DNA from: Acaryochloris sp. IP29b_bin.137
Lineage (GTDB): Bacteria; Cyanobacteriota; Cyanobacteriia; Thermosynechococcales; Thermosynechococcaceae
Length of the DNA stretch: 55,416 nt
Assembly (NCBI RefSeq): GCF_028285745.1
Contig: NZ_JANQOP010000040.1
Location: forward strand, 1-55,416
Direction of reading: 5' to 3'
Position 1 is the stretch's first letter. Each line of letters starts with the position of its first letter. Position numbers and translations under genes: made by a program. Shown here piece by piece: positions 1 through 55,416 of this stretch. Under the pieces are notes generated by a model, which made no database searches, was not told the DNA's origin, and worked only from the letters and a program-made list of their open reading frames with translations.

Positions 1-343
1 ACAGCCCAAGTTAGTGCTCAATCAATGGGCGGCGGCTTCTGTCAACAGTACATTGCAAACCGTTGTCCAAAGTGGGACGGGCGTTGCTGCTCAGATTGGT
101 CGTCCGGCTGCAGGGAAGACGGGGACCACTTCATCCGAACGAGATGTTTGGTTTGTCGGCTATGTACCTCAGCTGTCAGTGGCGGTATGGGCCGGCAATG
201 ATAACTATGCCCGCATCGGAGCGGGAGCGACGGGGGGCGGGTGGATGGCCCCGGTTTGGCGAGAGTTTATGAGTGAGGTCCTCAAAGACACCCCTGTCCA
301 ATATTTTGAGCCACCTTCTAAATTCGAGAAGCCTAAAGGGTAG
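1..343 (+). CDS. Class A penicillin-binding protein, C-terminal part (5' end outside window)
   Basis: The reading frame is open from the first complete codon (base 2) to TAG at 341-343, so the gene enters from the left. It is the end of the transpeptidase domain of a bifunctional peptidoglycan synthase: AAGKTGTTSSERDVWFVGY contains the KTG box, followed by the VWAGNDN strand and the APVWREFM segment near the C terminus. Nearly every block is matched by the intact paralogue at 36222-38156, including the QPKLVL stretch before the domain end. The enzyme would sit in the plasma membrane with its catalytic domains in the periplasm and cross-link peptide stems. The GTG at 14 is an internal Val codon, not a start. 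Confidence 0.9.
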   Translation, partial: QPKLVLNQWAAASVNSTLQTVVQSGTGVAAQIGRPAAGKTGTTSSERDVWFVGYVPQLSVAVWAGNDNYARIGAGATGGGWMAPVWREFMSEVLKDTPVQYFEPPSKFEKPKG

Positions 344-405
344 ATCTCACCCCAGTATTCTTCTGAGGTACGTCATCATGGAATTAGTGATGTCTTGGAA
401 GACTG

Positions 406-660
406 GTGATGTTCCCCTTCTGCTGCCAATCGAATACTGGCCATCAACCAAAATCGAGAGAAAACTATCGACAGCACCAGCTTGAATTCCTGAAGATGAT
501 CCAAGACCATTTAGAAGCAGGTTTAGCTGTTGTTAGCGCAGCCGTTCAAACTATTGAGGCTCAAATTCAAAATTCCAATTCTCGACAGGGGAGGCCATCT
601 GATAGCCCTACAGCAACAAATTGTGCCCATGTAATGACTATATGGCCTGTATCGAACTAA
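406..660 (+). CDS. Possible small hypothetical protein or gene remnant
   Basis: An 84-codon frame lies between the PBP gene and the SprT-like gene. The middle (roughly residues 15-60, around ENYRQHQLEFLKMIQDHLEAG) looks like a real amphipathic helix, with regular Leu/Ile spacing and a poly-polar linker after it. The first 12 residues (MMFPFCCQ...) and the last 20 look non-coding, and a neighbouring frame carries a plausible N-terminal continuation just upstream, so the gene may be frameshifted. I do not recognise the family. No clear ribosome binding site is visible. Confidence 0.25.
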   Translation: MMFPFCCQSNTGHQPKSRENYRQHQLEFLKMIQDHLEAGLAVVSAAVQTIEAQIQNSNSRQGRPSDSPTATNCAHVMTIWPVSN

Positions 661-724
661 AGATATCCTTAATCCTGCATAAGTTTGATATCCTGCAGTT
701 GGTTAATCCAACGACAGGCGTTTC

Positions 725-1936
725 ATGAGAATTAAGGGATTGGTGAAAGCCTCTAATCAAGTTAGAGATCAGCTTAAAATTGGCATCCCGATCAACGAAG
801 TTCCTCAGTTCAAACAATATGTAGCAGGATCAATCAAAACAACAGAGCAAATCTGTGCCAAAGCCAAGATTTCGCCCAATCAGTTACCTCTGCCTTCACG
901 AAAAGCCTATCAATTCTTGAAGAGCGTTGATCTGAAGAATTTGCCCATCGTCCAGCAGCACAGCCCACTCCAGAGCCAAAAACGGATCTCCATTCGTCAG
1001 ATCCGTCCCCAACATCAACGCCTGCAGTGTCAAATTGCTGAGGTTGCCAATGGCTCTGGATTAAAGTCAAAGCAAGGACAAGAGCTGGTCCAACAACTTC
1101 AACATACAGCACAGGACATTGAGGGCTTATGTGATCGCCAAGGGGCAACACCTGCGAACTTAACAGGGCAATCCCGGCAAATCTATTGTTGGGTCAAGTT
1201 TCTGCTGAGTGATGACAATCTTCAATCCCATCTCAATGCCGTACACACCTTTCAGCAGCTTTTGCAACTTGGCCTCGAACGGAAACAATCCTTGAATGCC
1301 AGCTATAAGGAGTTCAAAGATCCTAAAACCCTATCCATCGAGTTTGCAAATATGTCAGCGTTGTATCGCTGCAAACTGGGCAGTGAATCTGGAACCCTCA
1401 AGATCAATGAGGGATTTATCCTCGCTGACGCTTCAGTCCTGCAAGCTTTAGTGGATTCGATACTGAAAGGTAAGTCGCCTCAAACAACCCGTGTGTTCTT
1501 GGAATACTCTCTGTCAGAGGAGTTTGCAGAACTTCTGCTAGCAATGGAGCTTATAGTGGAGGATCTAGAGGAAACGGCACAAGGAAATGCCCATAATCTA
1601 GAAGAAGTGTTTAAGCGGGTGAATCAAGTCTATTTTAACGGCACCCTGAATCAACCTAAGCTTTGCTGGAGCCATACCTACAGCAAGCGTAAATTCGGCC
1701 ATTACGAGCCCAGCAGGGATCGGGTGGTGATCAGCCTGACTCTGGATTCAAAGAAGGTTCCTAGATATGTTGTCGATTTCGTGATGTACCACGAACTTCT
1801 TCACACCGTTCATGGGCATCGGATTCAAAATGGACGGTATCGTGTACATACTCCTGAATTCCGGGTCGATGAACGCCAGTTTAGTCAGTACTCGCAGGCA
1901 CAGCAGCACCTCAATCGCTTAGCCCAAGCTTCTTAG
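725..1936 (+). CDS. SprT-like zinc metalloprotease with long N-terminal extension
   Basis: A 403-residue protein whose last ~110 residues form a SprT-like domain. It has the FNGTLNQPKLCWS entry strand, then SRDRVVISLTL, then the zinc-binding motif HELLH at residues 356-360 and a further conserved His in VHTPEF. SprT-like domains are zinc metallopeptidases (Spartan family) that in eukaryotes degrade DNA-protein crosslinks; bacterial roles are poorly known. The first ~280 residues are helical, Gln-rich and unrecognised. A SprT domain normally stands alone at about 150-170 residues, so the extension is unusual. The stop codon overlaps the stop of a decayed nuclease gene on the other strand by two bases. 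ATG 725 is the only good start seen. Confidence 0.75.
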   Translation: MRIKGLVKASNQVRDQLKIGIPINEVPQFKQYVAGSIKTTEQICAKAKISPNQLPLPSRKAYQFLKSVDLKNLPIVQQHSPLQSQKRISIRQIRPQHQRLQCQIAEVANGSGLKSKQGQELVQQLQHTAQDIEGLCDRQGATPANLTGQSRQIYCWVKFLLSDDNLQSHLNAVHTFQQLLQLGLERKQSLNASYKEFKDPKTLSIEFANMSALYRCKLGSESGTLKINEGFILADASVLQALVDSILKGKSPQTTRVFLEYSLSEEFAELLLAMELIVEDLEETAQGNAHNLEEVFKRVNQVYFNGTLNQPKLCWSHTYSKRKFGHYEPSRDRVVISLTLDSKKVPRYVVDFVMYHELLHTVHGHRIQNGRYRVHTPEFRVDERQFSQYSQAQQHLNRLAQAS

Positions 1937-2220
1937 CTCTGGCGTTTACGATAATCCCACGGCATGAGCGGATCACTCTGATTCCAAAACTTCAATCTCT
2001 GTGATCGCGCCTCCTCCTCAGTGGCAATATACTGATCTGAAGTCTCCGAACAGCCACCGAGGTATTAATAATAAACCACGGCATACCCTTCGCTTACCAG
2101 CTTTAAATCCACTGATTTCCCCTTGGAATAAATCTTAGTGACTGTGCGCCTATATTGATCAGTGGTGATTTCTCGAAGCTTAACCACAGCTCCAGTTGGC
2201 AATCGTAATGGACTGGCCTT
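1933..2220 (-). pseudogene. Remnant of a thermonuclease-like (SNase-family) gene
   Basis: Reading the minus strand from 2220 to the TAA at 1933-1935 gives one frame with the hallmarks of the second half of a staphylococcal-nuclease-like protein: GAVVKLREITTDQYRRTV, then YSKGKSVDLKLV, EGYAVVYY, a YLGGCS segment, and an ending WNQSDPLMPWDYRKRQS. That frame is interrupted by TAA at 2065-2067, where family members usually have Gln. The N-terminal half of the nuclease is missing: upstream the sequence switches to a different gene fragment. Both the nonsense codon and the missing half say the gene is dead. Family assignment is by pattern recognition of the C-terminal signature. Confidence 0.6.
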
Positions 2221-2360
2221 CTATCTCCAAAACGCGCACTACACTTTGGGCAGACTCCTGTGAAATATGGGTGAGACGCCAGTACCTCTATCCGCTCCGA
2301 TGAGGTGAGATATCCCGGCCAGTCCTTGATCAACTCATCATCTTCAACAATTGACCCTAA
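2206..2360 (-). pseudogene. 3' half of a small Cys-rich gene, separated from its 5' half by IS1380
   Basis: The minus-strand frame running 2360 to about 2206 encodes a segment with PGYLTSSERIEVLASHPYF followed by GVCPKCSARFGD and VHYDC, which looks like a zinc-ribbon end. If the IS1380 element (2361-3821) and one CTAA copy are removed, this frame joins exactly in phase with the 62-codon gene at 3832-4020, with only the TGA at 3832-3834 in between. I infer that it was one gene of about 120-130 codons, with CxxC pairs in both halves, and that the TGA replaced a TGG. Its 3' end runs without spacer into the nuclease remnant, so a deletion also removed the last codons. Confidence 0.55.
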
Positions 2361-2376
2361 CCTGGATTATTCATGA
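2357..2376. repeat. Left end of IS1380 element: CTAA target duplication plus 16-bp terminal repeat
   Basis: CTAA at 2357-2360 is the target-site duplicate. The next 16 bases are the left terminal inverted repeat, identical to the complement of 3806-3821. The transposase stop codon (TGA, read from 2373-2371) lies inside this repeat. Confidence 0.9.
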
Positions 2377-3821
2377 CCCTATTGGATGCGACTTTAAAGT
2401 GAGTGGCATCGGGTCACATAACCGTTGAGCAATTAAGCGAATCTCTTTTTCAAAGGGACAAAATGTTGCAAGCTCCACAAGCACTCGTCGAGCAGACACC
2501 CTTACCCGAGCAGCCCCTTTAATCAGCACACATCGTAGACGTTCCACTTGAGCCGTCGCTAACTCTGTTCCCTGGGCAGCCTGTCGTAACGTAATCATCA
2601 GCAAATACGCTGCCTGTGCTAACAGGAGACGAAATTGATTTGCCGTGAAACGGTGGCAACTGAGTCGGTCTGCTTGAATGCCCCGCTTGAGTTCTTTAAT
2701 GGGATGCTCACTATCCCCACCACGCTGAACATAGAACGAGTCGTAGAGTTGCTGTGGACTGAGCATCATATTGGTCAGGACAAACCGAGGATTGGCCCCT
2801 TTGGGCAGATATTCAGCCTTCATCACCAGACGTCGAGGATAGTCCCAGGTGGCAGCCGCGTAGTAGACATCATCAAATAATCGAGCCTTTTGTTGGGTTC
2901 GACAATACTGGAGTCGGGCCTGCTCTAGTAAATTCGAGATTTTCCGCTTCAGCACAGCATTCGAGCTAGAGCCAATGGCATAGTGCATGCCAGAACGCTC
3001 ACAAACCGTCAGTATAATCCAGCATCAGCACGCAGAACAAGCGTCACATCTGGCCAGACTCGCTTGAGACGCCAAAATAGCCAACGCAGAATCCCGGCCA
3101 CTGCTTTACCGGGATGAGAGTTGCCTCGACGCAGTTGGCATACCAAGGGAAAACCACTCTGAGCTTCATTGATTAACACGGGAAAATACATATGCTGGCC
3201 ATAGTAGCCATGAAACGCACTCCCTTCCTGGTCACCATGAGTCGGGTCATCCCAACCGTCAATGTCTAAAACGATAGTCGATGGCGGGTGAGGATAACTG
3301 GCAATGAATCGGTCAATAAATTGACGGCGCATGGCTGCGGTCTGGCGAGCGGTGACCTGATTCTCTAGACGACTGATCGTCGGTTGACTCGCCAGTACGT
3401 TGGACTCAGGAATAGGCAAGCGCTCACAGGCGATTTTGAAGATGGGGTCATGCCGTAAACTATCGCTATCATTGGCATCCTCGTAGCCTCCGATGAGTTG
3501 GTATACCCGTTGAGTCACTAACTGAGGCAAGGGGTGGGTGAGTTTATCGGGGTCGCGCCACTCCTCTATACAGGCAGCAATATCTTGGCATATATGGACT
3601 CGTGACTCGGCTTGAGCAGCAAGTAAAATGCCAACATCTGAACTCAAGTCAAGGTCTGAAAATTGAACACATAACGGATGTTCTTGATAAAAGTCGAGGG
3701 TTACATCACTGTCACACGGTGTCATGGCACAATAAAGCTACAAATTTCTTGGAGAGCTTGAGTCTACTATGGTTCAAGCTCTTTTCTCTAGGGCACTCAA
3801 ATACCTCATGAATAATCCAGG
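2361..3821 (-). mobile_element. IS1380-family insertion sequence, 1461 bp, transposase broken
   Basis: The element is bounded by perfect 16-bp inverted repeats, CCTGGATTATTCATGA at 2361-2376 and its complement at 3806-3821. It is flanked by the 4-bp direct repeat CTAA at 2357-2360 and 3822-3825. Four-base duplications and ends starting with CCT are typical of the IS1380 family. The only gene is a transposase on the minus strand, now in two frames. Intact ends with a single defect in the transposase suggest a fairly recent insertion that could still be mobilised in trans if a functional relative exists. Confidence 0.9.
2371..3725 (-). pseudogene. IS1380-family transposase, frameshifted
   Basis: Two consecutive minus-strand frames make up one DDE transposase. 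The first (3725 to about 3009) carries the DIDGWDDPTHG block with the first catalytic Asp, the FHGYYGQHMYFPV strand and the second Asp in RADAG. The second (about 3003 to 2371) resumes with VCERSGMHYAIG and carries the Y-VQRGGDSEHPIKELK block with the catalytic Glu. Between RADAGLY and VCERSG, around 3005-3015, the frame shifts and a few residues usual in the family are missing, so a small deletion is likely. Total length matches IS1380 transposases of about 440-460 residues. No slippery sequence is evident, so programmed frameshifting is unlikely. Confidence 0.85.
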
Positions 3822-3825
3822 CTAA
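3806..3825. repeat. Right end of IS1380 element: 16-bp terminal repeat plus CTAA target duplication
   Basis: TCATGAATAATCCAGG at 3806-3821 is the exact complement of the left end, and CTAA at 3822-3825 repeats the bases at 2357-2360. Confidence 0.9.
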
Positions 3826-3831
3826 TGGTTG

Positions 3832-4020
3832 TCAGTTCTCAACCACTTCCACAAAGTCAGGGCAAGGATTCTGATCCGGGCCACAGGGGTGGATGGCACA
3901 GACGAGGAAGCCTTCAGCGAGGTATCCACTGAAGCGATCGCATCTATGGCAGGGGCTATCATTGAGAGTCATGATAACTATTGGGGTACCTCTCCACTCT
4001 AAGGCTTGGGTTTGATACAT
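3832..4020 (-). CDS. Small Cys-rich protein, probably the surviving 5' half of a split gene
   Basis: This 62-codon gene starts at ATG 4020, inside the last 22 bases of the SRAP gene, so the two are translationally linked. It has a CxxC pair (CHRC) near residue 23, then GFLVCAIHPCGP and CPDF, a pattern I associate with small cyanobacterial proteins that carry two Cys clusters. It ends at TGA 3832-3834, only six bases before the IS1380 target site. The same frame continues beyond the element into another Cys-pair segment (2206-2360). I infer that the TGA is a nonsense mutation and the original protein was about twice as long. Function unknown; metal binding is likely from the cysteines. Confidence 0.6.
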   Translation of the reverse strand: MYQTQALEWRGTPIVIMTLNDSPCHRCDRFSGYLAEGFLVCAIHPCGPDQNPCPDFVEVVEN

Positions 4021-4655
4021 TCTGGCCTATCCACTTTTGCGTTATTGACCAATTTTGATACGGGAGTTGCTCTTAGATGTTGAATCCGCTCAGAATCAAA
4101 CAGATGAAACAATTGTTTTGGGCTCTGGATATCAAAATCCAACCAAGTGGAATAATCTTCAGGGTCAAGAATTACGGGCATTCTTTGATGGACTGGAGCA
4201 ACAACAGCGTTAGGTTGGGTCGTCAAGATTGTACAGGTTTCTATTTCATTCCAAGACTCCCATAAGCCAGCCAAAGCAAAGGGTTTAGCTTGAGCCCTAC
4301 TGAAGTAGTAGGGCTGCTTCGTACTTTTATCAATCTTCTGCCATTCATAGAACCCACTAGCAGGGATCAGGCAGCGCCGATATTTCAATGCTGATCGGAA
4401 AGCGGGCTTCTCATGGGCTGTTTCACACCTTGCATTAATCAACTTGTAGCCAATGCTTGGATCTTTAGCCCAGCTTGGGATTAAACCCCATTGCATCAGC
4501 CGAAATTCACGAGGTTGATGCTGCAACTGCCGAATCACGGCGACGGGCTGGCTGGGGGCAATATTGTATCGAGGGGGGAAATCGGGGACATTTTGGAGGC
4601 CAAACGCTGTAGCTATCTCCTCTGATGAAGCAAGAAAAGCAAATCGCCCACACAT
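3999..4655 (-). CDS. SRAP-domain protein (HMCES/YedK-type abasic-site crosslinker)
   Basis: A 218-residue SRAP protein of normal length. It begins MCGRFAF, so Cys2 becomes the N-terminal nucleophile after Met removal; in YedK/HMCES this Cys forms a thiazolidine crosslink with abasic sites in single-stranded DNA, shielding them from error-prone processing. Other family blocks are present: RYNIAPSQPVAVI, WGLIPSWAKD, LINARCETAHEKPAF with the conserved Asn, GFYEW with the catalytic Glu, and the HQRMPVIL block with the conserved His. It acts in the cytoplasm on damaged DNA. The downstream Cys-rich gene overlaps its end. The remnants around it include a nuclease and a transposase, but no repair operon is visible. 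Confidence 0.9.
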   Translation of the reverse strand: MCGRFAFLASSEEIATAFGLQNVPDFPPRYNIAPSQPVAVIRQLQHQPREFRLMQWGLIPSWAKDPSIGYKLINARCETAHEKPAFRSALKYRRCLIPASGFYEWQKIDKSTKQPYYFSRAQAKPFALAGLWESWNEIETCTILTTQPNAVVAPVHQRMPVILDPEDYSTWLDFDIQSPKQLFHLFDSERIQHLRATPVSKLVNNAKVDRPECIKPKP

Positions 4656-4879
4656 AATCCTTGCACCTCTGGGTTATGAATTTGGTCTAGTTGACTGACA
4701 AAAGTTTAGCCTTCTAGGACTCTAATGCCAGAGGTGCCTTAGATTTGGCAAGTCTTAAGGGGAGCAAGCATTCTGGCATCAGATTCGACTCACGCACCAG
4801 AATGCTTAAAAAAACTCTCCTCTCTACCATGCCCTGCACAACTGGATTGGTCAACCAGGGGATTGGGCATACCTGAGCT

Positions 4880-5510
4880 ACCTGTATTTGGTTGATGATT
4901 GCAGTGATGCAAACAGGTAGCGTCAGCCTCACCAGATGGATCGTCTATGTACCCTGTAGAGGGAAATTTGCCCAAAGCATTCAACGCCGAATTCAACGCT
5001 GGTTGTATAATCCGCGCATCAATATCCATCGACTCTATAAACCACTCATTAAGCAGCCTTGGCCGATTGGAAAGACAAAGATATCTTTCTGGCGCTAAAT
5101 ACCTCACTGTTCTGGGATGAATATTGTCTGGTGCGACTGTGTGTAGTCTATCGAGGACGAGCCTTGCCTGTGGTATGGCGAGTCCTAGAACATCGGAGTG
5201 CCAGTGTCTCCTTCGAGCAATATCAGCAGATGGTGCAGCAAGCTTGCCGACGGCTGCCCACAAAAAACGGGGGGTGCTATTGGCGGAACGAGGGTTTATC
5301 CACGTCAAACTCATGCAACTGCTGACGCCTCAGTTAGGCTGGTACTATCGCCTCCGCTTCAAAAGTAATAGTTGGATTTATCGAGTCGGGAAGGGGTGGT
5401 GCCAACTCAAGGACTTCCACTTCAATCGAGGTGAAGCGTTGTGTTTGCACAATGTTCGGCTCCATAAGGGGGTAAAGATGGGGGTTACTGTAAACCTCCA
5501 AATCCCCTAA
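4880..5510 (+). pseudogene. IS4-like transposase remnant
   Basis: Three plus-strand frames together spell the N-terminal two thirds of an IS4-type DDE transposase. The first (to about 5055) has the helical block FAQSIQRRIQRWLYNPRI and NIHRLYKPLIKQ. The second (about 5055-5270) has DIFLALNTSLFWDEYCLVRL and GRALPVVWRVLEH. The third (about 5270-5500) has VLLAERGFIHVKLM, QLGWYYRLRFKS and GWCQLKDFHFNRGE. There are frameshifts near 5055 and 5270, and the 3' third is missing. Relatives as I recall them read ALDTS and LADRGF at the two Asp positions; here these are N and E, so the catalytic triad appears lost as well. I could not identify terminal repeats. Confidence 0.7.
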
Positions 5511-5608
5511 ATCACCCTAAAAATACTGTCTTATTGACAATGGGATAGGGTAAAAATGGGCTTTGGGTGGAGCTCCAAAGTCTTACTGGTATTGAGTTAT
5601 AGCGGGAA

Positions 5609-5681
<73 letters not shown>

Positions 5682-5778
5682 TTGTTATCGAAAATGTATT
5701 GTAGCAGACTGTTGCTAGCTTTACCCATAAATTCAATAAACCCAGCATAATGGATGCAACTTTATCTCGGTTTCTCCC

Positions 5779-6294
5779 ATGCCTTCAGGCCGCACCCATG
5801 ACCAAATTACGCTAGGGATGCTTCCCGGCATCGCTGTTGTTGCGCTGATTCTGAGTCGGAGTGCCAGCCAGACCCTCAGTCTATGTGGTGCCTTTCTGTT
5901 CAGCGGGCTGATGTTTGGGCCTGATCTCGATATTTACTCTGTCCAGTACAAGCGGTGGGGCTGGTTAAGAGTGATTTGGTTGCCCTATCAGAAACTATTG
6001 CACCATCGTTCTTGGCTCTCTCATGGTCCCATTATTGGTACAGCCATCCGGCTAACATATCTTGGAGCCTGGCTGGGAATTGGAATGGTGCTGACAAGAG
6101 TACTGTTGGCTCAGGGTTGGAATATTTCTGTAGATAGCCACAGCCTTGTGCAACAGGCAGAGCAACAAAGCAGACGTTATCTGCCAGAAGGACTAGCGAT
6201 CTTACTGGGGCTAGAACTAGGAGCTATGAGTCATTCCTTTAGCGATACTCTCGGATCATTGTGCAAGTCAGCCTTTAAGTGGCTTAAGCCTTAA
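5779..6294 (+). CDS. DUF2227 putative metal-binding membrane protein
   Basis: A 171-residue protein beginning MPSGRTHD, the signature start of the cyanobacterial DUF2227 family. Conserved His and Asp residues lie in RTHD, GPDLDIYS, HHRSWLSHGP and MSHSFSDT and could bind a metal, as proposed for the family. Hydrophobic segments at about residues 13-50, 87-112 and 145-160 suggest an integral membrane protein. The His/Asp arrangement resembles membrane-bound hydrolases of the LexA-binding/YdjM type, but no activity is established. ATG 5779 fits the family start exactly. It is a single gene; the next gene begins 78 bases downstream. Confidence 0.85.
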   Translation: MPSGRTHDQITLGMLPGIAVVALILSRSASQTLSLCGAFLFSGLMFGPDLDIYSVQYKRWGWLRVIWLPYQKLLHHRSWLSHGPIIGTAIRLTYLGAWLGIGMVLTRVLLAQGWNISVDSHSLVQQAEQQSRRYLPEGLAILLGLELGAMSHSFSDTLGSLCKSAFKWLKP

Positions 6295-6372
6295 ACCTCC
6301 TAGCTTCTCTGCCAGCAATCTTGACCACTTCTCTTGAATTGCTAGCTATATGACTGGTAAATAGCGCATCAT

Positions 6373-7620
6373 ATGGTTAGCCCTCACAATTGTGATGCCA
6401 TGCCTAGTTCCGAATCCCCCGCCAGATTGCAAATTGTCACGGCAGCCAGTGTCCTAACTGAGGGCGTTCAACTCCATGTTCCAGTCCTGATTACTCAGAT
6501 TGCATCCGCCTCAATGATGCGAACGTTGCATGCAGCTTTGCAAGCCGCATTTTCCTTGGATTATCCCGTCAGTATTGTGGGAGAACTGGCTGCTGATGAT
6601 CCACAGCTCTCGCAAACCACCCTAGAACAAATCGGTGATAAGAAGGGGATTTCCTACCCTGCCGTTATCTATCTACCAGCGCAGGTATCGGCAGTGACGA
6701 TCGCAGTTCAGCAACTCGTAGAAGTGGTTGCTAAGCTGAGATCGCCTGATGGGGGCTGTCCTTGGGATCTGGAACAAACCCCTCAAAGCCTTACCCCTTA
6801 TATTATTGAAGAGGCTTACGAAACCATTGATGCCATCCAGTCCGGCAGAGCTGAAGCGATGACGGAGGAGTTGGGGGATTTACTTTTACAAGTGGTGCTC
6901 CAGGCTCAAATTGCCAGTGAGCAAGACCTGTTCAGTTTAGAAGAGATTGCTCAAGGCATTACCAAAAAGCTGATTCGTCGCCATCCCCATGTCTTTGCCG
7001 ATGTGGAAGCCAATAGTGTTGAAGAAGTGCGCGCCAATTGGGAAGACATCAAAGCGGCCGAGAAAGGCGAAGCGACCGGTAAAACGCAAGCCTTGAGTGC
7101 CAAGATGCAGCGATATACTCGCAGCTTACCGCCTCTGATGGCTGGACTAAAACTATCGGAGAAAGCCGCTGCCGCCGGGTTAGAATGGCAAGATTTGAAT
7201 GATGTGTGGACGAAGTTCTATGAGGAGTTGGCCGAGTTTCAGGAATCTCTATTGCAAAGCGATACGGAACATCAACTTTCTGAATTAGGCGATCTCTTTT
7301 TTACGCTGGTGAATGTCGCTCGGTGGTGTCAACTCGATCCGACCGCTGCGTTGCGCAGTACGAATAAGAAATTGATTGACCGGATCTCCACCATTGAAGC
7401 CCAGACCACCAAGCCTTTGGCAGAACATACCTTTGAAGAACTTGAAGCGCTCTGGCAAGCGGCCAAACAGCAGCTTGAGCTTGAGGCTGCCGTTCCAGCT
7501 CCGACCCCGGTGAAGGACGAGGCCGAAGTTCTGAGGGAAGGCTTACCCACAGCTTTTGTTGCACCTGAGGGGCGTCTATCGACCAGTGATCCAACCAATT
7601 CTGAATTACCTTCTCCCTAA
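6373..7620 (+). CDS. mazG: Nucleoside triphosphate pyrophosphohydrolase MazG
   Basis: MazG hydrolyses NTPs and dNTPs to monophosphates and pyrophosphate, clearing non-canonical nucleotides. Two MazG repeats are visible. The first, from about residue 115, has the CPWD motif near 128-131, then EEAYE near 147 and EELGDLLLQ near 166, the Mg-binding Glu/Asp set. The second repeat, around residues 250-340, has the matching ELGDLFFTLVN helix. Residues 1-115 resemble the tail of the tetrapyrrole-methylase-like domain often fused to MazG in cyanobacteria, here shortened. The C-terminal ~45 residues are Pro/Glu-rich and unmatched. The next gene starts 40 bases downstream, so mazG probably heads a three-gene unit ending in cobQ. 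Confidence 0.9.
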   Translation: MVSPHNCDAMPSSESPARLQIVTAASVLTEGVQLHVPVLITQIASASMMRTLHAALQAAFSLDYPVSIVGELAADDPQLSQTTLEQIGDKKGISYPAVIYLPAQVSAVTIAVQQLVEVVAKLRSPDGGCPWDLEQTPQSLTPYIIEEAYETIDAIQSGRAEAMTEELGDLLLQVVLQAQIASEQDLFSLEEIAQGITKKLIRRHPHVFADVEANSVEEVRANWEDIKAAEKGEATGKTQALSAKMQRYTRSLPPLMAGLKLSEKAAAAGLEWQDLNDVWTKFYEELAEFQESLLQSDTEHQLSELGDLFFTLVNVARWCQLDPTAALRSTNKKLIDRISTIEAQTTKPLAEHTFEELEALWQAAKQQLELEAAVPAPTPVKDEAEVLREGLPTAFVAPEGRLSTSDPTNSELPSP

Positions 7621-7660
7621 TTCGGATTACAGTTAAGAATATTGTCTGTCCGCTCAATTT

Positions 7661-8038
7661 ATGCATTATCCCCGTCCTACGATTAACCGGGCTGTCCGGG
7701 CTGTAGCTTGCAGTCCCTTTACGATTCATCTATTGGCAACGATGCGATCACACAGTGTATCGCTGCAAGAGATGTGCGATCGCAGTGGGGTTATCGCAGG
7801 CTATACCCAAACTGCTCTGTCGGAGCGGCAAGCAGAAGATACCTTATTGTGGCTGATTCAAGTTGGTCTTTTGCGTCGAGAGGTGGACGGTCAAGGTCTG
7901 ACGGATAGTTTTCGCCTCACCCCCTTAGGCCGTCAACTGGTGGATCAGTGGCAGCATCAGGGTAAGGATATCCCCAACCCTTCCCTCGCTGACCGCTGCC
8001 AGAATCTTTGCCAACGTTGGGTCCGAATCCCCGTCTAA
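7661..8038 (+). CDS. Npun_F0494-type conserved cyanobacterial protein
   Basis: A 125-residue protein with the pattern of the Npun_F0494 family: an N-terminal YPRPTINRAVRAV segment, then a helical region and a C-terminal LLRREVDGQGLTDSFRLTP block that looks like a winged-helix wing. No enzymatic motif is visible. A small DNA-binding or adaptor role would be a guess from the wing-like shape only. It sits between mazG and cobQ in the same direction, and its TAA shares one base with the cobQ ATG (TAATG at 8036-8040), so the two are translationally coupled. Confidence 0.7.
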   Translation: MHYPRPTINRAVRAVACSPFTIHLLATMRSHSVSLQEMCDRSGVIAGYTQTALSERQAEDTLLWLIQVGLLRREVDGQGLTDSFRLTPLGRQLVDQWQHQGKDIPNPSLADRCQNLCQRWVRIPV

Positions 8039-9531
8039 TGAGCGCCATTATGGTGGTTGGGACCACCTCCCACGCCGGAAAATCAATCATAGCCGCCGCC
8101 ATTTGTCGAATGCTCAAGCGCCAAGGCCATCGGGTGACGCCCTTTAAAGGGCAAAATATGGCCTTGAATGCCTATGTCACCCCTGCGGGGGGTGAAATCG
8201 GTCATGCTCAAGCGGTGCAAGCTTGGGCTGCTGGCCTGGAACCCCGCGTCGAAATGAACCCTATTTTGCTAAAACCTCAGGGAGATATGACCTCCCAGGT
8301 GATTCTGCAGGGCAAAGCAGTGGGCAGAACTCAAGCTGCTGATTACTACCGCGATTATTTTGATCGGGGTTGGCAGGCAATTACGGATGCGTTAGCCACT
8401 CTCCAAGCAGAGTTTGACTGGATTGTCTGTGAAGGGGCAGGCAGTCCGGCTGAGATTAATCTCAAGCACCGAGATCTCACCAATATGCGAGTCGCTAAAC
8501 ATTTGAAGGCTCCTACGCTTCTGGTTGCGGATATTGATCGAGGGGGTGTCTTTGCTCATATCGTCGGTACCTTGGAACTGCTCGACCCCGATGAGCGGGC
8601 TTTGATTACAGGGTTTGTGATTAACAAGTTTCGTGGACAACGCTCCCTCTTAGAATCCGGCATTACCTGGCTGGAAGAACGAACGGGTATCCCTGTGGTG
8701 GGCGTTATTCCCTGGCTAGAGCAAGCCTTACCCGCTGAAGACTCCCTCGATCTCTTTGAACGACGGCGGACCAAACCCCATGCTGAGTTAACCATTGCCG
8801 TTATTCGTCTTCCTCGCATTTCAAACTTCACGGATTTTGATCCGCTGGAAGCTGAGACATCTGTTCAATTACAGTTTGTCAGCCTGCATCAGCCGTTAGG
8901 TCAACCCGATGCAGTGATTATCCCTGGGTCAAAAACGACGATCTCAGATCTTCAGCAGCTACAGATCACGGGTATGGCCGATCAACTCCTTACCTATAGC
9001 CAAGCAGGAGGCACGATCTTAGGGATCTGTGGCGGTCTACAAATGCTGGGGCAAACGATCTCAGATCCCCAGGGTACTGAAGGCCAGCCTGGCGACTTTC
9101 AAGGTCTAGGGCTGCTCCCCCTCCAAACCATTATGACTGGAGCCAAGATTACCCGTCAGCGCCAAGCCCACATCACTTTCCCAACCTACCGTTCTGCATT
9201 AAACAATGGCACTCAAATCGTGCAAGGCTACGAAATTCATCAAGGGCAAACCTTTGTAAAGCAACCTGAAACGGTCGGATCCTGGTTTGATGATCCGGCC
9301 TTAGGTATGGTCAGTCATTACCATCGCACCCAAGGCACCTATTTACACGGGTTGTTTAACAACGGACCATGGCGGCGCGTATGGATAAACCAATTGCGAG
9401 ACCAGAAAGGATTGTCCCCTTTACCGGTTGAGATTCCCGACTATGAAGTCTATCGAGACCACCTGCTGGACCAAGTCACGGATGCCATCGCCTCCCACCT
9501 TAATCTTCAGCCTTTTCTAGAGTGTTCCTAA
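8038..9531 (+). CDS. cobQ: Cobyric acid synthase CobQ
   Basis: CobQ amidates four side chains of adenosylcobyrinic acid diamide using glutamine and ATP in cobalamin synthesis. I place the start at ATG 8038 because the protein then begins MSAIMVVGTTSHAGKS, which aligns with family N termini; an upstream in-frame ATG at 8008 lies inside the previous gene. The length is 497 residues, normal for the family. The ATP-binding dethiobiotin-synthase-like half occupies about residues 1-230, with the P-loop TTSHAGKS at 9-16. The glutamine amidotransferase half has the nucleophilic Cys near residue 330 in GICGGLQ and the catalytic His in GTYLHGLF near 437. It is the only corrin synthesis gene here, although a cobalamin-binding protein lies 1.4 kb downstream. 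Confidence 0.95.
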   Translation: MSAIMVVGTTSHAGKSIIAAAICRMLKRQGHRVTPFKGQNMALNAYVTPAGGEIGHAQAVQAWAAGLEPRVEMNPILLKPQGDMTSQVILQGKAVGRTQAADYYRDYFDRGWQAITDALATLQAEFDWIVCEGAGSPAEINLKHRDLTNMRVAKHLKAPTLLVADIDRGGVFAHIVGTLELLDPDERALITGFVINKFRGQRSLLESGITWLEERTGIPVVGVIPWLEQALPAEDSLDLFERRRTKPHAELTIAVIRLPRISNFTDFDPLEAETSVQLQFVSLHQPLGQPDAVIIPGSKTTISDLQQLQITGMADQLLTYSQAGGTILGICGGLQMLGQTISDPQGTEGQPGDFQGLGLLPLQTIMTGAKITRQRQAHITFPTYRSALNNGTQIVQGYEIHQGQTFVKQPETVGSWFDDPALGMVSHYHRTQGTYLHGLFNNGPWRRVWINQLRDQKGLSPLPVEIPDYEVYRDHLLDQVTDAIASHLNLQPFLECS

Positions 9532-9557
9532 AACAGATAGAGTGTTCCTAAAACAGA
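9518..9557 (+). repeat. Perfect tandem duplication of a 20-bp unit across the cobQ stop codon
   Basis: TAGAGTGTTCCTAAAACAGA occurs at 9518-9537 and again at 9538-9557 with no mismatch. The first copy contains the cobQ stop codon (LECS-stop); the second is non-coding. Confidence 0.95.
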
Positions 9558-9638
9558 TCTGCCACCTCACCGTCAACAAGTTTAGAATCACCACGACCCA
9601 TCTATTTAATAGTGGCAGAGACCTTGATTCCAGTCATT

Positions 9639-9678
9639 GCTAATAGCTATCATTCTGGGCTAATAGCTATCATTCTGG
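9639..9678 (+). repeat. Perfect tandem duplication of a 20-bp unit
   Basis: GCTAATAGCTATCATTCTGG at 9639-9658 is repeated exactly at 9659-9678. Confidence 0.95.
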
Positions 9679-10120
9679 AGGTTCATCTCAGCCAGAATCA
9701 AGACCCATTACCCATTTTAATTAGAAATTCTCAGATTTTATCTGTGAATACATTTTTTTGGAATTAGCATACTAAGCCATACATTTTGAGACAGTAATCG
9801 AACGACACCACAGTTCTGGAAACGTTTTTCGACCCTACCCCAGACAATCTAGAACCAAGCCCGCAAAAACTTTGACCAACTCAAATGGATTGGCATCAGC
9901 CAGATAAACTATGCATTCCGTTGAGTACTTCTACTGTTCAACCCCGCCTAATTTTTCATTACCACCGTATTTCCACGGAGATTTTTGTCCCCTCATTGGC
10001 AGTCGCCATTTCATTCGCGAATGGGTAGCCACCCCAAACCAAGGTTTACGTGGTTCCACGATATCGCCGCTTTTGTGGAACTGCGAAAGTAAACACATGG
10101 CTATCTTAAGTGATTGAACT

Positions 10121-10162
10121 TCACTTGCACTCAGAGATAGTCTCACTTGCACTCAGGGATAG
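10121..10162 (+). repeat. Near-perfect tandem duplication of a 22-bp unit
   Basis: TCACTTGCACTCAGAGATAG (10121-10140), followed by TC, is repeated at 10143-10162 with one A-to-G change. The motif GGATAG then recurs twice more in the next 35 bases. Confidence 0.9.
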
Positions 10163-10246
10163 TTATTCTTCACTGGGGATAGCTATCCTTCCCTCTTTCT
10201 CTTAAATCTGTCGTATCCCTTCACCCATTTATTGCAGTTGGCTCCT

Positions 10247-10639
10247 ATGATCACCAGACGCTCGACCCTGCTTGAGGAAACAATGAAGAAGCCTCAGAGA
10301 CCGACCTTCGCCAGTATTCGCAACCGCTATGTTGAACTCGCGCAAGCAGCTCACCAAGATTTAGGATTTCACTGCCTTGGAGCGACCTACGACGAATACT
10401 ATTCCATTGTCTCCCTCTATCCTGATATGGGACCCACGCTCGATCAGGGGGTGTTGGCAGAAGCCTTACTCCAAGAAGAACCACCGGAACGTGCTTGTGC
10501 TTTAATTGCGCAAAGCCCTTATGTCCAATCTCAACTGCATGCCCACCAGCAGGATTTTCAGGTTATGTCAGCCTATGGAATGCCTTTAATTAATACCTAC
10601 ACTCAGGTGTATCGTAGCCATCATGGTTATGCGGCTTAA
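10247..10639 (+). CDS. Conserved hypothetical protein
   Basis: About 130 residues. Possible starts are ATG 10247 (MITRRSTLLEE) and ATG 10283 (MKKPQRPTFASI); the frame also extends to TTG 10232. The protein is soluble and mainly helical, with a conserved-looking core YVELAQAAHQDLGFHCLG and a following acidic segment ending LLQEEPPERACALIAQSPYVQ. There is no signal peptide, membrane segment or catalytic motif. Codon use looks like that of the neighbours, so it is probably real. I do not recognise the family. It stands alone, with about 80 bases before the next gene and the repeat-bearing intergenic region upstream. Confidence 0.65.
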   Translation: MITRRSTLLEETMKKPQRPTFASIRNRYVELAQAAHQDLGFHCLGATYDEYYSIVSLYPDMGPTLDQGVLAEALLQEEPPERACALIAQSPYVQSQLHAHQQDFQVMSAYGMPLINTYTQVYRSHHGYAA

Positions 10640-10718
10640 CCAGAACGGTGCAAATTGTCTGCAGATATGTCTAAGAGTCGCGTTACCATTACTGTAGTAT
10701 CCTGCACGAGCCGAGTAG

Positions 10719-10940
10719 ATGTTTTTGGACGAATTATCCCCACTGTTTCAAGAATTAGTCAGTAAACCCGTTGCCTTTATGGGAGGGTTTGCCTCGGGAC
10801 TACTGCGACTAAATTTGGCGGAAGAGCCCGTCAAGAGTTGGCTCAATCAAAAACGAGATCCGGGTGACCCTCCCCCTCCCTCCTCCAACGATGACCATCA
10901 CTCAAACGGCAGTGGTCCACAATCCATCACCATTGAGTAA
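10719..10940 (+). CDS. Small conserved cyanobacterial protein
   Basis: A 73-residue protein starting MFLDELSPLFQELVSKPV. A short hydrophobic glycine-rich segment (VAFMGGFASGLLRLNL, residues 18-33) is followed by VKSWLNQ and a Pro/Ser/Asn/His-rich flexible tail. Proteins with this start and glycine-rich helix are, as I recall, widespread in cyanobacteria as short unknowns. The stop TAA at 10938-10940 abuts the TTG start of the cobalamin-binding gene with no spacer, so it is the first gene of a three-gene unit. The helix could associate with a membrane, but that is only an inference. Confidence 0.75.
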   Translation: MFLDELSPLFQELVSKPVAFMGGFASGLLRLNLAEEPVKSWLNQKRDPGDPPPPSSNDDHHSNGSGPQSITIE

Positions 10941-11870
10941 TTGATCTTGCCAGCGTCTGATCTGCGGATTGTTTCTTTGATTCCCAGTGCAACCGAAATA
11001 GTCGCTGCGCTGGGCTTGGCAGATCATCTAGTGGGTCGATCTCATGAATGCGATTATCCCCCTCAGATCAAGAATCTGCCGATCTGTACAGCTGCTAATC
11101 TCAATGCAGATCAGCCCAGTCACCTGATCCATAAACAAGTCACCGCTTTACTCCAGTCTGCGCTCAGTATTTATCGGTTAGAGCTGGTTCAGCTGGAACG
11201 ACTCAAGCCCACCCATATTTTGACCCAGGCTCAATGTGAAGTGTGTGCCGTCAGTTTGGTTGAGGTTGAAGAGGCACTCAGCCAGATCACGGATCAGAAC
11301 ACTCAGATCATCTCGTTGCAACCCCAGATGTTGGACCATGTTTGGCACGATATCGAACGGGTTGCAATTGTACTCGGCTGCGACAGCCAACCCATCCTCA
11401 ACTCACTCCAGGCTCGCATCACCGACTGTCAGCAACGACTCAAGGATCTTCAGCATCCCCCCACCGTTGTTTGCCTAGAATGGACTGATCCGCTGATGGT
11501 AGCGGGGAATTGGGTGCCAGAACTGGTAACCCTTGCAGGTGGGCACCCCTGTTTAGGCACGGTGGGGCAACATTCGAGTTGGTTAACCTGGGAACAATTG
11601 ATTGCAGCCAATCCCGACATAATTGTTTGTATGCCCTGTGGATTTGATTTAGCGCAAACGACTCAAGCGACGGTGGATCTCGCTCAACAATCTCAATGGC
11701 AACAGCTTCAAGCCGTTCAGAACCAGCAAGTTTATGTGGTGGATGGCAATCAATACTTCAACCGTCCTGGCCCTCGTTTGGTGGACTCGACGGAACTTTT
11801 AGCTGAAATCTTTCATCCCCATCTCTTTCCGCCCCGCTATGCTGGGCATGGATGGCTAAAGTTTCACTAA
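10941..11870 (+). CDS. Cobalamin-binding protein, BtuF-like, without signal peptide
   Basis: A 309-residue protein of the periplasmic-binding-protein fold used for vitamin B12 and metal chelates (COG0614). It starts at TTG 10941, because no ATG is available before the conserved LRIVSLIPSATEIVAALGL strand. Family landmarks include SHECDYP, the TQAQCEVCAVS block, VVCLEWTDPLMVAGNWVPELV with GGHPCLG, and the C-terminal VYVVDGNQYFNRPGPR. There is no signal peptide or lipobox, unlike classical BtuF, so this cytoplasmic subgroup may sense or carry corrinoids instead of feeding an ABC importer; no transporter genes are adjacent. It is sandwiched with 0- and 4-base spacers between a small protein and a Ser/Thr kinase. 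Confidence 0.85.
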   Translation: MILPASDLRIVSLIPSATEIVAALGLADHLVGRSHECDYPPQIKNLPICTAANLNADQPSHLIHKQVTALLQSALSIYRLELVQLERLKPTHILTQAQCEVCAVSLVEVEEALSQITDQNTQIISLQPQMLDHVWHDIERVAIVLGCDSQPILNSLQARITDCQQRLKDLQHPPTVVCLEWTDPLMVAGNWVPELVTLAGGHPCLGTVGQHSSWLTWEQLIAANPDIIVCMPCGFDLAQTTQATVDLAQQSQWQQLQAVQNQQVYVVDGNQYFNRPGPRLVDSTELLAEIFHPHLFPPRYAGHGWLKFH

Positions 11871-11874
11871 AAAC

Positions 11875-13479
11875 ATGATTGGGCAAACGTTAGATGGACG
11901 TTATCGGGTACTCCGTTCCTTGGGAGCAGGCGGTTTTGGGCAAACTTATGTCGCCGAAGATACACGGCGACCGGGGCATCCGCCTTGTGTGGTTAAAGTG
12001 CTTCAGCCTGCCAGTAGCGATCCTGAATTTTTAGCAGTCGCTCGTCGATTATTTCGCAGTGAAGCGGAAACGTTAGAAAAATTAGGCCACCACGATCATA
12101 TTCCCCGTCTGCTGGCGTTCTTTGAGCAAGATCAAGATTTCTTTCTCGTCCAAGAATTTATTGATGGCATCCCCCTGACAGATGAACTGATGCCGGGGGA
12201 ACAATGGTCGGAATTGAAAGTGCGATCGCTATTGTCCGAAGTGCTTGACATCCTGGCATTTATTCACGAACAGGGCGTTATTCATCGCGATATTAAACCA
12301 GAAAATATTCTCCGTCGACGAGCGGATCAGAAGCTGGTATTGGTCGATTTCGGCTCCGTCAAGCAGGTTCGTAACCAAGCCCTAGTGACTAATCCACCGA
12401 CGAATATCACCGTGGTAGTCGGTACCCCTGGGTATATGGCCAGTGAGCAAAGTCAAGGCAAACCCCGACCCAATAGCGATCTGTATTCTCTGGGCATTAT
12501 CGGGATTCAGGCCTTAACGGGACGTCCCCCCTCCCAATTTCGGGAAGATGGGGATGGAGAACTGATTTGGCGAGATCAGGCGGAGGTCAGTGACGGATTC
12601 GCTCAGGTATTAACCCAATTGGTGCGCCCCTATTTCAAGTTGCGCTATCAAACTGCTAAGGATGCGTTACAAGCCCTCCAACGTATTAGCCTGCCACCCG
12701 GAATCGCTCCCATATCGCCTCCTCCTTCGCCGCTCACGGCTAATACGCCTGCCCCAGAACCGACGCAAGTCGTTGCCTCACCGGTATCTGTAGAGTCTCC
12801 TCGGCAACGTCTTCAGCCACAGCCGCTTCACAAGTCATCCGGCTGCGCTCCCTGGGTGTTAGGCTTTGGCATTATGACAATATTGATGGGACTGGGGCTC
12901 GCTGGGCTGAGCTACTGGGGGGTGACGGATGATCTATTGCCGTTCCTCCAACCGAAAGAAGTAACGGTCGATAATGGAGAAAATCTGCTAGCGCAGGCCC
13001 AGCAAGAGGCTCAGCAAACGGGAAACTTAGAGGCAGCGATTGCGATCGCACAACAAGTTCCCACGAACAGCAGTCGTGCAGAGGCTGCCCAAACTCAAGT
13101 TCAGCAATGGCAGGCTCAATGGCAGCAACAACAAAACCTATTCAGGCGGGCTAAAGCTGCGTTTGATGCCCAACAGTGGTACGCTGCCCGTGACTTAGCC
13201 TTCAAACTGCCCCAAAATCCTTACTGGGATAGACAAGCCGATCCCATCTACTTCACCGCTAAACGCAAAATTGCTGAATTGGAGCGCCCCTCACCCAAAC
13301 CCACCCCCACGCCGACAGAGGCCCCAGAACCAACTCTAGAACCTAGTCCCAGTCCAAACCCCACGCCTGCGGATGAACCGACCATCAGTCCTAGTCCAAA
13401 CGCCCCTCCTTTAGGGTCGCCGGTTGAGATTCCGGTGCCAACCCCCGCCAATCCTAATCCCAACGAAGGCAGTTCATAG
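11875..13479 (+). CDS. Membrane-anchored Ser/Thr protein kinase
   Basis: A 534-residue Hanks-type kinase. The kinase domain spans about residues 10-275: glycine loop GAGGFG at 17-22, Lys41 in VVKVLQ, HRDIKPEN near 136-143, DFGSVKQV near 157-164 and TPGYMASEQ in the activation segment. All catalytic residues are present. A Pro-rich linker leads to one transmembrane helix at about 325-350. An extracytoplasmic region of about 75 residues with Gln/Ala-rich helices follows, then a Pro/Thr/Ser tail of about 65 residues. The architecture resembles cyanobacterial SpkC-like kinases. It starts four bases after the cobalamin-binding gene, so corrinoid sensing and this kinase may be linked; that is inference. 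Confidence 0.92.
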   Translation: MIGQTLDGRYRVLRSLGAGGFGQTYVAEDTRRPGHPPCVVKVLQPASSDPEFLAVARRLFRSEAETLEKLGHHDHIPRLLAFFEQDQDFFLVQEFIDGIPLTDELMPGEQWSELKVRSLLSEVLDILAFIHEQGVIHRDIKPENILRRRADQKLVLVDFGSVKQVRNQALVTNPPTNITVVVGTPGYMASEQSQGKPRPNSDLYSLGIIGIQALTGRPPSQFREDGDGELIWRDQAEVSDGFAQVLTQLVRPYFKLRYQTAKDALQALQRISLPPGIAPISPPPSPLTANTPAPEPTQVVASPVSVESPRQRLQPQPLHKSSGCAPWVLGFGIMTILMGLGLAGLSYWGVTDDLLPFLQPKEVTVDNGENLLAQAQQEAQQTGNLEAAIAIAQQVPTNSSRAEAAQTQVQQWQAQWQQQQNLFRRAKAAFDAQQWYAARDLAFKLPQNPYWDRQADPIYFTAKRKIAELERPSPKPTPTPTEAPEPTLEPSPSPNPTPADEPTISPSPNAPPLGSPVEIPVPTPANPNPNEGSS

Positions 13480-13524
13480 CGAAACTGGGAGATCTTTGAA
13501 CAGCAGGTGCGTCTGCTGATGCGC

Positions 13525-14193
13525 CTATTTATTCGTCTGGTTAGCCGCTGAAGCGGCCCCACGTTTTTGTAGCCATCCAGCTAAAATAGCTAAACAAAAA
13601 GCACTCAGGATAGCTAGTCCTGCAAACAAATAGCCACTCCCCTTTTGGAAGATATTGGCACCGATCGCCACCATTGGTGCATCCGAGACTAATGCCCCTA
13701 ACACTAAAGCAGGAACAAACATGGACCATTTCGTGGTCGTCAAACCTGCACTATAACTCACAAAATCAAATGCACCCGTCATTAAGGCTCCAGATAAAAG
13801 GAAAAAGTTATTTTCCAAGTGTTTCTTACTAATTTCATCCACTTTCCCCATAAATCGAGCTCCAACTAGCTTCTCCACCATGCCACGACCATATTGCTTC
13901 GCCAGATAAAACCCAAAGGTACAGGAAATGATATCTGCGCTGACGACTGTGGCAACTGCCAAGGGATAACTCAGGAACGATCCAGCAAAGATCGCCCAAA
14001 TCGTGCTGGGAATGATGGGGACGACGATACTAACCGAACGTAGGGCAAAAATACCCAAGGGCGCCCAGGGACCCAACCGTCTAATTTGAGCTTTTACAGG
14101 TTCTACATTCAACTGCTGTAGCAACACGATAGAACCAACAACCGCGCCAACAATCAATCCAAATTTAAGAACCTTGCGGAATGTTTTGTTCAT
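13525..14193 (-). CDS. TVP38/DedA-family (SNARE-associated) membrane protein
   Basis: A 222-residue integral membrane protein with hydrophobic segments at about residues 10-30, 45-75, 80-100, 130-155 and 165-205. The central block has a re-entrant-loop character typical of the VTT/DedA domain: PIIPSTIWAIFAGSFLSYP, then VSADIISCTFGFYLAKQYGR. A conserved GALMTGAFDFVSYSAGLT stretch follows. Members of this superfamily are implicated in lipid scrambling or transport in the plasma or thylakoid membrane. Substrate unknown. It converges with the kinase gene upstream of it on the map (45 bases between stops) and stands alone transcriptionally. Confidence 0.85.
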   Translation of the reverse strand: MNKTFRKVLKFGLIVGAVVGSIVLLQQLNVEPVKAQIRRLGPWAPLGIFALRSVSIVVPIIPSTIWAIFAGSFLSYPLAVATVVSADIISCTFGFYLAKQYGRGMVEKLVGARFMGKVDEISKKHLENNFFLLSGALMTGAFDFVSYSAGLTTTKWSMFVPALVLGALVSDAPMVAIGANIFQKGSGYLFAGLAILSAFCLAILAGWLQKRGAASAANQTNK

Positions 14194-14372
14194 AGGTAAA
14201 AGAAGATAGTGCCTGAGTACCAGCCTAAACTTGGAGGCTTAAGCTTTGCTTAATACTCGCTTACTACTTAGTGTATGGAACTTTGGCGAAAAAGACTGGG
14301 CTTGTTGCTTCAATCTGAGGGACCGTTGTCCAATTGCTTACAATGCAAAGTACCGCTCGAATCTGCTGCCCT

Positions 14373-14549
14373 ATGAACGACCGTCAATCTGTAGAGACTT
14401 ATACCCGCTGGTTGTTAGACCTGTGGGTTATTTGCATTGTGACGTCAATTTTGCACTACGTTGATAATATTTTGTTCCTTGCTCAATATTCTGAGCCAAC
14501 CTGGTTTAGTCTGGCTACAAATCCGTACAGCGCCAACATTGCCACTTGA
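14373..14549 (+). pseudogene. Truncated N-terminal fragment of a small membrane protein gene
   Basis: From ATG 14373 the frame gives a transmembrane helix (WLLDLWVICIVTSILHYVDN) followed by ILFLAQYSEPTW. The pattern of helix, then HYxDN, then YPEP-W is one I know from the start of multi-pass cyanobacterial membrane proteins of about 130-150 residues. Here the frame loses character after EPTW and stops at 14547-14549, so about two thirds of the expected protein is missing. No continuation was found in the other frames before the aldo/keto reductase gene begins. Confidence 0.4.
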
Positions 14550-14597
14550 CGACTCAAAATAACGCTCAATCAGAATTTCAGTTAACGGAGGGTAAGT

Positions 14598-15788
14598 ATG
14601 CGGTATCGTCGATTTGGCCGAACAGAGCTGCAAATGCCTGTCTTTTCTTGTGGTGGGATGCGGTATCAACATTCTTGGAAGGATGTACCAGGCTGGCAAA
14701 TCCCCCAGGCCAATCAAGACAACCTTGATGCCACCATTCGTCGGTCTGTAGAGTTAGGGATTAATCATATTGAAACTGCCAGAGGCTACGGTACTTCAGA
14801 GCTTCAGCTGGGTCGGATTCTGCCGACCATCCCCCGCCATCAACTGATCATTCAAACCAAAGTATCGCCAAAGGAGAATGCCAAAGAATTTCAAAAGACC
14901 TTTGAACAATCGCTACGCAATCTCAAGTTGGACTACGTTGACTTACTGGGGATTCATGGCATTAATACCCCCGATCTTTTGGAGTTCACCATCCGCCCAG
15001 GTGGGTGTTTAGAGGTAGCGCGTCAATGGCAAGAGCAAGGGAAGGTAAGGTTTGTGGGTTTCTCTACCCACGGTCCAACAGATTTAATCGTGGACACGAT
15101 TCAGACCGATCAGTTCGATTATGTTAATTTGCATTGGTATTACATCAATCAGTTCAATTGGCCTGCGATTGAAGCGGCCATGCAACGTGATGTCGGGGTG
15201 TTTATCATCAGTCCTTCGGACAAAGGGGGCCTGTTGTATAAGCCTTCACCTAAATTGGTGGAGCTGTGTCAGCCCCTTAGCCCCATGGTGTTTAATGACT
15301 TGTTCTGTTTGAGTCATGCCCAAGTGCATACCTTAAGTTTGGGCGCAGCACGACCGAGTGATTTTGATGAACATCTGAAGTCGTTGGAGCTATTGGACCA
15401 GGCGGATACTTTGTTACCCCCTATTTTGGAACGGTTGAGACAAGCTGCGATCGCAACCCTAGGAAAAGACTGGGTAAACACTTGGCATCAGGGTTTACCG
15501 ACCCACGAATCAACCCCCGGCAATATCAATATTCCTGTTATTCTCTGGTTGCGAAACTTAACCCTAGCCTACGACATGCGAGAATATGCCAAAATGCGTT
15601 ACAACCTTTTGGGGCAAGCCAGTCATTGGTTTCCGGGTCAAACCGCAGCTCATGTGACCAGTTTGGATTTGCAAGAATGCCTAAAGCACAGTCCTCATGC
15701 TGGGAAAATTCCTGACCTACTATTAGAGACGCATTTGCAACTGGCTGGTGAGTCCATTCAGCGTTTGTCGCAAAGTGAGTCAACTTGA
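14598..15788 (+). CDS. Aldo/keto reductase
   Basis: A 396-residue (alpha/beta)8-barrel oxidoreductase that would use NADPH. The start at ATG 14598 is supported by GGAGGG eight bases upstream. The barrel runs over about residues 1-300: RRFGRTELQMPVFSCGGMR, the catalytic segment INHIETARGYGTSE (Glu where many relatives have Asp, Tyr present), Lys in IIQTKVSP and His in GIHGINTP. Cofactor-loop features LSLGAARPSDF appear near 250. The last ~100 residues are helical. Many members of this subgroup end in a ferredoxin-like Cys cluster, and none is visible here. Substrate cannot be predicted. Confidence 0.88.
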   Translation: MRYRRFGRTELQMPVFSCGGMRYQHSWKDVPGWQIPQANQDNLDATIRRSVELGINHIETARGYGTSELQLGRILPTIPRHQLIIQTKVSPKENAKEFQKTFEQSLRNLKLDYVDLLGIHGINTPDLLEFTIRPGGCLEVARQWQEQGKVRFVGFSTHGPTDLIVDTIQTDQFDYVNLHWYYINQFNWPAIEAAMQRDVGVFIISPSDKGGLLYKPSPKLVELCQPLSPMVFNDLFCLSHAQVHTLSLGAARPSDFDEHLKSLELLDQADTLLPPILERLRQAAIATLGKDWVNTWHQGLPTHESTPGNINIPVILWLRNLTLAYDMREYAKMRYNLLGQASHWFPGQTAAHVTSLDLQECLKHSPHAGKIPDLLLETHLQLAGESIQRLSQSEST

Positions 15789-16563
15789 GTTCTAGATAGG
15801 CGCAACCCCCGATTCCTGAATGGGCTGCAACCTGAATCCTTGTATGTATAAATCAAAAAATGGCCTAACCTGAACTGATGTTCGTCCCACTTAACGGGAG
15901 TCGGCATCAATGGGTTTGGGGTACCGATAGCACTCAGCTATTGACATTGGCTCGAACTATGAACCCACATTGCCAGAGACATCCGATAAAAATAGGTGCG
16001 ATCAGAACCGAAATAGTGTTCAAGTCTCTTAACACCAACCAGGAAGATTAGCTTCTCATAGTCTCATATAATATTCAAAAAGAATAAATCTCTTAATTTT
16101 TTCTCTAGGTGAGTGAATAATTTGTGAAAAATAGATGGAGGGGAAAAATTCCAGATTAAAGTTGCTGTGTGGGTTGAATTATTTATCGTTCAGAGCAAAT
16201 TAACTTTCTAGACCTCTAATCTATACGATTGACCAGTAAGTTATTTTGTTCCTCGGTATAGTTTCAAACTCAATACAATAGACAAGATATAGTTTTGTAA
16301 AGTCAGTTGTCTAGGCCCATCAAACCAAGCTGTCATGGTTTGGAGCGTTGGGTGATGAGCAAGAAATATATTAAAAAGCACCGACAGGGGGATACCCAAA
16401 ATGGGTAGTTGGTGCTAAAGGCGTTGGATGAATTCTTGTGCCAGCGTTGTTTATTGCTCTAACAACTAATCTGTTTCTAGCTATATTTGTTTGGACTTAT
16501 GTCTTGGGCAAGCTTCTATCACCAAAGTCCATTGCTACTAAACACTTTCAGCGGTAACTACTC
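15789..16563. other. 775-bp intergenic region with a stem-loop-rich leader before the secreted cassette
   Basis: No gene of reasonable quality. The first half (15789-16250) is AT-rich and featureless to me. The second half has three successive inverted repeats: AGACAA/TTGTCT (16280-16285 with 16307-16312), CAAACCA/TGGTTTG (16321-16327 with 16336-16342), and a nested hairpin GCACC...TACCC-AAAA-GGGTA...GGTGC (16378-16415). They lie 150-280 bases upstream of the first secreted-protein gene and could be a structured 5' leader or a small RNA. Confidence 0.4.
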
Positions 16564-16956
16564 ATGAAATTCCAAAAAATTGCACCTCTCGCAGTGCTAC
16601 TGTCCCTCGGTGCTGCTCTACCTGCATCGGCAGGTTCATCTTATGTTAAGAATAGCTATGATTTAAGGAGCATCTACGACGGTAAGTCTACGACCAATAT
16701 TCATGTGCACGAGACTTACAAGGCTGACACTTGGGCTCATTCTAGTGCAACCAAAAAAGAATGGGGGTACACAAGTGTAACTGAGCATAAAGATGGCCGC
16801 GATTTCAACGAATTTGAATCCTTCGACATCAAAACCACAAGCTATGCTCAGGAAGATGGCAGACTCGAGAGGGACGTGAGAGTTCATACTCATGAGTCCT
16901 ATAAGTTTAGCGGATTTGAGAAGGATCACACCGTTTCTAGTGGTTTTGAATTCTAA
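16564..16956 (+). CDS. Secreted protein A1 of a duplicated two-gene cassette
   Basis: A 130-residue protein with a clear signal peptide (MKFQKIAPLAVLLSLGAALPASAG, cleavage after ASA near residue 23). The mature part is polar, Tyr/Phe/Ser/Thr/His-rich and free of Cys. It ends in a patterned segment: ERDVRVHTHESYKFSGFE, then the last seven residues SSGFEF. The same ending, with alternating aromatic and polar residues, closes the second A gene at 17919-18332 (REVKVEFREEYNYSEF ... STGYSF). Alternation of this kind suggests a beta-rich secreted or surface protein. I do not recognise a named family. It is the first gene of the A1-B1-A2-B2 run; B1 follows after 65 bases. Confidence 0.75.
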   Translation: MKFQKIAPLAVLLSLGAALPASAGSSYVKNSYDLRSIYDGKSTTNIHVHETYKADTWAHSSATKKEWGYTSVTEHKDGRDFNEFESFDIKTTSYAQEDGRLERDVRVHTHESYKFSGFEKDHTVSSGFEF

Positions 16957-16977
16957 CTGAATTAATCAGCAAACTGA

Positions 16978-16998
16978 GGGGCAACACTATGTTGCCCC
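16978..16998 (+). other. Intercistronic hairpin between A1 and B1
   Basis: GGGGCAAC (16978-16985), a 5-base loop, and GTTGCCCC (16991-16998) form a perfect 8-bp stem 21 bases after the A1 stop. No T-run follows, so it is not a simple terminator. It lies just ahead of the B1 ribosome binding site and could stabilise the upstream message or modulate B1 translation. Confidence 0.5.
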
Positions 16999-17021
16999 TG
17001 TCAATTCAGGAGAATATAATC

Positions 17022-17789
17022 ATGTCTTCTCGCCTGCTCACTTGTGCATCAGTGTTTGGGATATTAATGATCTCAGCTAACTGTGCTTTAGCCCAAACGA
17101 CCACTAATAATATTGATGCCCCCAATAATGCCACCTCTACAGCTAATCCTGCAGTGGATTTGAACCAACAAGGTTCATTGGTCAATACACAAGTTAATAC
17201 TCACCCTTTGGGGCGTAGTATTGTTGGTCGAGGCGTCGCAGACTGTACCAGCAATGGTATTGCCTTTTCTGCTTTTGGCAATGGCATTGGTCCCTTTGAT
17301 ACCGGTACTCTGGGTGGTTCGTTTACCTATACTCACTCTTTTGGGATGGGAACGTGTAACGAATATGCTCAAACGCAGCTTTCAAAAGCTAAGTTAGAGA
17401 ACTGTTTGCTACTGATTAGTAACTATTCCAAGATGGTCAAAGCCGGTGTCAAAGTCAGTTATCAAGCACTCAAGACCATTGGTGGTGTTGACTGTCCTCC
17501 AATCGCAGTTCAGAGTGCAGTAGCTCCGACAAATGGCCCACTTGGGCGTAATGCTGTTCCAGCACCGCAAAATCATCGGCCCCAACCTATTCTGTCTCAC
17601 CCCGAACAGCCGGAACAGCCACAACCTCTCCCTCAGCATATCCCGCCGAATCACCACCAGGTTCGGCAGCAGCAAAATCCCCATTATCAACATCAGCACA
17701 GTCCTCAACACCAAGTTCCTGTAGCGACTCCAGTGCAACATGAACCCACACATCAGCAGCAGCCACAGAACTTTAATGCTTATCGGTAA
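17022..17789 (+). CDS. Secreted protein B1 with Pro/Gln/His-rich tail
   Basis: The start is placed at ATG 17022, with CAGGAGA eight bases upstream; an ATG at 16989 lies in the intercistronic hairpin. The 255-residue product has a signal peptide (MSSRLLTCASVFGILMISANCALAQ). A conserved core of about 125 residues follows, with PLGRSIVGRGVADC, FGNGIGPFDTG, GGSFTYT, CLLLISNYSKM and a closing GGVDCP; four Cys could make two disulfides. The last ~80 residues are Pro/Gln/His-rich low complexity. The core is clearly homologous to B2 (18353-18913), which lacks the tail. The family is unknown to me. The His-rich tail could bind metal, which is inference. Confidence 0.8.
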   Translation: MSSRLLTCASVFGILMISANCALAQTTTNNIDAPNNATSTANPAVDLNQQGSLVNTQVNTHPLGRSIVGRGVADCTSNGIAFSAFGNGIGPFDTGTLGGSFTYTHSFGMGTCNEYAQTQLSKAKLENCLLLISNYSKMVKAGVKVSYQALKTIGGVDCPPIAVQSAVAPTNGPLGRNAVPAPQNHRPQPILSHPEQPEQPQPLPQHIPPNHHQVRQQQNPHYQHQHSPQHQVPVATPVQHEPTHQQQPQNFNAYR

Positions 17790-17918
17790 GCTGAAGAATT
17801 GCCAAAGATGTGACCGAAGAGTCGTGCAAACTGAAAATCTTTTGCTGTGAATAAGCGCTAGTGAATTTCTATGCCCATCGTCTAGGGCCATCACTGTACA
17901 GCTTAGGTAGGTTTTGTT

Positions 17919-18332
17919 GTGCAAGTGAATAATTGTGAAATCGTGAAATATTTCTGTATACCCTTTTTGTTAATCGTTACCGGAGTTGTGACTAAGCCTG
18001 CTATGGCTCAGGGTGTTTTCGCAACGACCGTAACGACCTTCCAAATGTCTCCAATGGGACATACCGTCATTGAGCGCAGAATTAATGACTCTGTTCAAAC
18101 CAGTGAAAGTTCAGTGTCTTTGACGACTGACAGCCAAAGTGGCTCCTCCCAAACATCTAATTCGGAAGAGGGGAAAACGACACGAACGAACTATAACTAT
18201 GGAACCACTGCAACAAGCGTTGCTATCGAGAATATTGATATCACGCGGGAAGTGAAAGTTGAGTTCCGTGAAGAATATAACTACAGCGAGTTTTCAATCG
18301 ATAATAGCTCTTCTACGGGTTATAGTTTTTAA
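17919..18332 (+). CDS. Secreted protein A2 of the duplicated cassette
   Basis: A 137-residue protein read from GTG 17919 (no ATG precedes the hydrophobic segment). The signal peptide is about KYFCIPFLLIVTGVVTKPAMAQ with cleavage after AMA. The mature part is Ser/Thr-rich in the middle and ends REVKVEFREEYNYSEF and then SSTGYSF, matching the C-terminal pattern of A1 (16564-16956): a charged beta strand, Glu-x-Tyr, Phe, Asp, Ser-x-Gly-aromatic-x-Phe. Outside the last ~30 residues similarity to A1 is weak, so the pair has diverged strongly or only the C-terminal module is shared. B2 follows within 20-80 bases. Confidence 0.65.
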   Translation: MQVNNCEIVKYFCIPFLLIVTGVVTKPAMAQGVFATTVTTFQMSPMGHTVIERRINDSVQTSESSVSLTTDSQSGSSQTSNSEEGKTTRTNYNYGTTATSVAIENIDITREVKVEFREEYNYSEFSIDNSSSTGYSF

Positions 18333-18352
18333 CCTTATTTCTGTTCAGACCA

Positions 18353-18913
18353 GTGCAAGCTCAAGCATCACTCTCAAGACAAACGGCCTCTGGCTCAAGG
18401 GTAGGGGTTGTGATGCTTCTTGTTGCGGTAAAAGTTGTATTCATTCCTACTCTGAGTGTGGCTCAGACAACTAATACGATTGATGCCAGTAATTCAGCAG
18501 AATCGAATGTGAGTCCTGATCTGGAATTGCAGCAAAGTGGGATATTAACGAATTCCCAAAGAGGGCCTCGCCCATTAGGTAAATCAATTGTGGGTAAAGG
18601 CCTCAGCGATTGTACGACAAGTGGCTTAGCACTATCAGTGTTTGGCAATGGTGTGGGGCCATTTGATACAGGCTCTATCGGTGGCTCGTTCACCTATACC
18701 CAATCAGCAGGGATGGAGGCTTGCAAGCGCCATGCACGTTCCCAGCTAACTCGCATCAAACTGGAAACGTGTTTATTACTAATCAGTAATTACTCCAAGA
18801 TGAAAAAGGCAGGCATTAAAGTGAGCTATGAAGCTTTAAAGAAGGCTTCAGGCGTTGAATGTCCTAACCTAACGTTGGAACAAATTGTGCCGGGTGCTGC
18901 CATCAATAATTGA
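18353..18913 (+). CDS. Secreted protein B2, paralogue of B1
   Basis: Read from GTG 18353 it has 186 residues; ATG 18413 is an alternative giving a shorter, uncharged signal peptide. The longer form places Arg residues before the hydrophobic stretch VVMLLVAVKVVFIPTLSVAQ, which is more typical. The mature core matches B1 block by block: PLGKSIVGKGLSDC, FGNGVGPFDTGS, GGSFTYTQS, CLLLISNYSKM, KAGIKVSYEALK and GVECP, with the four Cys conserved. It stops 16 residues after the last Cys and has no Pro/Gln/His tail. It ends 15 bases from the convergent cyclophilin gene. Function unknown. Confidence 0.75.
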   Translation: MQAQASLSRQTASGSRVGVVMLLVAVKVVFIPTLSVAQTTNTIDASNSAESNVSPDLELQQSGILTNSQRGPRPLGKSIVGKGLSDCTTSGLALSVFGNGVGPFDTGSIGGSFTYTQSAGMEACKRHARSQLTRIKLETCLLLISNYSKMKKAGIKVSYEALKKASGVECPNLTLEQIVPGAAINN

Positions 18914-18928
18914 AGAATCTTGCAATCT

Positions 18929-19351
18929 CTACTCGTCGGAGATTTTGACGGAGAGAATCTTATCTCCTTGGCCAATGGCATTAACCACGTCCATATCTTG
19001 GGTTTGGCCAAAGGTAGTATGCACCCCATCCAAATGGGGTTGGGGGGCATGGCAGATAAAAAATTGACTGCCACCTGTATCCCGACCCGCATGGGCCATG
19101 GAGAGGGTACCGGCAAGATGTTTATTTTCGTTAATTTCGCACTTGATGGTGTAACCGGGCCCGCCCGTACCGGTTCCTTTAGGACATCCCCCTTGAATCA
19201 TAAAATTAGGAATGACGCGGTGGAAGTTTAAGCCGTCATAAAATCCTTTATTAGCAAGGTCGACAAAATTCTTGACGGTGTTAGGCGCGTCTTGATCGAA
19301 TAAATCAAGATGAATCGTGCCTTTGTCTGTTTCCATGGTGGCTTTGGTCAT
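18929..19351 (-). CDS. Peptidyl-prolyl cis-trans isomerase, cyclophilin type
   Basis: A compact 140-residue cyclophilin catalysing proline isomerisation during protein folding. I choose ATG 19351 because it gives [18 protein letters not shown], the normal start of bacterial cyclophilins; the frame is open to 19474, but that extension has no family features and overlaps the upstream gene. Active-site residues are visible: [13 protein letters not shown] (Arg, Phe, Met, Gln), then [17 protein letters not shown] and the [11 protein letters not shown] block with Leu/His. There is no signal peptide, so it is cytoplasmic. It converges with B2 and is divergent from the TIGR02117 gene. Confidence 0.93.
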
Positions 19352-19450
19352 GATGGTCTTAACGCGTTGATAGTGTTGGCAACTCTGGCATCCTATCTTG
19401 GGACCTATGGGAATGCAAACTCGCCGCAAAAATGAGCGCAGCGTAAGCTT

Positions 19451-20188
19451 ATGCAAACAGGTCAATTCTGGCAAAACATCATTCGTAAAGGTTGGGCAGT
19501 GCTGAAAAAGCGCCGCCGTTGCATTACCATTTTACTTATCCTCAACGGCGGATTGTGGGGCGTTCCTGCCCTATATATGGCCCTATTTACTCCGCCTAAG
19601 CCAGCGATTCATCTCCCCAGTATTCAGCAACTCCAAAAGCCACTCTATGATTTATACGTTGTTAATTGGGGTTTTCATACTGCAATCATCCTGGAGCAAC
19701 CGACTGGCTGGCGCTTGGGACCGCACAATCACCCCCAGGCACGCTATGTGGAGTATGGGTGGGGAGATAAGCAGTTCTTTATGTATTCAGATACGTCAAT
19801 TTCGACAACTTTGGCAGCGGGAGTGCTACCCACGGCCTCTGTCATGTATGTACGAGGTAGAGACCAGGTACCTACGGCTAAAGACCAAGTGCGCCAACTC
19901 TATTATCGACAGGTGACGTCGCAACAGCTCTACGATCTGATTGAGGCGCTTGAGCAAAGTTTTTTGCGTCACAATGGTAAACGGGTAGAGCCCTATCCCA
20001 GCGTTCCTGCTTTTGTGGGTCAATTCTATCCAGGGCGGGAGTACTATGTGATCTGGTCCGATTGCAATGCCTGGACGGTCAGACATCTCCAAGCGATTGA
20101 GGTTGCCTCCCCTGTGATACCCGTTATTTTGTCTGAACAAGTGGGGCCAAGTTTAAAGGGATTTCAACTTATTTTAGGAGCGGAATAG
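19451..20188 (+). CDS. TIGR02117/DUF2459 family protein
   Basis: A 245-residue protein with an N-terminal membrane anchor (about residues 24-46, [21 protein letters not shown] after a KKRRR stretch). A domain follows with [26 protein letters not shown] and a distal [10 protein letters not shown] segment. These His, Trp/Gly and Cys positions are the conserved ones of the TIGR02117 (DUF2459) family. A Cys/His arrangement of this kind suggests a papain-like hydrolase, but no activity is known to me. The catalytic part probably faces the periplasm. It is transcribed divergently from the cyclophilin. Confidence 0.85.
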
Positions 20189-20274
20189 ATACCTTCATTC
20201 TGAGTGTTCATTTATTCTTGGAAGAGTCTTGTGCAATAGCTGCTCCGTTTTGATGCTTAAAAGCTTGTTCTGGT

Positions 20275-20832
20275 ATGGATAAACAGTTGAAATCCGTGAG
20301 TAAATTTCTAAGTTATGTGTTGCGCCATCGACCGGATGCGATTGATTTGAAGTTAGATTCTGGGGGTTGGGCAAACATTTCTGAATTACTTCAATGTGCT
20401 GCCAACCACGATCATGTATTGACGGAAGAAATCATTCGAGCGGTAGTGGTTCAGAATGACAAACAACGCTTTCGATTAAGTGATGATGGCCAACTGATTC
20501 GCGCCAACCAAGGTCACTCTATTCCTGTTGATTTGGATTTACAGGCTTTGAACCCTCCCTGCCCATTATTCCATGGGACGGCCAAACGATTTCTCGAATC
20601 AATTATGGCGAGAGGGCTTTTGCCGTCCGGTCGACAATATGTGCATTTATCAACAGCGTATGAGACTGCGATCGCTGTCGGGAAACGTCACGGACACCCT
20701 ATCATTTTGGAGATCAAGGCCCAGCAAATGCATCAGGATGGATTTCTATTTTATCGCTCTGAAAATGGGGTTTGGTTGACGGAATATGTTCCTGCCAATT
20801 ATTTAGTAGAAATCAATAAAGATATAGCTTAA
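20275..20832 (+). CDS. kptA: RNA 2'-phosphotransferase KptA/Tpt1
   Basis: A 185-residue Tpt1/KptA protein of standard length. Tpt1 removes the 2'-phosphate left at a splice junction by transferring it to NAD+, giving ADP-ribose 1'',2''-cyclic phosphate. The four signature regions are all present: KFLSYVLRHRPD near residues 10-21, RANQGHSIPV near 82, LFHGTAKRF near 100, and RQYVHLSTAYETA near 120, followed by NGVWLTEYVP. In yeast the enzyme finishes tRNA splicing; bacteria have no such pathway, and their KptA substrates are unclear. No RNA ligase or other RNA-repair gene is adjacent. It is transcribed alone, 86 bases after the TIGR02117 gene. Confidence 0.95.
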   Translation: MDKQLKSVSKFLSYVLRHRPDAIDLKLDSGGWANISELLQCAANHDHVLTEEIIRAVVVQNDKQRFRLSDDGQLIRANQGHSIPVDLDLQALNPPCPLFHGTAKRFLESIMARGLLPSGRQYVHLSTAYETAIAVGKRHGHPIILEIKAQQMHQDGFLFYRSENGVWLTEYVPANYLVEINKDIA

Positions 20833-21010
20833 AAATATAGTAATAATCTACTATTGCGGAAGCAGAATAGAAAAAATATAATTAAGGATATTCGAGATAA
20901 GGATATGCAAAAGAATACCGAATAAGACAATAATGCATATGTTTCGAATGGTGTAATTGTGCTTTGAGACCGCACTCCGATAAATTGTTTATTTTTAAAA
21001 ATGTTCTGCC

Positions 21011-21157
21011 ATGATTATCAAGACTTTATTCGTATCCCTTAGTGTTGTCTTGATCAGTGGACTGAGCGTCTCCGCCTATCGGTATCGTGTCGATCAGAAC
21101 ATCGATGCACCTCCGCAGCAAACCAACCCAGACTGTAAGTACCCGCCCTGTGACTAA
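21011..21157 (+). CDS. Small membrane or secreted peptide, 48 residues
   Basis: A 48-codon frame from ATG 21011 to TAA 21155-21157. It has a classical signal-like N terminus (MIIKTLFVSLSVVLISGLSVSA). The 26-residue mature part follows, with RYRVDQNID, a Pro/Gln linker and two Cys near the end (DCKYPPCD). The hydrophobic stretch and the paired Cys argue for a real short secreted peptide; the lack of a strong ribosome binding site argues against. No family recognised. It lies in an AT-rich stretch after kptA. Confidence 0.4.
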   Translation: MIIKTLFVSLSVVLISGLSVSAYRYRVDQNIDAPPQQTNPDCKYPPCD

Positions 21158-21316
21158 CCCTTCTTGTGACTAATAGGGGAGCCCTGTGCTATCTCAGTTC
21201 AACCTCTGGAACGACGGACTCGTCAAGGTTATAGGCCGGAATTTCAGTAAAAAAAGCTGGACATAGGACTTGAGCATCGCGCGGATCAGGCGTGTCTCTT
21301 TCCCAGACTCTTACGC

Positions 21317-21360
21317 AAAAAAAAGCCCAGTTGCCTCTGAGAAATCAATGGCAACTGGGC
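21317..21360 (-). terminator. Rho-independent terminator of the Arg-rich secreted protein gene
   Basis: GCCCAGTTGCC (21325-21335) pairs perfectly over 11 bp with GGCAACTGGGC (21350-21360). Read on the minus strand, the hairpin is followed by eight T (complement of 21317-21324), a textbook intrinsic terminator 52 bases after the stop at 21413. Confidence 0.92.
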
Positions 21361-21412
21361 AACAGGCTTATCTAGCTACTACCAAACGGATACCGTTTGC
21401 CAGTGAAGGCTT

Positions 21413-21859
21413 TTAATCATCATCATCATCGTCGTTTTTATTGCCGTTATAGATCCAGCGCTCCAGCTTATCGCGGAAACCTTCCTGTCGCTTTCTTCTA
21501 CGCCAAATCTCATATTCGCGATCGCGACGATTCCAGTAATCATCATCATGTCGATGTTTTTCCCAGCGACGACGTTTTCGCCAATAGCGATCTCGATCTC
21601 TTCTCCATTTTTGTCGATCCCGCTTTCTTTGCCGATGCCAGCGATCATAATCACGGTTATGACGGCAGCGGACGCGGCCATAACGACGCCAACAATATTT
21701 GCGACGCCAAGAGCGATTCTTGTGCGCAATTAACGAAGAGGCGTTCTCTTCTTGTATTTGCTGGGGACTTTCTTGGCTTAGAATAACCGCTTGGGCCGGC
21801 GAGATAATTGCCACTGCACCCATCATTACGGCTGCCAACATCACAGAGGATTTAGCCAT
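21413..21859 (-). CDS. Secreted Arg/Trp/Tyr-rich protein with poly-Asp tail
   Basis: Starting at ATG 21859 (GAGAAAAAAGCA upstream), the 148-residue product has a signal peptide (MAKSSVMLAAVMMGAVAIISPAQA) and a short neutral linker. About 85 residues follow that are dominated by Arg, Lys, Asp, Trp and Tyr in a loose repeat (RDYDRWHRQRKRDRQKW, RDRDRYWRKRRRW). The protein closes with KLERWIYNGNKN and six Asp. The charge is strongly positive with an acidic cap. Binding of an acidic polymer such as exopolysaccharide or nucleic acid outside the membrane is a reasonable guess, not shown. A clear terminator follows, and a 20-bp palindrome lies between it and the divergent ATPase gene. An upstream in-frame start at 21892 is possible but less likely. 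Confidence 0.75.
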   Translation of the reverse strand: MAKSSVMLAAVMMGAVAIISPAQAVILSQESPQQIQEENASSLIAHKNRSWRRKYCWRRYGRVRCRHNRDYDRWHRQRKRDRQKWRRDRDRYWRKRRRWEKHRHDDDYWNRRDREYEIWRRRKRQEGFRDKLERWIYNGNKNDDDDDD

Positions 21860-21999
21860 TGCTTTTTTCTCAGCTTTATCGGTGACTCTCAAGTGCTAGA
21901 TTAGGTTCAAAGCTGAAGGATGTCAGTCTAAAAACCTCCGAAAAAAAAGCCAAAAAATATAGAAAATTAATCGTGTGAAAGTGGAAAAATGTAGAACTA

Positions 22000-22019
22000 A
22001 GTGGAATCATGATTCCACT
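22000..22019. promoter_or_regulatory. Perfect 20-bp palindrome, candidate operator
   Basis: AGTGGAATCATGATTCCACT is its own complement over all 20 bases. It sits in the 237-bp divergent region between the Arg-rich secreted protein (start 21859) and the AAA-like ATPase (start 22097), 77 bases before the latter. A half-site GTGGAA recurs at 21981. A dimeric repressor or activator site is the simplest reading. Confidence 0.55.
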
Positions 22020-22096
22020 CATCGACTGTGTTACCCCTCCAGTCAGAGGTTCTTCGCCCTATTTCTAGTTCTGACTTAAGTGGGTCATGGTAACAG

Positions 22097-23497
22097 ATGA
22101 AACCACAGCAATGGGATAAGTTTTTAAAGCAAACAGCTCAAGAATTTGGCATTACGGGTAAAGTCAGAGACATCTTTCTGACTCGGTTTGCCTATGAAAA
22201 TTGGCGAAAACCGGATAAAGAAATTTGGCCCATGGCTCAATCCGCGAGTCTTGAATCGTATAAGAAACAAATGACAGCAATTTATGCTGCTTTTACCGCC
22301 AATCCGGCTCAGGGATGCACAGATCTAAATGCCTTGAGTAAGGGACCGGGGAAATTCAATGTTTTGCGAGATTGGTTACAAGAAACTCGATATGCAGAGT
22401 GGATTTATACTCCATCTACAGATCGGGCGACCAATATGTCCATCTTGAACTATCGGACCCCTTTACCTGCAGAATCCCCTTTTTACATCGAACGACCACC
22501 AACAGAGTCAGACTGTTGGCAAGCGATTCAGCAGCCTGGCGCACTGATTCGGATTAAGGCCCCCGCTCAAATGGGTAAAACCTCGTTGCTGCGTCGGCTG
22601 TTATTTCAGGCCCGAATGACGGGGTATCAAGTCGTATATTTGAATTTCTTAGATGCAGAGACCTCTATCTTTTCTAGCTTAGATAAAGTCTTACAGTGGT
22701 TTTGCGCCAATATCTGCCGTGAATTGGGATTAGCGCTCCAGTTCGAACAATATTGGGCAGAAGATATCTATGGTAGTTTGATGAGCTGTAAATCTTATGT
22801 GCAAGGCTATTTACTCCCCAACGTTGACAATGCCTTGGTATTGGGGCTCGACAATGTTGATCGCCTGTTTGAGTATCCGCTAATTGCGCAAGACTTTTTA
22901 CCCATGCTCCGATCTTGGAATGAAGAAGCGAATACCCAGGCGATCTGGCAAAAAATCCGCTTAGTATTGGCTCATGCTACGGAAATTTATATTGATCTAG
23001 ATGTCCACCAATCTCCGTTCAATGTGGGGTGGCCGATTAAGTTGTCTGGGTTTAACGTCGAACAACTGCGGGCCGTCGCTCAGTTGTATCAGCTGGAATC
23101 GAAGCTAGCGGCCCTGTCTCCTCGTTTTTTTCAAGATCTAGACACTTTATTGGGTGGACATCCCCATCTGGTTCATTTGACCTTTGATACCCTCCGTCGT
23201 CGGATGATTCCGCCGGAAGAACTACTCCAGCAAGCACCGACCCAAAGCGGGATTTACGGCGAACATTTGCGAGGTCTATGGACGACCTTGCAACGTCAAC
23301 CCCAATTAGCCGCAGCGATGCAGCGAGTGATAGCTGACTATCCCAAAGCACGGTTAGAGCCGATTCAAGCGTATCAACTTGAAAGTATGGGATTGGTTCA
23401 CTTGGTCGGAGATTGCGCCCAACCCAGTTGTGAGCTGTATCGTCAGTACTTTGCCAATCGACCGATTCATTATGACTCCAACAGCGCTGGCATATAA
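22097..23497 (+). CDS. AAA-like (AAA_35-type) signalling ATPase
   Basis: A 466-residue protein. Residues 1-110 form a helical N-terminal domain (RDIFLTRFAYENWRKPDKEI, SYKKQMTAIYAAF) that I associate with cyanobacterial multidomain signalling proteins but cannot name. The ATPase domain covers about 120-400: P-loop variant APAQMGKTSLLRR near 155-167, in which the usual first Gly is Ala, and a Walker-B-like ALVLGLDNVDRLFEY near 250. A HPHLVHLTFDTL helix occurs late, as in AAA_35 proteins. These are STAND-like regulatory NTPases. The final 26 bases overlap the next gene, which carries a related ATPase domain, so the two are co-translated and may work together. Confidence 0.82.
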   Translation: MKPQQWDKFLKQTAQEFGITGKVRDIFLTRFAYENWRKPDKEIWPMAQSASLESYKKQMTAIYAAFTANPAQGCTDLNALSKGPGKFNVLRDWLQETRYAEWIYTPSTDRATNMSILNYRTPLPAESPFYIERPPTESDCWQAIQQPGALIRIKAPAQMGKTSLLRRLLFQARMTGYQVVYLNFLDAETSIFSSLDKVLQWFCANICRELGLALQFEQYWAEDIYGSLMSCKSYVQGYLLPNVDNALVLGLDNVDRLFEYPLIAQDFLPMLRSWNEEANTQAIWQKIRLVLAHATEIYIDLDVHQSPFNVGWPIKLSGFNVEQLRAVAQLYQLESKLAALSPRFFQDLDTLLGGHPHLVHLTFDTLRRRMIPPEELLQQAPTQSGIYGEHLRGLWTTLQRQPQLAAAMQRVIADYPKARLEPIQAYQLESMGLVHLVGDCAQPSCELYRQYFANRPIHYDSNSAGI

Positions 23498-26400
23498 AGT
23501 TGGGGGCAGTCTCGGCTACAATCACCCGTCTTACGTTATCCGCCAAGCGGATACGGAACTGCTGAATGCCCTTCTGAACGGCGACTTTTGCTATGTCTTT
23601 AATAGCCGTCAGATGGGAAAATCCAGCCTCAAGGTGCGGGCCATGCATCAGTTGGCGCAGGACCACCGTTGTGTCTCGATCGATATGACCGTGACGGGCA
23701 GCCAAGTGCAGGGACAACAATGGTATGCCAGCCTGATTGTTCAGCTCTGCCAAGGACTTGCCCTCAGTCATTCCCTTCAGCTGAAACCCTGGTTCCAGGA
23801 CCATGCCCATTTACCCCCTGTGCAACAGTTGCAGCAATTTATCGAAGATGTATTGGCACAATACTTGCCCAACAACAAGATTTTTATTTTTATTGATGAA
23901 ATCGATAAAACCTTAAGCTTGCCGTTTATCGTCGATGATTTTTTTGCCTTGATTCGGTGGTTTTACAATCAGCGAGCTGAGAATGACCTTTACAAACGGT
24001 TGACGGTTGCCTTATTTGGCGTGGCTACACCTGCCGATTTGATTCAAGACAAGACGCAAACGTTATTCAATATTGGCCATGCCATTGAACTAACGGGGTT
24101 TACTGCCACAGAAGCCCAACCCTTGGTGCATGGCTTGCCGTCTCAGGTGGACCATGGGCAAGCTGTGGTTCGAGAAATTTTGGAGTGGACGGGCGGACAA
24201 CCTTTTCTGACCCAGAAGCTCTGTCAGTTGGTGACTCAATTAGAGGTGCCGATCCCAGCGGGACAAGAACAGACCGTCATTGCTGGGCTGGTGCGATCTC
24301 AGATCATTGACCATTGGCCCACCCAGGATGAACCCGTGCATTTGCGCACTATTCGGGACCGTCTTCGCCACCCTCCCGACCGCACGGGACAACTATTAGG
24401 GCTGTATCGACGTATTCTCGATCAGGAGACGGTGGTGGCGGACGGCAGTGTTGCCCAGGGAGAACTGCAACTGTCTGGGCTGGTGGTCAAACGCCAGGGG
24501 GTTTTGCGGGTTTACAATCGCATTTATCAAGCGATCTTCAACCATGCCTGGATTGAACAGGAATTAGCCAGCCTGCGTCCCTATGCTGCCATGATGCAGG
24601 CTTGGGAGGCCTCGGAACGCGAAGATACCTCGCGGTTGCTCCGGGGTAAAGCCTTACAGGATGCCCTGGACTGGTCTCAGGATCAGCAGCTCAGCAATCA
24701 GGATTATCAGTATTTAGCCGCCAGCCAGGCCCTGGATAAACAAATTGCCCTAGAAACGGAGCGCAAAGCCCGCGATTTAGAGCGTCTAAGTACCCAACTC
24801 GATGCTGAAAAACGGGCGAAACAAGCTTTGGCCAAAGCCTATGCCGATGCCAAACGGAAGCTGAGACTGGGGACGGGAATTCTCACCCTATCCTTGATCG
24901 GTGCGATCGCAACTGCGCTGTGGATTAATCATGCCTTGCAGCAGCAGCGAATTGCCCAAACGCAATCTATTGAATGGGCGGGTAAAAGCGCTTTACAACA
25001 ATTTGACTTTGACCAAGTTGTGGCGCTGCTAACGGCCATGGAAGCCGTGCAAAATCTTCAGCCCCTCGTTCGCAATCATCGATCCTTACACCAATACCCC
25101 ACGACAACACCCGTGATTGCTTTGCAAGAAATTTTGCAACATATTTGGGAGCGCAATCGCCTGGAAGGCCATGAAGCCACCGTCAATAGCTTGAGCTTTA
25201 GCCCGGATGGTCAGTCCATTGCGACTGCATCGCGGGATGGCACCGTGCGGCTCTGGAATTTACAAGGTCAAACCCTACAGATTTTGTCTGGGCATCAGGG
25301 TGATGTATACAACGTTGTCTTTAGCCCGGATGGTCAACGACTCGCAACGGCAGCCAAAGATGGAACCCTCCGACTCTGGACGCTGGCAGGCGAAACCCTT
25401 CAAGTTCTGCGCGGCCATCAAGAGGATGTCTATGATCTCAGTTGGAGTCCTGATAGTCAGCTGATTGCCTCTGCCTCCAAGGATGGAACAGCCATTGTGT
25501 TCGACCGCTACGGCAAGGAATACAGCCGGTTTACCCAGCATCAAGATTCCGTGTATGCCATTAGCTTTAGTCCAGACAGTCAGCGGATCGCGACAACATC
25601 TCGAGACAGCACGATTCGAATCTGGACCATCACAGGGGAGCCCCTAGCCGTTCTAAGGGGTCATCAGGGAGCGGTGTTCGATGTCGCCTTCAGTCCCGAT
25701 GGTCAACAGATGGTGACTGCGGGGGCGGATCAAACCGTGCGGCTATGGACAGAGACAGGTCAACCCCTCCAGGTCTTGAGAGGTCATCAAGGCGCTGTCT
25801 ATGACGTGAGTTTCAATGCTACGGGTCAATGGTTGGCTTCAGCGTCGGGGGATAAAACGATTCGCTTATGGAGCGCTGCGGGGCAGTCCTTACAGGTTCT
25901 AAGGGGGCATCAGGGGGCTGTCTTTAGTGCCAAATTTAGTCCTCAAGGGAACCTGCTGGCGACCGCCTCCAACGACGAAACAAATGTTCATTTGTGGCAA
26001 GTCCGTTTCAATGCCTTAGAGCAGCAGCAGCGACACATGCAACGCAGAATAACCAGTCTGGGCTTTAGTATGGACGGTCGGCAACGGGTGACCGCTTGGA
26101 ACGATGGGGAGATCGAGATCGGCAAAAACTTGCAATCAATGCGGAAGCTAAAGGGGGGGCTTAAAGCGATTAGCAGCCTTAGCTTTCATCCGCCCCAACA
26201 GTTACTCGCTGCGGCAACTAAGCAAGGAAAAGTACAGCTCTATCAACGGGATCAACCAATTTCTACCTTTGTGGCCCACCCAGACACCATTTACAGTGTC
26301 CAAATCAGTTTCGCTGGAGACCGGATTGGGACGGCTTCCCGAGACGAAACCCTTAAGTTATGGTCTCCCAATGGTCAGCAACAGGCGGTGCTCAAGGGGC

Positions 26401-26993
26401 ATCAGGGGGCGGTGTATAGCCTCCGCTTTAGTCCTGATGATCAGCAGATCCTCAGCACTTCCTCAGACGGTACCGCTCGCCTGTGGTCTCGGCAGGGTCA
26501 ACTGCTGGCCCAATTACAAGGGCATCAAGGGGCAGTCTATGACGGGCGGTTTAGCCCTGATGGCCACACCATCGCCACTGCTGCTGAAGATGGTCGAATC
26601 CGCTTATGGACGACCCAAGGTCAACTGATTCGCGCCTTTCGCAACCAGCCAAGTTCAGTCTATCGATTGCGCTTTAGTCCAGATGGACAGCGGGTTGCAG
26701 CAGGCTCGACAGACGGCAACATCCAAATCTGGGATTTGCAAGGTAACCTACAGATGGAATTTGATGGTCATGCGGCCGTGATCCAAGATCTCAGTTTTGA
26801 TTTAGAGGGTCAACAGTTAACCACTGTGGCGAGTGACGGTTCGGTGCAGGTGTGGCCCCTCTCCGCTTCTCCTCAGCAGCATCTGGAAACGCTGATGCAG
26901 CGCGGCTGTCGCTGGTTAGCCGATTATTTAATCAATCATCCCCAACCCCAATTATCGAGCTGCCCCCAGCCAGCCAAACGAAAGCCTAGCTAG
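23472..26993 (+). CDS. AAA-like ATPase with transmembrane helix and 14 WD40 repeats
   Basis: The start at ATG 23472 gives MTPTALAYKVGGSLGYNHPSY, the usual entry to an AAA_35 domain; the frame is open upstream inside the previous gene. It has 1173 residues in order: ATPase domain (about 1-360) with FNSRQMGKSSLK near 43-54 and IFIFIDEIDKTLSL near 136-149; a charged coiled coil (about 400-462, ETERKARDLERL); one hydrophobic helix near 466-485; a linker; then 14 WD40 repeats over about 565-1145. Twelve carry clear GHxxxVxxxxFSPDG-type signatures and two in the middle are degenerate. Fourteen repeats fit two seven-bladed propellers. It is a scaffold or sensor rather than an enzyme of metabolism. 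The stop overlaps the convergent FHA gene by four bases. Confidence 0.9.
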   Translation: MTPTALAYKVGGSLGYNHPSYVIRQADTELLNALLNGDFCYVFNSRQMGKSSLKVRAMHQLAQDHRCVSIDMTVTGSQVQGQQWYASLIVQLCQGLALSHSLQLKPWFQDHAHLPPVQQLQQFIEDVLAQYLPNNKIFIFIDEIDKTLSLPFIVDDFFALIRWFYNQRAENDLYKRLTVALFGVATPADLIQDKTQTLFNIGHAIELTGFTATEAQPLVHGLPSQVDHGQAVVREILEWTGGQPFLTQKLCQLVTQLEVPIPAGQEQTVIAGLVRSQIIDHWPTQDEPVHLRTIRDRLRHPPDRTGQLLGLYRRILDQETVVADGSVAQGELQLSGLVVKRQGVLRVYNRIYQAIFNHAWIEQELASLRPYAAMMQAWEASEREDTSRLLRGKALQDALDWSQDQQLSNQDYQYLAASQALDKQIALETERKARDLERLSTQLDAEKRAKQALAKAYADAKRKLRLGTGILTLSLIGAIATALWINHALQQQRIAQTQSIEWAGKSALQQFDFDQVVALLTAMEAVQNLQPLVRNHRSLHQYPTTTPVIALQEILQHIWERNRLEGHEATVNSLSFSPDGQSIATASRDGTVRLWNLQGQTLQILSGHQGDVYNVVFSPDGQRLATAAKDGTLRLWTLAGETLQVLRGHQEDVYDLSWSPDSQLIASASKDGTAIVFDRYGKEYSRFTQHQDSVYAISFSPDSQRIATTSRDSTIRIWTITGEPLAVLRGHQGAVFDVAFSPDGQQMVTAGADQTVRLWTETGQPLQVLRGHQGAVYDVSFNATGQWLASASGDKTIRLWSAAGQSLQVLRGHQGAVFSAKFSPQGNLLATASNDETNVHLWQVRFNALEQQQRHMQRRITSLGFSMDGRQRVTAWNDGEIEIGKNLQSMRKLKGGLKAISSLSFHPPQQLLAAATKQGKVQLYQRDQPISTFVAHPDTIYSVQISFAGDRIGTASRDETLKLWSPNGQQQAVLKGHQGAVYSLRFSPDDQQILSTSSDGTARLWSRQGQLLAQLQGHQGAVYDGRFSPDGHTIATAAEDGRIRLWTTQGQLIRAFRNQPSSVYRLRFSPDGQRVAAGSTDGNIQIWDLQGNLQMEFDGHAAVIQDLSFDLEGQQLTTVASDGSVQVWPLSASPQQHLETLMQRGCRWLADYLINHPQPQLSSCPQPAKRKPS

Positions 26994-27550
26994 GCTTTCT
27001 TCGGTGCTTTCTTAAAAAACATGGTGGGCGGTAGCTCTTCTTCTTCGGGGGGAGAGGTGCTATACCCGTTGGAGCGACTCCCTTGCTCCCCAGACAGGGT
27101 GGCATTGGGATTGAAGGTATGGGGCAGGGTACTGCGAATATCTAACCCTTCAACATTAATGTGATTGAGGCCGGAGGGGGACATGGTCAGCAAACGATAG
27201 GATGCTTTGACATTCCCCAGCATAATGGCATCCCCTTCGACTAGGGTGTGGGATGTGGTGCGCTCACCATTGATCATGACCCCATTGGTACTCAGTTTGC
27301 CAGTGGCATCCCCATCGACGATGCGATAGCTATGGCCCGAGCTATTAGACCCAGGAATGCGCAACAGCATGGCATGAAAGCGGGACACGGCCTTAGAAGC
27401 CGGTAAAACAATTGAATTTTTTTTATCTCGGCCTAAGGAATACGTGGGAGATTCCAACAACACACAACGCATACCTTCCTCTTCTTCGATCATCAGGACA
27501 TGGCAATCTTGGGTAACCACGGTCGGTGAAGCTGGAGCTTGTACATTCAT
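26990..27550 (-). CDS. FHA-domain protein
   Basis: A 186-residue cytoplasmic protein read from ATG 27550 (a TTG at 27565 is possible). An FHA domain, which binds phosphothreonine peptides, covers about residues 20-125: YSLGRDKKNSIVL with the conserved Gly-Arg, AVSRFHAMLL with the Ser-Arg-x-His core, and STNGVMINGERT with the Asn-Gly turn. The last 60 residues are polar and disordered (SPPEEEELPPTMFF and a Lys-rich end). It lies downstream of the rbcR-kinase run on the same strand after about 200 bases. Two Ser/Thr kinases in this window would be plausible sources of its ligands, which is inference. Confidence 0.88.
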   Translation of the reverse strand: MNVQAPASPTVVTQDCHVLMIEEEEGMRCVLLESPTYSLGRDKKNSIVLPASKAVSRFHAMLLRIPGSNSSGHSYRIVDGDATGKLSTNGVMINGERTTSHTLVEGDAIMLGNVKASYRLLTMSPSGLNHINVEGLDIRSTLPHTFNPNATLSGEQGSRSNGYSTSPPEEEELPPTMFFKKAPKKA

Positions 27551-27751
27551 AATCTCTAGGACCAAAGAAGGACTGCTGAGGAACGGCCATTATTTGTGAC
27601 ACTGATCTTAAGTTAAGGGGGGCAAGCAGCCTACAACCACCGTAAATCCTCGGAATTTTGCCGATGTTTTTTGTTGTTTACAGATAAAAATCAACCGATT
27701 CCCTCTAGTAGTGGCGCTAATGAATGTCCTCGGAGAATAGGTGGGGCTACC

Positions 27752-28279
27752 TTAAATTTGGAGGATAAAGCTGTCCCGTTGATGAAAATCGGCCTGAGGA
27801 CCACAGTGCGTTAAGGCCCAGTAGGATAGGGAGGTTTGGGGAGATTGAATGACAGCACAAATCGCCACGTCTAGGGGGTAGGCAACTGCCTCGATTGAAG
27901 CGAGATCGAAGGTGAGGGATAGGGTAAATGAGGATATCCCTAACTGCACCTGAAAGGGCAATGCGTTTACGGCCAAAGCCTCTTGTAAATTATGGCGATA
28001 GGACTCGAGGTGAAACACATTCCAACTGCCTGTAGGGGATAGATTAAACTCCCAGTAATTGGGCTGCTGAGGGAGACCGAGGAAAAATTCAAAGCAAGTT
28101 CCTTCCCATAGATCGTACTGGCGAGTGGGCGGGTCAGAGGAAGCGGGAAGAATAACTTGATCTAGGTTGCCAGAGAGATGATAAGCGATCTCAAGTTGAT
28201 TCCCCTGTCGATCTAAGGTGCCAGTAATGGTGACATCTGGATGGGGCTGGGCAAAGGGTTGGAGGGTAAAAGCAGTCAT
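27752..28279 (-). CDS. DOMON-like domain protein
   Basis: A 175-residue protein with the beta-sandwich pattern of DOMON-like/CBM9-like proteins: ITGTLDRQGNQLEIAYHL, then RQYDLWEGTCFEFFLG, YWEFNLSPTGSWNVFHLESYR and a late LDVAICAVIQ ... YWALTHCGPQADFH block. The DLWEGTCFE and EFNLSPTG segments are the most diagnostic. There is no signal peptide, unlike most DOMON proteins that bind haem or sugars outside the cell. The start overlaps the stop of the phosphotransferase by four bases (ATGA), so the pair is translationally coupled. Sugar recognition would fit the NahK-like neighbour. Confidence 0.8.
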   Translation of the reverse strand: MTAFTLQPFAQPHPDVTITGTLDRQGNQLEIAYHLSGNLDQVILPASSDPPTRQYDLWEGTCFEFFLGLPQQPNYWEFNLSPTGSWNVFHLESYRHNLQEALAVNALPFQVQLGISSFTLSLTFDLASIEAVAYPLDVAICAVIQSPQTSLSYWALTHCGPQADFHQRDSFILQI

Positions 28280-29385
28280 CGGAGGGATTGAACCAGGGCT
28301 TGAATCTCTTCCGCTTGAGCTTCAATACTCTCTGTCAGCTTGAACTGAACTAAAGCACGGTTGAGATTGTGGTCTGGATGCTTGACTTTGAAATAGACAT
28401 TACCCGCAAGATAGTCCGTAAAGAAGCGCAACCCCAACTCAAAGGCAATCAGGCGAATGGCATCATAGAGGTAATCATAATCCTCTGGGGTGAGGAAGGA
28501 CTGGGCTACGGCCAAGTAGCCCTGCAAAATTCGCTGGCACAGGGTCAGATCAAACCGAACCATTTCCCATTGCTCCGTTTCTTCGCCCAAGGCGTTACAG
28601 CCGGAACGGAGGCAATCCCCAATATCGTAGTGAATTAGCCCAGGTTTTACGGTATCGAGATCGATCACACTCACCGCCTGCTGGGTATCCGTATCCATCA
28701 AGATATTGTTGATCTTGGGATCACCATGCATTAAACGAAGCTGGAGTTTGCCGTCGGCTTTAGCGGCCTCGAGCACATGGGTATCTTGTTTGCGATCGCG
28801 AATGAATTGCAAACAATATTCTACTTCGGGTGTTAGCTCAACCTGGGTATCTTGCACCTGCTCAAACTGCTGTAAATATTGGGGCGTAATGTGAAACCCT
28901 TCTAGGGTATCTGCCAACTGTTCTGCCGGAAGATCGCTAATCAGATGGTGAAACATACCCAGAGCATAGCCCACCTCTTCCGCCTGATCGGGCGTCTGGA
29001 TCTCCTGTAAGGCTTGGGCCGTTTCAATAAAGCTCATGGCCCGCCAAAAGTCGCCGTTAGGGCTGACCCAATGATCCTGATGAGCTTGGGTAAGGAGGAC
29101 TCGGGGGACTTCCCAGCGACGGTGATAGCGATCGGTTTGCAGCCGCTGGCAAACATGTTCTGAATAGGCCCGAATGTTCCGCATCACCAGTTGGGGCTGC
29201 TGGAAGACCTGAGTATTCATGCGCTGCAAAATAAAGCGTTGATCAGGCGCTGAGTCTAACGTCACCAGAAATGTACTGTTGATATTCCCTTGACCAAATT
29301 CCTGGATATCAACAATGGTCCCTGCAGACTTAAACTGTTCTGCGACCAACCAAGGGGATGAACTGGGTGGGAGAGGATCACTCAT
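28276..29385 (-). CDS. APH-family phosphotransferase, NahK-like
   Basis: A 369-residue kinase-fold phosphotransferase. Key blocks: FGQGNINSTFLV (nucleotide loop), FILQRMN with the ATP-binding segment, the Brenner motif RLMHGDPKINNILMD, and VIDLDTVKPGLIHYDIGDCLRS with the Mg-binding Asp. GNINSTF and the LDTVKPGLIHYDIGD stretch are closer to N-acetylhexosamine 1-kinase (NahK) and related sugar kinases than to aminoglycoside kinases. The substrate is therefore probably a sugar or small polyol in the cytoplasm, not proven. It lies 12 bases after the Ser/Thr kinase and overlaps the DOMON-like gene by four bases. Confidence 0.83.
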   Translation of the reverse strand: MSDPLPPSSSPWLVAEQFKSAGTIVDIQEFGQGNINSTFLVTLDSAPDQRFILQRMNTQVFQQPQLVMRNIRAYSEHVCQRLQTDRYHRRWEVPRVLLTQAHQDHWVSPNGDFWRAMSFIETAQALQEIQTPDQAEEVGYALGMFHHLISDLPAEQLADTLEGFHITPQYLQQFEQVQDTQVELTPEVEYCLQFIRDRKQDTHVLEAAKADGKLQLRLMHGDPKINNILMDTDTQQAVSVIDLDTVKPGLIHYDIGDCLRSGCNALGEETEQWEMVRFDLTLCQRILQGYLAVAQSFLTPEDYDYLYDAIRLIAFELGLRFFTDYLAGNVYFKVKHPDHNLNRALVQFKLTESIEAQAEEIQALVQSLR

Positions 29386-29397
29386 GAGGCTAAAGAA

Positions 29398-30843
29398 TCA
29401 AAGAAACCGGGATAAAAAACCATAAATCAGTCGAAACACTAGGCTCAGCGTCATCAACACCAAACTAGACACGATACCTAACAACACAATCGCTTGAATG
29501 GGATTGCCGCCTTGCAACGCCGGGACAAAGACAATGATCCCCAGGGTGATGACTGCAATGATCACCAAATCAACGCGTTCAATCCATTTCTGCAATTGGC
29601 TATAGACCAAAACGGCAACTAGACCGAGCCAAAAACCACCGCTGATCAAGGTGGTGCCTAAAAAGCTGGTGAGGGCGACAGCTAATAAGCCTCCCTCAAA
29701 CCCCGTGAAGGCAGCTCTTCCCAATAAACGGATGAGGGAAAAGGGTGGGGGTGGTGCTTTTGCGCGTACGGGAGCCGGAGCGACTGCCTGAGGCGCAGGG
29801 GCCGCAGGTGCCGACAAGGGAGGTGCCTGTGGTGCAGGCTGGCTATAGTTGAGAGATTGGCCTAGGCTGGAGCGAGGCTGTCCCAACTCAGCTAGAACTT
29901 CTGCCGCAGACTGAAATCTTTTTTGGGGCGACGTCTCTAACATCTTGTCTAGAATCAAAGCGAGGCGATCGCTCACCTGAGTATGGGGGCGCCACCGCCA
30001 CTGATTATGGGACGTGTCAAATAAGTCATTGGGAACTTTACCCGTTAACAGCACAATACAGGTAACAGCCAAGGCATATAAATCAGACGAGGAAAACACC
30101 TGATTGCCATGGGTTTGCTCTGGGGGCGCATAAAAGGGGGTATAGATGCTGGTGGCCTTGCTAGGCGTCGGAGCAGCTACGTTAGCAACCTGCTTCACGG
30201 CCCCGAAATCCAGGAGGTACAGCAGCCCATTGCCCGTTTGGGTCATATTGGTTTGCGTGTGGCGCATGATATTCGAGGGTTTGATATCCCGGTGAATCGA
30301 GCCGTTCTCATGCACAAACTGGAGGACGGGTAAAAGTTCTTGCATCAGTTCAAGAATTTCTTTCTCTTGGAACTGACTTTTGTCTTCTAATTCTTCTTCT
30401 AACGTTTTGCCATCAATAAATTCTTGGACTAAATAGAAAAAATCTTCCGCCGGTTGAGACCCGCGCCCCGACACAGGGAGCTCAAAAAAGGCAAATAAAT
30501 CGGGGATTTGGGGATGTCGACCCAGTTTCTCTAGGACTTCGGCTTCCCTCTGAAAAAGGTTTTGGGCCATTTGCATCTGATTGGGGCCTAGACCTGTCGG
30601 CTGGAACTGCTTGACCACACATTGGCGTAAGCCAGGTGTATAGCGATCGCAAGCCAGAAACGCCGCCCCAAACCCACCCTTGGCCAGCAGTCGGGAGGGT
30701 AAATATCGTCCGATCAAGATCAAGGGCATCCCACAGCTCAAGCAAAACTTTTGTTGCACCGTTTTGAGGGTCTGGGGATTGTCTAGGTCAGCAAAAAAGT
30801 TACTCGGACGCTGACAATGAGGGCGGGTACAGTAAATCTCCAT
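29398..30843 (-). CDS. Ser/Thr protein kinase with zinc-ribbon N terminus and membrane tail
   Basis: A 481-residue Hanks-type kinase. It opens with four Cys arranged as CTRPHC and CLSCG (residues 5-40), probably a zinc ribbon. The kinase domain covers about 45-320: LLAKGGFGAAF, Lys in CVVKQF, HRDIKPSN, DFGAVKQV and a YAPPEQ activation segment. Catalytic residues are intact. A Pro/Ala-rich linker precedes four hydrophobic helices at about 375-480, so it is anchored at its C terminus. This C4-kinase-linker-membrane layout is common in cyanobacterial kinases. It follows rbcR by 26 bases and precedes the phosphotransferase by 12, so it is probably co-transcribed with both. Confidence 0.92.
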   Translation of the reverse strand: MEIYCTRPHCQRPSNFFADLDNPQTLKTVQQKFCLSCGMPLILIGRYLPSRLLAKGGFGAAFLACDRYTPGLRQCVVKQFQPTGLGPNQMQMAQNLFQREAEVLEKLGRHPQIPDLFAFFELPVSGRGSQPAEDFFYLVQEFIDGKTLEEELEDKSQFQEKEILELMQELLPVLQFVHENGSIHRDIKPSNIMRHTQTNMTQTGNGLLYLLDFGAVKQVANVAAPTPSKATSIYTPFYAPPEQTHGNQVFSSSDLYALAVTCIVLLTGKVPNDLFDTSHNQWRWRPHTQVSDRLALILDKMLETSPQKRFQSAAEVLAELGQPRSSLGQSLNYSQPAPQAPPLSAPAAPAPQAVAPAPVRAKAPPPPFSLIRLLGRAAFTGFEGGLLAVALTSFLGTTLISGGFWLGLVAVLVYSQLQKWIERVDLVIIAVITLGIIVFVPALQGGNPIQAIVLLGIVSSLVLMTLSLVFRLIYGFLSRFL

Positions 30844-30869
30844 TGAAGCGTTGCAGCTACTCGCAAGAA

Positions 30870-31859
30870 CTAGTTGGTGGCAGAGGTGACGAGTTCGGCA
30901 TCGCCAGATGGAGTCGTAATCCTTTTCAAGTCTGAGGATAGGGTACTAAACTGAGGCAAAATCTCTGAGATAAAAATCTCCGCCGCTTTGGAGCGATATC
31001 GATTGGGATTGATAATTAGAGATAGTATTCTCTTTATAGCTACATTCTCAATCTTGACCCGTTTCAAGCTGCCTAACTCTAACTCTTTCTCAATCGCAGA
31101 TGTGGAGACAAAGGCAGCTCCTAAGCCAGACTGAACGGCATTTTTGATCGCCTCAATGGAATTCAGCTCCATTTCAATTTTTAACAAACGGGGGTCGATA
31201 TTACCTCGCGTCAGGATTTGATCGATCACTTTGCGAATCGTAGACTGAGCATCCAAAGTGATAAAGCTTAGCTTGTATAGATCTTCCCGCTGAATCACTG
31301 AAGACTCAGCCAGAGGATGGGATTCCGGCAGAATCAACGCTAACTCATCTTCAGCATAGGCCGTCATCTCTAGGGATTCTTGCAGTTCCAGCGGAACTTC
31401 TCCCCCGATAATCGCTAAATCAACCTGCCCATTGACAATACTCCAACAGGTCCGACGGGTGGAATGAACATGGAGTTGGACCGCCACATCAGGATAAGCC
31501 CGACGGAATAAACCGATAAGACGAGGCATCAAGTAGGTTCCCGTGGTCTGGCTGGCCCCAATCACTAGCGTACCGCCCTGCAAATTCTGTAAATCTTCAA
31601 TAGCACGGCACGTTTCTTGGCAGAGGGCCAAGATCTTATCTCCATAGTCCAGTAAGAGGTGACCGGCTTCAGTCAACTGAGCCCGGCGACCGCCTCGATC
31701 AAAGAGCGGTACAGCTAGCTGCCGCTCTAAGTTCTGGACTTGAAGACTCACTGCGGGTTGAGAAACATATAAACTATCAGCGGCACGCTTGAAGCTACCC
31801 TCCGCCGCAATGGCCTTGAGAATGCGGAGTTGATCAAGCGTAAACGGAAGGTCAGACAT
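30870..31859 (-). CDS. rbcR: LysR-type regulator RbcR
   Basis: A 329-residue LysR regulator. The winged helix-turn-helix lies in residues 5-64 ([19 protein letters not shown], then [19 protein letters not shown]), followed by [14 protein letters not shown]. The effector domain begins [23 protein letters not shown] and contains [20 protein letters not shown]. These stretches are nearly invariant in RbcR, the cyanobacterial and red-algal plastid (Ycf30) activator linked to RuBisCO and carbon-fixation genes that responds to sugar phosphates. The related CmpR and NtcB differ in these blocks. No rbcLS genes lie in the window. It heads a tight minus-strand run with a kinase, a sugar-kinase-like protein and a DOMON-like protein. 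Confidence 0.88.
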
Positions 31860-32123
31860 GGGGGATGACCTGCATGTAAGACAATAAAAGTGGGGCTGTG
31901 GTCAAGATATTCTAAGTTAACCGCAAAACGTAGCAGGTCGCACTGATTGTTGGTTTTTGCATCCCCCCTGAGCGGGGTTTAGATCCTGATCTGCAGGACT
32001 GATTGGTAGCGCTAGAACCCTTGAAAACCCTTTCAAACCTGCCGATGTCGACGAGTATGGGTTGGATGCCATTAATTCTTAAGTTTTGTTGCCTAAACCG
32101 TCCCCAGAGGGTGACTGGCTTAC

Positions 32124-32993
32124 TCAACCCATAAACTTAAGGCTGAAGTCGAGCCACTGGGCTTGAGTGATGGTGGCACTCGTGGAGATGTAATCCACTC
32201 CCGTCTCGGCGACAGTGCGAATCGTTTGCAGATTGATATTGCCTGAAGCTTCAATAATGGTCCGATGAGACGGGGAATAGGATCGGATCAACTGGACGGC
32301 GGCCTGCATCTGCTCCACAGACATATTGTCAAGCATAATAATATCGACTTGATGGGCAAGGGCCTGCTGAACCTGCTCTAGGGTTTCAGTTTCGACTTCA
32401 ATGGCCAGTGGGAAAGGGACGTGCTGACGGATGCAACGAACTGCCTCGCCAATGCCGCCCGCGGCAATAATATGGTTATCTTTAATCATGACCGCATCGT
32501 CAAGGCCCAGGCGGTGATTGATGGCTCCTCCAACATGAGTGGCATATTTTTCTAGCATTCTAAGGCCAGGGGTAGTCTTACGGGTATCGACGAGTTGGGT
32601 CGGTAGATCCGCAATCTGCTGGGCATAGGTACGGGTCAGGGTGGCAATGCCACTCAGCGGCATGATCAAGTTGAGAGCGACGCGTTCCCCCATTAGCAAG
32701 GCACTCATGGGTCCTTTTAGCTGGGCTACGACGGTTCCCGATGGGCAGGTATGGCCATCCTGAACCAGGGGTTGAACGTCTACTTCAAGGCATAGCAGGT
32801 GAAACACTCGCTGAAATAAGGGCAAGCCTGCAATAAGCCCTGGCTGCTTCAGTCGGAGTTCGGCTTGTCCCCACGTCGTATCAGACTCGACAGGCCACAA
32901 GGCTTGAGTGGTAAGGTCGCCCCGACCCAGATCTTCAGCCAGCCAGGATTTTAGCGATGGGTCCAGAATCAGCCAAGGAGGTAAATGTGCCAC
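32124..32993 (-). CDS. nadC: Nicotinate-nucleotide pyrophosphorylase (carboxylating)
   Basis: NadC converts quinolinate and PRPP to nicotinate mononucleotide, CO2 and PPi in NAD synthesis. The 289-residue protein has every landmark: EDLGRGDLTTQAL at the N terminus, ERVALNLIMPLSGIATLT, DTRKTTPGLRMLEKYA with the PRPP-binding Arg/Lys, GGAINHRLGLDDAVMIKDNH, IEVETETLEQ, DIIMLDNMS, IIEASGNINLQ and VDYISTSA. Length is normal. It is cytoplasmic and transcribed alone; the next downstream gene on the strand is rbcR after 264 bases, with only a short GC-rich inverted repeat between them. Confidence 0.96.
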   Translation of the reverse strand: MAHLPPWLILDPSLKSWLAEDLGRGDLTTQALWPVESDTTWGQAELRLKQPGLIAGLPLFQRVFHLLCLEVDVQPLVQDGHTCPSGTVVAQLKGPMSALLMGERVALNLIMPLSGIATLTRTYAQQIADLPTQLVDTRKTTPGLRMLEKYATHVGGAINHRLGLDDAVMIKDNHIIAAGGIGEAVRCIRQHVPFPLAIEVETETLEQVQQALAHQVDIIMLDNMSVEQMQAAVQLIRSYSPSHRTIIEASGNINLQTIRTVAETGVDYISTSATITQAQWLDFSLKFMG

Positions 32994-33086
32994 AAGTCTC
33001 TGATGGATAGATTATATCGTTAGAAGCAGTACAGGCCTGCCGTTCGATGACAGCAATGCCCCTCAAAATTGCCCAGACAGTCCTGA

Positions 33087-34514
33087 TTAGGGTTCATCAA
33101 TGACGTCCATTTGTGGCGGTGCTTGACGAGTGGATGTTTCTTCGCCTAGCCGCTTTTCCCGTAACTTTAAGAGGATTTCCGCATGGACTTCACGGGAAAT
33201 GGGATAAAAATAAGCTAACAGTAAACCGATTAATAAGATAACGGTCGGCAACGGACCAATAATGACACGAATCGCCCATAACGCGGCTGCTGGCTGATTT
33301 GGGATCGGCTCGCCTGGGGGGGGTGAAATAAATCCTGAAGCCTCCAGTGCCTGGCCGACGAGGAAAATTCCTAACGCGAGTCCCATCTTTTGAAGGAACA
33401 CCATAATGGCATAAAAAACACCTTCTCGCCGCTCCCCTGTTTTGAGTTCATCCAATTCAATAACATCCGGCAACATGGACCAGGGCACCAGATACGCTGT
33501 TGCGACGCCAACACCCGAAATCACACTGAGGAAATATAATCCAGCCACTTGGCCAGGTTGTAAAAAGAATAAGCCCCCTTGAGCAACAATCCATACGGAC
33601 ATCCCCAAGAAATAAACCATCCGTTTCCCCACCCGTTCACTGACGGCTGTCCAGACAAATAACATGACGATGGCAACCGCTTGAACCGTAAGCGCAATCC
33701 AAGTGTCACCGTCATATTCCATCCACTTAATCACGAAGAAACGGAGATTGGCAGCCGTGAGCTGGAACGCTAACCAAGAGCAAAAGTAAATCCCAATAAC
33801 ATACAAAAAAGGACGGTTGGAAACCGCAATTTTTAACTGAGCCAGGATAGGAAGAGGTTTGGTTTGCGTGTTTGGGTCAAATCGCTCTTCAGTCCCCCAC
33901 ACACACCAATACAGTGGCAATACGGATATGACGGCACAAGCCAGCCCTAACACCCAATATTGTTGGATGGGATTCTCAATAACGCCTTTAATCAGAATCT
34001 CTAACAGCAACGCCAAGATGCTACCCACAATCGAAAAGGTGAACCGAAAGCTATTTAGACTGGTTCGTTCATTAAAATCCTGAGAGATCTCGGCAGTAAG
34101 GGCTGTATAGGGAAGATTAACGGCAGTAAAGGCCAAATTAAAGAAAATAGAGATTAGGATGTAATACCAAAACAGCCCCCAGGGACTGAGATTTGGAACA
34201 AGCCACTGTAAAAAGAAAAATAGACCAAAGGGGAGAGAACCCATTAAAATCCATGAGTGTCGTCGCCCCCATCGAGAGCGAGTGCGATCGCTCATGACAC
34301 CAATAATGGGATCATTGATGGCATCGCTAATTTTGCCAATCGCAACAATTGCCCCGGCCATGCCAGGACTTAAGCCAGCGACCTTGGTCAGAAAAAATAA
34401 TAAAGAGAAAGCCAGTAACGTTGCAGTAATTCCTGCACCCATATCACCCGCACCATAGGCGAGTTTGGTTTTCATACTCAATTTCCCAACGGTTGGAGCT
34501 ATGGGATTAGTCAT
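33087..34514 (-). CDS. GPH-family sugar:cation symporter (MelB-like MFS)
   Basis: A 475-residue transporter with twelve predicted membrane helices. The N terminus (KTKLAYGAGDMGAGITATLLAFSLLFFLT) and the loop DAINDPIIGVMSDRTRSRWGRRHSWILMGSLPF are diagnostic of the glycoside-pentoside-hexuronide:cation symporter family (TIGR00792-like). A second family block, LPDVIELDELKTGERREGVFYA, lies between helices 9 and 10. It would import a sugar or glycoside with Na+ or H+. The substrate cannot be read from sequence. No glycosidase gene is adjacent; the phosphotransferase run lies some 4 kb away. Confidence 0.9.
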   Translation of the reverse strand: MTNPIAPTVGKLSMKTKLAYGAGDMGAGITATLLAFSLLFFLTKVAGLSPGMAGAIVAIGKISDAINDPIIGVMSDRTRSRWGRRHSWILMGSLPFGLFFFLQWLVPNLSPWGLFWYYILISIFFNLAFTAVNLPYTALTAEISQDFNERTSLNSFRFTFSIVGSILALLLEILIKGVIENPIQQYWVLGLACAVISVLPLYWCVWGTEERFDPNTQTKPLPILAQLKIAVSNRPFLYVIGIYFCSWLAFQLTAANLRFFVIKWMEYDGDTWIALTVQAVAIVMLFVWTAVSERVGKRMVYFLGMSVWIVAQGGLFFLQPGQVAGLYFLSVISGVGVATAYLVPWSMLPDVIELDELKTGERREGVFYAIMVFLQKMGLALGIFLVGQALEASGFISPPPGEPIPNQPAAALWAIRVIIGPLPTVILLIGLLLAYFYPISREVHAEILLKLREKRLGEETSTRQAPPQMDVIDEP

Positions 34515-34641
34515 GGTATTGCAAGAGCGTCTATGACCTCCAATTGTGCCTTACTCCTTGCCCATTGCTAAATTTCTTCCTAAAAACGTTCCAATGATTG
34601 AGTAGTGCTGCCCCAAAGGAGACGGGAGTTAGACGTGTGAC

Positions 34642-34902
34642 CTAGAAATCAGTCTCATCTCCCAGTTCTTCGATCAGTAATTCCATTTGACCTTGTCGGT
34701 CCGCTAAGAACATTTCACACTGCCGGAGATAGGTAATTGCAGTTGTAAACCGCTCAAAGACATCCGCTAAATCTAACTGCCCTGTCTCAATGTCATTAAT
34801 AATGGTTTCGACTTCGCGGATGGTATCTTCATACCGCCAGTCGGAGGGGAGGTTCACTTCGTTTTGAGCCATCGATGGATCGCTGGGATTAGCTTTCATC
34901 AT
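34642..34902 (-). CDS. xseB: Exodeoxyribonuclease VII small subunit
   Basis: An 86-residue coiled-coil subunit of exonuclease VII, which degrades single-stranded DNA. The core WRYEDTIREVETIINDIETGQLDLADVFERFTTA matches the XseB pattern (E-x2-L/I ... G-x-L-x-L-x-x-x-x). It is longer than most at the N terminus. ATG 34902 overlaps the xseA stop by 14 bases, so the subunits are translationally coupled; an internal ATG at 34872 (MAQNEVNLP) is an alternative start. Confidence 0.9.
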   Translation of the reverse strand: MMKANPSDPSMAQNEVNLPSDWRYEDTIREVETIINDIETGQLDLADVFERFTTAITYLRQCEMFLADRQGQMELLIEELGDETDF

Positions 34903-36145
34903 CTGATTCCCTGGGTGAGGACGGTAGTGCCGTTACACGAGCCATAAAATGGCCTTCAGCCAACTTGATTTGGAGTTCTTGATTGACTTGTAATGTGTGG
35001 GTATTGCGAACAATTTGATGGTCTGGGGTTTGGACAAGCGCAAATCCGCGCTGAAGGACTTGAGTCGGATCAAGAGCGATAAGTTGCTGCTGTAAAAGCT
35101 GTTGGTGTTGTTGAGCCTGCCCCAGCTGCTGTTTGACGGTTTGGTGGAGGTGGGTTTGTAGGCGAGATCGCAACACCTGTTCTCGCTCGAAGCGGCGGTC
35201 CAACTGTAATCGTCGTAGGCGTGTTTTTTGGGCCAGCAGGTGTTCGTGAGCGACATCGAGCTGGCGATTGAGAATAATATAGAGACAGGCAATACAGTTC
35301 CGATAGGCCGCCTGCCAATCGGATAAGGGCGAAATATACTCAGCCGCAGCTGTAGGGGTGTGAGCACAAACATCTGCCACCAGATCGGCGAGGGTTTCAT
35401 CCCGCTGATGTCCAATGCCGGAAATGACTGGAATAGGACATTCTGCAATAGCCCGCACCACCCGCTCATCATTGAAGCAGGCTAAATCCTCCGCCGCGCC
35501 TCCCCCTCTGGCCACAATCAACACATCCGCTCTCCCATCCTGAATCACGCGGTCAATGGCTACCACGATGGCCTCTGGGGCCTGTTTACCCTGAACTAGG
35601 GTAGGCGATAGCAGAACGTGCAATCCTGAATGTTGGGCCTTTAAGGTGCGTTGAATATCCCCCCAAGCCGCCGCTTGAGGTGAGGTGACAACGCCAACGG
35701 TTTGGGGATAGGCCGGGAGCGGTTGTTTATGCAGGGGATCAAAGAGGCCTTCACGGGTTAAACGCTCCCGGAGTTGCTGATAGCGCAGTGAGCGTAATCC
35801 TTCCCCGGCGGGAAAGAGTTGCCAGGCCATTAGCTGATACTGGCCACGTTGCGGGTATAAGCGAATCCGGCCCAACACCAAAACTTGCTCACCCACCTCA
35901 GGCTCAATCACCAGTTGCTCACAGTAGCTATTCCAAACCACACCGTGAATGGAGGCAGCTTCCTGCTGATCCTGGAGGGTAAAAAAGAAGCCACTCCGAT
36001 GGCGAACCGCACTCGACACTTCTCCTTCGACCCAAACTTGAACGAGCAGCGGGTCGTCTTCCAGTAAGGCCTGAATGTAATCCGTCAACCCCTTAACGGA
36101 CAACACCTCAGGGGGCACTAACAAATTGGGCTGATAGGATGTCAT
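34889..36145 (-). CDS. xseA: Exodeoxyribonuclease VII large subunit
   Basis: A 418-residue large subunit. An OB-fold DNA-binding domain occupies about residues 10-105 (SVKGLTDYIQALLEDDPLL, VWVEGEVSS, GFFFTLQD). The catalytic domain follows: VGVVTSPQAAAWGDIQRTL, then LIVARGGGAAEDLACFNDE and GIGHQRDETLADLVADVCAHTPTAAAEY, all family signatures. The C-terminal ~130 residues are long helices with Gln/Leu/Arg repeats (the coiled-coil stalk), ending with QRGFALVQT. It is cytoplasmic, in DNA repair. xseB overlaps its 3' end. Confidence 0.95.
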   Translation of the reverse strand: MTSYQPNLLVPPEVLSVKGLTDYIQALLEDDPLLVQVWVEGEVSSAVRHRSGFFFTLQDQQEAASIHGVVWNSYCEQLVIEPEVGEQVLVLGRIRLYPQRGQYQLMAWQLFPAGEGLRSLRYQQLRERLTREGLFDPLHKQPLPAYPQTVGVVTSPQAAAWGDIQRTLKAQHSGLHVLLSPTLVQGKQAPEAIVVAIDRVIQDGRADVLIVARGGGAAEDLACFNDERVVRAIAECPIPVISGIGHQRDETLADLVADVCAHTPTAAAEYISPLSDWQAAYRNCIACLYIILNRQLDVAHEHLLAQKTRLRRLQLDRRFEREQVLRSRLQTHLHQTVKQQLGQAQQHQQLLQQQLIALDPTQVLQRGFALVQTPDHQIVRNTHTLQVNQELQIKLAEGHFMARVTALPSSPRESDDES

Positions 36146-36221
36146 CGCAGATTTCTGGTTCCATCAACAGAACGATAAAGCAGGCCATCCAGCCGTTTGG
36201 CCCCATGAAGTCTGGCCTAGT

Positions 36222-38156
36222 TTAGCCACCCGGCTTTTGAAAACTACTGGGAGACTTAAAATATTCCACTCGCTGATCCGCGAGAGCTTTACTCATAAAA
36301 TCGCGCCATACGGGGGCTGCATAGCTTCCTCCTGATGCCCCTCTTCCCATCGGCGAATAGTTATCATTTCCAGCCCATACTGCCGTGGCGAGCTGAGGGA
36401 CGTAGCCGACAAACCAAACATCCCGTTCTGAAGAGGTGGTGCCGGTTTTACCAGCAGCGGGTCGGCCAATTTGAGCAGCGGTCCCCGTGCCGCCACTGAT
36501 AACGGCTTGCAGAGACTGGGTTAGCGCAGCAGAGGCCCAGGGATCCAGGACTAGCTTGGGCTGAGGGGTATTATCTAAAATCAACCGCCCGCTGCTATCA
36601 GTGACTTGGGCAATGGCGGTGGTTTCAGATTGCCAACCATTATTGGCAAACGTTGCATAGGCTGACGCCATTTCTAAGGGGGTTAAGTCGACCGAGCCCA
36701 AGGGTAAAGAAATAACCGGGGGAATCGGGCTTTTAATGCCTAACACTCGACAAATATCAATGACTTTCTCCACCCCAACTTTTTGGCCCAGAACAACGGC
36801 TGGAATATTACGGGAGGTGGCTAAGGCTTGCCGCAGGGACATGGACCCCCCATAGGTTTTGTCATAGTTCAAGGGCGTATAGCCCCGAGCGGTGCCATCA
36901 TTAAAGGTGACCTTTTTGTCATTGATGATGCTACTGGGCGTAAATTTCCCGGAGGCATAGGCCGCATAGTAGACAAACGGCTTAAAGGCAGAACCCGGCT
37001 GGCGGATCGATTGGGTGGCTCGGTTAAATTCACTTTTCTGACTATCAACCCCTCCCACGATCGCCTTAATAAAGTGGGTGCGGGGGTCGACGGCCACTAA
37101 CGCCATTTGATCAGCAGCATAGGAAATGCGCCCTTGCCCCCATTTCACGGAATCTTCGGCAATTTCCTGCATTTTTAAGTCGATAGTGGTTTGAATTCGC
37201 ATCCCCCCTTTACTGAGGGCATCTTTGCCGAAGCGACGGGTCAATTCCTTAATCACTGTATTCGTGACATAGGGAGAGCGACTAAGTTGAAAGGAGGTTA
37301 CCTTACCAAATTTCAATGGGGTATCTAAGGCGGCTTGCTCTTCTTCAGCGGTAATCCAGTTCAGCTCTTGCATCCGATTCAGCACAACCGCTTGACGCCG
37401 TTTTGCGATCGCAAGGGTTTCATCGGTCACAGAATCAAAATCGAAGGGGCTGAACTCTTCCGGGGCTTGAATAATGCCCGCCATCATCGCCGATTCCGCT
37501 AAATTCAGGTCGGCGGAAGATTTATCGAAATAGCTGCGGGCTGCGGTTTCGACACCATAGGTATTATGTCCCCAATACACCTGATTGAGGTACATTTCTA
37601 AAATTTCGTCCTTCTTAAACAGCTTCTCCAGGCGCATGGCCAGGACGGCCTCGGCAACTTTCCGCCCCAATTCCCGCCGAGGCGTCAAAAACAGATTTTT
37701 AACCAGCTGCATGGTGAGGGTGGAGGCCCCTTGCCGTGTTTCCCCAGCCTGCAGGTTAATCACCGTGGCGCGCAAGATCCCGTAGGGATTGATGCCATCA
37801 TGCTTATAGAAGTTGCTGTCTTCAATCGCCAACACGGCCAACTTCAGATGGGGAGAAATATTATCTAAGGGGACGACTTCCCGGTTTTCTTCATCGTGAA
37901 GGCTCGCCAGAATTTTGCCGTTGATATCGTAAATATGGGTGGTCTCGTTGGGAATATAGCCCTTTAAGGACCTTACATCCGGGAGATTGCGAAAGCTAAT
38001 CGCCACTCCCATTAAGCCCCCTGCAACAGCAGCACTGGTCAACATCGTCGTGATCAGGATGGTTGAACCCGCTGCTTTGCCAATTCCGCCAATAAAACTT
38101 GTGCCTCGGGACAAGTGACTGGGGTGTTTTTGGCTGGCAGTTTGCGATAAAGACAC
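36222..38156 (-). CDS. Class A penicillin-binding protein (PBP1A-type)
   Basis: A 644-residue bifunctional peptidoglycan synthase. A membrane anchor lies near residues 30-55. The glycosyltransferase (GT51) domain covers about 85-260, with AIEDSNFYKHDG (catalytic Glu112), RQGASTLTMQLVKN and KDEILEMYLNQVYWG. The transpeptidase domain covers about 340-640: SxxK at Ser389-Lys392 (GSAFKPF), SRN at 448-450 and KTG at 570-572. It polymerises and cross-links glycan strands in the periplasm. It is the paralogue of the truncated gene at the left edge, and the two share almost the whole segment around KTG. It is divergent from tyrS. Confidence 0.95.
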   Translation of the reverse strand: MSLSQTASQKHPSHLSRGTSFIGGIGKAAGSTILITTMLTSAAVAGGLMGVAISFRNLPDVRSLKGYIPNETTHIYDINGKILASLHDEENREVVPLDNISPHLKLAVLAIEDSNFYKHDGINPYGILRATVINLQAGETRQGASTLTMQLVKNLFLTPRRELGRKVAEAVLAMRLEKLFKKDEILEMYLNQVYWGHNTYGVETAARSYFDKSSADLNLAESAMMAGIIQAPEEFSPFDFDSVTDETLAIAKRRQAVVLNRMQELNWITAEEEQAALDTPLKFGKVTSFQLSRSPYVTNTVIKELTRRFGKDALSKGGMRIQTTIDLKMQEIAEDSVKWGQGRISYAADQMALVAVDPRTHFIKAIVGGVDSQKSEFNRATQSIRQPGSAFKPFVYYAAYASGKFTPSSIINDKKVTFNDGTARGYTPLNYDKTYGGSMSLRQALATSRNIPAVVLGQKVGVEKVIDICRVLGIKSPIPPVISLPLGSVDLTPLEMASAYATFANNGWQSETTAIAQVTDSSGRLILDNTPQPKLVLDPWASAALTQSLQAVISGGTGTAAQIGRPAAGKTGTTSSERDVWFVGYVPQLATAVWAGNDNYSPMGRGASGGSYAAPVWRDFMSKALADQRVEYFKSPSSFQKPGG

Positions 38157-38515
38157 AGCAGATTTACATCCTCTTTCGAACAGTTTTGAAATAGTGACTC
38201 CCCAGGGATCATACTAGCAATTTTGGCCCACGGGATTAGCCAGTCCATGGAGAGAGCGAGGGCAAGCGCAATCGAGCGATATTGGGCGACAAGGAGTCTA
38301 AAATTGAGATTGAGCATAGCTTACCATTCCTATTCCCTGCCCAGCCACAATTTACTTTCATAAAGAGAAAATCAAATTATCTCCCCTGCCGTGAACCCTC
38401 CCGCCTTGAAGATGAATGGCACAGCAATGGCATACTAGAAGTTGCTTTAGAGGGGTGGTCTCAACTGGAAACGTTGATGCAGACCCTCCGTTGTTAATCT
38501 ATACTGTCCTCACCC
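38157..38515. other. 359-bp divergent region between the PBP gene and tyrS
   Basis: Promoters for both genes should lie here. A plus-strand frame at 38282-38497 ends LEVALEGWSQLETLMQTLRC and could be a small gene, but its first half has no coding character and I see no ribosome binding site. I see no terminator or strong palindrome. Confidence 0.4.
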
Positions 38516-39730
38516 ATGGTAGATGCCGTGTCTTCGTTACTCCAACGGGGCGTTAGCGATATTTTTCCCCATCAAGCCGACTCACAACAGGCAGATGAAA
38601 ATTTAGCCTTGCGACTCAAAACAGCGGATAAACCGTTGCGTATCAAGCTGGGCATTGACCCCACCGGCACTGATCTCCATTTAGGTCACAGCTTACCCAT
38701 TCGTAAACTTCGGGCGTTTCAGAATTTGGGCCATACAGCCGTTTTGATTATTGGCGATTTTACCGCTCGTCTGGGGGATCCAACGGGCAAATCAGAAGTC
38801 CGTCGTCAGCTGACAGAGGCAGAAGTCAAGCACAATATTCAGACCTACTTGGAGCAAATCAAGCCCATACTGGATTTCGATACCCCCGATCGCTTGGAGA
38901 TTCGATATAACGCTGAATGGTTATCCAACATTGATTTGGCGAAGACCTTGGAACTGCTGACCACAATGACCGTCGGCCAGATGCTGGCGAAAGAAGGCTT
39001 TGCGGAACGGTACCAGCAGGGGACACCGGTCTATTTACATGAGTTTCTATACCCCTTGTTGCAGGGGTATGACTCGGTGGCGGTCAAAGCTGATGTAGAG
39101 TTAGGGGGAACGGACCAAAAATTCAATATTGCAGTGGGGCGAGATTTACAACGGCATTTTGGTCTGCGCCCACAGTTTGGTCTCTTGACCCCCATTCTGA
39201 TCGGGACGGATGGCGTGCAAAAAATGTCCAAGTCTTTGAATAATTATGTGGGCTTGGCTGAAGATGCGGTCAGTATGTATTCCAAACTGGAGAAGACGCC
39301 TGATGCATTGCTAGCAGACTATTTTGAGCACCTTACAGACTTGCCCTTAACAGAACTACCCGAAAATCCCCGAGAACAGCAAAAGCTTTTGGCCCATACT
39401 TTGGTGAGCCAGTATCACAGTGTTGCGATCGCAAATCAAACCCAACAATCCCTCGCCGCCATGGTGACCCAGGGGGATATGAGCCAAACCGATGTGATTC
39501 CTGAATATTCCCTGGCAGAGGTGACCTTCCCCGTCAAATTGTTCTATTTGCTGAACGCTAGTGGTCTATGTTCCAGCAGTAGTGATGCTCGTCGCCAAAT
39601 TAAGGGAGGGGCCGTCAAACTGAATGGCACAAAAATCATCGAGGTTGATCAAACCTACGACCAGCCAGATAATCTGCTTGGGGCCGTGCTACAAGTGGGC
39701 AAAAAGAAGTTTATTCGATTCTCGCCATAA
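38516..39730 (+). CDS. tyrS: Tyrosyl-tRNA synthetase
   Basis: TyrS charges tRNA-Tyr. The 404-residue protein shows the class I motifs HLGH at residues 55-58 ([18 protein letters not shown]) and KMSKS near 234-238 ([14 protein letters not shown]). The tyrosine-binding block [25 protein letters not shown] lies between them. A C-terminal S4 RNA-binding domain of about 65 residues includes [27 protein letters not shown] and [16 protein letters not shown] place it in the TyrZ-like (TyrRS type 2) subgroup, common in cyanobacteria. Length is normal and it is a single gene. Confidence 0.96.
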
Positions 39731-39942
39731 ACGTCCTGATCCACTTAGGTTGAAAGCGCCTGATTCTCCGATGGTTCAGAATTTTTTCTCTATAGCCTTT
39801 TTTCCCATAAACTTGGAAGCTCAACACGCTTATCGCGATGCATTATTTCGCTACATCCTCGATCGGTATGTGTCTCTATCCTCCTAAAAATGAGTCATCG
39901 ATAAGGACAATCGTTACAATGCCTTAAAAGGCTGCAGAACAA

Positions 39943-40629
39943 TCAAGGCAGAAGATAAAAAGTATTAATACTCTTCTTAAAGCTAGGCAACCTTTGGTCA
40001 AACTCATCGGCGCTCGTTGTATAGGTAACAACCCATACAGTACTATTTCTGTCTTTGATTATATACTGCAATATTCTTGTTTCAATCCCATTTAAGGTTG
40101 CTTTCCAAGTCAAATTCCCTGCTTGGTATCTATCTAAAGATACAATTTCTCGGTCTATAACTTTAAATTGGGAAGGCAATTGCTTGATGGTTAGATCTAT
40201 AAAATCATCGATAGAGACAGTGGATAACACGGGTTCAGCAGTAATGTTGACATTTGTTACCTCTCCCAATGGGCCAATATTTGAATCAAAAGCTAATAGA
40301 AGCAATAGGTCTCTGCTTTGCTCAATAATTTGAACCATCTTGTCAAAGTCGGACCCCATTTGCTTCGCTCTAGCAATGATTAAATCTACATCCTTCTTGA
40401 TGTTTCCTCCTTCATAGCTTTCAGGCAACCATAGTTCTGCCTTTTCGATTGCAAACTTCTTCCACCCTGGGATAGGAGTAGATGGCCCTGAATCCCCATT
40501 AGTCGGCTGTGAAGGGGTTGATTCGGAAGTTGACTTTGGAGTTGAACCTTTGTTGTCTTGGCTGCAAGACAGGGAACTGAACAATAAAAAAAACGCTGTG
40601 AGACTGGCTGCGATATATTTCGTGTACAT
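39943..40629 (-). CDS. Predicted lipoprotein of unknown function
   Basis: A 228-residue protein with a type II signal peptide. The hydrophobic stretch (IAASLTAFFLLFSSLSC) ends in the lipobox LSSLSC with Cys22 as the lipidation site. A Ser/Thr/Pro-rich linker follows to about residue 55. The globular part opens with GWKKFAIEKAELWLPESYEG and ends in an IIKDRNSTVWVVTYTTSADEF strand pair and a FKKSINTF helix. The LPESYEG ... SFKKSINTF layout is like PsbP/Mog1-type folds, which often appear as cyanobacterial lipoproteins; that is a suggestion only. It would be anchored to a membrane facing the periplasm or lumen. Confidence 0.75.
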   Translation of the reverse strand: MYTKYIAASLTAFFLLFSSLSCSQDNKGSTPKSTSESTPSQPTNGDSGPSTPIPGWKKFAIEKAELWLPESYEGGNIKKDVDLIIARAKQMGSDFDKMVQIIEQSRDLLLLLAFDSNIGPLGEVTNVNITAEPVLSTVSIDDFIDLTIKQLPSQFKVIDREIVSLDRYQAGNLTWKATLNGIETRILQYIIKDRNSTVWVVTYTTSADEFDQRLPSFKKSINTFYLLP

Positions 40630-40983
40630 AGTTCCAATCTACTAATTTCCAAACTTAAGACTCATTTATTTTCTCTGATGCAGGGCTAATTTTCGATAAA
40701 AACGAAAAGGTTTAATATCATTATTGAGCTATTTCTCAATGATTCAGCTAGAGCTAAACAATCGATATTTCCCAAAATATCAGAGTAAAAGCGTCCATAA
40801 AAAGCTTGTCTAGGGAAAGACCAGGTCTGATCAAAACGGTGCAGAAATTGACGGCAGGCAAGATTTACCCCTACTCGGTTAGTGGAAAGGGACAGAGCAA
40901 TTTAGATATACCAAAAGCTCAGCCCAACACCCTAGAACATGGTGTGGGCTGAGCAAATCGTGAGGTTGCTTCAGCGCGTAGAA
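40630..40983. other. 354-bp intergenic region with terminator
   Basis: It contains the terminator of the small secreted gene at 40917-40954. Between 40690 and 40905 a minus-strand frame without a start codon reads protein-like (ACRQFLHRFDQTWSF) and may be a relic; I could not assign it. Confidence 0.4.
40917..40954 (-). terminator. Rho-independent terminator of the small secreted gene at 40984-41307
   Basis: GCTCAGCCCAACACC (40917-40931) pairs with GGTGTGGGCTGAGC (40941-40954), 14 pairs with one bulged A. On the minus strand four T follow. It lies 29 bases after the stop of the small secreted protein. Confidence 0.8.
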
Positions 40984-41307
40984 TTAGCGATGCTGACGGA
41001 TCGCAACGACAGCTAAGTTTTGGGATTCTTGAGCCACGGCGACGGGCCGAGTTTCCTGCGATTTGGGTGCAGCAGCTTTAAAGGTAAAGCCCAAGCGGGA
41101 TTCTTCTACGGAATTATCCGGTGAATGTTTCGGCGCAGAAGTTGCTGACAGGTGCCGACAACCTGCAGGAACGATTTTGACAATGGATGCAGCACCATTG
41201 GGACCGCAAGTCACCAATGTTCCCCCATGAGCAGGTTGTGCTAGGGCCGATGCACTGGCTAAAGAGCCAAAAATCAGTGCAGTATGAAGCAAGGCTTTCG
41301 TATTCAT
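40984..41307 (-). CDS. Small secreted protein of unknown function
   Basis: A 107-residue protein with a signal peptide (MNTKALLHTALIFGSLASASALAQ, cleavage after ALA). The mature part has two Cys about 15 residues apart (VTCGPNG and PAGCRHL) that could form a disulfide. A polar linker and an FTFKAAAPKSQETRP segment follow, and the end is basic. No family recognised. A good terminator follows directly. Expression as a monocistronic periplasmic protein is likely. Confidence 0.7.
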   Translation of the reverse strand: MNTKALLHTALIFGSLASASALAQPAHGGTLVTCGPNGAASIVKIVPAGCRHLSATSAPKHSPDNSVEESRLGFTFKAAAPKSQETRPVAVAQESQNLAVVAIRQHR

Positions 41308-41489
41308 CGTACTGACCTACTTACACTCATATATTGTTATGAGTGCAGTATGAAGACCATCGCTGAGTTCACGATGAAAAATGTATTAGATTATACTAAT
41401 TTATTCAATCAAGACATTACTTTGGAGGCAAAGTCCCTTTACTGCCTACGGTCTTTCCCAACAGGATTAACCGCTGTCGTCCCTGCATT

Positions 41490-42665
41490 TTAACGATATT
41501 GTCGAGTTGCATGAATTGGGGTTTGGAGTTGAACGGCAAGCGGTTGCTCAGCGTGAATCACGACGCCTTCTCCCTGGCGTGACACAATATTTTTATATTG
41601 ATTTGAACCATTGGGATGCGGCCAGAGCAACCAACCACTCCCAGAGGGTAATGCCGACATACTATCTGGATCAGATGTTAACCAGATCACGGAATGCTGG
41701 GGGAGAGGCGCAACTGTTACCTCCCCTGCTTGCACTTGGGCTAGTGTTTCTAGGATGGCTTGCCGGCCCGTTTGCAGCCCGATCTGGGCAGTCCATAGTT
41801 GCATCTGATCTTGATGCTTTTGACCATAAGCATACAGAGACGCCGCCGCAATCACCGCTTGTTCAAACTGATCGGGATGCCAATCCCCCGAACTATCCAA
41901 AGCAATTACCAAGGTGTTCCCACCTGCAAACATTTCCAGTTCGCGCGTGCGAAACTCATTGTGGCGAGCACTGGTGCGCCAATGGACGAGTCGTAACGGG
42001 TCACCCCAACGATAGGGGCGGATAGACCGCGTCACCCCTTCATTATGGTTATGGGGGCCAATCTGTTGCGCTTGGTATTGCCGATCTTGCTCATGTCCCG
42101 AGTTATCTAATAGTGGGCAGTACTGTAAGGGCAAGATTTGGGGATAGACGATCGCCTTGGCCTTCACCGGGCGACTCCGGCGGCACCAAAACAGTCCTAA
42201 CGGTGCAGCACTCCGTAATTGGATATTGTGCCAGCGATAGACCCCTCGTTGTTGGGGGTGGAGGGTATAAGTCCAGGTATGGGCCGCTTGCGGGGGAATA
42301 TCAGCGATGCTGTGGGAGGATAAGACTCCTAGCTTTTGGGGTGGGTGATCATAGACTTGCAGCAGGGACTTCACAGTCTTAGTTGGATTGGACACCTTCA
42401 AGCCCAAATTCAAGGACTCACCCACGCTGACGGGTAACAGGGGCAGCCGCTCCACCTCTACGCCTTGCAAAGACTGAATCGGTAAGACGGCAGATATCAA
42501 CAAAAGGGCTAAACCCAGTCCTCCTAATACATATAGCCAACCTGCTAGCGTATTCGAAGCCGCCAACAGGAAAAAGGTGGTTAGGCCCAAAATAACCCAG
42601 CCTGCATAGGCTGGCGTCGCCCAATGGGTCTCTAACCAGGACGTCAGTTTATTAGCTAAATGCAT
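41490..42665 (-). CDS. DUF58 domain protein
   Basis: A 391-residue protein with two hydrophobic helices in its first 65 residues (YAGWVILGLTTFFLLAAS, GGLGLALLLISAVLP). A beta-rich region follows, and then the DUF58 signature IRPYRWGDPLRLVHWRTSARHNE with TRELE just after. Its C-terminal part has the von-Willebrand-like LVIALDSSGDWHPD, a MIDAS-type Asp-x-Ser-x sequence. DUF58 proteins usually sit with MoxR ATPases and vWA proteins; none is adjacent here. It starts 30 bases after glcF and may be co-transcribed with it. Function unknown, membrane-anchored. Confidence 0.88.
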   Translation of the reverse strand: MHLANKLTSWLETHWATPAYAGWVILGLTTFFLLAASNTLAGWLYVLGGLGLALLLISAVLPIQSLQGVEVERLPLLPVSVGESLNLGLKVSNPTKTVKSLLQVYDHPPQKLGVLSSHSIADIPPQAAHTWTYTLHPQQRGVYRWHNIQLRSAAPLGLFWCRRSRPVKAKAIVYPQILPLQYCPLLDNSGHEQDRQYQAQQIGPHNHNEGVTRSIRPYRWGDPLRLVHWRTSARHNEFRTRELEMFAGGNTLVIALDSSGDWHPDQFEQAVIAAASLYAYGQKHQDQMQLWTAQIGLQTGRQAILETLAQVQAGEVTVAPLPQHSVIWLTSDPDSMSALPSGSGWLLWPHPNGSNQYKNIVSRQGEGVVIHAEQPLAVQLQTPIHATRQYR

Positions 42666-42695
42666 AGGTAAGGATGGAGCAGCAATCAGACTCGT

Positions 42696-44111
42696 TTAAA
42701 GCGACCTGTCTTGAGCATTCCCTGCACTTGCGGTTGACCATGCAACCCCTCGAATTGAGCAATCTAAAAGCTGCATGGGATGGAGCACGGGGGTGGTGTG
42801 ATCCTGTTCATCCAAATGTTTTCGAATTTGCATAGTACAACCCACATTCGCTGAGGCAATTAAGGTGGCCCCCGTTTGGGTCAGATTCTGGACTTTCTGC
42901 TGCCCTAATTCTTCGGCAATCTCCGGTTGCAAAATGTTGTAGACGCCCGCACTACCACAGCAGAGAAAGGCATCACGAGGTTCACGAAGTTCCAAACCGG
43001 GAATTTGCTGCAATAGGTGGCGCGGTTGGGCCTGAATTTTTTGGCCATGCAGCATATGGCAGGCGTCTTGATACACCACTGTCAGTGGCTCTGCCTGCAG
43101 AGGAGACAAGGGAGTAGTTAGGCCGACTTCGTCGAGGAATTCTTGGACGTCTTTGACTTTGTGGGCAAAAGCCTGGGCACGATCGCAATACACCACATCC
43201 TCTTTTAAGATCTGCCCATATTCCTTAAGGGTGTGACCACAACCCGAGGCATTGATAATCACGGCATCTAGCTCAGTATCGGCAAAGCTATCAATCATCT
43301 GCCGCGCTAAATCTTTGGCTTGGTCGACTTGACCTTGGTGATGGGGAAGAGCGGCACAACATCCCTGGCTTTTCGGAATAACCACTTCGCAACCGTTGGC
43401 GGTTAGCACCCGAAGGGTAGCCCGATTCACTTCAGACAAAAAGAGGCGCTGGATACAGCCTAGGATCAACCCCACCCGATAGCGCCGTTTCCCTTGGGCA
43501 GGAAAAATTTCGGGTCCCGGATCCGTAAAGGCCTGGGATTGAATCGGCGGCAGCAGGGACTCCATCGCCACTAGAGATTTAGGCAAAACTCGCTCTAGGA
43601 GACCCGATTGTCGGAGCAGCGCTTGCAAACCTGTCTTTTGATAAAGCTGTAGGGGACCTAGTAGACGTCGCAGTCGTTGTGGATAGGGCAATAGTGAAAA
43701 TAGCATTTTTCGCAGCAGTCGTTGGGGTAAGCTACGTTGATAATGTTGCTCAATCTGAGCCCGGGCGGAGGTAATTAGCTGGTCGTACTCCACACCCGAT
43801 GGACAAGTGCTGACGCAAGCCAAACAGCCTAGACATGTATCAAAATGCTCAACGGTAGTGTCGGTTAGGGTAAATTCCCCTTGGTTCAAGCCATTCATTA
43901 AATAGACCCGTCCCCGAGGAGAATCGGTTTCTTTGCCAATCACACGATAGCTGGGACAGGTGGACAAACAAAACCCACAGTGGACGCAGCTATCGATCAG
44001 CGATTGTTCGGTAGATTGAGGCTTAGCTGGCGGAGCGGTCTGTTCTAAAAGCGACCGATCAATCTGGGCTGTCGTAACCCGCAGAGAACTAGGTGATTCA
44101 GAAGTAGGCAT
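42696..44111 (-). CDS. glcF: Glycolate dehydrogenase iron-sulfur subunit
   Basis: A 471-residue subunit that passes electrons from glycolate oxidation in photorespiration. Two [4Fe-4S] motifs are visible: CVHCGFCLSTCP at Cys42/45/48/52 and CLGCLACVSTCP at Cys93/96/99/103. Two CCG domains follow, with GCIQRLFLSEVNRATLRVL ... GCCAALPHHQG and CHMLHGQKI ... CCGSAGVYN. The length is slightly above E. coli GlcF. Its ATG shares a base with the last codon of glcE (44111), so the two are translationally coupled. The catalytic subunit GlcD is not in this window. Confidence 0.94.
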   Translation of the reverse strand: MPTSESPSSLRVTTAQIDRSLLEQTAPPAKPQSTEQSLIDSCVHCGFCLSTCPSYRVIGKETDSPRGRVYLMNGLNQGEFTLTDTTVEHFDTCLGCLACVSTCPSGVEYDQLITSARAQIEQHYQRSLPQRLLRKMLFSLLPYPQRLRRLLGPLQLYQKTGLQALLRQSGLLERVLPKSLVAMESLLPPIQSQAFTDPGPEIFPAQGKRRYRVGLILGCIQRLFLSEVNRATLRVLTANGCEVVIPKSQGCCAALPHHQGQVDQAKDLARQMIDSFADTELDAVIINASGCGHTLKEYGQILKEDVVYCDRAQAFAHKVKDVQEFLDEVGLTTPLSPLQAEPLTVVYQDACHMLHGQKIQAQPRHLLQQIPGLELREPRDAFLCCGSAGVYNILQPEIAEELGQQKVQNLTQTGATLIASANVGCTMQIRKHLDEQDHTTPVLHPMQLLDCSIRGVAWSTASAGNAQDRSL

Positions 44112-45454
44112 TAAATTCCACCAACAAAACGATCGGGGTTCAAAAGATTGTGAGGGTCAAATTGCTGTTTGAGTTGTTGCATACGGGTAAGCGCATTGCC
44201 TGCATATCCCCAGACATCAAGGCCGCGCTTGAGGGCTGATGGGGCTTCTAAAACCGTTAAAAATCCCTGGGCGCTTTGGCAATGCGATCGCAACGCTCGT
44301 ATCCATTCAACCGCAGGAGAGGGGTCCTTGCCTATCCCTTCATGTTCTAATCGCAAAACTCCGGTGCCGCTCCCCCCATGGATGCGTCCCCAGCAGGCAA
44401 TCTCTTTCGAGTGACAGTACCGCTCAAACTGAGCCAGTAGCTGAGACGCTTGGGCAGGTAGCACGCCAAATTTGCAGACGAGGGCTGAAGGTTGAGGCGT
44501 TTGCCAGAACTGATGGGTGAGCTGCTGCCAAAACTCTGTATCTCGGTCAGCGGTGAGGGTGAGACTGGGCAGGCCTTGGGCTAGTTTCAGCATGCGATCG
44601 CATTGGGCAACCACGCTCTCTTCTAGACTTTGAAATCGCACCCCTAAGCCTTGTTCCCCCTCTACAGACCAAGCTTGAAGGGTAGATGCAGACAGTACAT
44701 CCACCGCCGTAGGGGTCAAAGTACTTCTTAATAGAGTCTGAGTCAGGTCCGCAATCTGTACCTCAGACCCACCCACGATCACCGTGGTAGAGGTCTCTGA
44801 CAGCGGATAGAGCCGCAGCGTGACTTCAGCGATGACCCCCAACGTGCCAAATGCCCCCGCCATCAACTTCATTAAGTCATAGCCAGCAACATTCTTGACG
44901 ACCCTGCCCCCAGCCTTTGCAGTTTGGCCGTCAGATCGAATCACCGTCACACCGATACACATATCTCGTAGGCTGCCGTATCGATGGCGTAAGCTACCGC
45001 CATCGCGGGTAGCCATTAGTCCCCCTACAGTGGCAGTCTCAGGATAGGCGGGATCCAGAGCAACGAATTGTTTGGCATCCGCTAATTGGGACTGAAGCGC
45101 TGCCAAGGATAAACCCGCTTCCACCGTTACGGTCAAGTCTCCCGCCGCATGGTCAATCACTCGATTCAGGAATTGGGTGCTCACCACCAAATCAATGTTT
45201 TTCGTTAAGCCTCCCCAATGCAGTTTGCTCCCTTGACCACAGATCAGCAATCGCCATTGATGGTGATGGGCCTCAGCAATAACCGTCGCTAATTCTGTTT
45301 GGGTACGGGGATAAACCAGATAAGTTGGGAGTGCGGCTCGATCAAAGATCTGCGCCGGTGCAGAGAGCAATGAGGTCTCAGACAAACGCAAAACCTGCTC
45401 AGCACCCACGAGGGGAATCAGTTGTTGAGAAATTGCAGTAGTTGAAAGAACCAC
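44111..45454 (-). CDS. glcE: Glycolate dehydrogenase FAD-binding subunit
   Basis: A 447-residue FAD-binding oxidase-type subunit. The PCMH FAD domain covers about residues 40-225: YPRTQTELATVIAEAHHH, CGQGSKLHWGG, TVEAGLSLAALQSQL, PETATVGGLMATRDGGSLRHRYG and KAGGRVVKNVAGYDLMKLMAGAFGTLGVI. The C terminus ends FDPHNLLNPDRF. The missing extended catalytic domain and the adjacency to glcF favour GlcE over GlcD. It acts with GlcF and GlcD to oxidise 2-phosphoglycolate-derived glycolate to glyoxylate. Confidence 0.9.
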   Translation of the reverse strand: MVLSTTAISQQLIPLVGAEQVLRLSETSLLSAPAQIFDRAALPTYLVYPRTQTELATVIAEAHHHQWRLLICGQGSKLHWGGLTKNIDLVVSTQFLNRVIDHAAGDLTVTVEAGLSLAALQSQLADAKQFVALDPAYPETATVGGLMATRDGGSLRHRYGSLRDMCIGVTVIRSDGQTAKAGGRVVKNVAGYDLMKLMAGAFGTLGVIAEVTLRLYPLSETSTTVIVGGSEVQIADLTQTLLRSTLTPTAVDVLSASTLQAWSVEGEQGLGVRFQSLEESVVAQCDRMLKLAQGLPSLTLTADRDTEFWQQLTHQFWQTPQPSALVCKFGVLPAQASQLLAQFERYCHSKEIACWGRIHGGSGTGVLRLEHEGIGKDPSPAVEWIRALRSHCQSAQGFLTVLEAPSALKRGLDVWGYAGNALTRMQQLKQQFDPHNLLNPDRFVGGI

Positions 45455-45675
45455 AATACACCGTTCAAAAAGTCAGGGGAGTTGGAACAGTTGAATTCAA
45501 CTGTTTATCCACCATAAACGGTATCCCAGATTGCAGACAAATGCTGAGGTTTCCTGGGGGATTTAATGCTGTCTCAGGCCGTCCCCTGGCAAGCACTCAC
45601 TATCGGGACAGGCTTTACCCTGATCGGTGATCAGTCCAGTTAGTCGTTCAAGTCGTTCACGGACAGGCACACACC

Positions 45676-45957
45676 CTACTCGTACTGAAAGTTACCCACA
45701 ATCGGGAACTCATATTTTAGATCACTGCTTAATGTATATTCATAATTTGGGTTAAAAACCTCCTCACCCAGAAAGTAGTAATGGTAAAAGCCTGGGTAGG
45801 GAAAATCACCCTTTAAGAACCCCGCAGAGGGAATAAAAAAAGGAATCGGCACCACCTGATTGGAAGACGACCCAAAGACAACCTGAGTTTGAGCAGCGAC
45901 TCCTGAGGGCAGCAGCGCGAGAGCAGCACCAGCCAGAGCAATCAAAGTGGATTTCAT
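45676..45957 (-). CDS. Small secreted protein of unknown function
   Basis: The start is set at ATG 45957 because a strong GAGGAGGGA lies seven bases before it; an in-frame start at 45987 is less likely. The 93-residue product has a signal peptide (MKSTLIALAGAALALLPSGVAAQ). Its mature part is rich in Phe, Tyr and Pro (PIPFFIPSAGFLKGDFPYPGFYHYYF), with no Cys. No family recognised. The aromatic composition suggests a beta-structured surface or periplasmic protein. Single gene. Confidence 0.72.
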   Translation of the reverse strand: MKSTLIALAGAALALLPSGVAAQTQVVFGSSSNQVVPIPFFIPSAGFLKGDFPYPGFYHYYFLGEEVFNPNYEYTLSSDLKYEFPIVGNFQYE

Positions 45958-46292
45958 GACAAGTCCCTCCTCACAAGGAAGCAACAATGTTGGGGTGAGG
46001 CACCAAACCTCAAAGAGGATGATAAGGATGGGTTAGCCTTTAATTCTTTCTCCGATCAGAAATTTTAAGGATCTTGCATCCAAATCATTCAATTAAGATT
46101 CGGTATCGCTAAAGAACACCTACTTTTTGATTGTGCCTAAATTTTATCGGCAAACTTGCAAGACATGTGATCTAGGTAACAAATGTCAGCTTATCCGTAA
46201 AGATAAATAAATCTGAGACAACAAATATAAAGCCAACTGAGCTGGCTCGAGAATCGATTGCTGCGGTAAAGCTTTTCCCAGGAGGCGTTTAC
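45958..46292. other. 335-bp intergenic region
   Basis: AT-rich and without a gene. Only a 5-bp stem (AGCCA/TGGCT near 46231-46247) stands out, too weak to call. It must hold the promoter of the small secreted gene on the minus strand. Confidence 0.5.
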
Positions 46293-47009
46293 TTAAGGAT
46301 CGCTGAAGTCAGCACCGCCTACAGGCTCAGCGGATGTCGTCTCTGGTAGGGTTTGGGACAAGGCAGCCACATCATCTCCTTCCGCAGGTAAGCATACTTT
46401 AGTTGCCCACGTTCCTTCGTACTGAGTCACTCGAAGCGTGCGCCCGGGCTCAATCTTCATCCGATTAATTTTGTCTTTTGATAAGCTGGTAACCAGTTGT
46501 TCGCCCGTCGGAGAGACCAGGCCCAGCTTATTTTCTTCCACAACAATGACAGTTCCCTCAAAGACCCGACGGACACGAGGTGGCGCTAACCGAACGATCT
46601 GATCATTACCATTCACATCAAACCCCACTAAGCTACCCCGGCGGAAAGTTTGAGTCGCGCTGTTGGCCGCAACTTTGTAGGTTCGAGCTGTTCCATCGAT
46701 AAGTCTGACTGAAAGTTGATCTCCTTTAAGAGATCGCACTAAACCGTATTGGCTCAATATTTCTGCGGGTTCTACTGCAGGAGACGTCGTGAGTGCCGTT
46801 TGGGTCGGATCGGATTCAACTTCTGGAGGGTTTGTAGGCAGTGTTGCTGGCGCAAAAGGCCCCAAGACCTCTGCTTCTCGGGTGAAGTTATTGCCAATCG
46901 ACGCTGAATCTTCGGCCACTAAATCGGTTGCTTGCGCATGGCTGGCTAAGGCCGTTGAGATCAGGGTGAGACAGATAATAGAAGATGAAGTGCAGAATTT
47001 TACCAGCAT
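46293..47009 (-). CDS. Secreted protein of unknown function
   Basis: A 238-residue protein with a signal peptide (FCTSSSIICLTLISTALASHAQA). A Pro/Thr-rich linker leads to a beta-rich domain from about residue 85: YGLVRSLKGDQLSVRLIDGTARTYKVA, then RRGSLVGFDVNGNDQIVRLAPP and VFEGTVIVVEENKLGLVSPTGE. These repeated short beta hairpins with Gly/Asn turns resemble small SH3- or OB-like modules. It ends in an acidic tail (FSDP). No family recognised. Probably periplasmic or cell-surface. Confidence 0.7.
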   Translation of the reverse strand: MLVKFCTSSSIICLTLISTALASHAQATDLVAEDSASIGNNFTREAEVLGPFAPATLPTNPPEVESDPTQTALTTSPAVEPAEILSQYGLVRSLKGDQLSVRLIDGTARTYKVAANSATQTFRRGSLVGFDVNGNDQIVRLAPPRVRRVFEGTVIVVEENKLGLVSPTGEQLVTSLSKDKINRMKIEPGRTLRVTQYEGTWATKVCLPAEGDDVAALSQTLPETTSAEPVGGADFSDP

Positions 47010-47382
47010 TTCTTTTATGCCTTAGCCAATTTAAATGTTTACTTAAAAATTGCGACGATTCTGAATTTTGTTAGCGAAATATTGTTAACAGTTTTTCAAT
47101 ATTTCTACTTTTTAGCAATTTTTTATATCCGAAGAATACCTTATTTAACTTCAGACCTGCAAGTCATTGATTCAGAAAGAAAGGCCAAAAATCGAGGTTT
47201 TATCTGACTTTTTTGAGGTTTATAACAGAATTTCCGTTTTCTCTACTTTTGTAACTCTCTGAAAACTGATCACAAAAGCTTAAAGAATTGCGATCGCATT
47301 TTGTGCGACCTTAATTAGCAACACGGCAGATCGGGATCTTCTCGCCTCTGCTGATTGCTCCAGACACTGGTTAACAAGGGCT
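47010..47382. other. 373-bp divergent region upstream of acs
   Basis: Strongly AT-rich between 47040 and 47260, with a HIP1 octamer GCGATCGC at 47290. It must contain the promoters of acs and of the secreted protein on the other strand. I could not recognise an activator site. Confidence 0.5.
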
Positions 47383-49353
47383 ATGTCACAACCCACGATT
47401 GAATCCATCCTGCAAGAACAACGACTATTTCCACCGCCTGCAGATCTGGCGGCCCAGGCCGAAATCAAAAGTGCTGAGGAATATGAGCAGCTTTATGCCA
47501 AAGCAGAAGCAGATCCACAGGCTTTTTGGGCGGAACTGGCGGAAAAGGAACTGGACTGGTTTGAGAAATGGGATACGGTGCTGGACTGGCAGCCGCCCTT
47601 TGCCAAATGGTTTGCCGGCGGCAAGCTGAATATCACCTATAACTGCTTAGATCGGCACCTCAAAACCTGGCGACGGAACAAAGCCGCTTTGATTTGGGAA
47701 GGGGAGCCAGGGGATTCGCGTACCCTCACCTATGCTCAACTGCATCGGGAAGTCTGTCAGGCCGCCAATGTGCTCAAGCAGCTCGGCGTCAGCAAAGGCG
47801 ACCGGGTCGGCATTTATATGCCGATGGTCCCGGAAGCTGCGATCGCAATGTTAGCCTGCGCCCGCATTGGTGCGCCTCACACTGTTGTTTTTGGCGGGTT
47901 TAGTGCCGAAGCTCTGAAAGATCGTCTTAATGATGCCGAAGCCAAATTGGTGATCACTGCCGATGGCGGCTTTCGCAAAGATAAAGCCGTTCCCTTAAAA
48001 GTAGCTGTCGACAAAGCCTTAGCCGACAACGGTGTCCCCAGCGTTAACAACGTATTGGTGGTGCAGCGCACCCAAACCGACGTGACGATGGCACCGAATC
48101 GCGATCATTGGTGGCATGAGTTAGTCCCAGCCGCCTCGGCAAACTGTCCGCCTGAACCGATGGACAGCGAAGATATGCTGTTTATTCTCTATACCAGTGG
48201 CACCACCGGACGGCCTAAAGGAGTCGTTCACACCACCGGCGGCTACAACCTTTACACCCATATGACCTGTAAGTGGGCCTTCGATCTCAAAGATAACGAC
48301 GTTTACTGGTGTACGGCAGATGTTGGCTGGATCACCGGACATAGCTATATTGTCTACGGTCCCCTCTCCAACGGTGCGACTTCCCTGATGTATGAAGGGG
48401 CTCCCCGCGCTTCTAATCCAGGCTGTTTCTGGGATGTGGTGGAAAAATATGGGGTCAATATCTTCTACACGGCTCCCACGGCCATCCGTGCCTTTATTAA
48501 ATTGGGCGATCAGCATCCCCAAGCCCGAGACTTATCTTCACTACGGATTTTAGGCACCGTCGGTGAACCCATTAACCCGGAAGCCTGGATCTGGTATCAG
48601 CAAGTGATTGGCGGTGGCAAATGCCCGATCATTGATACCTGGTGGCAAACGGAAACGGGGGGCTTTATGATCACGCCGCTTCCCGGTGCCACTGCTACTA
48701 AACCTGGGTCGGCAACTCGTCCGTTTCCTGGCATTCTGGCCGATGTCGTGGACTTAGAGGGCAACCCCGTGGCTGACAATGAAGGTGGCTATCTGGTGGT
48801 GCGGCACCCCTGGCCCAGTATGATGCGAACCGTTTACGGAGATGATGATCGATTCCGCCGTACCTATTGGGAGCATATCCCACCCAAGGACGGCAAATAC
48901 GTTTACTTTGCCGGAGATGGCGTCCGCCGAGATGAGGATGGTTATTTTTGGATTATGGGTCGCGTCGATGACGTGATCAATGTATCCGGCCACCGTCTAG
49001 GCACGATGGAGATTGAGTCTGCTTTGGTATCGCATCCTGCCGTAGCAGAGGCTGCCGTAGTGGGTCGCCCGGATGATCTCAAGGGTGAAGATGTATTTGC
49101 TTTTGTCACTTTAGAAAATACCCATCCTCCCAGTGATGACCTCAAAGTTGAACTCAAGCAGCATGTCGTCAATGAGATTGGGGTGATTGCTCGTCCGGGA
49201 GAGATTCGCTTTGCTGATGCTTTACCCAAAACTCGCTCTGGCAAAATTATTCGGCGGTTCTTGCGAAACTTAGCCAGTGGTGAGGATATCGCGGGGGATG
49301 CTTCCACGATGGAAGACCAAAGTGTTTTGGAAAACCTTCGGCAGGGTTCTTAA
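47383..49353 (+). CDS. acs: Acetyl-CoA synthetase
   Basis: Acs activates acetate with ATP and CoA to acetyl-CoA, AMP and PPi. The 656-residue protein has all class landmarks: [17 protein letters not shown] near residue 75, the phosphate loop [12 protein letters not shown] near 270, [21 protein letters not shown], the TWWQTETGG motif, and [16 protein letters not shown] at the domain hinge. SGKIIRR near 619 carries the catalytic Lys that is acetylated in many species. Length and order are normal. It is cytoplasmic and stands alone. Confidence 0.97.
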
Positions 49354-49534
49354 AGTAGCTGATGTAGAAAGATTGAGATGGCTCTACCCTGTAATGGAGT
49401 AAGCGAAGAGCACCCTATTAGAACGATTGTTATTAATCTATTGCGCTTACATGGCTAAAAATCTCTCAAACCCACTATGACTAAGCTTGAGATCAAGATT
49501 CATCAATTTTCTCGCTACTCACTTAAAACAACTC

Positions 49535-49574
49535 TGCCGTAGTTCAATGGTTAGCATAACAGCTGTCCACGGCT
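49535..49574 (+). other. Degenerate tRNA 5' half
   Basis: GCCGTAGTTCAATGGTTAG is a typical tRNA acceptor/D-arm start, closest to tRNA-Asp or tRNA-Gly. It is followed by CATAACAGCTGTCCACGGCT, which resembles a damaged anticodon arm. The anticodon stem does not pair, and no acceptor complement or proper T arm follows, so it is a relic and not a working tRNA. Confidence 0.4.
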
Positions 49575-49809
49575 CTTTCGCAAAATACAGGCATCTATAG
49601 ACACGGGTGTAGGTTGCTCAATCCTCCAATAAATCTCAATACGCTAACTCTTTTGATCTTTGGGAACCTGGACCTCAACGGCTCAACTATCGACCCAATG
49701 GCGATTAAAACAGCTGCAGTATCAACTGCTTGATAGCAACCTCAGTAATTATTTATGTATTGCAGATTTAGCCGCATGATTGTGATGGCTATATCGATGG
49801 TGAGCTATC

Positions 49810-49843
49810 GTGATGCTGTCCTTATTGTTAAGGACAGCATCAC
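49810..49843. terminator. Perfect 15-bp hairpin downstream of the MAPEG gene
   Basis: GTGATGCTGTCCTTA (49810-49824), loop TTGT, and its exact complement (49829-49843). It lies 30 bases beyond the MAPEG stop. There is no T-run on the minus strand; on the plus strand ACTGTTTT follows. It could terminate, or stabilise the 3' end of, the MAPEG-peroxiredoxin message. Confidence 0.55.
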
Positions 49844-49873
49844 ACTGTTTTGGGATCTGTACAGATGGTTCGC

Positions 49874-50281
49874 TTAGAAGACTACCTGAGCCCCAATTAT
49901 CAGGACCGTCGCCCAAGAAACTAAATACGTGGGGGTTCGCAAATAAGGGATCCCCAGAATATATATGCTGGCATGCATGACTCGTGCCCAGAAAAAGGTT
50001 GCAGCCCAAGCAGTAATCATACCAGGATCGGCCTCAGTCAAATGAGCTGCGATCACTACAGCGGCAAAGGCCGGCAAGGTTTCCACCATATTTAGATGAG
50101 TGCGTTGGGCTCGCTGGGCCCAGACTGGAATATCGGGGGATTCTGCGGGGAATTTTCGAGTGGGATAGTTACTGGCAAAGGCCGGAATCCCCCAGACAAA
50201 AGCGCGATTGAGAATATAGGGAACCCACAGCAGTACACAGAGCATACCACTGGCAGCTAGATAGAAAAGGGCCGTGTTCAT
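49874..50281 (-). CDS. MAPEG-family membrane protein
   Basis: A 135-residue membrane protein with four hydrophobic helices. The diagnostic block is RAQRTHLNMVETLPAFAAVVI between helices 1 and 2, followed by AAHLT and WARVMHASIYILGIPYLRTPTYLVSW, as in the MAPEG (eicosanoid and glutathione metabolism) superfamily. Bacterial members often have glutathione transferase or peroxidase activity in the membrane. It follows the peroxiredoxin-like gene by 54 bases, so a shared role in lipid or thiol redox defence is plausible. Confidence 0.87.
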   Translation of the reverse strand: MNTALFYLAASGMLCVLLWVPYILNRAFVWGIPAFASNYPTRKFPAESPDIPVWAQRAQRTHLNMVETLPAFAAVVIAAHLTEADPGMITAWAATFFWARVMHASIYILGIPYLRTPTYLVSWATVLIIGAQVVF

Positions 50282-50335
50282 AATGTGTTCCTTATCGTTG
50301 AATAAAAGTTTGTAGAGGAATGGGAGACAGAATCT

Positions 50336-50875
50336 TTACTCTGTTCCTCTTAAGGGATAGTTGTTGGGAATGATGTAGGCTAAGCCAGTCAATAGCGAAT
50401 CAAAATTGATGCGGGAGAAGGGATGGGTGCCAATATTGGCGAAGTACAACTGACCATCTGGCTGAATCAGGAATACGGCGGGTTCGCTAAACAGCGCGGG
50501 CTCTTGTTCAAAATGGCCTTGACTCAGATATAGGCCCCAGTCCCGCATTTGCTCGGGAGTTAAACCATAACCGAGGGATAGCTGTTGGAGGTTGGCTTGA
50601 GTTTTAAGTTGCTGGGTTTTGTCTATGCCATCACCACTCAAGGCAATCACTTGAACGCCAAGTTGGGCAAAGGCGGCCAGCTTTTGGTCAAGTTCCGTGA
50701 GGTATTGCTGGCAAATGGGGCAATGGAGCCCGCGATAGAAAACCACCATCGTATAGTGCTCAGGGGTTTGATCGGCTAACCGCCACAGCCCGTGATCCAA
50801 GGTCTGAACCACTAAGGGTGGGGCTGCATGGCCCATCAGTAATTTGGGTGAAGTGGATTGAGCGAAAGTCATCAT
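50336..50875 (-). CDS. Peroxiredoxin-like (AhpC/TSA) protein
   Basis: A 179-residue thioredoxin-fold protein. The active-site segment VVFYRGLHCPICQQYLTEL has a CxxC pair, where the first Cys takes the peroxidatic position. The following QLGVQVIALSGD strand and the C-terminal AVFLIQPDGQLYFANIG strand are typical of the AhpC/TSA-like group. No signal peptide, so it is cytoplasmic. It is transcribed divergently from a LysR gene 119 bases away and is probably its target, together with the MAPEG gene downstream. Confidence 0.87.
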   Translation of the reverse strand: MMTFAQSTSPKLLMGHAAPPLVVQTLDHGLWRLADQTPEHYTMVVFYRGLHCPICQQYLTELDQKLAAFAQLGVQVIALSGDGIDKTQQLKTQANLQQLSLGYGLTPEQMRDWGLYLSQGHFEQEPALFSEPAVFLIQPDGQLYFANIGTHPFSRINFDSLLTGLAYIIPNNYPLRGTE

Positions 50876-50942
50876 AGGATTAGTCCTGGGTAGAGGGTGC
50901 GATCGCAGTTACGATTCACACTTTCTATCCTGGAGTAGGCTA

Positions 50943-50984
50943 ATCTATAGAGCAAGACTATTTTTATTATTATATCTATAGATA
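50943..50984. promoter_or_regulatory. Repeated LysR-type site between the peroxiredoxin and LysR genes
   Basis: ATCTATAGA occurs at 50943-50951 and 50974-50982, exactly 31 bp apart (about three helical turns). The second copy lies within the perfect palindrome TATCTATAGATA (50973-50984), ten bases before the LysR start. Spaced identical boxes in a divergent promoter are typical of LysR regulator binding. Confidence 0.55.
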
Positions 50985-50994
50985 ACGTCTATAT

Positions 50995-51864
50995 ATGGAT
51001 CTCTACCAAGTTCGATATTTTCTGACCATTGCTGAAACGGGTACCTTTTCGCGGGCGGCAGAGCGACTTTACCTTTCTCAGCCATCCCTATCAGCAGGAA
51101 TTAAAAAGCTAGAGCAGGAGCTAGGGGTGGCTTTGTTTGAGCGGGGTGGACGACGGACGGTTCTAACCGCAGCGGGACAAGCCTTTAAAGAGCGGGCCAC
51201 GGTCATTATGGCTCAGTACCAAGCGGCTCTCCACGAACTCAAAGGCTTTAATGATCGACCGACGCTGAAGGTAGGGGTGCTCAGCACCTTGCGGGTGAGT
51301 GAGCTAGCCGAGTTGGTCCATAGTTTTCAGCAACAGTACCCCCACGTGACCCTGGAACTGTATGACCATCCTGCCGATTCGTTACAAGACAAACTTACCC
51401 AGGGTGAAATTGATGTGGCAATTACGGTATTGGGACCACAGGATGATGCTCAAACCTCAACCCTTTTGTTTACTCAACCTTTACTGCTCGCCGTTCCGGT
51501 TCGTCATCCCTTGGCACAGCGAACTTCAGTGCGGTTGGCTGAACTAGATGGTCAACCCTATATCGATCGGGTGAATTGTGAGTTCTTTAAGCAAGAGTGC
51601 CAACTGCTAGAGGCACAAAAAATCTGTCCCCAAGTCGTGTATCGAGCCAGTCACGAGGAGTGGGTGATTTCCTTGGTCAAAGCTGGACTGGGGTTGAGTG
51701 TGATGCCCTATTGGCGGGGGCTGGCGGACATTGTTTATCTGCCAGTAGTCGATATTGACTTTCAGCGGCGGGTTGGGATTAAGTGGCGGCTTCAGTGTTC
51801 CCAGGTGGTTGAACAGTTTTGTCGATTTGCCACGAGCCATAATTGGGAGTCGATGGCGGGGTGA
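50995..51864 (+). CDS. LysR-family transcriptional regulator
   Basis: A 289-residue LysR protein starting MDLYQVRYFLTIAETGTFSRA. The helix-turn-helix occupies residues 1-60 (ERLYLSQPSLSAGIKKLEQEL), followed by LFERGGRRTVLTAAG. The effector domain begins LKVGVLSTL and has the YDHPADSLQDKLTQGEIDVAI block. It resembles the CynR/oxidative-stress branch of the family, but the inducer cannot be read. It is divergent from the peroxiredoxin-like gene, the classical arrangement of a LysR regulator and its target. Confidence 0.9.
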   Translation: MDLYQVRYFLTIAETGTFSRAAERLYLSQPSLSAGIKKLEQELGVALFERGGRRTVLTAAGQAFKERATVIMAQYQAALHELKGFNDRPTLKVGVLSTLRVSELAELVHSFQQQYPHVTLELYDHPADSLQDKLTQGEIDVAITVLGPQDDAQTSTLLFTQPLLLAVPVRHPLAQRTSVRLAELDGQPYIDRVNCEFFKQECQLLEAQKICPQVVYRASHEEWVISLVKAGLGLSVMPYWRGLADIVYLPVVDIDFQRRVGIKWRLQCSQVVEQFCRFATSHNWESMAG

Positions 51865-51866
51865 AA

Positions 51867-52369
51867 CTAAGGTGCGATCACAGCCAACGCATCCCAGAAG
51901 GCTTGCAAATCCTTATAGTGGGGAAGTACAATTTTTGCCTCTTCAGCTTTACTCCCTTCCCGCCATAAGATCATGCATCTAAATGTCATTAAAATCCTTG
52001 TTTATCAAGAATCTGAACACCCAATCTTATGCTGGGATGGGAGTAAACTGTTGAGCATCATCCCCAGTAGCAATACCAATAAAGGGATATCCCAAGTTTT
52101 TAGCAGTCCATACATCCCAAATGCCTCAGATCACATGGGAAAAAGTCTATTGGTATAGGTGGCCCAATCTTGGGAAATAGTCGTAATGCCAAAAATGTCT
52201 TGAAAGGTTTGGACAAAGGCCAGATCGTCAAGGTCATGGAGGCAGTTAGGGTGCCGTCAATATCGGACATGACCAGTTGCATTATCCATACCTTTGCTAT
52301 GTGTTCAGAGGCACCCATTAGCATATCTTTACGTTGGCCGACGCCTGAATCATCAGTTAAATGCCGGGC
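51867..52369 (-). pseudogene. Scrambled remnant of a HAD-superfamily phosphatase gene
   Basis: Minus-strand pieces of a HAD phosphatase are recognisable in several frames. At 52369-52285 TDDSGVGQRKDMLMGASEH resembles a middle segment. From ATG 52282 MQLVMSDIDGTLTAS is the true N-terminal motif I (Asp-x-Asp-Gly-Thr). Next comes DDLAFVQTFQDIFGITTI, then WDVWTAKNLGYPFIGIATG (the late motif). Finally HYKDLQAFWDALAVIAP ends at TAG 51867-51869. Frames change at least three times, with internal stops and deletions, and a middle segment now precedes the start. The gene is dead and rearranged. Confidence 0.6.
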
Positions 52370-52603
52370 TTAGGGCGTCTCTAATGCAGTAGACCGCATT
52401 TTCTAGTTGTGAGCTATATGATCCCTTAAAAAGTGGCCTATATTCTTTGACCCACAACATTATGCATCTTTTTATTCAAGCAATGCTTCTCAACGTTAAT
52501 CTGTAAGCTTTTCAGTGGTTTGCTACGAAGAAAGATTATCAGAGGTGCAGGGTATATTGGGTATTAACTTATCTCGATACCAATAATTCCAAGGGTTTGC
52601 TAA

Positions 52604-53218
52604 ATGATGACACCCATAGCGGCTGGTCCTAACTCAGGACCAAAAAACTTACTCGATATTTTGCTACGTGGATCGGACGCCTGGAACGATTGGCGGATCC
52701 AGAATCCAACCGTTCCGATCAATTTATTTAAGACCAACCTCAGCAATGCGCCACTCCGAGGGGCCAACTTTGAAGGTGCTGACTTTCGCAAAGCCAAACT
52801 TTTTCGAGCAGACTTGCGAGAGGCTTGTCTACGGGGAGCTGACCTGAGGGGAGCCAACCTCAGAGGGGCCAACCTGTTTGGAGCCAATCTGCAGGGTGCT
52901 AATCTGAGCGGGGCCAATCTCAGTCATGCCATGCTCTACTGTGCCAATTTTGGAGGAGCCCATTTGAGAGGTACCGTTCTCGACAGCGCTAACTTATTGC
53001 GAGCTAATTTTAGTCATAGCGATCTGCGGAATTCCATCCTGAAAGATGCCAAGCTGAAGGGCGCTAACCTTGATGGGACTCAAATTTTGCAAACTGACCT
53101 GATCGGCATTAACCTCAGTGAGGTCCAGTTAAAAGAAGTCCACTTGATGGATGCTAGTTTCAAAAATTACTCCATTGACAGCATGACGATTACGGGCAGC
53201 ACTGGGGCTGCCCGCTGA
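52604..53218 (+). CDS. Pentapeptide-repeat protein
   Basis: A 204-residue protein. After an N-terminal helix (NLLDILLRGSDAWNDWR) come about 25 consecutive A(D/N)LxX pentapeptides over residues 47-185, for example GADLRGANLRGANLFGANL, forming a right-handed quadrilateral beta helix. A few units carry bulkier residues (YCANF, LLRANF). The last ~20 residues break the pattern. There is no signal peptide, so it is cytoplasmic or peripheral. Related proteins include gyrase-protecting Qnr types, but most cyanobacterial ones have no known role. It is a single gene. Confidence 0.93.
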   Translation: MMTPIAAGPNSGPKNLLDILLRGSDAWNDWRIQNPTVPINLFKTNLSNAPLRGANFEGADFRKAKLFRADLREACLRGADLRGANLRGANLFGANLQGANLSGANLSHAMLYCANFGGAHLRGTVLDSANLLRANFSHSDLRNSILKDAKLKGANLDGTQILQTDLIGINLSEVQLKEVHLMDASFKNYSIDSMTITGSTGAAR

Positions 53219-53282
53219 TATCGCTTGGGGCTATCCCCGTAACCCTGATCATATGGAGGCTCTTCGGTGCTGAACTTAAGCA

Positions 53283-54254
53283 CTATGCAGTTGTAGCACC
53301 ATTGAGGTTCACCATCGTGAGCCACTCAGCATATCGGGGTTCTGCTCCTATCATGATTTGTTGTAGTCCCTGGCGTGACTGTTCAGTTACGGGGCGTTGT
53401 TGCGGCAACCTGTAAGTTTCAATCTCCAACACAGGTACAACTTGTGCTGCTGTACCGCAGAGAAAGACTTCATCCGCTATGAAGAGTTCAGATTTATCGA
53501 CCGGACGCTCAACAACAGGAATGCCTAGATCGTTGGCTAGCGCGATTACGCTGGCTCGGGTAATCCCTTCTAAAATATCTTGATCAACACTGGGGGTAAT
53601 CAACTGGCCATTTCTAACGAGAAAAAGATTCATGGCCGATGCCTCACTCACTTTTCCCTGAGCATTCATCAAGATCGCCTCATCAAATCCTGATGCAACT
53701 GCTTCCGTCTTGGCTAATGCCGATGCAATGTAGGCAGCACTCAACTTGCCCCGCAAGGGCTGACTACGATCCTCTTGTCGCAGCCAAGAACTGATTCGAC
53801 AGCGCACACCGCCTGGATGCAAGTACTCTCCCATTTCTAGGCCATAGATTAATAGATCTTTGCTGACATCATGCAGCCGGGGCGCAATGCCCAGGCTAGA
53901 GGTATAGATTAACGGTCGGACATAAAAAGAAGTTTGGGGCTGGTTGTGCCGCACAAACTCAATCAAGGTCGCTTCAAGTTCGCTGGGGTCAATATTGGTA
54001 TTCAGATATTTAGCACTCTGGCTCAATCGCCCACAGTGATCTGCTAGGCGAAACATCAAAATCTGGTTTGAGTCACCAGGAGAAGGTATTCCGCGAATTC
54101 CGCCCAAAACTGAAGTGCCATAGTGAAGCGCGTGTGTCGCAATCGAAAGTTGAGCTTCAGGGAAAGGGCGGAACGCTCCTTCAAAAAAGGCAATGGGTAG
54201 AAATGCTGGAGTGGAAGCCGTGGTTGGTAAATCCAGTTGAGTGAGGAGTGTCAT
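53283..54254 (-). CDS. ilvE: Branched-chain amino acid aminotransferase
   Basis: A 323-residue fold-type IV PLP enzyme that interconverts Leu, Ile and Val with their keto acids. The PLP Lys is Lys170 in RGKLSAAYIAS, and the phosphate and substrate-side blocks follow: DEAILMNAQGKVSEASAMNLFLV, DILEGITRASVIALA and FLCGTAAQVVPV. The N-terminal THALHYGTSVLGGIRG and YVRPLIYTSS (substrate gate) are typical of IlvE and argue against D-amino-acid aminotransferase. Length is normal. It is divergent from a TrmB-type regulator gene only 67 bases away. Confidence 0.93.
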   Translation of the reverse strand: MTLLTQLDLPTTASTPAFLPIAFFEGAFRPFPEAQLSIATHALHYGTSVLGGIRGIPSPGDSNQILMFRLADHCGRLSQSAKYLNTNIDPSELEATLIEFVRHNQPQTSFYVRPLIYTSSLGIAPRLHDVSKDLLIYGLEMGEYLHPGGVRCRISSWLRQEDRSQPLRGKLSAAYIASALAKTEAVASGFDEAILMNAQGKVSEASAMNLFLVRNGQLITPSVDQDILEGITRASVIALANDLGIPVVERPVDKSELFIADEVFLCGTAAQVVPVLEIETYRLPQQRPVTEQSRQGLQQIMIGAEPRYAEWLTMVNLNGATTA

Positions 54255-54273
54255 GATACAGCACTTGCGAAAG

Positions 54274-54314
54274 GTTCAGGATGAACTTTAAAATAGCACC
54301 ACTCTTTAGTGGTG
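54274..54314. promoter_or_regulatory. Two inverted repeats in the ilvE/TrmB divergent promoter
   Basis: GTTCAGGATGAAC (54274-54286, 5-bp arms) and CACCACTCTTTAGTGGTG (54297-54314, 6-bp perfect arms) occupy most of the 67-bp gap. The second ends seven bases before the TrmB start. They are candidate operators for the adjacent regulator, controlling itself and ilvE. Confidence 0.5.
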
Positions 54315-54321
54315 TCATCCA

Positions 54322-55149
54322 ATGAGCGATACCCAATACTTAGAAAACCTCGTAGATTTAGGGTTAACTCGCTATCAGGCCGCTGTCTATCTGGCCCTGA
54401 TGGATCGGCAAGACTTCACTCCTGCGCAGATTGCAACCCGTGCTCAAGTTCCTCGGCAGCGGATTTATGATGTCTTGGCATCATTGTGCGATCGCGGTCT
54501 CTGTCTCGAACGCCATTCCGGTCGACAGCGGATCTTCCAGGCCGTGGAGCCGTCCCAGGCCCTACCCACCCTGTTGCAGGAAAAACAGAAGCAATTCACT
54601 GCTGAACTCCAGCGCCAAGAGCAGCAGACTCACCGTGCTGTTGCCGCCCTTTCCCCGCTCTATACCAAAGGCCACAACACTCAAGATCCGTTGGCCTACA
54701 TTGATGTATTGTCCGAACCTAATCGAATAGCAGATTGTGGGGCCAAACTTTCCCAATCTGCTCAATCATCGATCAGCGTCTTCTTCACCTATCCGTCTTT
54801 ACTGAGCCATGAAGACGGCCTCAACCTTGTCAAAGATCCGCTACAGCGGGGTATTTGCTACCGCACAATCTATGAACACAACATTTGGCAAGATCCCAGT
54901 AGCCAGGACTTTATTCGCCAGTGTCAAACCTGGGGACAGCAAGTCCGCTTCGTGGAAAAGGTGCCCTTCAAAATGCAGCTGTTCGACCAGCGGATAACGT
55001 TGTTGTCTCTACAAGACCCCCTATCGGGAACGCCCAGCTTTACAGCTTTAAACGTCACCCATCCTGGGCTAGGGGAAATGCTCAATATTGCTTTCGAGTC
55101 TTTATGGCATCAAGGGACACCGGAGCCCATCCTGACTGAAAGAGGGTAG
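54322..55149 (+). CDS. TrmB-type transcriptional regulator
   Basis: A 275-residue protein. The N-terminal winged helix (residues 1-75: LVDLGLTRYQAAVYLALMDR, TPAQIATRAQVPRQRIYDVLASLCDRGL) is the TrmB HTH signature, first known from archaeal sugar regulators. A coiled coil of about 30 residues (LLQEKQKQFTAELQRQEQQ) follows. The C-terminal domain, from about 120, carries the phospholipase-D-like fold of the family, where the ligand binds. It is divergent from ilvE, with two inverted repeats between, so control of ilvE is likely. Confidence 0.87.
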   Translation: MSDTQYLENLVDLGLTRYQAAVYLALMDRQDFTPAQIATRAQVPRQRIYDVLASLCDRGLCLERHSGRQRIFQAVEPSQALPTLLQEKQKQFTAELQRQEQQTHRAVAALSPLYTKGHNTQDPLAYIDVLSEPNRIADCGAKLSQSAQSSISVFFTYPSLLSHEDGLNLVKDPLQRGICYRTIYEHNIWQDPSSQDFIRQCQTWGQQVRFVEKVPFKMQLFDQRITLLSLQDPLSGTPSFTALNVTHPGLGEMLNIAFESLWHQGTPEPILTERG

Positions 55150-55357
55150 CTCTATGCGGTTTGGTGGGGTATGTTTTGACCTTTAAATCAGACCCAGATA
55201 GAAGATGAGGATAAATACTCAACGATAAATTTAGGATTCCGAAAAGAAAGTTTACGTTGAGTCCCTTAAATGATAGGTTTAGAAATGGCGAAATCATACG
55301 TCTGAGCTGCGCGTAAAAGCAGTTATAACAGTCATCACAACTAGAGTAGGCGTGAGC

Positions 55358-55416
55358 ATGGTCACCACCACGAATAAGAATACTGGTTACATTTCTCAAA
55401 TTATTGGTCCTGTTTT
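55358..55416 (+). CDS. atpD: ATP synthase subunit beta, first 19 codons (cut by window end)
   Basis: From ATG 55358 the sequence reads MVTTTNKNTGYISQIIGPV, which is the normal start of the cyanobacterial F1 beta subunit. The first strand of the beta barrel, GYISQIIGPV, is highly diagnostic. The window ends within codon 20. The upstream 208 bases (55150-55357) contain no gene and probably hold the atpBE-type promoter; I see no strong palindrome in them. Beta subunit residues carry the catalytic sites of ATP synthesis at the thylakoid membrane. Whether this is the main copy or a second F-type cluster cannot be told from here. Confidence 0.85.
   Translation, partial: MVTTTNKNTGYISQIIGPV

Follow-up and report, generated by a model that had tools for sequence, protein, structure and literature searches.

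In this work, we describe an array of four genes, A1-B1-A2-B2, from Acaryochloris sp. IP29b_bin.137, which we read, with a probability of about 0.5, as a cellular representative of an exported cassette of two components that is common to cyanobacteria and their phages, a role at the cell surface included. All coordinates refer to the window, that is, the whole stretch of DNA analysed (NZ_JANQOP010000040.1, 55,416 nt, forward strand).

Organization of the array

The preliminary description of this DNA had proposed an A-B-A-B gene order, which was confirmed, with all four open reading frames on one strand (Table 1). Export leaders were found on all four products, by a crude signal-peptide rule in A1, A2 and B2 and by eye in B1. 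Comparison with homologues places the start of B1 more probably at 17022 than at 16989, and that of A2 more probably at 17943 than at 17919. Each of the motifs previously pointed out in the B proteins (PLGxSIVGxG, FGNGxGPFDTG, GGSFTYT and CLLLISNYSKM) occurs in both B1 and B2, and the four cysteines of B are invariant in 17 of 17 B proteins of the family to which the window belongs (f1). A second cluster, with the order A-A-B-A2, is present in the same genome (contig C311). The array is under purifying selection wherever dN/dS was computable: ratios of about 0.08-0.25 were obtained in the pairs with computable dS, including those of the window's B1, A2 and B2. No ratio is given for the window's A1 because dS was saturated in both of its pairs; two other A1-type pairs gave a dN/dS of about 0.2.

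Table 1. Genes of the array and upstream elements (coordinates of the window)
Feature	Position	Strand	Remarks
Conserved non-coding block upstream of A1	16090..16133	+	From alignment; clear in three species, weaker in a fourth
Leader hairpin GCACC...GGUGC with invariant GACAGGGGGA	16378..16415	+	About 185 nt upstream of A1
A1	16564..16956	+	Small (130 aa) and exported; member of the A1 subfamily; probably rich in beta structure, with an all-beta model of low confidence
B1	17022..17789	+	Exported, with four cysteines, a helical region and a tail rich in Pro, Gln and His; 16989 is the listed ORF start
A2	17919..18332	+	Exported small protein, A2 subfamily; GTG at 17943 the likelier start
B2	18353..18913	+	Paralogue of B1 type lacking the Pro/Gln-rich tail; its clade was seen only in the window's genus

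The array is preceded by two further elements. The 14-mer of the leader hairpin was found only ahead of this cluster, in three of 29 family genomes, and a comparison of the hairpin with Rfam gave no match. In folding, a 70-base piece was matched or beaten by two of 200 shuffles, and a 101-base piece by 15 of 200. Covariation within the hairpin is only suggestive, because three sequences are available and one of them folds differently, the other two folding alike with a changed inner stem.

Pairing of A and B across loci

To the extent that gene order is informative, it strongly supports the proposed joint action of A and B. B homologues lacking an A-like neighbour are not common: in 23 of 24 cyanobacterial B loci a same-strand neighbour was called as carrying a signal peptide, and in the remaining one an A was detected by HMM. 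These 24 loci exclude L046, in which a broken A follows B, L047, which lies at a contig edge, the second unit of L038, L159 (G172; a B-like match limited to a 53-residue fragment with no A-like neighbour, set aside) and L160 (G090; a B-like match with E 0.008 in a housekeeping region, set aside as chance). Every intact B gene inspected either has an A-type neighbour or is located at a contig break, and each of the 19 A-HMM hits falls at a locus with B or a B-like gene, in one case with a contig break in between. Signal peptides were called in 71 of 96 run neighbours of B versus 58 of 281 other ORFs, and the combination of a called signal peptide, absence of cysteine and an aromatic end in 31 of 96 versus 10 of 281.

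In all 16 phage loci inspected, B comes after a same-strand gene for a small exported protein rich in S, T and N. The signal-peptide rule applied to phages was looser than the cyanobacterial one, with a lower hydrophobicity limit and the second membrane segment unchecked, and the 23 phage-locus proteins called exported by it scored at least 2.15, the stricter limit being 1.9. Leader-like stretches were also seen by eye, in frame and 5' of the annotated start, in seven of 14 phage B genes. Both the pairing and the export of A and B are well supported.

The A1 and A2 subfamilies and the history of the array

The likeness between A1 and A2 had been thought to be limited to a C-terminal module, a view refuted by our results. 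An HMM made from A1-type proteins alone retrieves A2 (E 9.6e-7), one made from A2-type proteins alone retrieves A1 (E 1.1e-10), and the profiles of the two mature parts can be aligned along 112 columns (E 1.3e-10, against 0.2 for the reversed control). Most A1/A2 cross-scores lie above every shuffle of the sequences, with four mature parts failing to beat all shuffles (G016_A2 against the A1 profile; G014, G016_A1a and G010 against the A2 profile). The cross-HMM matches, the shuffle scores and the profile alignment thus rule out a similarity restricted to the C-terminus; the resemblance is above chance and homology extends across the mature length. A1 and A2 are two subfamilies that predate the genus. 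The A1/A2 tree with AU test omitted one very long A2 row (G013), which was kept in another tree.

The A1-B1-A2-B2 array is real, but its origin by simple doubling of an A-B unit, as first described, is unsupported. Clusters elsewhere mostly carry a single B, located between A1 and A2, and B2 was seen in one genus only. An A-B-A cluster is found in Lyngbya confervoides BDU141951, a culturable relative. An A-B tandem duplication is therefore weakened, because the A1/A2 split is common to other genera and most clusters have one B, and would be only one possible history of the array; a clade uniting B1 and B2 was neither shown nor rejected (AU p 0.36).

B proteins in cyanobacteria and phages

The four cassette proteins had been said to belong to no known family. 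This was right as to function, but according to profile comparisons the B of the window is a distant relative of the phage families phrog_1755 and phrog_848 and of T4-GC 235. Beyond f1, the B superfamily comprises four more cyanobacterial families (f2, f13, f32 and f37) and phages. Using hhalign, the f1 B profile matched that of the other cyanobacterial B proteins (probability 96.5, E 7.2e-10; reversed control 0.24) and that of phage B (probability 94.9, E 4.2e-8; reversed control 0.11); the other cyanobacterial B and phage B profiles matched each other with E 1.1e-19, and the A-prime of cyanobacterial family f13 matched the phage T4-GC 237 type with E 8.3e-18. All reversed controls of the B and A-prime comparisons were 0.031 or higher. 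This phage link rests on profile-profile comparison via intermediates, because direct searches with the window's B were empty: B1 gave no tblastn hit against phage records, and B1 and B2 none against PHROG HMMs, at E up to 1 in both cases. Direct searches of IMG/VR and of plasmids with f1 B found nothing, nor did a plasmid search with two B-like proteins. Among the intermediates, phrog_1755 is matched by all 11 non-f1 B proteins from cyanobacteria and phrog_848 by eight of the 11, gp027 of S-CAM7 matches both, and B1 and B2 are linked to them by profile-profile comparison only. No Pfam or NCBIfam family matched B1 or B2 or the B of loci L112 and L113, no Pfam family matched the B of L086, and sequence searches of the PDB gave no convincing match.

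In phage P-SSM2, B corresponds to T4-GC 235, with T4-GC 236 and 237 beside it (PSSM2_240-242; PMC3037559). As in the window, one or two genes for exported proteins lie ahead of this B in the same orientation. The phage helix, however, is longer (C2-C3 of 23 or 30), eight of 11 large-genome cyanophage rows have extra sequence between C1 and C2, and T4-GC 218, 219 and 234 are also found nearby. No homology was detected between f1 A and the phage A proteins (T4-GC 236 and 237), as f1 A gave no match above probability 30 with phage A or A-prime profiles; f1 A and phage A are alike in position, export signal and composition. In the f2, f13, f32 and f37 clusters, the B-like gene is likewise adjoined by exported S/T/N-rich proteins, but its C2-C3 spacing is 23, 30 or 37, and the f2 clusters differ further by two extra small cysteine-containing proteins and, in several, by S/T/N-rich proteins of 350-410 aa.

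Cysteine spacing and predicted structure

In 43 of 44 B proteins, cysteines two and three (C2 and C3) are separated by 16, 23, 30 or 37 residues (16+7n), a count taken from an unfiltered list, while the 42-row tree took only rows with the named spacings. The G009 copy, the sole B missing C2, also lacks C1, and the S-TIP37 B as annotated has no C1. This spacing in whole heptads suggests that B carries a disulphide-stapled helical stalk. AlphaFold predicted a helix at residues 120-151 of B1, in models that were weak overall (pLDDT 49 for B1 and 46 for A1, from 12-row alignments). The A proteins are, judging from their model, probably beta-structured. Foldseek gave no meaningful match for the B model (best E 1.2); for the A model the best E was 6.3e-4 with a TM of 0.16, the others being long-hairpin look-alikes (TM about 0.1-0.3).

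Discussion

In the cassette that we propose, each cluster has one to several A proteins, which are exported by the Sec pathway, mostly free of cysteine, rich in S, T, N and G and probably beta-structured; they diverge fast and would be the variable structural subunits. B is the conserved partner, in which the signal peptide is followed by an N/Q-rich segment, a possible point of entry into the A structure, and by a putative helical stalk stapled by two disulphides; many copies add a tail rich in Pro and Gln, with which B could reach or bind the cell wall. By contacting A outside the outer membrane, B might nucleate, cap or anchor it at the outer envelope. Host cells may use the cassette for a surface structure, and lytic cyanophages may carry A and B to alter the surface of the cell they infect, so that other phages are blocked or cells stick. 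It is tempting to speculate further on a new envelope system, with variable beta-type A on a B stalk measured in heptads and phages re-coating their host for superinfection exclusion or cell-cell capture, although we regard this fuller version as tentative and rather unlikely.

A resemblance to curli (CsgA, CsgB and CsgG) is found in the small exported subunits rich in S, T, N, G and Q and their partner protein, and it raises the quite improbable alternative of curli-like type VIII substrates, A being an amyloid fibre subunit, B its nucleator and CsgG the exporter. CsgG is indeed present in nine of nine tested f1 genomes with an intact B, but always elsewhere, on other contigs or far away; it also occurs in two of five f1 genomes without B and is missing from three of four B-like genomes outside f1. 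No outer-membrane exporter is linked to the cassette: CsgG (PF03783) was found in none of the 42 cassette loci searched, 16 of them from phages, while the positive control was found. The published phage curli clusters, as far as they are described in the sources consulted, contain a different gene set, CsgF, CsgG, CsgA/B and FecR (PMC7029224, PMC9599517). With no curlin repeat in any of the window's four cassette proteins (Pfam, E up to 10) and CsgG unlinked or absent, identity with curlin/CsgG is unsupported. An ordinary periplasmic housekeeping or metal/protein-binding pair with no surface role would account for the His/Gln/Pro-rich tail of B1 and for two disulphides, which would fit the periplasm. 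We nevertheless consider it unlikely, as this tail is missing in B2 and variable elsewhere, A diverges rapidly and changes in copy number, and the distribution is patchy, with f1-type B in 11 of 388 genomes of the class and the cassette decayed in two genomes of the window's genus.

Two other explanations start from the phages. If phage A and B were parts of the particle, the cellular copies would be relics or domesticated phage genes; T4-GC 235 and 237 were reported in 15 of the 16 T4-like cyanophages of the 2010 comparison (PMC3037559), 464 phage records match a phage B, and tail genes lie nearby in two T7-like phages and in S-CAM7. Yet the parts of that comparison (Sullivan et al.) available to us give T4-GC 235/237 as clustered hypotheticals and not as virion proteins, and A and B both have leader-like starts, which makes a place in the virion very doubtful. 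The same leader-like starts would suit a phage exit module, in which A and B help to break the envelope (periplasm or outer membrane) and the cyanobacterial copies were domesticated. Its genomic support comes from the T7-like P-SSP7 and S-TIP37, where the pair sits between tail-fibre and terminase genes, and from a P-SSP7 gene just upstream, noted with two predicted transmembrane regions, a possible place for a lysis gene. Against it, cyanobacteria retain intact multi-copy clusters under purifying selection, the myophage cluster is often near psbA, hsp20 or talC, and these genes do not appear in the cyanophage lysis literature among the matches listed, as far as those sources were accessible. 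A1 moreover has no cysteine and is hence not a spanin-type lipoprotein; the lipoprotein cysteine at the cleavage site that two-component spanins have is absent here, the conserved B cysteines being far from the leader (by eye). An exit function thus seems improbable to us.

T4-like cyanophages are described as ubiquitous in the ocean, and with one exception the 16 compared had the cluster that includes T4-GC 235 and 237, its function being given as unassigned (both from PMC3037559, as far as available). A link between this cluster and a cellular cassette was not found in the literature searched, in which few subscription papers were covered. The present results give the viral cluster cellular relatives in intact, conserved and sometimes multi-copy operons. 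In phage and host alike, A and B both have leaders of the export type, and the cellular counterparts make the function of the viral cluster testable. The cysteine spacing of B (16+7n) is a structural rule that can be tested directly. Should A and B indeed form a system at the cell surface, cyanophages would widely carry an auxiliary function that has so far escaped annotation.

Conservation of the array in the window's family

Contig C241, from a genome of 5.5 Mb in 373 contigs, makes up the window; the close relatives given by the genome collection are Acaryochloris MAGs. The preliminary description had claimed four consecutive genes in the order A-B-A-B with shared motifs, conserved cysteines and leaders, and every one of these features was present. 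Genome G001 keeps the synteny of the array with both flanking ORFs (see the table), and both G004 and G002 retain the cluster beside the isomerase ORF. In two further genomes of the genus, G005 and G006, B is found only as stop-bearing remnants adjoining that same ORF, which indicates that the cluster can decay. When the window genes were paired with those of G001 and G004, dN was 0.12-0.33 and dS about 0.9-1.9 or saturated; purifying selection acts on these proteins, with dN/dS about 0.08-0.25 in all pairs where computable (window A1, whose dS was saturated, gave no ratio), and A diverges faster than B. None of the four proteins passes a Pfam or NCBIfam cut-off, and in a PHROGs scan with no curated cut-off applied the best match was that of A2 to a head-protein family (E 0.008), with no match for B1 or B2.

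Features and gene layouts of the A-B clusters
Feature	Location	Coordinates	Remarks
ORF, presumably of aldo-keto reductase type	window	14598-15788	flanks the four-gene array
Hairpin	window	16378-16415	upstream of A1 in three of the four A1-B1-A2-B2 loci; invariant GACAGGGGGA
ORF, presumably a cyclophilin-type peptidyl-prolyl isomerase	window	18929-19474 (minus)	other flank of the array
Small Arg/Trp/Tyr-rich protein	window	21413-21892 (minus)	leader-like start, poly-Asp tail; conserved at this position in relatives
Small ORF in the cluster	L035	3132-3440	same-run ORFs in L009 and L045
B-like gene and A-like neighbour	L161 (contig C240 of G009)	5862-7024	plasmid-like contig; A-like neighbour
ORF that we take, by eye, to resemble IscB-type proteins	L161	9656-10972 (minus)	same mobile-looking contig
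f2 cluster	L113	6441-17001	further f2 clusters at L114, L136, L137
A1-B1-A2-B2	window, L037, L043, L044		four loci of the window's genus
A-A-B-A2	L035		second contig of the window's own genome
A1-B-A2	L038, L009		two tandem units in L038, single in L009
A-A-A-B-A2	L039
A-B-A	L045
A-B	L040, L011
B + broken A	L046
A and B on separate contigs	G014		A at the end of one contig, B at the start of another

Profiles built from A1-type or from A2-type proteins only each recover the other type, and comparison of the mature parts gave a probability of 96.9 and E 1.3e-10, versus E 0.2 for the reversed control. The A2 proteins form one side of a tree branch with 95/95 support (93/93 with the longest row omitted), and since this side takes in other genera the A1/A2 split is old. 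B2 is a clade with 100/100 support, seen solely in the window's genus; a B1+B2 grouping had an AU p value of 0.36, and B2 was either copied from B1 within the genus or is older. The small ORFs of L035, L009 and L045, whose products of about 100-115 aa are called as having a signal peptide and end in an aromatic residue, are a possible third component.

The 14-mer of the hairpin begins 182-186 bases ahead of the A1 start and occurs once each in three of 29 family genomes, all three of the window's genus and always at the cluster. The hairpin loop is invariant. Two of the three copies of the hairpin fold alike despite a changed inner stem, and the fold is clearly better than that of shuffled sequences in a short piece, just modestly so in a longer one. 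Our guess would be that it regulates the operon.

Homologues and architecture of B

B of the f1 type, f1 being the window's family, was found in 11 of the 388 class genomes sampled, all of that one family; in two of these just remnants were left. Outside f1 the A profile gave a weak match in G201 (E 8.1e-6), which a B-like gene adjoins, and B-like queries matched strongly, at E below 1e-50, to 12 of the 388 genomes, from families f2, f13, f32 and f37. The last profile of B-like proteins took its rows from 11 of these 12 genomes. B and B-like proteins are homologous as judged by sequence profiles, with a probability of 96.8 (E 2.3e-10). The f1 genome G009 has a B-like gene whose A-like neighbour, missed by the A profile, was called by place and composition. 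Its plasmid-like contig also has ORFs presumed to be of single-strand-binding, primase-like and DNA adenine methylase-like type, and the cassette may thus also be carried by a mobile element in a cell. The f2 clusters hold two extra small exported proteins with cysteines plus S/T/N-rich proteins of 350-410 aa, and L113 has an open frame, 1481 residues long or more, that extends past the end of that locus; they are possibly a larger surface apparatus.

Among 44 B proteins (unfiltered list), the spacing between the second and third conserved cysteines (C2-C3) is 16 (17 f1 rows), 23, 30 or 37, the sole exception being the G009 copy, which lacks both C1 and C2. These four spacings are congruent modulo 7, with a naive chance of about 0.003 that has few independent spacing changes behind it, as the B rows are related. 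The AlphaFold model of B1 has a helix at 120-151 (block pLDDT 60-84). B would accordingly be modelled as carrying a helical stalk that varies by whole heptads, with C1-C2 and C3-C4 disulphides.

Pairing of A and B and the curli alternative

At 23 of 24 cyanobacterial B loci the gene run includes a same-strand neighbour called as having a signal peptide by a crude home-made rule, and at the remaining one, L040, A was found by HMM. Signal peptides were called in 71 of 96 run neighbours of B versus 58 of 281 other ORFs in the same stretches; 31 of the 96 and 10 of the 281 combined a signal peptide with an aromatic end and the absence of cysteine. Two points count against constant pairing: a solitary B-like fragment in G172, and the f2, f13 and f37 neighbours, which were given the A role for their position and composition and show no detected homology to f1 A. 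In our reading A and B would contact each other and may do so at the cell surface.

Such a pair could be curli-like (type VIII) and exported via CsgG, which is present in nine of nine f1 genomes with intact B and in two of five without B. However, CsgG is unlinked to the cassette, was in none of the 42 cassette loci searched and is missing from three of four B-like genomes outside f1; the phage curli modules described in PMC7029224 and PMC9599517 are also a gene set other than the A-B cassette. Because all 42 loci are without CsgG, we weighed the curli reading slightly lower, as quite improbable, and that of a housekeeping pair, also unlikely, higher by as much. No exporter other than Sec was identified.

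Relatives in cyanophages

All 11 B-like proteins scanned matched phrog_1755 and eight matched phrog_848; one marine-type B-like protein matched the Synechococcus phage S-CAM7. A search with S-H38 gp027 matched 464 of 50,697 phage records (by first name word: Synechococcus 316, Cyanophage 80, Prochlorococcus 55, Marine 9, uncultured 3 and Tiamatvirus 1), many being isolates of the same phages, and the P-SSM2 member of this set is T4-GC 235. Window B1 itself had no match among the phage records up to an E value of 1. In profile comparisons, phage B matched f1 B with a probability of 94.9 (E 4.2e-8) and other cyanobacterial B at E 1.1e-19, and the T4-GC 237 type matched the A-prime group of f13 at E 8.3e-18; no homology was detected between f1 A and phage A. 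The B of Vibrio phage vB_pir03 did not match f1 B (probability 2.6), though it matched that of the other cyanobacteria (E 3.1e-7).

Sixteen phage loci were inspected: 11 Kyanoviridae, three Autographiviridae (P-SSP7, S-TIP37, P-RSP2) and two family-unplaced (S-SKS1, vB_pir03). A signal-peptide-called protein lies upstream on the same strand at all 16; 23 of the 24 upstream neighbours were so called and 23 have no mature cysteines, those of S-CAM7 and vB_pir03 being A-like on composition alone. By eye, seven of 14 phage B genes have an in-frame, leader-like stretch ahead of the start that is annotated, and in most others such a stretch falls within an N-terminal extension overlapping A. The B genes of L166-L181 are often annotated without a leader or with an extension overlapping the upstream A, and start sites look doubtful in many phage B records. 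Carriage of the pair may benefit the phage.

Sullivan et al. (2010; PMC3037559) described T4-GCs 218, 219, 234, 235 and 237 as a hypothetical-protein cluster in 15 of 16 cyanophages, and suggested a functional link among them. As no report joining the T4-GC 235 cluster to cyanobacterial operons was found in the accessible parts of the literature searched, the array is filed as a newly recognised cellular form of a kind known hitherto only as an unexplained phage cluster.
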